37,675 bases of DNA from Bacteroidota bacterium (GTDB taxonomy: Bacteria > Bacteroidota > Bacteroidia > UBA7662): positions 1 to 37,675 of the forward strand of contig VGFN01000004.1 of NCBI GenBank assembly GCA_016868875.1. Direction: 5' to 3'. This document shows, one piece after another, positions 1-37,675 of the stretch. The position numbers and the translations under genes were made by a program. Every line of letters begins with the position of its first letter. Within the stretch, counting starts at the first letter, position 1. Under the pieces are notes generated by a model. The model had not been told where the DNA came from, searched no databases, and saw nothing but the letters and a program-made list of their open reading frames with translations.

Positions 1-714
1 AATATCGGGGTGCTTGACGAGATAATTTTTCAGGGCCTGGGCAACCAAGGGGCCTTGTTCGATGATCTCGATCCGGGGAGGAAGGTAACGCCGAATCACA
101 GGGGTTAGCAAGGGGAAATGGGTGCACGCAAGGATAATGGCGTCCATGCTGGGGGCTCTTTGGCACAGTTGATCAAGGCATTCTTTCACGGCCATTTCCG
201 TCAGGGGTCCGTGGAGCCTACCCTCTTCGATGAGAGGAACCCACAAGGGGCAGGCCTGTTGATGCAAGGTGATTTGCGGAAAAAAACGTTCGATTTCGAT
301 GCCGTACGAATTGGATTCCACCGTACCCCGGGTCGCAAGCAAACCCAAATGCCCGCTGCGGGTAAGGTTCCCGGCGATTTCGGTAGTTGGTCTCAAGACA
401 CCAAGGACCCTGAGCGTGGGCCCCTTCGGAGCAAGTTCGGCTTGCCACCGCTGCAAATCGTTTTGTTGGATGGCTCGTAATGCTTTGGCTGATGCGGTGT
501 TACAAGCCACGATGACCAAGGGGCAGCCCTCTGCCAGCAGGTTGTAAACACATTCCTTGGTGAATTGATACACCGCGTCAAAGGATCGATTTCCGTAGGG
601 CACTCGGGCATTATCCCCCAAATAACAATAGGTATGAGTGGGCATGAGGGATCTCAGGGCCTGCAGGATATTCAGACCGCCCATACCGGAGTCAAAAACA
701 CCAATTTTGCCCAT
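1..714 (-). CDS. murI: glutamate racemase, 3' end beyond left edge of window
   Basis: Own translation of the minus strand from ATG at 714: MGKIGVFDSGMGGLNILQALRSLMPTHTYCYLGDNARVPYGNRSFDAVYQF...VIVACNTASAKALRAIQQND...; racemase motifs FDSGMGG, GDNARVPYG and ACNTASA. Not in the ORF track because no stop lies in the window. Confidence 0.95.
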   Translation of the reverse strand, partial: MGKIGVFDSGMGGLNILQALRSLMPTHTYCYLGDNARVPYGNRSFDAVYQFTKECVYNLLAEGCPLVIVACNTASAKALRAIQQNDLQRWQAELAPKGPTLRVLGVLRPTTEIAGNLTRSGHLGLLATRGTVESNSYGIEIERFFPQITLHQQACPLWVPLIEEGRLHGPLTEMAVKECLDQLCQRAPSMDAIILACTHFPLLTPVIRRYLPPRIEIIEQGPLVAQALKNYLVKHPDI

Positions 715-716
715 GC

Positions 717-1757
717 CTAGGTCTTCCAAACTTGCTCCTCACCAAGGTCCAACCATTGCAGCGCGGAGCGGTAGAGCAAATTCATTTCATGCTCCTTGTC
801 CAAATTCATGGAACGGATGAGCTGCCCCGCTTTGGCCTCTCCCAGAGGGAAAGGATAATCGCTGCCCAAGGCAACGCGGTTAGAACCGACGATTTCGATA
901 AGATACCGTAACATTTGTGGATCGTGCACCAAAGAATCCACCCAGAATTTGCCCAGGTATTCGCTGGGATGCACCGGATTGTCCACAGCAACCAGATCGG
1001 GCCTGGCTTCGTAACCCCGAACGATGCGTCCCAAGCCTCCAGGAAAGGAGCCACCACCATGGGCAAAGGCCACCCGCAACCGGGGGAACTTCTCAAAGAT
1101 TCCCCCAAAAATCATGGAGCAGATGGCCAAGGCCGATTCAGCAGGCATGCCCACCAACCAAGGTAGCCAGTAGCGGTCCATTTTGTCTTGACCCACCATA
1201 TCCCAAGGATGCACGAACAAGGAAGTTCCCAACTGCTCCGCCTTTGCATAAAAACCATGCAAGGCAGGGTCGTTCAAATTCCATTGGTTGACATGGGAGC
1301 CTATTTGTATTCCTGACAAACCTAAGTCCAGCATGCAGCGTTCCATTTCAAGGCAGGCCAAATCGGGATCCTGCAGGGGGACAGTCCCCAAACCCAGAAA
1401 ATGTGTCTTATGTTGATGAATCGCTTTGGCCAGGTGGTCGTTGAGGAAGCGTGAGGTATCCAAGGCGTTGGAAGCGGGAGCCCAATAATGAAAAAGCGCA
1501 GGCACCGTGGAAAGCACCTGCACATGATTCTCCAAATCGGCTACTTCCAAGATACGTTGTTGCTCGTCCCAGCAATTGGCTTCAATTTGCCGAAACACTT
1601 GATTCCCTTTCATCATCACCGCACAAGCAGGACAAGACCCCTCTTGGTGGTGAAGGGAAATCCAATCACCTGGGCCATAGCGTGTTGCCCAATCGGGGAG
1701 TTCCTTGGGCAGGATATGGGTATGAATGTCGATGGACCGCAAAGCCGTGTTAGACAA
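717..1757 (-). CDS. amidohydrolase family protein, probable 2-amino-3-carboxymuconate-6-semialdehyde decarboxylase (ACMSD)
   Basis: DIHTHILPKELPDW, HGGGSFPGGLGRI and GSDYPFPLGE metal/active-site motifs of the ACMSD family; adjacent to 3-hydroxyanthranilate dioxygenase; apparent TTG start overlapping the upstream gene. Confidence 0.88.
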   Translation of the reverse strand: MSNTALRSIDIHTHILPKELPDWATRYGPGDWISLHHQEGSCPACAVMMKGNQVFRQIEANCWDEQQRILEVADLENHVQVLSTVPALFHYWAPASNALDTSRFLNDHLAKAIHQHKTHFLGLGTVPLQDPDLACLEMERCMLDLGLSGIQIGSHVNQWNLNDPALHGFYAKAEQLGTSLFVHPWDMVGQDKMDRYWLPWLVGMPAESALAICSMIFGGIFEKFPRLRVAFAHGGGSFPGGLGRIVRGYEARPDLVAVDNPVHPSEYLGKFWVDSLVHDPQMLRYLIEIVGSNRVALGSDYPFPLGEAKAGQLIRSMNLDKEHEMNLLYRSALQWLDLGEEQVWKT

Positions 1758-2280
1758 ATCGGGGATCGGATGCCATCACCTGACCGCAGGATCGGCAAGT
1801 GCGCTTGGACTCGTCGCTGTAAAAGGCCTTGAAGTGAGGGATAAAGTCCTTCTCGATATCGAGAAGTTCGAAATGGCTTTCATGCAAGGGATGGTTGCAC
1901 TGTTCACAGAACCACAGCAATCCGTCGGTAAAGCCACGACCCGCCCGAATACGTTCGATGACCAGCCCTATGGAGCCTTCCTGACGCACCGGGGAATGTG
2001 GGGTTTTGGCGGGACAAACGAATAAGTCTCCAGGCCCCAAGGCGTATTCAACGCAACGGCCATCTTGCTGGGTTTTGACCGTGATATGGCCCTCCAATTG
2101 GTAGAAGATTTCCTCTGTTTCGTTGTAATGGTAATCTTTGCGGGCATTGGGTCCTGCCACCACCATCACGATATAATCATTGCTATCGGGGGTAAGGTTT
2201 TTGTTGGCCACAGGGGGCTTGAGAAGATGGCGATTTGCTTCAAGCCATGCATTCAGGTTAAAAGGAGCTAAAGGGGCCAT
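1750..2280 (-). CDS. nbaC: 3-hydroxyanthranilate 3,4-dioxygenase
   Basis: Cupin with PNARKDYHYNETEEIFYQLEGHITVK and a C-terminal rubredoxin-like CEQC...CRSC pair typical of bacterial HAO. Confidence 0.92.
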   Translation of the reverse strand: MAPLAPFNLNAWLEANRHLLKPPVANKNLTPDSNDYIVMVVAGPNARKDYHYNETEEIFYQLEGHITVKTQQDGRCVEYALGPGDLFVCPAKTPHSPVRQEGSIGLVIERIRAGRGFTDGLLWFCEQCNHPLHESHFELLDIEKDFIPHFKAFYSDESKRTCRSCGQVMASDPRFV

Positions 2281-2303
2281 ATCAGCATTGTAAGGGATAG
2301 GAA

Positions 2304-2311
2304 CGAAGATA
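2304..2311 (-). promoter_or_regulatory. possible Bacteroidota -7 element (TATCTTCG) upstream of HAO
   Basis: Matches TAnnTTTG at 7 of 8 positions, about 24 nt upstream of the ATG at 2280. Confidence 0.35.
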
Positions 2312-2325
2312 AGACGTTAGCGTCT
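2312..2325. repeat. short inverted repeat AGACG-TTAG-CGTCT
   Basis: Perfect 5-bp arms around a 4-nt loop in the gap between the nuclease stop and the HAO start. Confidence 0.5.
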
Positions 2326-2331
2326 ATTCGC

Positions 2332-5208
2332 CTAATCCTCCGCTGACCTTCGGCAAATACGATTGAAATCACAGTATTTGCATCGATCCACGTCTTCCGT
2401 TTGAAGGATGGGGAGCTGAGGATCCAAGATTTCGCGAAAGATGCCAAGCAGGAGATCCTCAAATGCTTGGATGGTGGGGAGATCGATTTCACTTTGACCG
2501 GCCACCTTGAGCAAACGGCTGCCTCTGGAGGCTTGCTGCAAAGGCACGATGCCCAGCTCCAGGGGCAGAACAATAGGCTCATCGAGGATGGTCTTGTTAC
2601 GGCGCTGGGGCTGAGGATTTGCATGGGCCAACCAAGCGTAACACAAGAGTTGAAAGGCCTTGTTGTGTTCTCCGTCCAAAGCCTCCTTCAAAGATTCGAG
2701 TTCCAGTTCTTTGGAATTGCTGGGCATGTTCCCGGACTTGAAATCCACAATGCGATACTTCCCTGCATTGCTTTCCAAACGATCCAAGCGCCCCCTCCAT
2801 GCGATCGAAATATTGCCTACCTCCAAGCTTGCTTGATCGAATTTGAGTTCCTGACCAAGAAGTCGAATCCGCTCATACTGGCTGCGCCTTGTTTCGCCAC
2901 GGAAATACTCCTGCAAGAATTGAAGCCCCATGCGCTTGACCAAGACATTCACGCCTTGATCAAAGGAATAGGGCTTGAAATCCTGGTGGTTGCAGGCCTT
3001 GTCCAAGGCCTGAGGAATTTGTTCGGAGAGTTCATTCCAATCCTCAGGAAGCAGGGCTTTGCCTTCTTTGGTTTCAAAAAGATATTCCAAGGTCAAATGA
3101 AAAAGACTGCCGATTTGACCCGCATTGAGTTGCTCATCAATTTCTTCTGTGGCCTTTAGGTCCCTAATATAAGCGAACCAAAACCGCAGGGGGCATTGGA
3201 GGTAAAGGCTCAAGGAGGAGGGACTTATGGCTTTGTTGCTTAGCTTTTGACGTATCAAATCCATAACCAACTCGGTCTTGGGGATGCGAATGCTGTGGTC
3301 CGATGCAGGGGGCAGACGAACGGGTAATTCTCGCTGAGTGCTTTGCATTGCGCCTCGGTACTCCAAATCGAGCTGCTGCAGAAAACGGCTTTTTTCGGTG
3401 ACCTTGCCATCCGCTCCGCTGTGGGCATAAAGCAACAAAGCCTCTGTGCAATGTTGCAATAATCGATAAAAGGCGTAGGCTTGACGCGCCTCATCCGCCC
3501 AGGGTTCCGGCAGTCCAAAGGCTCGACGTAAATCAAAACTAAGCATACCTCGGTAACGACCTGCTCGTGGAAGGACGCCTTCGTTGAGTCCGCTGAAAAC
3601 CAAATAATCAAAGTCAAGGGCCAGCGTATCCGAAAGGCTCATCACGCGGATTCCTCCCAAGGCATTTCCTTCGGGATTCAGTGCCGCGGATACCAAATGC
3701 ATGGACCACATTTTGCGCCAAACCGCCCAAGAATTATCGGAGGGTAGCAGCCTGGCCGCGATTTGATGAATTAAATCAGCCATGGATCGAAGGGCATGTT
3801 GCTCCATAGGGGCCACCATGTTTTCCTGGAATTCGCTGAGGGCGAGGGCCACTTGGGCCAGATGAAGGTAGGTTCGGGTGGCTTGGTCAGGGGAACCAGA
3901 ATTTGGCTCAACAGGAACCGTGAGATCCTCCCTTGATTCCACAGGCAATGGAATGAGTGGCAGTCCTTTATAAACAAAGGAACGCAGATCTTTGGCATAA
4001 AGGAAGGTTGGCGATACCCCGGGGCCTCCATGGCCTTGGGCTGCGCCTAAGTTCAGCTTGGACCACAAGGGATTGTTGATCCACTCGTTCCAATCCATCG
4101 AGTTAACCTTGCCTTTAAAGTGAAGCCCTTGCAACAATTCCAGGTAGGCCGTGGCCCAGGAGTAGGCTGAGGTCCATCGCAAATCCAAAGGCATGCCCAG
4201 GTGCAGGCCCGTTTCGGGCAAGTCCCAATGCATCAGCAGGGGCCAAACTTGGGAGGATTCGCCCAAGACCCATCCGATTTGTCTGGGCTGAACCCCGGCG
4301 ACCAACCACTTTCGGATTTGAGCAATTCCTGCATCCATTTGTTCCATGGTCCCGGTGCAAGAACACTGATTCAATTGGGGTATTCCTGCGACAAGCCTAT
4401 CGATGGCCGGCATTGCCCCCGCAAAAGGTTCGTCGTTGGGTATTTGCCTCAACCCATGCCCTGCAAGGTGCACAGGGTTGTCGAGGTAATAGCGATCAGC
4501 GTCGGTGATCCAATGGATTTTGGTGGATTGGTGCAGGGTTTCGATAATCTTTTGTAACAACGGACTCACATGATCGAACCCTACCCAAACCATGGCGTCC
4601 ACCTGATCGTTGCGCCCATTGGTCTCGCTCAGGGAATCCAATAATTTCCTTAGGGCACCGGAAGGATAGTCCACCTTTTCGGTTTCCAAAAGGCGTCGAA
4701 ATTCCAGGTAAGTAGGGTAGATTAAATGGTAGAAACGTAGGTATTCCGCCTCGGCCTGAGAGGGTTCTTCACCCGACGGATTCCAAAGTTCAACCGCTTT
4801 CTGCTGGTTCAGGTAGCGAAAAATTTGCTCAGCCGGTACAGGGTGGGCCCCGGTCGGTAACACATACGCATCCACTTCCTCAAAATCACTTAGAAGTCCA
4901 GGGGCCCAGGCCAGGAACTGTTCCGGGGCATCGGCCACAGAACCTTCTTGGTCAACGGCGTAGAGATAGGCTTGATGGAGCAGCGAAATCAAATGCAAGC
5001 GATTGGCCCGGCGTAGTCCGCTGCGTCGGTAGGCCCAGTCCTCGAGAGCAAAGCAAGCGGGCGCAAGGGAGGGTTTGCCCAATTGCCTAGAGAGGGCCTG
5101 CAAAAAAGGTGAAACGGGCCTGACAGCAGGAAAAATAACTTCAACTCGATGCAGGGCAGGATGTTCTGCCTTGCAAAGCTGTAGGGCAACCGCTTCCAGG
5201 AATTTCAT
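2332..5208 (-). CDS. PD-(D/E)XK nuclease family protein, AddB-like with 4Fe-4S-type cysteines
   Basis: C-terminal nuclease motifs GSLFHLTLEYLFE and YRIVDFKSGN; cysteine pattern SLYLQCPLRFWF...CKYCDFNRICR; N-terminal helicase-like half without an obvious Walker A. Confidence 0.88.
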   Translation of the reverse strand: MKFLEAVALQLCKAEHPALHRVEVIFPAVRPVSPFLQALSRQLGKPSLAPACFALEDWAYRRSGLRRANRLHLISLLHQAYLYAVDQEGSVADAPEQFLAWAPGLLSDFEEVDAYVLPTGAHPVPAEQIFRYLNQQKAVELWNPSGEEPSQAEAEYLRFYHLIYPTYLEFRRLLETEKVDYPSGALRKLLDSLSETNGRNDQVDAMVWVGFDHVSPLLQKIIETLHQSTKIHWITDADRYYLDNPVHLAGHGLRQIPNDEPFAGAMPAIDRLVAGIPQLNQCSCTGTMEQMDAGIAQIRKWLVAGVQPRQIGWVLGESSQVWPLLMHWDLPETGLHLGMPLDLRWTSAYSWATAYLELLQGLHFKGKVNSMDWNEWINNPLWSKLNLGAAQGHGGPGVSPTFLYAKDLRSFVYKGLPLIPLPVESREDLTVPVEPNSGSPDQATRTYLHLAQVALALSEFQENMVAPMEQHALRSMADLIHQIAARLLPSDNSWAVWRKMWSMHLVSAALNPEGNALGGIRVMSLSDTLALDFDYLVFSGLNEGVLPRAGRYRGMLSFDLRRAFGLPEPWADEARQAYAFYRLLQHCTEALLLYAHSGADGKVTEKSRFLQQLDLEYRGAMQSTQRELPVRLPPASDHSIRIPKTELVMDLIRQKLSNKAISPSSLSLYLQCPLRFWFAYIRDLKATEEIDEQLNAGQIGSLFHLTLEYLFETKEGKALLPEDWNELSEQIPQALDKACNHQDFKPYSFDQGVNVLVKRMGLQFLQEYFRGETRRSQYERIRLLGQELKFDQASLEVGNISIAWRGRLDRLESNAGKYRIVDFKSGNMPSNSKELELESLKEALDGEHNKAFQLLCYAWLAHANPQPQRRNKTILDEPIVLPLELGIVPLQQASRGSRLLKVAGQSEIDLPTIQAFEDLLLGIFREILDPQLPILQTEDVDRCKYCDFNRICRRSAED

Positions 5209-5217
5209 GAAGGTTGC

Positions 5218-7497
5218 TCAAGAATGACCGGCCGCTTGAGCGCGAATAATGTTCAGGGCACCCCCGGCGCGGAACCAGGCGATTTGAGCTTCGTTGTAGC
5301 TGTGGTTAAGTTGCAGCTCTTTTGCCGAGCCGTCTTCATGGGTTAAGCGCATGCGCAGGGCTTGTCCGGGTCTGAATTCGTTCAAACCCAACACATCCAT
5401 GCGGTCGTTTTCTTGAATCAGGTCATAATCCGCCTTGTTCGCAAAGGTCAAGGCCAGCATGCCTTGCTTCTTGAGGTTTGTTTCGTGAATTCGGGCAAAG
5501 GAGCGAACGAGAATTACACGAACACCCAGATGACGGGGCTCCATCGCGGCATGCTCGCGCGATGATCCTTCGCCATAATTTTCGTCACCGACCACCACCG
5601 ACCCAAGGCCTGCGGCTTTGTAAGCGCGTTGCACTTCGGGGACGGCACCGTAGGCTCCGGTCAATTGATTGCGGACGGAATTGGTTTGCCCGGTGTAGGC
5701 ATTAACCGCACCGATAAGCATGTTGTTGGAAATGTTATCCAAATGCCCGCGGTATTTGAGCCAGGGACCGGCCATGGAAATATGATCGGTGGTGCATTTG
5801 CCCTGGGCTTTGATCAGCAAGGGCATCCCGGTAAGGTCTGTTCCTTCCCATGCCGCAAAGGGATCCAGCAACTGAAGGCGATCTGAATCGGGATGGACAT
5901 GGACTTTGACTGAAGCCCCGTCGATGGCGGGTGCTTGGTAGCCGCTATCGGCCACTTCAAAGCCTTTGGGTGGAAAAGCCAAGCCTTGAGGCTCGTCCAA
6001 GGTCACCTCGAAGCCCTCGGTGTTGATCAGGGAATCGGTCATGGGGTTGAAGGTCAAATCCCCTGCGATGGCCAAGGCCGTGACAATTTCCGGTGAGGCC
6101 ACAAAGGCATGGGTATTGGGATTGCCGTCGTTGCGTTTGGCAAAATTTCGATTGAAGGAGGTGATGATGCTGTTCTTGCGTTGGGGATCATCGCTATGCC
6201 TGGCCCATTGACCGATGCAAGGACCGCAGGCGTTGGCAAGGACGACCCCGCCGATGGCATCGAAATGCTTCAAGAGTCCATCCCGTTCCACGGTATAGCG
6301 GACCATTTCGGAGCCGGGGGTGATGGTGAATTCCGATTGGGCCTTGAGCTTTTTGCTTGCCGCTTGCGCTGCAATGGAGGCCGAACGGCTGATATCCTCG
6401 TAAGAAGAATTGGTGCAAGAACCGATCAGACCTACATCCAATTGGGCAGGCCACCCGTGCTCTCGAACAGCCTGGGCAAATTGACTCAACGGCCAGGCCA
6501 GATCCGGGGTGAAGGGCCCGTTGATATGGGGCTCCAATTCGTCAAGGTTGATTTCAATTACCTGATCAAAGTAGGCCGTAGGGTTAGCATAGACCTCCGG
6601 ATCACCGGTCAGATGTGAGGCGATGGCGTCGGTCATGGTAGCCACATCCTTCCGACCGGTACCCCGAAGGTATTCGGCCATGCGGTGATCGTATCCGAAG
6701 ATGGAGGTCGTGGCACCAATCTCTGCGCCCATGTTGCAGATGGTGGATTTGCCTGTGGCTGAGAGGCTTTGGGCTCCGTCACCAAAGTATTCCAGGATGG
6801 CATCGGTCCCGCCCTTGACCGTCAAGATGCCGGCAACTTTGAGGATCACGTCTTTGGCTGAAGCCCACCCGCTGAGTTTACCCCGCAGATGCACGCCGAT
6901 GATGCGCGGCATTTTGAGCTCCCAGGCGAGGCCTGCCATCACATCGCAGGCGTCCGCTCCGCCCACCCCGATCGCAATCATTCCCAGACCACCCGCATTG
7001 GGGGTATGCGAATCGGTCCCGATCATGAGCCCACCCGGAAAGGCATAATTTTCCAAGATCACTTGGTGAATAATTCCAGCCCCTGGTTTCCAAAAGCCAA
7101 TCCCGTATTTATCGGAAACCGACGAGAGAAAATCAAAGACCTCTTTGTTTTTGTCCACGGCTTCGCGAAGGTCCGTTGCGGCCCCTGCCTTGGCTTGGAT
7201 CAGGTGATCGCAATGCACCGTGCTGGGTACCGCCACCGAGGGCCGCCCCGCTTGCATGAATTGCAACAAGGCCATTTGGGCGGTTGCATCCTGCATGGCC
7301 ACGCGATCTGGAGCGAAATCTACATAATCAACCCCCCGTCTTAATTGAGCAGGTGAAGCATTGGAATCCGACCAGAGGTGTGTAAGGAGAATTTTCTCGG
7401 TGAGGGTCAAGGGGCGGTTGCAGGACTGCCGAACATCATCGCAGCGCTGGGTCCATTGTGCGTAATGTTGGCGGAGCATTTCCAAATCAAAGGTCAT
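5218..7497 (-). CDS. acn: aconitate hydratase
   Basis: [21 protein letters not shown] and [17 protein letters not shown] motifs; about 759 aa, mitochondrial-type aconitase. Confidence 0.97.
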
Positions 7498-7582
7498 GGG
7501 GTGAGTTTAAAGTGTATAGGTTGGCGAAATTAAGGATAAAGGCCGTGCAAGACCTATATTGGAGCCATTAAACCTGGTTTCG

Positions 7583-8836
7583 ATGATCAAAACGACCACC
7601 ACCTCCCTCGGGTGGACGGATAATCTCAGAATAGCCCTGAAGGCCGTGGGGGGTAATCGCCTTCGGACCTCCCTTACCGCGGGTATTATCGGGATTGGGA
7701 TCACCGCCTTGGTTGGCATTTTGACCTCCATCGACGCGTTGGAGAAATCCATCACGGATACCTTTGCCAGCATGGGTTCCAATACCTTGGTGATTCGCAA
7801 CCGCCCCTCCTCCAGTGGTTTTGGAAACAGGCGCCGCAGGGTCCAATACCGGCCCATCACGTTCAGGGAAGCCGAGACTTTTATGGAGCGCTTCGAATTC
7901 CCAGGCCATGGCTCGATTTCAGGCAATGTAAGTTGGACGGCCGTGATCAAAGGGAAGGGCCGCAAAACCAATCCCAACGTGACCCTGATGGGATCGGATG
8001 AGCATTATTTGAAAGTGGGGGGGTATACCATAAGCCACGGAAGGAATTTTTCAGCCGTTGAACTCCAAAACGGCTCTGCGGTCATGATCCTAGGGTCCGA
8101 GGTAGCCCGCAAACTCTTTGGGAGTGAAAGCGTCAGTGGGCAACAAGTTTCGGTAGGGAGTTCCCGTTACCGGGTAATCGGGGTCATAGCCTCCAAAGGT
8201 TCCGGTTTTGGGAATAACAGCGATCGTGTCTGTGTTTTGCCGTTGAAACATATCCAATCCTATTACCCGTCGGTGGATCGTTCTTATGTGATTTCGTACA
8301 CCTTATCGGATCCCAATCAACTTGCTTATGCCGAGCAAGAGGCGAAAGGACTCTTTCGCAACATTCGACGAATAAGCCGCCAAGATCCGGATAATTTTGC
8401 CATCACCAAATCCGATAGCTTTGCAAGGAGTTTGATTGAGAACCTAGCCTTTATTGATCTGGCAGCCAAAGCCATAGGTTTAATCACGTTATTGGGTGCT
8501 GCCATTGGTTTGATGAACATCATGCTGGTCTCTGTGACCGAAAGAACCCGTGAAATTGGGACACGCAAGGCGCTGGGTGCTACGCAATCCGCCATTCGTC
8601 AGCAGTTCCTCTTGGAGGCTTTGGTGATTGGACAAATAGGTGGCCTCATGGGAATTGCCTTGGGCATCATCATCGGCAATTCCGTTGCGCTAATGGTGGG
8701 CGTGGGGTTCATCATACCCTGGGCATGGATGACCAGCGGTATTGTGTTATGCTTATTGGTGGGGTTGATGTCGGGTTATTATCCCGCGGCCAAGGCGGCG
8801 GCGTTGGATCCTATTGAGGCCCTTCGGTACGAGTAA
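7583..8836 (+). CDS. ABC transporter permease (MacB/FtsX type)
   Basis: N-terminal TM, MacB-like periplasmic domain, then [29 protein letters not shown] and C-terminal TMs; ATG at 7583 preferred over the TTG at 7559. Confidence 0.9.
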
Positions 8837-8870
8837 CCCAAGACCGACGGTGAGCTGGCTCATCGATGTT

Positions 8871-8944
8871 TGGAGGTCGAGAGCGGATTCGAACCGCTGT
8901 AGGAGCTTTTGCAGAGCTCTGCCTAGCCACTCGGCCACCCGACC
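8871..8944 (-). tRNA. tRNA-Cys (anticodon GCA), CCA encoded
   Basis: Minus strand GGTCGGGTGGCCGAGTGGCTAGGCAGAGCTCTGCAAAAGCTCCTACAGCGGTTCGAATCCGCTCTCGACCTCCA folds as a cloverleaf: acceptor GGTCGGG/CTCGACC, anticodon stem GAGCT/AGCTC with loop CTGCAAA, T arm AGCGG-TTCGAAT-CCGCT, discriminator U. Confidence 0.97.
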
Positions 8945-9064
8945 AGGGTGTGTTTCGCTGGCATCCTCCAGGAATATCCAACGTTTGAGCAAGGGTAAAG
9001 ATACCGCCTTCTGCGCAATTTGGGTTGCACCGCTACGGAGTTGCCCCCGTGGTTTTGGGTTGGT

Positions 9065-10279
9065 TCAAAGGCGCTCCAGGACCATGGCCGATGCGCCCCC
9101 ACCTCCGTTGCAGATGCCGGCGACCCCGATGCGACCGTTTTCTTGGTGCAATACGCTGCACAGGGTGACCAAAATCCGGCAACCGGAGCTGCCAATGGGG
9201 TGACCAATCGAAACACCGCCTCCATAAATATTGACTTGGGCAGGATCCAAATTCAAGAGACGATTATTGGCTACACAAACCACCGAAAAGGCTTCGTTGA
9301 TCTCGTAAAAGTCCACATCGTTGGCGGTGACACCGGCCCGTTGCATGGCCAAGGGTATGGCTTTGGATGGGGTCGTGGTGAACCATTCCGGGGCTTGTTG
9401 CGCGTCGGCATAGCCCAATATTCGGGCCAAGGGCTTGAGCCCTCGGGCTTGAGCTTCATTATAGGCCATGAGGACCACGGCCGATGCCCCGTCGTTGAGA
9501 TTGGAAGCGTTGGCGGCGGTAACCGTTCCTTCTTTTTCGAAGACCGGATTGAGACCAGGGATCTTTTCGAAATTGACTTTGGTATAGTCCTCGTCCTCGG
9601 TGACCGTTGTGGTGCTGCCTTTGGGGCCTTGGACACTCACCACCGCCAATTCGGCGGCGAATTTGCCTTGATGCCAGGCAGCAGCTGCCCTTTGATACGA
9701 TTCGATGGCATAGGCGTCCTGATCAGCCCTGGAAATTTGCATATCGCGGGCGCACAATTCCGCGGCGTTGCCCATATGGTATTGGTGGTACACGTCCCAA
9801 AGGCCATCCTTGAGGATACCGTCCACCAATTGGGCATGGCCAAACTTGTATCCATTGCGAGCCCGATCCAAATAATAAGGGACTTGGCTCATGCTCTCCA
9901 TACCGCCGGCAACGACAACGCGGTTCTGCCCCAATTCAATGGATTGGGCACCCAGCATCACGGCCTTCATGCCCGATGCACAAACCTTGTTGACGGTGGT
10001 AAAAGGGGTGGTTTTGGCAATGCCTGCCCCCACGGCGGCTTGGGTTGCCGGGGCTTGCCCCAAACCAGCGCTGATGACATTCCCCATGTAAACCTCGTCA
10101 ATACCCATGATGCCCGATGTCCCGTCGTTTTGGAAACCGGCTTTGTCCAAAGCGGCTGCGATGGCGATGCTCCCCAAAGACGTGGCGGTAAGACTGGCCA
10201 AAGAACCGCCCATGCTCCCAATGGGGGTACGGGCGACGGAAACCAGGCAGGGGTCGTTGGGGGAAAGGGGGCGTGGCAT
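9065..10279 (-). CDS. acetyl-CoA C-acyltransferase (thiolase)
   Basis: VARTPIGSMGGSL, NKVCASGMKAVMLGAQSI, NEAFSVV, GGGVSIGHPIGSSGCRI and CNGGGGASAMVLERL; start MPRPLSPNDP at 10279 rather than the extended ORF to 10561. Confidence 0.95.
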   Translation of the reverse strand: MPRPLSPNDPCLVSVARTPIGSMGGSLASLTATSLGSIAIAAALDKAGFQNDGTSGIMGIDEVYMGNVISAGLGQAPATQAAVGAGIAKTTPFTTVNKVCASGMKAVMLGAQSIELGQNRVVVAGGMESMSQVPYYLDRARNGYKFGHAQLVDGILKDGLWDVYHQYHMGNAAELCARDMQISRADQDAYAIESYQRAAAAWHQGKFAAELAVVSVQGPKGSTTTVTEDEDYTKVNFEKIPGLNPVFEKEGTVTAANASNLNDGASAVVLMAYNEAQARGLKPLARILGYADAQQAPEWFTTTPSKAIPLAMQRAGVTANDVDFYEINEAFSVVCVANNRLLNLDPAQVNIYGGGVSIGHPIGSSGCRILVTLCSVLHQENGRIGVAGICNGGGGASAMVLERL

Positions 10280-10309
10280 GAATTTATAGTTAAATGGTGA
10301 AAGAGAGGC

Positions 10310-10317
10310 CAAAGATA
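10310..10317 (-). promoter_or_regulatory. Bacteroidota -7 element TATCTTTG upstream of thiolase
   Basis: Exact TAnnTTTG match about 30 nt upstream of the ATG at 10279. Confidence 0.45.
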
Positions 10318-10351
10318 GGGAAGAGAGAGCGCCTGGGTGTAAATTCGGGCC

Positions 10352-11689
10352 ATGCCAAAAGCCAAGTCCAAGTCCCAAAAAATCTTTGTTCTCGACACCT
10401 CGGTCCTTCTGCATGATCATCACTCGGTCAATAATTTTCACGAGCACGATGTCGCCCTGCCGATTACGGTGCTCGAAGAATTGGATCAATTCAAAAAAGG
10501 CAATGACAGCCTGAATTTTGAAGCGCGAGAATTCATTCGTTTTCTGGACCAGCTTTCTCAATCCGGTAAATTACTGGATTGGATTGCAATTCCCGGAGCA
10601 CCGGGCGGACGCCTAAGGGTCGAAATGCGGGAGGATGCCTCGGTGGATGCGCATAAGATTTTTGGGCAACACAAGGCAGACCACAGAATTCTTAACACTG
10701 CTTTGCATCTCAAAGAATCCTACTCGGAACGCCCCGTTATTTTGGTGACCAAAGACGTCAATCTGCGGATCAAAGCCAGGGCCTTGGGCTTGGAGGCTGA
10801 AGATTATCGCTTTGGGAAGATCAAGAATCTGGAAGAAGTATATACCGGCAAATCCATCCGCAATGGAATTACGAACGCCTTGATCAATCAGATTTACAAA
10901 GAAGGTTTTGCGTCGGCTAAGGAAATGGGAATTAGCAATCCCAAGGCTAACGAGTACTTTATCCTACGCAATGGAAAAGATTCAGTGATGGCGTGTTACG
11001 ATGCTTACAGGGAGGAAATGACCCGCGTGGATAAACGTGTTGCCTACGGCATCAAGCCCCGTAATGCGGAACAGGCCTTTGCATTGCATGCGATTCTCAA
11101 CGAGAAGGTTCACTTGGTTACGCTGCAAGGCATTGCGGGCACGGGCAAAACTTTGCTTGCATTGGCCGGAGCTTTGGAGGCCCGCAGGCAGTACAAGCAG
11201 ATTTATTTGGCCAGACCTATCGTTCCCTTGAGCAACAAGGATATTGGCTATCTTCCCGGCGATATCAAGTCCAAATTGAATCCGTACATGGAGCCTTTGT
11301 ACGATAACCTGAAGTTCATCCAAAACCAGTACCATGAGGGGGATAAGGATTATCAAAAAATCACCGAAATGTTGCAGCAGGAGAAGTTGAGCATCGTTCC
11401 TTTGGCCTACATTCGGGGTCGATCCTTCTCCAATATTTGTTTTATCGTCGATGAAGCCCAGAACCTGACCCCGCACGAAGTCAAAACCATTATATCGAGG
11501 GCAGGAGAAGGGACCAAGATTATTTTCACCGGGGATATCAACCAAATCGATACCCCGTATTTGGATGCCCACTCCAACGGGCTCTCTTATATGGTGGATA
11601 AACTGAAAGGACAGCCCATTTTTGCCCATGTAACCCTGGAGAAAGGGGAGCGCTCGGACCTTGCGAACCTTGCCAATGAATTGTTATAG
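10352..11689 (+). CDS. PhoH family ATPase with N-terminal PIN domain
   Basis: N-terminal PIN-like FVLDTSVLLHD...LEELDQFK; PhoH Walker A GIAGTGKTLLALA and Walker B ICFIVDEAQNLTPHEVKTIISR; TGDINQID. Confidence 0.95.
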   Translation: MPKAKSKSQKIFVLDTSVLLHDHHSVNNFHEHDVALPITVLEELDQFKKGNDSLNFEAREFIRFLDQLSQSGKLLDWIAIPGAPGGRLRVEMREDASVDAHKIFGQHKADHRILNTALHLKESYSERPVILVTKDVNLRIKARALGLEAEDYRFGKIKNLEEVYTGKSIRNGITNALINQIYKEGFASAKEMGISNPKANEYFILRNGKDSVMACYDAYREEMTRVDKRVAYGIKPRNAEQAFALHAILNEKVHLVTLQGIAGTGKTLLALAGALEARRQYKQIYLARPIVPLSNKDIGYLPGDIKSKLNPYMEPLYDNLKFIQNQYHEGDKDYQKITEMLQQEKLSIVPLAYIRGRSFSNICFIVDEAQNLTPHEVKTIISRAGEGTKIIFTGDINQIDTPYLDAHSNGLSYMVDKLKGQPIFAHVTLEKGERSDLANLANELL

Positions 11690-11692
11690 GAA

Positions 11693-13006
11693 TTAACGAC
11701 TCTTCTGTCCCATGGAATTAACCTTGGTATAACCCACCAGACGATCGTAAGCCATACCAGCAGGGGGATGATAGTACACCAAGATTTCGTAATCGTTTTC
11801 GGTATCGCTGTGACTGCCTTCTATGGAAATGGCTTCGCAGAGGGACTCACCGGTTCGGTAGCGGTAGTCGTAGAAGCCTTGCTTAAGGTAAAGGGATTTC
11901 ACATATAGTCCACTTTCTTCTTGCCATTCCATGGCCATGGATTCATCGCAGGCTGACTGCCCAAAATCCCCTTGCAAATACACCCCGCTCCAGCTTTCGT
12001 TCAATTTTGGCTCTAGGGCGAAGGTGGTCCATACGTATTCGGATTCGGTATGGGGGGTCCTTTGCTCAAAATTTTGAATCAACGAACGCCCGTTCAAATC
12101 CCGCTGGCTGAGGTGGGCTTTGCTTGCCTGGGATTGATCGTTTTCGACCCATGCCTGGTATCCGTCCACCGTGCGGATTATTTTGGAAATTCGACGACCG
12201 GGGGCACGAACGGTACGCAGATCCACGGCCCTGTATTCGTTGTTGCCGTGGAACACGAGTTCAGGCTGTCCCCTGTAGGTCCATTGTTGGGGTGCCAAAA
12301 AAGTGGGGAAACCCGGACCCTTGCGCAGGCTGCTCCAATCGCCGTTCTGCATCACCTGGAAACTAAGATCCATGGCGGGTTGATTGATGAGCAATTTGCC
12401 AATGCCAAGCTCCAAGTCAATTTGCTGGGCTTGGTCTTGTTCGTTGGTTGCGAAAGCCCTTCGCACCATAGCCGAAACCGAAACGCGGTTTTCCAAAACC
12501 AAGAGCCTTCGGGTCAAAACGATTTCCTGCAGGTCTTGATCCGCATAGACCACCACTGCAAAATTGCCAGAGACTTTCGGCCGCAGGACTTCGGATGGAA
12601 CAGGGTGGCTGTAATGGGTGTATTGCTCCAGCGTATTGAAAGAAGGACGGTGCTGCTGAACCAGTTCCTGGCCTATGCCCTCCAAGGCTTGGGCTTCGAA
12701 CAAATCAGAGGCTGTCCAATCCCGACGGCAGGGGATGAGTCGCACGGTGTAGGGTTGGTATCCCCCGGCCAAGTCATCGAAACGAAGCATCAAAGGGGGG
12801 TTGTCCGAGCCCAGCTCCCAAACGGGTGAACCGAAAGGGTCTTGTTCGGTATGGAGCCGCACCGAATGGATATCCTTTTGCCAAATTTGATCCTGGTAAA
12901 CGTCAGGCCCTAGATTTGTACTCAAAGCATTGATCGACAAGGAGTTCAGCATCAATAACCCTGAGGTTGTGCATAGCAAGCGATGGCGCCAATTAGGAAA
13001 ATTCAT
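11693..13006 (-). CDS. type IX secretion system plug protein-like (DUF5103 family)
   Basis: Pattern of the DUF5103/T9SS plug family: signal-like N-terminus, PLMLRFDDLAGGYQPYTVRLIPCRRDW, QNGDWSSLRKG, QWTYRGQPELVFHGNNEYRAVDLR, GVYLQGDFG, GFYDYRY; ATG at 13006 preferred. Confidence 0.82.
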   Translation of the reverse strand: MNFPNWRHRLLCTTSGLLMLNSLSINALSTNLGPDVYQDQIWQKDIHSVRLHTEQDPFGSPVWELGSDNPPLMLRFDDLAGGYQPYTVRLIPCRRDWTASDLFEAQALEGIGQELVQQHRPSFNTLEQYTHYSHPVPSEVLRPKVSGNFAVVVYADQDLQEIVLTRRLLVLENRVSVSAMVRRAFATNEQDQAQQIDLELGIGKLLINQPAMDLSFQVMQNGDWSSLRKGPGFPTFLAPQQWTYRGQPELVFHGNNEYRAVDLRTVRAPGRRISKIIRTVDGYQAWVENDQSQASKAHLSQRDLNGRSLIQNFEQRTPHTESEYVWTTFALEPKLNESWSGVYLQGDFGQSACDESMAMEWQEESGLYVKSLYLKQGFYDYRYRTGESLCEAISIEGSHSDTENDYEILVYYHPPAGMAYDRLVGYTKVNSMGQKSR

Positions 13007-13030
13007 GATTGGCAAAATAATGGTTCGTTA

Positions 13031-13063
13031 TTGAGTTAACGTCGGTTTTGAAATGTATTTTTG
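13031..13063 (+). promoter_or_regulatory. putative Bacteroidota promoter of the nqr operon (TTG-N22-TATTTTTG)
   Basis: TTG at 13031-13033 and exact TAnnTTTG match at 13056-13063; nqrA ATG at 13079. Confidence 0.45.
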
Positions 13064-13078
13064 CCGCGCAAACATCCT

Positions 13079-14434
13079 ATGGCCCAAACCATCAGCCTTC
13101 GAAGGGGGTACGACATTAAGCTCGTAGGCACTCCCAGCTCCCAAAACATCCTTTCTTCCCCGTCCAACCATTGCGCCATCAGGCCTATCATCTTCAGATA
13201 CCAGAAGCTTAGGCTCTTGGTCGAAGAGGGTACGGCAGTCCTGGCAGGAACACCTTTGATGGAAGACAAAGCCTTTCCTGGATTGTACCTATGCAGTCCC
13301 GTCAGTGGCAAAGTACATCGAATTCAGCGTGGCCCCAAACGCGTTTTGGATGCCATTGTCCTTGAAGCAGATGCCGAAACCCGTTACCAGGATTTCGGTT
13401 CTGCCAAACCTGCGGAACTGGATGCCGAGGCCATTCGCTCCAAAATGATGAATTCAGGGGTCTGGGCCCATCTGCGCCAAAGGCCCTACAACCGCATGGC
13501 CAGGCCTGATGCCCAACCACGCTGCATCGTAATCTCGGCCTTCAATACAGCCCCCATGGCGGCAGACCGTGATTTTCAGGTCGAGAAAGATCCCGCAGCC
13601 TTTGCCGAAGGCCTCAAGGTGCTCCAGCAGCTGTGCAAGGGCAAGGTTTACCTCAATATCCATCAACGATTAACCCGATCCAAGGAGGTCACCGGAGCCC
13701 AGGGGGTTCAAATTCATTCCTTCGATGGGCCTCATCCTTCGGGAAATGTGGGCATTCAAATGCACCATCTTGGTCCGATTGCCAAAGGGGATTGCGTATG
13801 GACCATGACCCCTGCCGATGTCATCATCCTAGGTCGCCTTTTCTTGACAGGTTACTACGATGCCCGACGTTGGGTTGCGGTCGGTGGTTCTTCTTTGCAA
13901 AAACCGGGTTACACCCAGGCGATTCTGGGGGCCTCTGTTTCCGGCCTCCTCCAAGGCGCAGGATTGAAAGGAGGGGAGCATCGAATCATATCCGGAGATG
14001 TGCTGAGCGGGGAACAGGTGGATGCTGACGGATTTCTTGGTTTTTATCACGATCAATTAAGTGTTATTCCGGAAGGCCGGGACTTGGAATTTTTGGGTTG
14101 GTTGTTACCATCCTATGCCCGTCCTGATATTTCCAGGTCGTTCTTGTCGGGTTGGTTGAGCAATCGTTCCTACCAAGTCAACACCAATACCCACGGCGAA
14201 GAGCGGGCTTTTGTGATGACGGGGCAATACGAAAAGGTTTTACCAATGGATTTGCTGCCGACCTATTTACTCAAGGCCATTCATTACCAGGATGTCGAAG
14301 AAATGGAGCAATTGGGTCTGCACGAATTGGATGAGGAGGATGTGGCCCTCTGTGAATTTGTTTGCACCTCCAAAATACCAGTCCAAGAAATGGTTCGAAA
14401 AGGGCTCGACCTGCTCATCGGGGAAGAGGAATAA
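13079..14434 (+). CDS. nqrA: Na(+)-translocating NADH:quinone reductase subunit A
   Basis: MAQTISLRRGYDIKLVGTP; first gene of a complete nqrABCDEF set. Confidence 0.96.
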   Translation: MAQTISLRRGYDIKLVGTPSSQNILSSPSNHCAIRPIIFRYQKLRLLVEEGTAVLAGTPLMEDKAFPGLYLCSPVSGKVHRIQRGPKRVLDAIVLEADAETRYQDFGSAKPAELDAEAIRSKMMNSGVWAHLRQRPYNRMARPDAQPRCIVISAFNTAPMAADRDFQVEKDPAAFAEGLKVLQQLCKGKVYLNIHQRLTRSKEVTGAQGVQIHSFDGPHPSGNVGIQMHHLGPIAKGDCVWTMTPADVIILGRLFLTGYYDARRWVAVGGSSLQKPGYTQAILGASVSGLLQGAGLKGGEHRIISGDVLSGEQVDADGFLGFYHDQLSVIPEGRDLEFLGWLLPSYARPDISRSFLSGWLSNRSYQVNTNTHGEERAFVMTGQYEKVLPMDLLPTYLLKAIHYQDVEEMEQLGLHELDEEDVALCEFVCTSKIPVQEMVRKGLDLLIGEEE

Positions 14435-14478
14435 GCACCATCCATTAACATTCAAATAGTTACAATTTTAGTTCTCCC

Positions 14479-15669
14479 ATGGAATTTCTAAAAAAGAAAA
14501 TATTGGAACTGCGCCCTGACTTCGAGAAAGGTGGGAAATATGCGCAATTTCACACCCTTTTTGACGGTTTCGCGACCTTTCTTTTCACCCCGGACCGGGT
14601 GAGCCGTGGTGGTACCCACATCAAGGCAGGCATCGATCTTAAGCGGACCATGTTCTTTGTGATTTTGGCCATGGTACCGTCTTTGTTGTTTGGGATTTTT
14701 AATGTGGGTCATCAGCATTTCTTGGCTTTGGGTGAGTTTGCTGGCTCTCCTTTGAACGGTCTTTGGGACAAGTTCTTTTATGGTGCTCTCAAAGTGCTTC
14801 CCATTGTGATCGTTTCCTATTCGGTGGGTTTGGGAATTGAGTTTTTTGTGGCTTCCAAAAAGGGCCATGCCATCAACGAAGGCTTCCTGGTTTCCGGTAT
14901 GTTAATCCCCTTGGTCCTTCCCCCTGATATTCCTTTGTGGATGGTGGGATTGTCGACTGCTTTTGCGGTTGTTTTTGCCAAAGAAGTTTTTGGGGGTACC
15001 GGTATGAATGTCTTGAACGTGGCCTTGACTGCCCGGGTCTTTTTGTTTTTTGCCTACCCTACGTTTATGAGTGGGGATCAAGTTTGGATTTCGGAGAAGC
15101 CGGATGTTTACAGCGGTGCGACGGCTTTGGCCAATGCAGCAGCGACCGGCACTCCTTTTCAGATTTCTGCAGACCAACCCTGGAATTATTCTCTGCAGGA
15201 TATGGTGGTTGGCTTGATTCCGGGCTCGATTGGAGAGACCTCCAAAATTGCGATCCTCTTGGGTGCTGCCTTCTTGATTATCACGGGGATAGGGTCTGGC
15301 GTTATCATGATTTCGGTGATTTTGGGAGCTTTGTTGATGGGCCTCATCTTTAACGGAATTGGGATGACGCCATTCATGAACATGCCCTTCTATTTACACT
15401 TGGCCATGGGCGGTCTACTCTTTGGAGCGGTCTTCATGGCCACGGATCCGGTAACGGCGGCGCATACAGGGACCGGTAAGTGGATCTACGGACTTTTGGT
15501 CGGTATGATGGCGGTCATGATTCGGGTTTTTAATCCGGCCTACCCCGAAGGAATCATGTTAGCTGTTTTGTTCGGGAATGTGATGGCTCCCCTCATTGAC
15601 AATTATGTGGTTCAAGCCAATATTGCCCGTCGTAACAAACGACTCGCTGCCCGCACCTCCCTTGCCTAA
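14479..15669 (+). CDS. nqrB: Na(+)-translocating NADH:quinone reductase subunit B
   Basis: Polytopic membrane protein with the flavinylation motif YSGATALANAA; gene order. Confidence 0.97.
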   Translation: MEFLKKKILELRPDFEKGGKYAQFHTLFDGFATFLFTPDRVSRGGTHIKAGIDLKRTMFFVILAMVPSLLFGIFNVGHQHFLALGEFAGSPLNGLWDKFFYGALKVLPIVIVSYSVGLGIEFFVASKKGHAINEGFLVSGMLIPLVLPPDIPLWMVGLSTAFAVVFAKEVFGGTGMNVLNVALTARVFLFFAYPTFMSGDQVWISEKPDVYSGATALANAAATGTPFQISADQPWNYSLQDMVVGLIPGSIGETSKIAILLGAAFLIITGIGSGVIMISVILGALLMGLIFNGIGMTPFMNMPFYLHLAMGGLLFGAVFMATDPVTAAHTGTGKWIYGLLVGMMAVMIRVFNPAYPEGIMLAVLFGNVMAPLIDNYVVQANIARRNKRLAARTSLA

Positions 15670-15687
15670 AAATTCATACTAGACCCT

Positions 15688-16410
15688 ATGTCATCCAAAG
15701 GAAATTCAGGTACCATCGTCTTCGCCCTGGTGGTGACGACTTTATCAGCTGCTTTGCTGGCCGCTGCGGCGACCATACTCAAGCCTGCTCAGGACGAGAA
15801 TGTCCTCAAAGAAAAGCAGCAAAACATTCTATCCCTGGTGGGGTTGAACGGCCCCAACGATTACAAAAAATTCGACCAACTGGTTCAGGGTTTGGTCATT
15901 GACCAAGAAGGTCAACAGGTACAAGGCGTGGAGGCTCTTGCTTTGGATTTGGCTTTGGAGAAAAAATTGAATACTAAAAACCCCGCTTACAAGGTTCGTT
16001 ACCCCATGTACGTTTACCAGGATCCCCGTGGTCGGACCACGTATTTACTCCAGGTGGCCGGTACCGGTTTGTGGGGTCCCATTTGGGGCTATTTGGCTTT
16101 GGACGAGGATGGTAATACCCTCCGTTCGGCCATTTTTGATCACAAAGGGGAAACCCCGGGCTTGGGTGCCGAAATCAATACCGACGTCTTTGAGCAACAA
16201 TTTATTAACAAAAAACTCCTCAACGAGCAAGGTGATTTTGTCTCGGTCAAAGTCGAGAAAGGAAAGCATGATGCGAGCATGCCCCATGCGGTCGATGCCA
16301 TCAGTGGTGGTACCATTACCTCCAACGGTGTGAGCAAGATGCTTGAACAAGATTTGGTATGTTATCTAAAATATATCCGTCAACAATCCACACAATCCCC
16401 TCAACTATGA
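15688..16410 (+). CDS. nqrC: Na(+)-translocating NADH:quinone reductase subunit C
   Basis: N-terminal TM, GLWGPIWGYLALD, GETPGLGAEI, VDAISGGTITSNGVSKML; gene order. Confidence 0.97.
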   Translation: MSSKGNSGTIVFALVVTTLSAALLAAAATILKPAQDENVLKEKQQNILSLVGLNGPNDYKKFDQLVQGLVIDQEGQQVQGVEALALDLALEKKLNTKNPAYKVRYPMYVYQDPRGRTTYLLQVAGTGLWGPIWGYLALDEDGNTLRSAIFDHKGETPGLGAEINTDVFEQQFINKKLLNEQGDFVSVKVEKGKHDASMPHAVDAISGGTITSNGVSKMLEQDLVCYLKYIRQQSTQSPQL

Positions 16411-17075
16411 GCGACGTATTGGTTCAAAGTCCCGCCGAAAAAAAGCCCCTTCTCGGCAAAAAAGAGAGGAAACTCATCACCGACCCTTTGTCGGACAACA
16501 ATCCGGTGACCATACAGGTTTTGGGGATCTGTTCGGCTTTGGCCGTTACGACTCAAATGAAACCCACCATGGTTATGGCTTTGTCGGTCACGGCGGTGGT
16601 TGCCTTATCCAATTTGGTGATATCGCTCATGAGGAATGCCATTCCGCCTAGAATTCGAATCATCGTCCAACTGACGGTCGTGTCCGTTTTGGTTATTTTG
16701 GTGGACCAGATTCTCAAGGCCTACATGTACGATATCAGCAAACAGCTTTCGGTTTTTGTCGGTTTGATTATCACCAACTGCATTGTGATGGGTCGCCTTG
16801 AGGCTTATGCCATGGGTAACAAACCTTTTCCATCGTTGTTGGATGGTTTAGGGAATGGATTTGGTTACGGAGCGGTCATCCTTACGGTGGCTTTCTTTCG
16901 TGAATTGTTGGGTAGTGGCAAGCTTTTTGGCTTCAAAGTCATTCCTGACGCTGTATACGAAGCCGGCTATGTCAACAACGGGTTGATGATGATTCCTGCA
17001 GGAGCCTTGTTCGTGGTCGCCTGTTATATCTGGGTTCAAAGAAGTTTTGCTAAACATTTGGAGGAAAAAGAATGA
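16407..17075 (+). CDS. nqrD: Na(+)-translocating NADH:quinone reductase subunit D
   Basis: Start [13 protein letters not shown] via ATGA overlap with the nqrC stop; [32 protein letters not shown]. Confidence 0.97.
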
Positions 17076-17704
17076 GCACCTTATTTCTGGCCGCGGATTT
17101 GGTATCCGTTTTTGTTCGGTCGATTTTTATCGACAACATGATTTTTGCTTACTTTCTGGGCATGTGTTCCTATTTGGCCGTTTCCAAAAATGTCAAAACG
17201 GCCTTGGGCCTTGGTGTGGCGGTTGTCTTTGTATTGACTATTACCGTTCCCCTGAATTGGCTACTTTTGAACAAGGTTTTGAAGGAAGGGGCCCTGGCTT
17301 GGATTAGTCCGTCCTTGGCCAAGGTTGACCTGAGTTTTTTGGCCTTCATTATGTTTATTGCAACCATTGCATCCATGACGCAATTGGTTGAAATGTTGGT
17401 CGAAAAACTTTCTCCTGAATTGTACGGGGCCTTGGGGATTTTTCTTCCTCTGATAGCGGTGAATTGTTCCATTTTGGGGGGATCCCTGTTTATGCAAGAA
17501 AGAGATTATGAATTGGCCGAAGCAGCGGTCTTTGGCTTAGGTTCAGGTGTAGGTTGGTTAATTGCGATTGTTGCAATCGCCGCTATTCGAATGAGACTGC
17601 GTTATTCGGATGTCCCAGCTCCTTTGCGTGGGTTGGGTATAACATTTATCATTACAGGCTTAATGGGCATCGCATTTATGAGCTTTTTGGGTATTACGCT
17701 TTAA
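17072..17704 (+). CDS. nqrE: Na(+)-translocating NADH:quinone reductase subunit E
   Basis: [32 protein letters not shown] and [21 protein letters not shown] overlap with nqrD. Confidence 0.97.
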
Positions 17705-17716
17705 TTCTATACGACC

Positions 17717-19036
17717 ATGTTAACCGGGGCTACCTTATCCATCATTTTTTATTCCATCCTGGCTTTTTCCGGGGTCATACTGTTGCTGGTTTTTGTCCTG
17801 ATGTATGCGCAGGCCAAATTGGTCAACAGCGGGGATGTCCAAATTATTGTCAACGGAGATACGGCGAATCCCATGAAGGTGGCGGCGGGGTCGACCCTGC
17901 TCAGCACCTTGTCGGAACGTAAATTGTTTTTGCCATCTGCCTGCGGTGGTGGTGGAACCTGCGCCATGTGCAAATGCCAAATTCTGGAAGGCGGGGGCGA
18001 TGTCTTGCCTACCGAAAAAGGGCATTTGAACCGACGTGAACAAGCCGAGCATTGGCGTTTGGCCTGCCAGGTCAAGGTCAAGAATGACATGAAGATTCAG
18101 ATTCCCGAAGAAATTTTTGGAATCAAAAAATGGGAGTGCGAAGTGGTCTCCAATTACAACGTGGCCACCTTCATCAAAGAATTCACCGTCAAACTGCCCG
18201 AAGGCGAGAATTTACATTTTGAGGCCGGGGGGTATATCCAGGTGGATGTACCTGCTTGCACCGTTGATTTCAAAAACATCGATATCGCTCCATCGCCCGA
18301 TGATCCTGCAGGGCCGGAAAAGTTCAAGGAAGACTGGGACAAATTCAAGCTTTGGGATCTCAAAATGGTCAATCCCGAGCCCATATTCCGTGCCTATTCC
18401 ATGGCCAACCACCCCGCCGAAGGAAACATCATCAAGCTGAACATTCGTATTGCGACCCCCCCCTGGGATAGGGCCAGCAATGCCTGGATGAAAGTGAACC
18501 CCGGGGTTTGTTCGTCTTTTGTTTTTAATTGCAAACCGGGGGATAAGGTCACCATTTCAGGACCTTACGGGGAGTTCTTTATCAAAGATACCCAGAAAGA
18601 AATGGTCTATGTAGGCGGTGGCGCCGGAATGGCTCCGCTGCGTGCTCACATTTTTCACCTCTTTCATACCCTCAAAACAGGCCGTAAGGTTTCGTATTGG
18701 TACGGGGGTCGCTCCAAGCGGGAGTTGTTTTATGTGGACGAGTTTCGTGCCATCGAAAAAGAGTTCCCCAATTTTCGTTTTCATGTCGTCCTTTCGGAGC
18801 CTCTGCCCGAGGATCATTGGAAGGTATGCCAGGGCTTGGACGATCGGGAAGGGGATGGGTTTTTGGGCTTTGTGCACCAGTCATTCATTGACAATTACCT
18901 CAGCAAGCACAAGGAACCGGAAGAAATCGAATTTTATTTCTGCGGTCCTCCTATGATGAATGCAGCCGTGTTGAAGATGTGCGATGATTGGGGTATACCG
19001 AAGGAACACGTCGCTTTTGATGATTTTGGGGGTTAG
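17717..19036 (+). CDS. nqrF: Na(+)-translocating NADH:quinone reductase subunit F
   Basis: 2Fe-2S motif [16 protein letters not shown]...[22 protein letters not shown] site; [16 protein letters not shown] site. Confidence 0.97.
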
Positions 19037-19078
19037 TCGCCTGATTTATCTTCTTTGTAGCCGTTTAATCCAGCTCCC

Positions 19079-20272
19079 ATGAATATTCACGAATACCAAG
19101 GCAAAGCCTTGTTGTCGCAATACGGTGTTACCGTTCAACGAGGAATTTTGGCCTCCACTCCCGATGAGGCGGTTCAGGCTGCCAACGCAATGCAGGAGCA
19201 AACGGGAACAAGTTGGTGGGTGGTCAAGGCCCAGGTGCATGCCGGGGGTCGGGGCAAAGGGGGTGGTATCAAATTAGCCAAGTCCTTGGAACAGGTTCAA
19301 GACTTGAGCTCCCAAATTTTGGGTATGCAATTGGTCACTCCCCAAACCGGGTCGGCGGGCAAAAAGGTTCATTCGGTTTTGATTGCCGAGGATGTCTATG
19401 CCCCGGGGCCATCCCCTGTGCAGGAGTTTTATTTATCGGTTTTGTTGGATCGGGCCCAAGGCGGTTTTGTGATGGTGTATTCCCCGGAGGGTGGAATGGA
19501 CATCGAAGAAGTGGCCGAAAAACACCCCGAAAAAATCTACAGAGAGTGGATTGACCCCACCATTGGTTTTCAAGCCTATCAAGCCCGCCGCGTGGCTTTG
19601 AACCTAGGTCTTAAGGGACAGGCCTTCAAACAAATGGTGGCTTTTTGCCAAAATTTGGTCAAGGCCTTCGAAGGGGTAGAGGCCTCCTTGTTCGAAATCA
19701 ATCCCGTTCTCAAAACATCGGATGATCGCATCTTGGCGGTGGATGCCAAAGTCAATATTGATGACAATGCCTTGATGCGGGTTCCTGAAATTGCGGCGAT
19801 GCATGATCCCCGTGAGGAGGACCCCACCGAGCTCAAGGCCGCATCGTTCAATTTGAACTATGTTAAATTGGACGGGAATGTCGGCTGCATGGTGAACGGT
19901 GCCGGCCTGGCCATGGCCACCATGGACATGATCCAATTGAGTGGAGGAAGTCCCGCGAATTTCTTGGATGTTGGCGGCACGGCCTCCGCGGAACGGGTTG
20001 CCCAAGCCTTTAATATTATTTTGGAAGATCCCAACGTCAAGGCCATTTTGGTTAACATTTTTGGAGGAATCGTGCGTTGCGATCGTGTTGCCAACGGTAT
20101 CGTAGAAGCTTGCAAAACCTTGGGTGATTTGCGTGTTCCCTTGATTGTTCGCCTCCAGGGAACCAACGCCAACGACGCCAAGGACATCTTGGAATCATCG
20201 GGATTGCCTATACGGGCTGCCATCACCCTCGAGGATGCGGCCAAGGCGGTTTCAGATTCCCTCGCCGCCTAA
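19079..20272 (+). CDS. sucC: succinate--CoA ligase (ADP-forming) subunit beta
   Basis: MNIHEYQGKALLSQYGV; VNIFGGIVRCDRVANGIVEA; LQGTNANDAKDIL. Confidence 0.96.
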   Translation: MNIHEYQGKALLSQYGVTVQRGILASTPDEAVQAANAMQEQTGTSWWVVKAQVHAGGRGKGGGIKLAKSLEQVQDLSSQILGMQLVTPQTGSAGKKVHSVLIAEDVYAPGPSPVQEFYLSVLLDRAQGGFVMVYSPEGGMDIEEVAEKHPEKIYREWIDPTIGFQAYQARRVALNLGLKGQAFKQMVAFCQNLVKAFEGVEASLFEINPVLKTSDDRILAVDAKVNIDDNALMRVPEIAAMHDPREEDPTELKAASFNLNYVKLDGNVGCMVNGAGLAMATMDMIQLSGGSPANFLDVGGTASAERVAQAFNIILEDPNVKAILVNIFGGIVRCDRVANGIVEACKTLGDLRVPLIVRLQGTNANDAKDILESSGLPIRAAITLEDAAKAVSDSLAA

Positions 20273-20341
20273 ACTAAGAAGCCACCTCTTCGGGCCACGT
20301 AATTTGCCCTAATTCCTTCATCTTGCCTTAATTTTACCCTG

Positions 20342-22672
20342 ATGCGGTATGTATCCAGGGTTTTATGTTCGGGTGGCTTCTGGGCCATTTTTTTTCTACT
20401 TTATGGGTTGAGTCCTGGGTTGCAAGCCCAAAATTCAGGAACCATACGAGGAACGGTCATGGACAAAAGCAGCGGGGAACCCATTCTTTTTACGAATGTT
20501 TTTCTTGCAGGGACGACCATAGGGGCCAGTACCGATGTCAATGGATTTTTTACCATCAAGAATATCCCTCCAGGGAATTATGTTTTGATGAGCACCTATT
20601 TGGGTTACGATACGGCCCGGATTTCCATAAAAATCACCGCGGGTGCGACGCTCAATTATCGTTTGCAATTGTCCAAATCCTCGATTGGTCTCCAAGAGGT
20701 CGAAGTCTTGGGAGCCAAGCAAGAACAGCTGACCAACACCCGAGTTTCCGTGGAGACCGTCACGCCGAAACAAATCACGCAAGTGGTATCGGTAGGGGGG
20801 GAGGCTGATATCGCACAGTACTTACAAGTCCTTCCGGGAGTGGTCTTTACTGGCGATCAAGGTGGTCAATTGTATATTCGGGGTGGCTCTCCCGTGATGA
20901 ACAAAGTTTTGCTGGATGGGATGCTGCTGTATAATCCTTTTCATTCCATTGGACTTTATTCGGTTTTTGAAACGGACCTCATCAAAAACGCCGAGGTATA
21001 TACCGGCGCGTACAATTCGAATCATGGAGGGCGCATTTCGGCAGTCATGGACGTAACCACCCGTGATGGTAACCAAAAACAGCTGAGTGGTAAGCTAGGG
21101 GTTAGTCCCTTCCTGAGCAGATTGGTCTTGGAAGGCCCCCTTTGGCAGCCCAAGAGTCCTCAGCAGCTTGCCCCTACTTTTATTTTCAGCGCCAAGGGTT
21201 CCTACCTCGATCAAACCTCCAAAGCCCTGTATGCCTATGCTGGACCTCAGGGTTTGCCCTTTTCCTTTTTGGATGTGTATGGCAAAGCCACGTTCAAGGC
21301 AAACAGCGGTTCGAAGCTTTCTATGTTTGGATTTAACATGACCGACAAAGCCAATTTCAGGGGAATTGCCGAGGTTGATTGGGTATCGACCGGAGCAGGC
21401 ACACAGTTTGTGCTCATTCCTGAAGGTGCTGGCAATACCATATCTGGAAATCTAGGCTATTCTAATTTTGAATCTGGTCAACGCGAAGCGGACGGACGAC
21501 CAAGGCGCTCGGCCATCACCGGATTCAACGGCACGGTTTCGGTAACCCAGTACCTTAATTCCGGTCAGGCTAACTTTGGGTTCGATATGGTGGGTCTAAA
21601 TACCGATTTTAACTTTACCAATTCAACGGGTCAAATCATCCGGCAGCAAGAAAGCACCACGGAGCTTGCGGTTTTTGGCAAGTACAATTTGTTGTTTGAC
21701 AATTGGGTAGTGGAACCTGGACTTCGGGCCCATTATTATTCGAGCCTCACCGAGATGTCTTTGGAACCTCGATTCAGTGCCAAGTACAACGCAAGGCCTG
21801 ATTTGCGATTCAAGGTCGCTGGCGGCAAATACTCTCAAAATTTAATTTCGGCGACATCAGACAGGGATGTGGTGAATCTTTTTCTTGGCTTTCTATCAGG
21901 CCCGGATAATCTTCCCAAAACCTTTGATGGTGAGCCGGTGACCTCAAGGCTTCAGAAAGCCAATCATTTGGTGGGTGGGGTAGAGATTGATCTGGGGCCC
22001 AGGGTGGAGATCAATGCGGAAACGTATATCAAACAATTTACCCAGCTGTCCAACATTAACCGTGATAAGATTTTTGACGATATTGAAGGGAATTTTGGAA
22101 AGCCGGATGTCCTCAAAAAGGACTTCATCATCGAGCGGGGTAGGGCCTACGGTTTTGATTTCCGCGTCAAATACGATGTCAAAAGGTTTTACCTATGGAC
22201 CACCTACAGCTGGACTTATGTGGATCGCTTTGATGGAATACGCACCTACAATCCTGTTTTTGATCGTCGCCATAACATCAATGTGGTCAGCACCTATACG
22301 TTTGGAAAACAATTGGAATGGGAGGTTTCAGGTCGTTGGAACTTCGGTTCGGGATTTCCTTTTACGCAAACCCAGGGCTTTTATCCTGACTTGAATTTTG
22401 GAGGTGGTGCTGGTACAGATTATATCAATCAAGGGGGTGCCTTGGGGGTTTTGTATGCCGGATTTAACCAAGGCCGTTTGCCAACCTACCATCGTTTGGA
22501 TTTGGCATTGCGCTACCGCAAGGAATGGAATGATCGACTTTCCACGGATCTTAATTTCAGTCTTACGAATGCGTACGATCGTCGAAATATTTTCTATTTT
22601 GATCGAATTCGCTACAGCAGGGTCGATCAATTGCCGATTTTGCCGGCTTTAGGTCTAGTGCTTAGCTTTTAA
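20342..22672 (+). CDS. TonB-dependent receptor with carboxypeptidase-regulatory-like N-terminal domain
   Basis: Signal peptide; GTIRGTVMDKSSGEPILFTNVFLAGTTIGASTDVNGFFTIKNIPPGNY; plug QVLPGVVFTGDQGGQLYIRGGSPVMNKVLLDGM; C-terminal barrel ending LGLVLSF. Confidence 0.93.
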   Translation: MRYVSRVLCSGGFWAIFFLLYGLSPGLQAQNSGTIRGTVMDKSSGEPILFTNVFLAGTTIGASTDVNGFFTIKNIPPGNYVLMSTYLGYDTARISIKITAGATLNYRLQLSKSSIGLQEVEVLGAKQEQLTNTRVSVETVTPKQITQVVSVGGEADIAQYLQVLPGVVFTGDQGGQLYIRGGSPVMNKVLLDGMLLYNPFHSIGLYSVFETDLIKNAEVYTGAYNSNHGGRISAVMDVTTRDGNQKQLSGKLGVSPFLSRLVLEGPLWQPKSPQQLAPTFIFSAKGSYLDQTSKALYAYAGPQGLPFSFLDVYGKATFKANSGSKLSMFGFNMTDKANFRGIAEVDWVSTGAGTQFVLIPEGAGNTISGNLGYSNFESGQREADGRPRRSAITGFNGTVSVTQYLNSGQANFGFDMVGLNTDFNFTNSTGQIIRQQESTTELAVFGKYNLLFDNWVVEPGLRAHYYSSLTEMSLEPRFSAKYNARPDLRFKVAGGKYSQNLISATSDRDVVNLFLGFLSGPDNLPKTFDGEPVTSRLQKANHLVGGVEIDLGPRVEINAETYIKQFTQLSNINRDKIFDDIEGNFGKPDVLKKDFIIERGRAYGFDFRVKYDVKRFYLWTTYSWTYVDRFDGIRTYNPVFDRRHNINVVSTYTFGKQLEWEVSGRWNFGSGFPFTQTQGFYPDLNFGGGAGTDYINQGGALGVLYAGFNQGRLPTYHRLDLALRYRKEWNDRLSTDLNFSLTNAYDRRNIFYFDRIRYSRVDQLPILPALGLVLSF

Positions 22673-22731
22673 ACTAAATTTTGATGCAATCAACGTAGGA
22701 ACTTTTTTGATTAATTTGTCTTTGATTAGCC

Positions 22732-25700
22732 ATGCCCAATAATCGAAACCTAAAAAGTTTAAAGAGGTTCAGTCTGTTGGGCTTTATTGCGATCCTGTTT
22801 TATAATTCATCAAATGCGCAGGGAATAATACCCATAAGTGTGCCTGAATTCCAGGGCACTTCTTGGACTGAATGGGCGAATAAGAGGGAATTTCATTCGG
22901 CAGATTTAGCGTTGCGATCTCTGCAAACGAATCTGATCTCCTTCCAAACTGCTAATTCTTGTTCTGAAGAAGACCTAAGATTGTTAGAGTGCGCCAAGGC
23001 TGCCTATCGCTTAGATCCTGAGGTCGAAGTTCTATTTCCAGCCTTCTTGAGAGATTTTCCTGAAAATTCTCGATTGCACCAATCCAAACTTATTTACGGT
23101 TTATATCTCATAAGGCAGAATCGTGAATTGGAGGCGATGCAAGTTTGGGACTCTTTGAATTGGTATCAACTCAATTTTTCAGAAGCCCAGCAATATCATT
23201 ATTTCAACGGGCAACTTAATTATTCGAGCGATACGATAAAGGCCCTTGAGCACTGGCTACAGGCGGCTAGTTCTCCCGGGGAATATCAAAATCATGCCAG
23301 GTTTTCTTTAATGGGTCACTATTTCCGTATGGGGAATTATGTCGAGACTCAAAGAAAATTAGATCTTTTGCAAGGCGATCCCCAATACGATACGCTATGT
23401 ATTTATCCAAGGCTTTTGTTAAGGGCATTAATGGGAGATACTTCTGCCGCATTATCTGCATTGAATTCATTAAGCGAGGGCTCGTTTCAAATTACGAAAA
23501 AGGAGATTTGTGTTTTAGGGATGAATTTGTCCTATGGAAGACTTGAGCCTAAATTATTTATTGGGTATTTGAATAAGGCGCTTGATTATGGATATCAGGC
23601 TCATTCAGCGGATACGTTACGTTTGGCTCAAATGTACAGCTTGTTGGGTGTTTGGGATACAGTAGCTCAATTATTGCAAAGAGTTGAATTCTGGCCGGAT
23701 TCTTTAATTTCTCTTGGCTATTATACTCAAGGCCATGCGTGGCTAGCCTTGGGCTTGGAGGAAAAATCAGATCGATATTTGGCCAAGGCCAGAATTTCAT
23801 TTCAAAAGGTTACTGAATTAGAGGTTAACGGGTCATTACGGGAAAGTGCTTTTTACAATTATGCTAAAATATGTTACGATATTGGTGAGGCCCCGGCTAA
23901 TTTTAGGGTTCTTGGTTCTTTTTTACTTCAGTACCCGGGCAGTATTTACCGTGAAGAAGTTAGCCAATGCCTAAGTGATTTGGCAATGAGGGCTCATCAT
24001 TATCTAGAGTCTTTAGGAATTCTTAGAGGGGTCTCTAATCAAACGCCCAGGGTTCAGGCTATTCTTCAGAAGCTATATTATCAGCAGGGTGTGACTTTCT
24101 TTAATCAAAAAAGATATGTCGATGCATCAAGCTATTTGGATTCTTCCCTTCTGTATCAAGAAGACTCATCTGTTCGTGCCGCAACATTTTTTTGGAAATC
24201 CGAATTGTATCACCGTGTTGGCGAGTACAATCAGGCCTTTATATGGATGAAGAATTTTTTGGATTTTGGTTGTTTTAATCTTGACTTAAGGCTGCTGGGT
24301 TGCACCCCTTTTGCGGCAAATTATCAATTGGGACAATTGGCATTTAGGTTAGAGCGTCATAATCAGGCCGTAAGATACATGAAGGAGGCAATTCAAAAGG
24401 CTGAATTAATGAATGCTCGAAATGAAATTGAAACGGCGATGTTCAGGGACGCTCAAATGCGTTTGGGTGATGCCTTTCTTCGTGACGGTTTAATTGATTT
24501 GGCCATCAATCAATTTCAATCGTGTATCTTAGATTCCGGTCGTGGAGATGGAAAAGATTATGCCTATTATCAACTGGCGATTTCGTTTGGTATTCAAAAA
24601 AATGTTCCCACAAAGTGTAAAAAGCTTATTGATTTAATTCAAGAATTTCCAAGTTCTGACTACAGAATATATGCATTTTTGGAACTGGCTACTACCTATT
24701 ATCAAGAATCTAATTTTGATTCTTCAGATTATTACATTCGTGCAATTGAATCTGAATTTCCAAATCATCGTCTAACATTTATTGCACTAAATCTTAGGGG
24801 CTCTATTTTTATGGAACAAGGCATTGACTCTTCAGCTATGTCTGTTTTTGGTGATGTAATCCAAAGAGCGGCTGGCTTACCAGAGGCCAAAGATGCATTG
24901 TTTGAATTAAGACAATTATGCATTAAAACTTCCCAGCCTCAACGTTATTTGGAGATTGTGGGTAAAAGTGGACTGCTGGCATTGCAAGATGATCCTATGG
25001 ATTCTATTTTGTTTGAAACGGCTCAGTACAGCATGGAGTCTGGGAAGTTTTTTGAGGCTTTGGCTACATTAACGCAATATTTAAAGGAATATCCCACAGG
25101 TTCTTTCAAGGCAAATGCTTTGTTTACCCGTTCCATAGCCGCCTCAAAAGTGGGAGATATCGAAATGCAGATTTCTGATTTGGAGACCCTGATTCAAATG
25201 CCAGAGAATTTGTTTACAGAAAGAGCCTTGACCGTTTTGGCGGGAGTGTATTCGGATAAGGCCTTGTTAATTAATGCCTCATCAGTTTATTTACGAACTC
25301 TGCAAGGGAATTATTCTCAAACGTCTCGAAACAATGCAGCATTAGGTTTGATTAGGGTCTCTTCCCAAATGGAGCTTTGGAGTCTAGTGGATTCTGTTGG
25401 TAATATTTATGTAAAAACATTGGGCGCCGGACAGAATTACCAAAATGAAATTTCTTGGTATTTGGCCAATTCATTGCGTTTTCAGGGAAAAACCAAAATT
25501 GCACGTAAGGCATTGAAAACAATTGCTGATTCTACCCGAACAGAGTGGGCGGCAAGGGCCTTGTATAATTTAGCAGAAATGGCATTTGAAGAAAAGAAAT
25601 ATTCGGAATCTCAGGATTTAATTTATGATCTTACGGATTTGTGGCCTCAGTATACTGAATGGTATGGCCGTGGCCTGCTCCTGTTGGCCGAGAATTTAAT

Positions 25701-25815
25701 AGTTCTTAAAGAAAAAGATCAAGCGATAGCCGTATTAAATAATCTCATTCAAGGCAGGGACGCTGATGCAATAAGTCGTTTAGCTGAAATGCGTTTAAAA
25801 GCCATTAGGCCATAA
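22732..25815 (+). CDS. large secreted tetratricopeptide-repeat-like protein of unknown function
   Basis: Signal peptide (FSLLGFIAILFYNSSNAQ); many TPR-like helical hairpins (e.g. AYYQLAISFG, YIRAIESEFPNHRLTFIALNLRGSIFMEQG, AARALYNLAEMAFEEKKYSESQDL). Confidence 0.8.
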   Translation: MPNNRNLKSLKRFSLLGFIAILFYNSSNAQGIIPISVPEFQGTSWTEWANKREFHSADLALRSLQTNLISFQTANSCSEEDLRLLECAKAAYRLDPEVEVLFPAFLRDFPENSRLHQSKLIYGLYLIRQNRELEAMQVWDSLNWYQLNFSEAQQYHYFNGQLNYSSDTIKALEHWLQAASSPGEYQNHARFSLMGHYFRMGNYVETQRKLDLLQGDPQYDTLCIYPRLLLRALMGDTSAALSALNSLSEGSFQITKKEICVLGMNLSYGRLEPKLFIGYLNKALDYGYQAHSADTLRLAQMYSLLGVWDTVAQLLQRVEFWPDSLISLGYYTQGHAWLALGLEEKSDRYLAKARISFQKVTELEVNGSLRESAFYNYAKICYDIGEAPANFRVLGSFLLQYPGSIYREEVSQCLSDLAMRAHHYLESLGILRGVSNQTPRVQAILQKLYYQQGVTFFNQKRYVDASSYLDSSLLYQEDSSVRAATFFWKSELYHRVGEYNQAFIWMKNFLDFGCFNLDLRLLGCTPFAANYQLGQLAFRLERHNQAVRYMKEAIQKAELMNARNEIETAMFRDAQMRLGDAFLRDGLIDLAINQFQSCILDSGRGDGKDYAYYQLAISFGIQKNVPTKCKKLIDLIQEFPSSDYRIYAFLELATTYYQESNFDSSDYYIRAIESEFPNHRLTFIALNLRGSIFMEQGIDSSAMSVFGDVIQRAAGLPEAKDALFELRQLCIKTSQPQRYLEIVGKSGLLALQDDPMDSILFETAQYSMESGKFFEALATLTQYLKEYPTGSFKANALFTRSIAASKVGDIEMQISDLETLIQMPENLFTERALTVLAGVYSDKALLINASSVYLRTLQGNYSQTSRNNAALGLIRVSSQMELWSLVDSVGNIYVKTLGAGQNYQNEISWYLANSLRFQGKTKIARKALKTIADSTRTEWAARALYNLAEMAFEEKKYSESQDLIYDLTDLWPQYTEWYGRGLLLLAENLIVLKEKDQAIAVLNNLIQGRDADAISRLAEMRLKAIRP

Positions 25816-25817
25816 TT

Positions 25818-27581
25818 ATGAAGGACAAGGCCTCCATACGCTGTTTTCTTTTGTGTTGCACCTTTGGCGTCTTATTATTTAACATTTCACTTTGTGCGCA
25901 GGATAGCTCACTGATTGGTCAGCCTGTTCGAATTGTTAGATCTTATGACCCTAATTTGCCTGATTGGTTTAGGCATACATCGGACCCTATCCTTATTCAG
26001 GATCCTATTAGTCGAATGCCTCAAAATTACCGTTCTGATTCTATGGTTATGAAGCTTCCTCCCTCCAAAGAAAGGCTTTTTGAGTTTAAATCTTTATCAG
26101 AGGCCAGCGTTCAGGATTTGGCTTCAAGTCGTTTGTTTTTGTCTTTGGGAGGCAACCCGGGTAGTCATTACAATTTTACATCATCTATTTTTGGTCCGTT
26201 CGAAGTTTGGGGTCAACAAGTTTTGGGTTTTGGATCAATTGCCGGAAATTTTGGTCGTCCAAACGGGAATTCAATATCAGATTCGGTAAGAAACTTGTTG
26301 GTATGGAACCCTCAGTTTTTTCTAAACTGCAAACCCAAACGCAGCAACTGGGATTTAGAGCTGGATGGGGGACTGAGAAGTACGGGAACACGGGGTGGAT
26401 CGGATACAAAGAATTTTGATTATCAATTTAACAATTTTCGATTTAGTCCACGTGCTACTTATAAATTCAACAGTTCAAACAGTGTAGGCTTAACTCAGGA
26501 CATTGTGATGGAGGGTTTTTTTACTCATTTTGTTGCATCAGGTGGTGGAATGGATCGTTTGGAACAATCTGCCTCAGAATGGTCGGGTAATGTGCATTAC
26601 GAAGCTTCATATTCTGGCGAAAGCCACGACATAGGGATTAAGTTAGGTTTGAACCGCGGTAGGTTGACATCGCACGAATTGGATAGTATAAATGGGAGAA
26701 GAGGTGCAATTTTCATTAAGCCTCATTGGGGTGGCGTATTCGGTAATTATCGTTTTAAGGTTGCCATGGATGTTGTTCGACAAGTGGAATATGGGAATGT
26801 TGACGATAAGGATATTAACTGGTTGTTCTTGCCTAATTTGAATTTTCAGTTTCGTCCTGTTCATTCCAAAATGATTTCAGGCAGGGACGCTTTTTTGTTG
26901 GAGTTAGGCCTAGGTTCTAGACTTTATCAGCCTTCGTTTTATCATTGGTCATCTCTGTACCCTACTTTGAGTGGGTGGGATAATTATCGAGCTTCCGTAC
27001 AGAAGGCAGAGTTTTTTGTGCGTGTTGAGCATGGGGGAAAGGGAAAGCCTGTCCAATGGCATCATCGTCTTGGAATAGGGATGTGGAATAACGCCAGGTT
27101 TTTTGGTATTGATTCATCCAGAGTGCTTGGGGTATCGGCCTTTACAATACCGGAGGCGACTCAGTTAATCCTAGAGACCAAAATGAATTGGATGGCTGGC
27201 GAATCGACGGTAATGTCATTGACGTGCGGGCTTCAGGGATTGGTTGGTCAACGTTCCTGGTTAGGTATGCCTGGCCTGCAACCGGGTTTTTGGGCTGGAA
27301 TTCAATATGAACGACTCCTGTTTAGGGGCTGGAAATTGGATGCTCATTCTGTAGTTTATGCGATTTCAAACAAGCGGTCTTCAGGTACACCATCAAAGGC
27401 AGATGCCCCCAGGGTTTTGCAATTCCCTTTAAATTTAGATTTGAGAATGTCAAAGCCTATTTCAAGGCATGCTGACCTTGCCTTGGCTTTTAGGCAAAGG
27501 GAGGCTTCCCTATGGATGCTTTGGGCCGAAGACTTATGGTGGGGTAAATTTTTTAATTTGGAATTGCGTTGGAAGATTTAA
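25818..27581 (+). CDS. predicted outer-membrane beta-barrel protein, function unknown
   Basis: Signal peptide (CFLLCCTFGVLLFNISLCAQ); alternating amphipathic strands across the body; C-terminal aromatic-rich strand WGKFFNLELRWKI; 2 bp after the TPR gene. Confidence 0.68.
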   Translation: MKDKASIRCFLLCCTFGVLLFNISLCAQDSSLIGQPVRIVRSYDPNLPDWFRHTSDPILIQDPISRMPQNYRSDSMVMKLPPSKERLFEFKSLSEASVQDLASSRLFLSLGGNPGSHYNFTSSIFGPFEVWGQQVLGFGSIAGNFGRPNGNSISDSVRNLLVWNPQFFLNCKPKRSNWDLELDGGLRSTGTRGGSDTKNFDYQFNNFRFSPRATYKFNSSNSVGLTQDIVMEGFFTHFVASGGGMDRLEQSASEWSGNVHYEASYSGESHDIGIKLGLNRGRLTSHELDSINGRRGAIFIKPHWGGVFGNYRFKVAMDVVRQVEYGNVDDKDINWLFLPNLNFQFRPVHSKMISGRDAFLLELGLGSRLYQPSFYHWSSLYPTLSGWDNYRASVQKAEFFVRVEHGGKGKPVQWHHRLGIGMWNNARFFGIDSSRVLGVSAFTIPEATQLILETKMNWMAGESTVMSLTCGLQGLVGQRSWLGMPGLQPGFWAGIQYERLLFRGWKLDAHSVVYAISNKRSSGTPSKADAPRVLQFPLNLDLRMSKPISRHADLALAFRQREASLWMLWAEDLWWGKFFNLELRWKI

Positions 27582-27594
27582 TGTATTTTTGGAT

Positions 27595-28554
27595 ATGAAT
27601 AACCTATCGGAATTTGACCTCAAAAGGCTTCGCTCGGTTCGGAAAACCGCTATCCTGAAGGGTTTTGGTTATATTCAATACAGGTTCCTTTCTGCCAAAT
27701 TTCAGACTGGAGCGTCTCGGTTCACATCTCCACGGTACGCATGGTTTTTTGTCCCTCAAGCGGATCCAAAGTATCCTGGTGCCAAAGTTTATAGTCTTTC
27801 AATGACCATGAACTTTGCCCTGCAGGAGGTGCTATCTACCCAAAGGCCTGTTTATTTGGAAGGTTGGGGCTTATTAACATACACAAGGGGTTCGATAGAG
27901 CTTACTCCAGATTCAGGCCCACTTTCACAGGATCACCCCCATGCTGGATGGCCTGAAATTAAACTTACGGCACCAAGTCGGAATATCCAAGCTGTTAAGG
28001 GCCGTGTACGGTTTGCCCCCCAGACCTTTTACCATAAATCACTCCAATTGGTCGGAGCATTCACATTCTTGATCCTTTTGTTGGGTATGAGATTTGGGTT
28101 AACGGTTGATGGAACGGATGATGCTGTGGCCTCGAAGTGGTCCCTGGCGGGGTTACCATCGGCTTTGCCTGTGATCAAGTCGTCTTATACGCCATCGATT
28201 TTATCCCCCGCTTTGCGAGCTGGCCTTAATACGGGTAAAGGGATTGGAATTTCGCCATTGGAGCGGGGGGAGGATGCTGACGCCGAGAAACAATTACCCA
28301 TGAATTTGGTAGTATTGGGGTTGTATTCCAACGAAGACTTGGCAATTCAAAATAGCTTACATTATAAGCAAAACGGGTATGAAACCATGGTTTTCGTCCG
28401 CAGGGTCTTTGGAGGGCGTGAGCTCTTTGCTATTGGAATTCCGTATAGAGGATTTGAGCCCTTGGTTTATCTCAAAGAAATTCAGAACAAACTATTACCT
28501 TACGCCTGGCTTCTGGAAAATGAAGCCATCTCCTCAGCGGTTGCTACGCCTTAA
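27595..28554 (+). CDS. single-pass membrane protein, probable divergent HU/CCDC81-like N-terminal domain plus C-terminal SPOR-like domain
   Basis: No signal peptide; FALQEVLSTQRPVYLEGWGLLTYTRGSIELTP resembles the HU-CCDC81 'IPGFGGF' region; TM LQLVGAFTFLILLLGMRFGLTV; C-terminal LVVLGLYSNEDLAIQNSLHYKQNGYETMVF...LFAIGIPYRGFEPLVYLKEIQ...AWLL resembles SPOR. Confidence 0.55.
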   Translation: MNNLSEFDLKRLRSVRKTAILKGFGYIQYRFLSAKFQTGASRFTSPRYAWFFVPQADPKYPGAKVYSLSMTMNFALQEVLSTQRPVYLEGWGLLTYTRGSIELTPDSGPLSQDHPHAGWPEIKLTAPSRNIQAVKGRVRFAPQTFYHKSLQLVGAFTFLILLLGMRFGLTVDGTDDAVASKWSLAGLPSALPVIKSSYTPSILSPALRAGLNTGKGIGISPLERGEDADAEKQLPMNLVVLGLYSNEDLAIQNSLHYKQNGYETMVFVRRVFGGRELFAIGIPYRGFEPLVYLKEIQNKLLPYAWLLENEAISSAVATP

Positions 28555-28557
28555 AGC

Positions 28558-30720
28558 ATGGGATTCCAAAATCCTTCGGCCTTGTGGGGATTGGCCCTGT
28601 TGGCCGTGCCTTTATATATTCATTTTTTTGGATTTAGGTTACGTCGCAAGGCCTATTTCACAAGGCTAGATTGGTTGTTGCAACAACAAATACCTGTACA
28701 ACAACGAGAACGCTTGTTTCGATATTTGTTGCTGGCTACCAGAATTTTAGCTGTTTTGATGCTGATAGCGGCTTTGGCAGGGCCTACGTCCTTGCCCTCG
28801 TCCCTGGATTCCCTCCATGGCGCTGGATCTCGTTGCATGATTTACGTGGATAACAGCCGGGGTATGGCCATGGAAGGAAGTGGAGGGCCCTTGCTCGAGC
28901 AGGCCAAATCATCGGCCCGTCGTTTGATTCAAAATGCCAAGGCCGATACTCGCTTTGTGTTGATTTCCAACCAAAGCCGACCGTTGCACGGGGGTTGGCT
29001 TCATAAGGATAGAGCCTTGGACCTCTTGGATCAAATTCAGGTAAGCAATCAAAACAAGAGCCTCTCGTCAGTGGCCTTGCAAATGGATCGAAGATTGGAG
29101 CAGGAAGGTTTAGGGTTCGAGAAGGAAGTTTCCCTTTGGCTTTTTTCGGATTTCAAGAAAGGATCTATGGAGGGTAGCTATTGGCGTACGCGTTCCAAAC
29201 GGCTGGCCAATAACAGTTCCAATACTCCGCTGAATCTTGTTCCATGCCGCCCTTTGACGGCCTTCAATGCGGCTGTGGATTCGGCATGGTTGATGGAGCC
29301 GTTTTTTAGGCCTGGCATCCGTAACCGCATGGTTGTTCGAACCCGCACCTACGGGGAATGGCCGCAAGGATTGAATATTTCACTGGAATTGCTTATGGCC
29401 GGGCAGCGTAAGTCGCTGGCCACCTTGCAGGGGCCGGAATCTGCGAATTCCGCCTCATCCCTGCGTTTGGACACCCTGGATTTTACGGTTCCCAAGGATG
29501 CAATGGGTTTGGTGGAGCTGCTGATCAATGACCCGTATTTTGCCTACGATAATCGATATTTTTTCTCCAATGTTGTCCAAAACTCTGTTACAGTTTTGCA
29601 TGGATCCGGCGCTGGGCACAATTCTTTTCTTCGTTCGGTATGGGCCACCGATACCTTGTTTGAAGTCCAATATAGCCGTCATCAGGATTGGGCCAGGATC
29701 AATTTGGACTCCTTCTCTTTGGTCTTGTTGGAAATTTCGGAACCATTGCAAGCAGGGCATACCGCTGCCCTCGCCAATTGGGTACGTGATGGTGGCGGCC
29801 ATTTGTTCCTTATTCCTGTGGATGAAGAATCCGTCGAATCGCTAAACAAGTTGGCCCAAGTTTTTGGACCTAGCCTCAAGGCTGCTCCATGGCGAAAAGC
29901 CAAAGTGCGAATGGCCAACTTAGATCTTGGAAATGACTTTTTGGGAACAGTTCTCGCTCGCAAACCTGAGGCTGCAGCGATGCCTACGGTAGAAGGTTAT
30001 TTTCCATGGCAGGTGCAAGCCGGGGATGAGGTTTTGCTAAAGCTGGAGAGTGGTGAAGCAATTTTGAAGCGCATGGCTTTCGGGCAGGGCATGGTTTATG
30101 CGATGGCGGTCCCTGCGGAACAGCGTTTTACGGAATGGGTTCGTCATGATTTGTTTTTGCCGGTTTTCTACCGAACCGCATTAGGCTCTGTTCGTTCCGC
30201 AAATCTGACCGGATCCTTGGGTGGCCAGGCCTCCTGGTCCTTACCCCTGCTGGCAACAGATGCGGGTTCCTTGGATTGGATGCTGCAAGCCAAGGATTTG
30301 GATGAAATGGGCAAGGCCGCTCAAACCAACGGAACGGCAAGTTTAGAGGAAAGCGATGAAGAGGCCCAGGCCACCATCCGTCCCGAGGTTAGGGTTGTGA
30401 ACGGTAGAGCATGGATACGCTTATACGATACCGAGGTTCAACCCGGGTTCTATGCCCTTATTCGCCAAGCAGGTGAGCCAACGAATACCTTTTTGGCCAT
30501 CAATTTGGATCCCAAAGAGTCGGATATTGTACCGATGAGCGATAAAGAACTTCTGGCAATCGATCCAAATTTTAGGCTCTCCTTGGGCAATAGGCCAGAT
30601 CTTCAACAGGGGCTTCAACAGGGTTTCCTTGCCGGAGATGGTTTGATGAGGTTGTTCTTGGTGGCTTGCTTGGTATTTTTGGGCTTGGAAGCGGTGTTGC
30701 TATGGCAACGCAAAGCATGA
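28558..30720 (+). CDS. BatA domain / VWA-like membrane protein
   Basis: N-terminal BatA signature (MGFQNPSALWGLALLAVPLYIHFFGFRLRRKAYFTRLDWL...LLLATRILAVLMLIAALAGP), MIYVDNSRGMAMEG VWA-like strand, C-terminal TM FLVACLVFLGLEAVLLWQRKA. Confidence 0.85.
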   Translation: MGFQNPSALWGLALLAVPLYIHFFGFRLRRKAYFTRLDWLLQQQIPVQQRERLFRYLLLATRILAVLMLIAALAGPTSLPSSLDSLHGAGSRCMIYVDNSRGMAMEGSGGPLLEQAKSSARRLIQNAKADTRFVLISNQSRPLHGGWLHKDRALDLLDQIQVSNQNKSLSSVALQMDRRLEQEGLGFEKEVSLWLFSDFKKGSMEGSYWRTRSKRLANNSSNTPLNLVPCRPLTAFNAAVDSAWLMEPFFRPGIRNRMVVRTRTYGEWPQGLNISLELLMAGQRKSLATLQGPESANSASSLRLDTLDFTVPKDAMGLVELLINDPYFAYDNRYFFSNVVQNSVTVLHGSGAGHNSFLRSVWATDTLFEVQYSRHQDWARINLDSFSLVLLEISEPLQAGHTAALANWVRDGGGHLFLIPVDEESVESLNKLAQVFGPSLKAAPWRKAKVRMANLDLGNDFLGTVLARKPEAAAMPTVEGYFPWQVQAGDEVLLKLESGEAILKRMAFGQGMVYAMAVPAEQRFTEWVRHDLFLPVFYRTALGSVRSANLTGSLGGQASWSLPLLATDAGSLDWMLQAKDLDEMGKAAQTNGTASLEESDEEAQATIRPEVRVVNGRAWIRLYDTEVQPGFYALIRQAGEPTNTFLAINLDPKESDIVPMSDKELLAIDPNFRLSLGNRPDLQQGLQQGFLAGDGLMRLFLVACLVFLGLEAVLLWQRKA

Positions 30721-32114
30721 AAATTCTCCTTCGCAAAGCCAAACTACACGGCAATATGCCGAAAAGCCTGAGTAAAGCCCGGGCGGGTTCAGCTTCGTTG
30801 GATTTTTTGATCGAGGATGGGGAATTGACCAAGGCTGGGCCTGACCTCAAGGTCCGAGGAGCAGTGGAAGTGGTCTCCAATAATTTGCATTTATCCCGAG
30901 GATTTACGGACTTGTACGCTCATTTCGGCACTCCGGGCTACGAAAACCGTGAAACCCTGCATTCGGGTTCCATGGCCGCGGTGGCAGGTGGCTTTACCAG
31001 GGTCCTGCTACAGCCGGATACTTTGCCCGTTTTGCAGACCGGTGGTGAAATTGCTTCTTTGAGGGCCGCCTCGGCTGGTTTACCGGTAGAAATTCAAATC
31101 GCCGCCGCACTGACCGAAGACCTGAACGGACAGGAGCTCACCGACATGATGGACCTCAAAGTGCACGGGGCTGCAGCCTTTTCCAATGCCAATGCTGCTA
31201 TAGAATCCGCGCATTCAATGTTGCGAATTCTTCAATACGGTTCGATGACCGGTCTGCCCCTGATGTGTGTGCCGTATGACAAGGGAATAAGCCAGGGTGG
31301 CCAAATGCACGAATCAGCTCTTTCCTTGCAATGGGGACTGCGTGGTATTCCTGCGGTTGCGGAAACTTTACGCTTGGACCGGGATTTGGCCTTATTGGAT
31401 TACCTTGGACAAGAGAAAGCCCGTTTGCCCGTACATATTCATTGGTCCAAAATTTCTTGCGTCGGTTCCCTGGATCGCATACGAACCGCTCAAAGCAAGG
31501 GTAGTTCGGTGACTTGCGGTGTTGCGGCTCATCATTTGCTTTCGACAGCGGAGGATTTATCTGGATTCCGTAGCGAGTTCAAAGTCTTCCCCCCGTTGCG
31601 TTCTGAAGAAGACCGCCTTGCCCTGGTTCAAGGAGTCTTAGACGGTACCATAACCAATATTTGTTCGGATCATCAACCGGGGGATTTCGAGTCCAAGGAC
31701 AATGAATTTCCCCATGCCGAATTTGGGCAAGCCGGTATTCAATATGCTTTTGTGGCCGCTTTGGAAGCTGGTTTGGCGTTGCCCGTTCGTTCCAGATCCT
31801 TGTGGGTAAACAGGGTGGTCCAAGCATTCACTCTTGGTCCCGAGCAAGTCCTTGGGATTCGCGAATCTGTCGAGGATGAATGGCAAAACGGCAGGGCCAA
31901 CGGATGGGTCCTCTTTGACCCCACCTTGAACTTGGGGTCTATCAAAGGAACCAAAGCACGAAACTCCGCGCTCACTACGGATCTGGTATCGAATCTTGCC
32001 CACTCTAAAGGTGTTGCCCAAGCGTATCGAAACCGTCGCTTTGCGGCAGGGATTCTTGCCGTTGCGGGCCGGGACGGTTCATGGTTTTCTTCATCCTTGC
32101 AAGGGCTTCGTTGA
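30717..32114 (+). CDS. dihydroorotase-like amidohydrolase, probably non-catalytic
   Basis: LSRGFTDLYAHFGTPGYENRETLHSGSMAAVAGGFTRVLLQPDT, LRGIPAVAETLRLDRDLALL, VTCGVAAHHLL, ICSDHQPGDFESK; ATGA overlap with the BatA-like gene. Confidence 0.85.
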   Translation: MKILLRKAKLHGNMPKSLSKARAGSASLDFLIEDGELTKAGPDLKVRGAVEVVSNNLHLSRGFTDLYAHFGTPGYENRETLHSGSMAAVAGGFTRVLLQPDTLPVLQTGGEIASLRAASAGLPVEIQIAAALTEDLNGQELTDMMDLKVHGAAAFSNANAAIESAHSMLRILQYGSMTGLPLMCVPYDKGISQGGQMHESALSLQWGLRGIPAVAETLRLDRDLALLDYLGQEKARLPVHIHWSKISCVGSLDRIRTAQSKGSSVTCGVAAHHLLSTAEDLSGFRSEFKVFPPLRSEEDRLALVQGVLDGTITNICSDHQPGDFESKDNEFPHAEFGQAGIQYAFVAALEAGLALPVRSRSLWVNRVVQAFTLGPEQVLGIRESVEDEWQNGRANGWVLFDPTLNLGSIKGTKARNSALTTDLVSNLAHSKGVAQAYRNRRFAAGILAVAGRDGSWFSSSLQGLR

Positions 32115-32118
32115 TTCT

Positions 32119-32940
32119 ATGAGCCAAGAACTTTCCCCTCGCCAACGTTTGTTGAACGCCTTGGGTGGATTAATGTTAGGGAACCGCCTATCATGGGCCA
32201 AAGCCCAGGGATTACCTTTGAATCTAGCGACTCAGAACGTGGACCTCCAAGGTTGGCATGACCTTCAAGGGGAACTTGTTCCGCTTTTGTTTGGGGAAGG
32301 GGAAGATTCGGGTCCCCAAGCTGCGATAGCCTCCTTGCGTCAATTGGAACAATGGCTAGCAAGAGCTGATCGTAAGGAATTCCTAAGAGGGAGTTCCAAG
32401 GATTTTTTGGTTGATTTGTTGATCCTGCATTCCTTTTCTGGGGAGGATGCAGGGGAGGTGGGGGATGAACAGGCCTGGGATGCTTTTGAGGATGCATGCA
32501 TGGGCAAAGGGACAGATTTGCTTCAAGTCGTGCATTACCTGGACGAATGCCTTGCGGATTCCGTTCATCCTGAAATGGAGGACTTTATTGAATCTTTTGT
32601 GGTAAGCCCTGATCTCGAGGATCAAGATAATTTGCTTGCTTACGAAGAAGTTCTCGAATCAAGGGATTTAGTGGATACCCCTTTGCACGAAATGATACAG
32701 GAGTGCAGGTTACTTGCTGTTGAGTCTGCGGTGGAGCCTATTTTCACAGGCTTGTTTTGTTTTCTGCGCCAGGGTCCCTCGGCGCAAGAGTTACTGGAAA
32801 TCATGTGGAAATTTCCGGACGATTTAAGTGATGTGTTACCGATGCTTTGTTGTGTCCAGGCCTATTTTTACGGCAATGAAGGCTCAGACCACGGGCCATC
32901 GAAGGCTAGTTCCTTAACCATCGCCAGCCTTTGCTCATGA
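32119..32940 (+). CDS. hypothetical protein
   Basis: Open frame from MSQELSPRQRLLNALGGLMLG; 4 bp after dihydroorotase, ATGA overlap with the next gene; acidic, no signal peptide or recognisable motif. Confidence 0.75.
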   Translation: MSQELSPRQRLLNALGGLMLGNRLSWAKAQGLPLNLATQNVDLQGWHDLQGELVPLLFGEGEDSGPQAAIASLRQLEQWLARADRKEFLRGSSKDFLVDLLILHSFSGEDAGEVGDEQAWDAFEDACMGKGTDLLQVVHYLDECLADSVHPEMEDFIESFVVSPDLEDQDNLLAYEEVLESRDLVDTPLHEMIQECRLLAVESAVEPIFTGLFCFLRQGPSAQELLEIMWKFPDDLSDVLPMLCCVQAYFYGNEGSDHGPSKASSLTIASLCS

Positions 32941-33434
32941 TCAAGTTGATTTTGCGCATTGGGTTGCTGAATACCCTTACCGCCACGGTACTATCCGCCC
33001 TTGTTTACAGGTGGACCCCTGTTCATCCCCTGGGTCAGTTTCGACTCTTGCTTGGGGTGGTGACGCTGGCGTGGTTGATTGTTGGGATGAACGCATTGCG
33101 CAAAGAGGTCTTTGCGGGTGTTCTCAAGGTAACCTACGGCCTCCTGTTCAGCGTTGGTGTCGGTTTGGTTTCAGCGATTTCTTTTGGTCTTGTGGCATGG
33201 CTGCTTTGCGCTTGGGTTCCCGGTTTTTGGCAGGCCTACCTCGAGGATCAAGTCAGGAATCTGGAACAAGCCTCAGGGATTCTGAATACCAATTACAGCG
33301 CAGGCACCTTGGACAAATTGCGCAGGGAAATTCAAGCCCAAAGCCCTTTGCCCTTGATGCTGAGGATTAGTTTCTTTCGATTTCTTTGGCACCTTTTGGC
33401 CGGATTATGGGTGGGGATTTATTTTCGTAAATAA
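32937..33434 (+). CDS. DUF4199-like integral membrane protein
   Basis: MIKLILRIGLLNTL..., several TM helices and a soluble loop LEDQVRNLEQASGILN before a final TM; typical DUF4199 layout. Confidence 0.65.
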   Translation: MIKLILRIGLLNTLTATVLSALVYRWTPVHPLGQFRLLLGVVTLAWLIVGMNALRKEVFAGVLKVTYGLLFSVGVGLVSAISFGLVAWLLCAWVPGFWQAYLEDQVRNLEQASGILNTNYSAGTLDKLRREIQAQSPLPLMLRISFFRFLWHLLAGLWVGIYFRK

Positions 33435-33477
33435 CTCGATTTCTTGACCCCTTGAACATTTAACCATTAAAGAGCCT

Positions 33478-34008
33478 ATGAATCTCCCCGTAATTTTTCG
33501 ATTTGGTGCCTTATTGGGGATGGTCAGCATTGCATCCCTTTTGATGACGTACATGATCGACCTCACATGGATGGTTTCCGGTTGGAATTCTTTGATTTCC
33601 ATTGTGATGGTTTTTGCGGCCATGATCATGGCCTGCTTGGAGGACAGGCGAATTCAGGGTGGACCTTACGATTACGGTAGAGCAGTCGTCACCGCGGCCT
33701 GTACGGGGGTCATTGGATCGTTGATTGGTATCGCCTTTACAGGTTTTTTGTACAATGTTATTGACCCTAATCTGCATTTACAGGTCAAAGAAATAATGAT
33801 GACCAAAATGCAGACCTCTTTGGATTCTTTTGGGATGGACGATGCGGCTGCCGAAAAAGCCCTTGAAGCATTTGAGCAAAGAGATTTCAAACAAAATTTT
33901 CGCGCCTTGGGTACCGCGGCCTTGTTGTCTTTGCTTATGAATTTATTGTTTGGATTGCTTGTTGGGATTTTTGTGCGTCGCAAACCTGATAACCCCTTTG
34001 AGGCATGA
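33478..34008 (+). CDS. DUF4199 domain-containing membrane protein
   Basis: FGALLGMVSIASLLMTYMIDL, GGPYDYGRAVVTAACTGVIGSLIGIAFTGFLYNVIDPNLHLQVKEIMMTKMQ, C-terminal TM. Confidence 0.8.
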   Translation: MNLPVIFRFGALLGMVSIASLLMTYMIDLTWMVSGWNSLISIVMVFAAMIMACLEDRRIQGGPYDYGRAVVTAACTGVIGSLIGIAFTGFLYNVIDPNLHLQVKEIMMTKMQTSLDSFGMDDAAAEKALEAFEQRDFKQNFRALGTAALLSLLMNLLFGLLVGIFVRRKPDNPFEA

Positions 34009-34958
34009 ATATTTCCATTGTAATTCCTTTGCTCAACGAGGCAGAGTCTTTGCCTGAATTAACCGAATGGATTGCTGTGGTGATGAACCGTGAGGGCTAC
34101 TCCTATGAAATTTGGTTTATCGATGATGGAAGCACCGATGAAAGTTGGTCCATCATCGAGAATCTACGGAAGGCCTTTCCCGCAGTCAAGGGCATTCGTT
34201 TTCAACGGAATTACGGGAAGTCGGCGGCCTTGCAAATTGGTTTTGAGCGTGCAAGTGGCGATATCGTCTTCACGATGGATGCCGACTTGCAAGATTCTCC
34301 GGACGAAATTCCCGGTATGTACCGTCGTATGATGGAGGAACATTTGGATTTGCTTTCAGGTTGGAAGAAGAAGCGTTACGATCCTTTGACCAAAACCCTC
34401 CCCACCAAACTATTCAATGCCGCAACGCGTGCAATATCAGGGGTGAAGAATTTGCATGATTTCAATTGCGGGCTCAAGGCCTACCGATTGGAAGTTGTGA
34501 GGAGCATTGAAGTTTATGGGGAGATGCACCGGTATATTCCGGTAATAGCGCGTTGGGCAGGCTTTGGTCGCATCGAAGAACAGGTGGTTCAACATCGTCC
34601 TCGAAAGTACGGTCACACCAAATTCGGTTTGGATCGCTTCGTGAACGGTTTCTTGGATCTCTTGTCAATTTATTTCATGTCCAAGTTTAGCCGGCGACCC
34701 ATGCACTTTTTTGGAACGATGGGATCTTTGGCATTTGGCTTGGGCGCCGGTTCCACCGCTTGGGTGATCGGGCGGAAGTTGCTCCTGATTACCAAGGGTT
34801 TGCCGCACAGGGATGTGACCGAACAGCCTTTGTTTTATTTGTCCTTGACCCTTGCTTTGTTGGGGGCTTTGTTGTTCTGCACCGGCTTTTTGGCAGAATT
34901 GGTTTCCCGCAGCGGGCAAGATCGAAACCGTTATTTGCTCAAAGAAGTTTTGGATTGA
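34005..34958 (+). CDS. glycosyltransferase family 2 (DPM1/GtrB-like) with C-terminal TMs
   Basis: ISIVIPLLNEAESLPELTEWI, FIDDGSTDESW, FQRNYGKSAALQIGF, TMDADLQDSPDEIP; two C-terminal TM helices; ATGA overlap upstream. Confidence 0.93.
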   Translation: MNISIVIPLLNEAESLPELTEWIAVVMNREGYSYEIWFIDDGSTDESWSIIENLRKAFPAVKGIRFQRNYGKSAALQIGFERASGDIVFTMDADLQDSPDEIPGMYRRMMEEHLDLLSGWKKKRYDPLTKTLPTKLFNAATRAISGVKNLHDFNCGLKAYRLEVVRSIEVYGEMHRYIPVIARWAGFGRIEEQVVQHRPRKYGHTKFGLDRFVNGFLDLLSIYFMSKFSRRPMHFFGTMGSLAFGLGAGSTAWVIGRKLLLITKGLPHRDVTEQPLFYLSLTLALLGALLFCTGFLAELVSRSGQDRNRYLLKEVLD

Positions 34959-36139
34959 CATCGCAGATCCATAACATTGTAATTATCGGTCCAGTCTGGC
35001 CGTATCGTCCCGGGGGGATGACGAGCTTTAACCAACGCCTAATCAAAGAATGGCAGGACTTGGGTCACGAGGTCAGGGTTTTGAATTATACCCTCCAATA
35101 TCCATCGTGGTTATTTCCTGGGACAAGCCAATACACGGCGGATTCCGCACCGCACGGTTTGTTCTCCAAAAGGGTCCTGAACACCATGGCACCCTGGACT
35201 TGGTGGCAGAGCGCGCGCACCATTGAAGGGTGGAAGCCTGATTTTATTTTGGTTCGCTATTGGACTCCGTGGTTGGCCGCCTCCTTGGGCTCGGTGATGC
35301 GGCTTTTGCCAAAGTTGGGTTGCAAGGCTCCACGAATCCTCTTGGCCGATAATTTGTTGCCCCATGAATCCTTTCCTTTAACAGGTCCCCTAAACCGATG
35401 GATCCTGGGAGCGACCGATGGTCTAGTGACCTTGTCAGAATCGGTTGGCGGCCAGGCGGCAGCATTTGGTTATCATGGTCTTCGTAAGGCCCTCAAGCAC
35501 CCGGTTTACGATCATTTTGGCCCCAGGTTGGATCGTGACGAGGCCTGTAGCCGGATTACCTTGGAACCTGGTTTTCGTTATCTTTTGTTTTTTGGACTAA
35601 TACGATCCTACAAGGGTTTGGATTTGTTGTTGCAAGCTTTGGCTTCCTCGGACTTCCCTTTTTGGTCTAGTCCTGAGGGCAAAGGGTGGAAATTGTTGGT
35701 TGCAGGAGAATTTTATGAAAATCCGCAGCCTTACCTGCAGCTCATTCAGGATCTTGGTTTGGCCGATCGGGTGGTGTTGAGGACTCATTTTATTCCGGAC
35801 GAACAGGTTGCTGCATACTTTTCGGCGGCTGAGGCAATGGTCTTGCCTTATCGGCATGCCACCCAAAGCGGTGTAACCCAAGCGGCCTTGCATTTTGGCT
35901 TACCGCTGGTGGTGACCAAAGTGGGAGGCTTGGCAGAAGTATTGGAAGGATCAGGGGCGGGGGAATTGTGCGATTCCGACGAAGTTTCTTTGGCCGTGGC
36001 GCTGCAGCGATTTTGTACTTCAGCAGACCATGAGGCTTATCGCCTGGCTATGCAAAAATTGAGTGAATCGTACCGATGGGAGCCCTTTGCGAGGGAGGTG
36101 ATTGGACTGGCTCAGGAGGCCGCATTGTTGCGGGCATGA
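34955..36139 (+). CDS. glycosyltransferase (GT4-type)
   Basis: IVIIGPVWPYRPGGMTSFNQRLIKEW; YLLFFGLIRSYKGLDLLLQAL; AMVLPYRHATQSGVTQAALHFGLPLVVTKVGGLAEVLE; probable TTG start at 34955 overlapping the GT2 stop (TTGA). Confidence 0.9.
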   Translation: MTSQIHNIVIIGPVWPYRPGGMTSFNQRLIKEWQDLGHEVRVLNYTLQYPSWLFPGTSQYTADSAPHGLFSKRVLNTMAPWTWWQSARTIEGWKPDFILVRYWTPWLAASLGSVMRLLPKLGCKAPRILLADNLLPHESFPLTGPLNRWILGATDGLVTLSESVGGQAAAFGYHGLRKALKHPVYDHFGPRLDRDEACSRITLEPGFRYLLFFGLIRSYKGLDLLLQALASSDFPFWSSPEGKGWKLLVAGEFYENPQPYLQLIQDLGLADRVVLRTHFIPDEQVAAYFSAAEAMVLPYRHATQSGVTQAALHFGLPLVVTKVGGLAEVLEGSGAGELCDSDEVSLAVALQRFCTSADHEAYRLAMQKLSESYRWEPFAREVIGLAQEAALLRA

Positions 36140-36774
36140 TCCGCCAGAAATTGGGCTAATCCTTTGTCGGTGAGGGGATGGTGGAGCAGGCCTTCAATGG
36201 CTGAGAGCGGGCATGTTACGACATCAGCGCCGGCCTCGGCACATTGCACAATGTGTAGGCTGCTGCGAATCGAGGCGGCAAGAATTTTGGTGGTGTAGCC
36301 TTGAACACGGTAAATCTGAACGATTTGTGAAATGAGTTCTATCCCCGCCATGTTAAGATCGTCTAAGCGTCCAATGAAAGGGGATAGGTAGGTCGCCCCC
36401 GCTTTGGCGGCAAGCAAGGCCTGGCCTGCACTGAAAATCAAGGTACAATTGGTGCGAATACCTTCCCGGCTAAAGGTGGTCAAGGCACGGACTCCGTCAC
36501 GGGTCATTGGAACCTTGACCACAATGGCGGGGTGCAAGGCGGCCAAAGCCTGACCCTCCTTGATCATACCCTCGTAATCGGTGGCAATGACTTCCGCGCT
36601 TACATTTTGACCCACGATTTGACAAATGTTGCGGTAATGCTCCATCACAGCGGCCTCCCCCTTGATGCCTTCTTTGGCCATGAGCGAGGGATTGGTTGTG
36701 ACCCCATCCAGGATGCCTAATGAGCGTGCCTGGGAGATTTGATCTAGATTGGCGGTATCGATAAAGAATTCCAT
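36112..36774 (-). CDS. transaldolase / fructose-6-phosphate aldolase family protein, transaldolase-like
   Basis: MEFFIDTANLDQISQARSLGILDGVTTNPSLMAKEG; VSAEVIATDYEGM; VVKVPMTRDGVRAL; YLSPFIGRLDD. ATG at 36774 preferred over the ORF-track start at 36951, which would run through the SRP RNA gene. Confidence 0.92.
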   Translation of the reverse strand: MEFFIDTANLDQISQARSLGILDGVTTNPSLMAKEGIKGEAAVMEHYRNICQIVGQNVSAEVIATDYEGMIKEGQALAALHPAIVVKVPMTRDGVRALTTFSREGIRTNCTLIFSAGQALLAAKAGATYLSPFIGRLDDLNMAGIELISQIVQIYRVQGYTTKILAASIRSSLHIVQCAEAGADVVTCPLSAIEGLLHHPLTDKGLAQFLADHARNNAAS

Positions 36775-36796
36775 GCAATAATTTATTAAAAAATAA

Positions 36797-36892
36797 GGGT
36801 AAGCTACTTGCATCGCACCGCTACAACCGCCTACCCTTGCTGTATTCCTACCCTGGGGGATTAAGCAGGAGCTGGTCGTACAAGACTTACCC
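36797..36892 (-). ncRNA. ffs: signal recognition particle RNA, small bacterial type
   Basis: Minus strand GGGTAAGTCTTGTACGACCAGCTCCTGCTTAATCCCCCAGGGTAGGAATACAGCAAGGGTAGGCGGTTGTAGCGGTGCGATGCAAGTAGCTTACCC: SRP core AGG-[GUA-GGAA-UAC]-AGCA with GGAA tetraloop, 3' GGTGCGATGCAAGTAGC, perfect 7-bp terminal helix GGGTAAG/CTTACCC, followed by a U-rich run. Confidence 0.9.
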
Positions 36893-36898
36893 TCGCCC

Positions 36899-36906
36899 CA
36901 AAGATA
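36899..36906 (-). promoter_or_regulatory. Bacteroidota -7 element TATCTTTG of the SRP RNA gene
   Basis: Exact TAnnTTTG match; its 3' edge lies 7 nt upstream of the predicted RNA 5' end at 36892. Confidence 0.55.
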
Positions 36907-36987
36907 GTTTATTCCTGGCCTAATTCCCTTGCCACGTCGGCATGGGAACAAGGAACATTTTAGAAGGACAGAATGGCTGTTATCGTC

Positions 36988-36995
36988 TAAATTTG
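36988..36995 (+). promoter_or_regulatory. Bacteroidota -7 element TAAATTTG upstream of acyl-CoA carboxylase
   Basis: Exact TAnnTTTG match about 41 nt upstream of the ATG at 37036; no clear -33 partner. Confidence 0.35.
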
Positions 36996-37035
36996 AACTT
37001 GATAAAGAAAATAACCTGAGTTCAAACTATAACGT

Positions 37036-37675
37036 ATGTCCACCGAAAGCAAAGCCTACTTTGATGACCTCATGCAGGATCTCCGGGTATTGGAGGAGAA
37101 AATAGCCCAAGGCGGAGGGGCCAAGGCCATGGCCCGCCTCCATGAAAAGGGTAAAATGTCTGCTAGAGAACGCATCGCAGCCTTGCTGGATCCCGACACG
37201 GATCGTCTTGAAATTGGGGCAATGGCTGGGTTGGGCATGTACGAAGAGGAAGGCGGTTGCCCTTCCGGAGGGGTTGTGGTGGTTTTGGGTTATATCCACG
37301 GACGTTTGGTGGTGGTCGTGGCCAACGACGCCACCGTCAAAGCCGGCGCTTGGTTTCCGATCACCGGAAAGAAGAATTTGAGAGCACAGGAAATAGCCAT
37401 GGAAAACCGTTTGCCGATTATCTACTTGGTGGACAGTGCCGGGATCTACTTGCCGATGCAGAACGAGATCTTCGCAGACAAAGAGCATTTCGGGAGAATT
37501 TTTCGTAACAATGCACGCATGTCTTCCATGGGTATTGTACAGATCGCAGCAGTCATGGGATCTTGCGTAGCAGGGGGGGCGTATTTGCCCATCATGTCCG
37601 ACGAGGCCTTGATTGTCGAAGGGAGCGGGAGTATTTTCCTAGCAGGTTCTTACCTGGTCAAGGCAGCGATTGGCG
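37036..37675 (+). CDS. acyl-CoA carboxylase beta subunit (carboxyltransferase), 3' end beyond right edge of window
   Basis: ARLHEKGKMSARERIAALLD, VVANDATVKAGAWFPITGKKNLRAQEIA, IYLVDSAGIYLPMQNEIFADKEHFGRIF, GSCVAGGAYLPIMSDEALIVEGSGSIFLAG. Confidence 0.92.
   Translation, partial: MSTESKAYFDDLMQDLRVLEEKIAQGGGAKAMARLHEKGKMSARERIAALLDPDTDRLEIGAMAGLGMYEEEGGCPSGGVVVVLGYIHGRLVVVVANDATVKAGAWFPITGKKNLRAQEIAMENRLPIIYLVDSAGIYLPMQNEIFADKEHFGRIFRNNARMSSMGIVQIAAVMGSCVAGGAYLPIMSDEALIVEGSGSIFLAGSYLVKAAIG

Follow-up and report, generated by a model that had tools for sequence, protein, structure and literature searches.

In many Gram-negative bacteria the constriction of the outer membrane is coordinated by the Tol-Pal system, composed of TolQ, TolR, TolA, TolB, Pal and CpoB. 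According to a 2025 survey, no tol-pal locus is identifiable in Bacteroidetes, and PorE was proposed instead as the tethering system of these bacteria (PMC12204202). In Myxococcus, the Agl-Glt machinery includes GltD, GltG, a TolQR-type motor and outer-membrane barrels (PMC3169522, PMC5349195).

The locus described here was found in a window of 37,675 nucleotides, i.e. the whole stretch of DNA that was analysed; its features are listed below.

20342..22672, + strand: X, plug-containing TonB-dependent receptor, ending 59 bp before T (CarbopepD_reg_2 1e-21, Plug 3e-10)
22732..25815, + strand: T, secreted periplasmic TPR solenoid protein, 1027 aa (TPR Pfam matches, relatives, held-out profile)
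25818..27581, + strand: B, predicted plug-less outer-membrane barrel of the TonB-dependent transporter (TBDT) type, 587 aa (AlphaFold, Foldseek, profiles)
25920..25952, + strand: TonB-box-like motif of B, residues 35-45, QPVRIVRSYDP (conserved alignment columns)
26130..27575, + strand: predicted barrel of B, residues ~105-586 (AlphaFold2/DSSP strands)
27595..28554, + strand: H, divergent HU-CCDC81-like/TM/SPOR-like inner-membrane protein, 319 aa, ATG at 27595 (relatives at the same position, alignment)
28297..28518, + strand: SPOR-like C-terminal domain of H, residues ~235-308 (alignment with Pfam-positive SPOR regions of relatives)
28558..30720, + strand: A, BatA/VWA-like protein, 720 aa, judged to be outside the module (PF07584; dihydroorotase-like neighbour)

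The ORF coordinates confirm the run of four co-directional genes at 22732-30720 on the + strand, with intergenic gaps of 2, 13 and 3 bp, that had been reported in a preliminary description. Gene families, linkage, fold class and motif were computed; linkage, motifs and fold suggest that T, B and H form a module, which is present across nearly all Bacteroidota checked and which, judging from sequences and models, is most likely a machine of the Tol/Ton/Agl class, with a transporter-type barrel that lacks the plug and a TPR protein of giant size.

The TPR protein and its barrel

TPR repeats were recognised by Pfam throughout T (TPR_6, 1e-13; TPR_16, 5e-12), as expected from the preliminary description, and the signal peptides claimed for the first two products can be read in the sequences, ending in ..NAQ in T and in ..CAQ in B. 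The held-out profile of T gave an E of 1e-145 and homologues are present in 58 of 60 relatives. The TPR models of CpoB/YbgF and BamD match T in all the relatives analysed (48/48); the window copy is below the CpoB/YbgF equivalog cut-off (TIGR02795 score 79.3 vs 90.1), and T, which is built of repeats, has roughly four times the size of CpoB. A virulence-related TPR protein of P. gingivalis, TprA, is found in the literature; whether it is the same protein as T could not be established, and this is not claimed.

The gene-neighbourhood survey bore out the association between TPR and barrel genes: B directly follows T in 49 of 50 loci of the same class and in 78 of 80 further loci, the latter gathered with the TPR alignment as query. 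With B as the starting point, 30 of 40 loci have T as the gene directly upstream; the other ten, without an adjoining T, all belong to one family, and a full-length T is found elsewhere in those genomes. Thus, T and B are a near-universal pair, conserved far beyond close relatives.

No Pfam or NCBIfam model matched the window B at E <= 1. Its AlphaFold model (pTM 0.72) displays about 22 strands by DSSP, and the closest fold identified by Foldseek is BtuB (E 1e-13); the model of a homologue (pLDDT 88.9) also matches BtuB, with an E of 5e-19 and a TM of 0.63. The family profile matches TonB-dependent receptors (4.6e-8, C-terminal sequence), the held-out profile has an E of 1e-8, and the family was found in every listed genome of the same class with E <= 6e-61. 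The Plug domain is absent, since Pfam Plug matched 0 of 45 B proteins, and both the window B and its homologue are modelled with an unstructured N-terminal tail (about 75 residues). These data support the outer-membrane barrel previously proposed for the second gene, and models and profiles agree in predicting that it is a TBDT-type barrel rather than a generic one.

The mature protein contains, about 8 residues past the predicted signal cleavage site, a short conserved motif; in an alignment of 113 B proteins its columns have 100% occupancy and a conserved V/I-x-I/V-V pattern, and in relatives from other classes it reads LPEFVITG or ELPDFVITG. The motif is enriched compared to shuffled sequences (0.585 vs 0.208, for a short motif, with a loose pattern set by the authors and relatedness ignored) and is considered a putative TonB box.

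The matches of T to the BamD model, found in 48/48 members, could also indicate a role in outer-membrane assembly, with T as a BamD/BepA-like TPR chaperone and B as a barrel accessory to the Bacteroidota BAM, which does contain an extra barrel (PMC12611786), or to another insertion machine. However, B differs from this extra barrel, BamG, which is of the FadL type with 14 strands, and the main text of the F. johnsoniae BAM paper mentions neither TPR nor tetratricopeptide (PMC12611786); moreover, the linkage to motor genes would be left unexplained, and an assembly factor is therefore regarded as improbable.

The SPOR family protein and the flanking genes

H has one hydrophobic stretch (residues ~149-169), corresponding to the single TM indicated for the third product. 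Among relatives at the same gene position, Pfam recognised SPOR in 7 of 17 and HU-CCDC81_bac_1 and HU-CCDC81_bac_2 in 6 of 17 each; because these proteins carry such domains, the window H was assigned to the HU/SPOR family. The held-out profile recovers it with 4e-5 without its genus, and with only 0.16 without its family. Thus, the HU-like/TM/SPOR-like assignment stands, through the relatives, as regards an inner-membrane-anchored SPOR family; for the window copy itself, which was matched by neither the HU nor the SPOR model and has no Pfam or NCBIfam match at E <= 1, it is tentative and comes from gene position, alignment and the profile held out by genus. The H family appears to belong to the inner-membrane SPOR proteins, often provided with a predicted cytosolic HU/CCDC81 domain; a chromosome-partition role was reportedly predicted for the Bacteroidetes members in a 2017 paper on the HU/CCDC81 superfamily. 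Some H proteins (loci L126 and L127) are formed by TM and SPOR only, without HU, so that the link to the nucleoid through the HU-like domain, as initially suggested, is not a constant one.

The N-terminus of A is a BatA double-TM region (PF07584, 2e-15; TIGR02226, 4e-12), in line with the BatA-type TMs already noticed in the fourth product, while the VWA match is weak (E 0.24). A BatA-like gene is present in 56 of 60 relatives, and in 27 of 30 loci it is accompanied by a dihydroorotase-like gene; its proximity to T-B-H was observed exclusively in the family of the window, and its direct adjacency to H exclusively in the genus of the window. Given the linkage to the dihydroorotase-like gene and the restricted proximity to T-B-H, A was ruled out as a member of the module. 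A four-gene complex extending from the barrel to the nucleoid through the TPR, SPOR and BatA-like proteins, as first proposed, would agree with how closely the four genes are packed in the window's genus; the distribution of the BatA-like gene and the H proteins lacking HU make it very improbable. An envelope-spanning assembly was retained as the best reading for T, B and H. On the other side of the locus, several families of the order have homologues of X upstream of T, and X is a possible order-level associate of the module.

The motor cluster and the proposed mechanism

In many orders and in other classes the operon continues as H-ExbB/TolQ-ExbD/TolR-TonB_C; examples of B-H-Q-R-TonB_C operons are loci L117-L120, L122, L124-L129, L135, L138-L141, L144 and L146. 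Q, R or the transducer lie <=6 genes from B in 33 of 167 loci, and Pfam identified TonB_C in 21 of 31 transducer members. In the lineage of the window, and in the majority of the Flavobacteriales/Bacteroidales-type loci seen, the motor genes are not linked to T-B-H; indeed, the window's genome contains a Q-R1-R2-folC cluster on another contig (C7), beside gyrA. Its motor proteins match MotA_ExbB (2e-30) and ExbD (4e-27) in Pfam; no Pfam match to TonB_C was obtained for its own transducer, but the family profile does match (7e-21). R1 has an invariant Asp in its trans-membrane segment. The SxxxH motif of the transducer TM, as in TonB, occurs in only 12 of 42 proteins, and in two of these 12 it is outside the TM. 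Most relatives possess a second ExbB paralogue, which in the loci read is part of an ExbB-x-ExbD-ExbD cluster of its own; for this reason the motor of the module is considered separate. The ExbB/ExbD/TonB-type cluster likely provides the inner-membrane partners of T-B-H, as sequence and gene order suggest, and it could serve other TonB-dependent receptors too. The preliminary description included neither these likely partners nor the likely identity of B as a plug-less TBDT-type barrel.

T, B and H are thus, on balance, probably the periplasmic, outer-membrane and wall-binding parts of a PMF-driven trans-envelope machine, ancestral to Bacteroidota and with a Tol-Pal-like role. We infer that they would form a complex in which force is exerted on B. 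The motor would be the ExbB/TolQ-ExbD/TolR pair; the transducer, which has a single TM and a TonB_C domain, would pass through the wall and bind the N-terminal TonB-box-like strand of B, and would then pull the barrel, whose flexible tail of about 75 residues would stand in place of the plug. T may act as a large scaffold, as CpoB does for TolA, connecting B, the transducer or wall enzymes, and H, anchored in the inner membrane, would bind peptidoglycan through SPOR. The likely task would be to coordinate the two membranes and the wall; it may perhaps be carried out at the septum, the SPOR domain being the one pointer to this site. The fuller proposal of an unrecognised phylum-ancestral motor doing the job of Tol-Pal, with a TonB-like transducer that pulls the plug-less barrel, a TPR scaffold that holds it and a SPOR protein that places it, is tentative, being rated somewhat below even.

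The TBDT fold, the TonB-box-like motif and the linked TonB_C transducer would also be compatible with a channel powered by TonB and dedicated to transport or export, through whose plug-less lumen a housekeeping substrate, be it lipid, protein or fragments of the wall, could pass, with T as its periplasmic substrate receptor or chaperone; export by a TonB-dependent barrel has a precedent in Oar and PopC of Myxococcus (PMC6434023). However, a pore of 22 strands without a plug would have to be gated, and the phylum-wide occurrence without substrate-specific neighbours, together with the linkage to an inner-membrane SPOR protein, fits an envelope role better, so that a channel is considered unlikely. 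The Tol-Pal-like machine, if true, would imply that a TonB-dependent transporter fold lost its plug and became a mechanical handle instead of an importer. The module is a concrete candidate, with named parts, for the Tol-Pal role in Bacteroidota, a phylum that abounds in the gut and in numerous aquatic environments.

Comparison with known envelope machines

The module and Tol-Pal share a TolQ/TolR-type motor and a single-TM transducer with a TonB/TolA-type C-terminal domain, linked to the module in relatives and unlinked in the window's own genome, as well as a periplasmic TPR protein, T, matching the CpoB model in parts, and a predicted wall-binding (SPOR) component. Differently from Tol-Pal, the outer-membrane partner is here a predicted TBDT-type barrel, T has about 1000 aa and is not a lipoprotein in the window, and an inner-membrane SPOR/HU protein is added. 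Neither TolB nor Pal was recognised among the neighbours of module and motor genes read by eye in the loci; the downstream genes considered as TolB/Pal in L130, L133 and L134 resemble UDP-glucose dehydrogenase and proteins of flagellar type. PorE has also been proposed to fill the Tol-Pal gap in Bacteroidetes; however, it is one multidomain lipoprotein, and barrel and motor genes are absent.

The TonB_C transducer, the TBDT-fold barrel and its TonB-box-like N-terminus are in common with ExbB-ExbD-TonB and its TonB-dependent transporters, whereas B has no plug and a fixed pairing with a giant TPR protein, and the module motor is apart from the second ExbB-x-ExbD-ExbD cluster of the same genomes.

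Finally, the Agl-Glt/Nfs core of Myxococcus also contains a large secreted TPR protein (GltD, 1191 aa), a TonB_C transducer (GltG), a TolQR-type motor and outer-membrane barrels with possible TonB boxes. This likeness in the types of parts could suggest a lateral force machine at the cell surface, not involved in division; however, the module is near-universal in the phylum, and gliding of F. johnsoniae is attributed to the T9SS/Gld machinery, making a surface machine slightly less probable still than an assembly factor. Compared by its part types with the Myxococcus core, the module is distinguished by the SPOR/HU protein, the predicted 22-strand TBDT-type barrel and the phylum-wide spread.

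The four-gene run and the conserved TPR-barrel pair

The window is contig C4 of the source assembly (1.4 Mb, 88% complete, 199 contigs). As noted in the preliminary description, it carries four adjacent, co-directional genes in a tight arrangement, with ORF coordinates leaving gaps of 2 bp (T-B), 13 bp (B-H) and 3 bp (H-A):

22732-25815, + strand, T, TPR gene
25818-27581, + strand, B, barrel gene
27595-28554, + strand, H, HU/TM/SPOR-like gene
28558-30720, + strand, A, BatA-like gene

The T product is indeed a secreted protein, a TPR solenoid 1027 aa long; homologues are present in 58/60 relatives (42 families), usually as a single copy of 1000-1100 aa. The CpoB/YbgF and BamD TPR models are both matched by all 48 aligned members; the window protein scores 79.3 against a CpoB cut-off of 90.1, so its likeness to CpoB is limited to parts.

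The pairing of T with B is conserved among relatives. Seen from T, the next gene is B in 49/50 loci and in 78 of 80 further ones, which were retrieved via T and are uninformative on its presence; the two misses are contigs that end inside T or soon after it. Seen from B, T lies immediately upstream in 30/40 loci; the other ten belong to one family, whose genomes encode a full-length T elsewhere. B is found in every same-class genome listed (E <= 6e-61), while the tally of 211/248 across the phylum is too high, because in other classes some matches are full length and the rest C-terminal only.

A had been proposed as a possible fourth component, and this assignment does not hold. Homologues occur in 56/60 relatives, and a dihydroorotase-like gene (a name, like gyrB and gyrA below, given from by-eye reading of the sequence) adjoins A in 27/30 loci, one of the three misses being a contig that ends inside A. 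Proximity to T-B-H is seen only in the window's family, and direct adjacency to H only in its genus; the position of A in the window is synteny rather than membership. The dihydroorotase-like protein following A (30666-32114) appears to have YAH at the usual metal-binding HxH, and has no Pfam match at E <= 1e-3. Further downstream, an adjacent DUF4199 gene pair (32931-34008) precedes glycosyltransferases.

The barrel and its N-terminal segment

Window B has no match in Pfam or NCBIfam; its relatives form one family, whose held-out profiles retrieve it with the genus (E 1e-8) or the family (9e-7) excluded. The family profile matches the C-terminal strands of TonB-dependent receptors in sequence (4.6e-8). 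A barrel, as first proposed, is predicted in both AlphaFold models: that of window B (45 sequences, pTM 0.72) has about 22 strands, as tallied from DSSP output and not from coordinates, with BtuB and OprC as the closest solved structures (E 1e-13); that of the homologue L145 (100 sequences, pLDDT 88.9, pTM 0.81) matches BtuB at E 5e-19 and TM 0.63.

Both models leave the roughly 75 residues ahead of the barrel unstructured, and this tail is probably too short to form a plug; none of 45 members matches the Plug domain. The mature N-terminus carries a fully occupied motif, roughly V/I-x-I/V-V/I-K/R-x-Y/F-x-P (113 non-redundant members), and in some other classes the same segment reads LPEFVITG or ELPDFVITG, resembling TonB boxes. 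A loose TonB-box pattern, self-chosen and applied regardless of relatedness, occurs in 58.5% of these segments versus 20.8% of shuffles (shuffle maximum 33%).

The gene 59 bp upstream of T (20342-22672) encodes a true TonB-dependent receptor, which has both CarboxypepD_reg and Plug domains; its homologues precede T in several of the order's families. Farther upstream, a membrane subunit of the Rnf/Nqr type and an Fe-S/FAD protein resembling NqrF (17072-19036) suggest a sodium-pumping NADH dehydrogenase operon.

The HU/TM/SPOR-like protein and the motor genes

The architecture described for H is recovered in relatives, where SPOR is matched in 7/17 family members and each HU-CCDC81 model in 6/17; its HU part is inconstant, the L126 and L127 proteins being TM-SPOR only. 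Window H is divergent (held-out profile 4e-5 with the genus excluded, 0.16 with the family excluded), and its C-terminus aligns to the SPOR domains of relatives.

In other classes and several same-class orders the operon extends into genes for ExbB/TolQ, ExbD/TolR and a single-TM protein, TonB_C being matched by 21/31 members of the last family. In the window's genome the corresponding genes, Q, R1 and R2, form a cluster with folC (named through a profile match with a folC-type gene of a relative) at L193, contig C7, 456-6420, divergent from a gyrA-like gene; Q matches MotA_ExbB, and R1 matches ExbD, with an invariant TM aspartate. Most relatives have a second ExbB paralogue, in an ExbB-x-ExbD-ExbD cluster in the loci read.

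In many loci gyrB follows T-B instead of the motor genes (within six genes in 42/167); gyrase genes thus adjoin both module halves. In one family (L130, L133, L134) a TonB_C-type transducer directly follows H, without ExbB/ExbD genes.

A candidate trans-envelope machine

In the simplest reading, T, B and H belong to a trans-envelope machine driven by the PMF, as outer parts of it. B would be contacted at its N-terminal motif by the TonB-like transducer, and H would attach to peptidoglycan through SPOR; T may serve as a scaffold, like CpoB with TolA, which bind each other in E. coli (PMC7391070). No description of the module was found in the open-access papers searched, which include few subscription journals; it may be known elsewhere.

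According to a 2025 analysis, Bacteroidetes have no identifiable tol-pal locus, and PorE was put forward (PMC12204202); the T-B-H-motor module is a further candidate, whether in place of PorE or alongside it. Its kinds of parts match those described for the Agl-Glt core and for Tol-Pal, and on the basis of these parts its role may be Tol-Pal-like, possibly septal.
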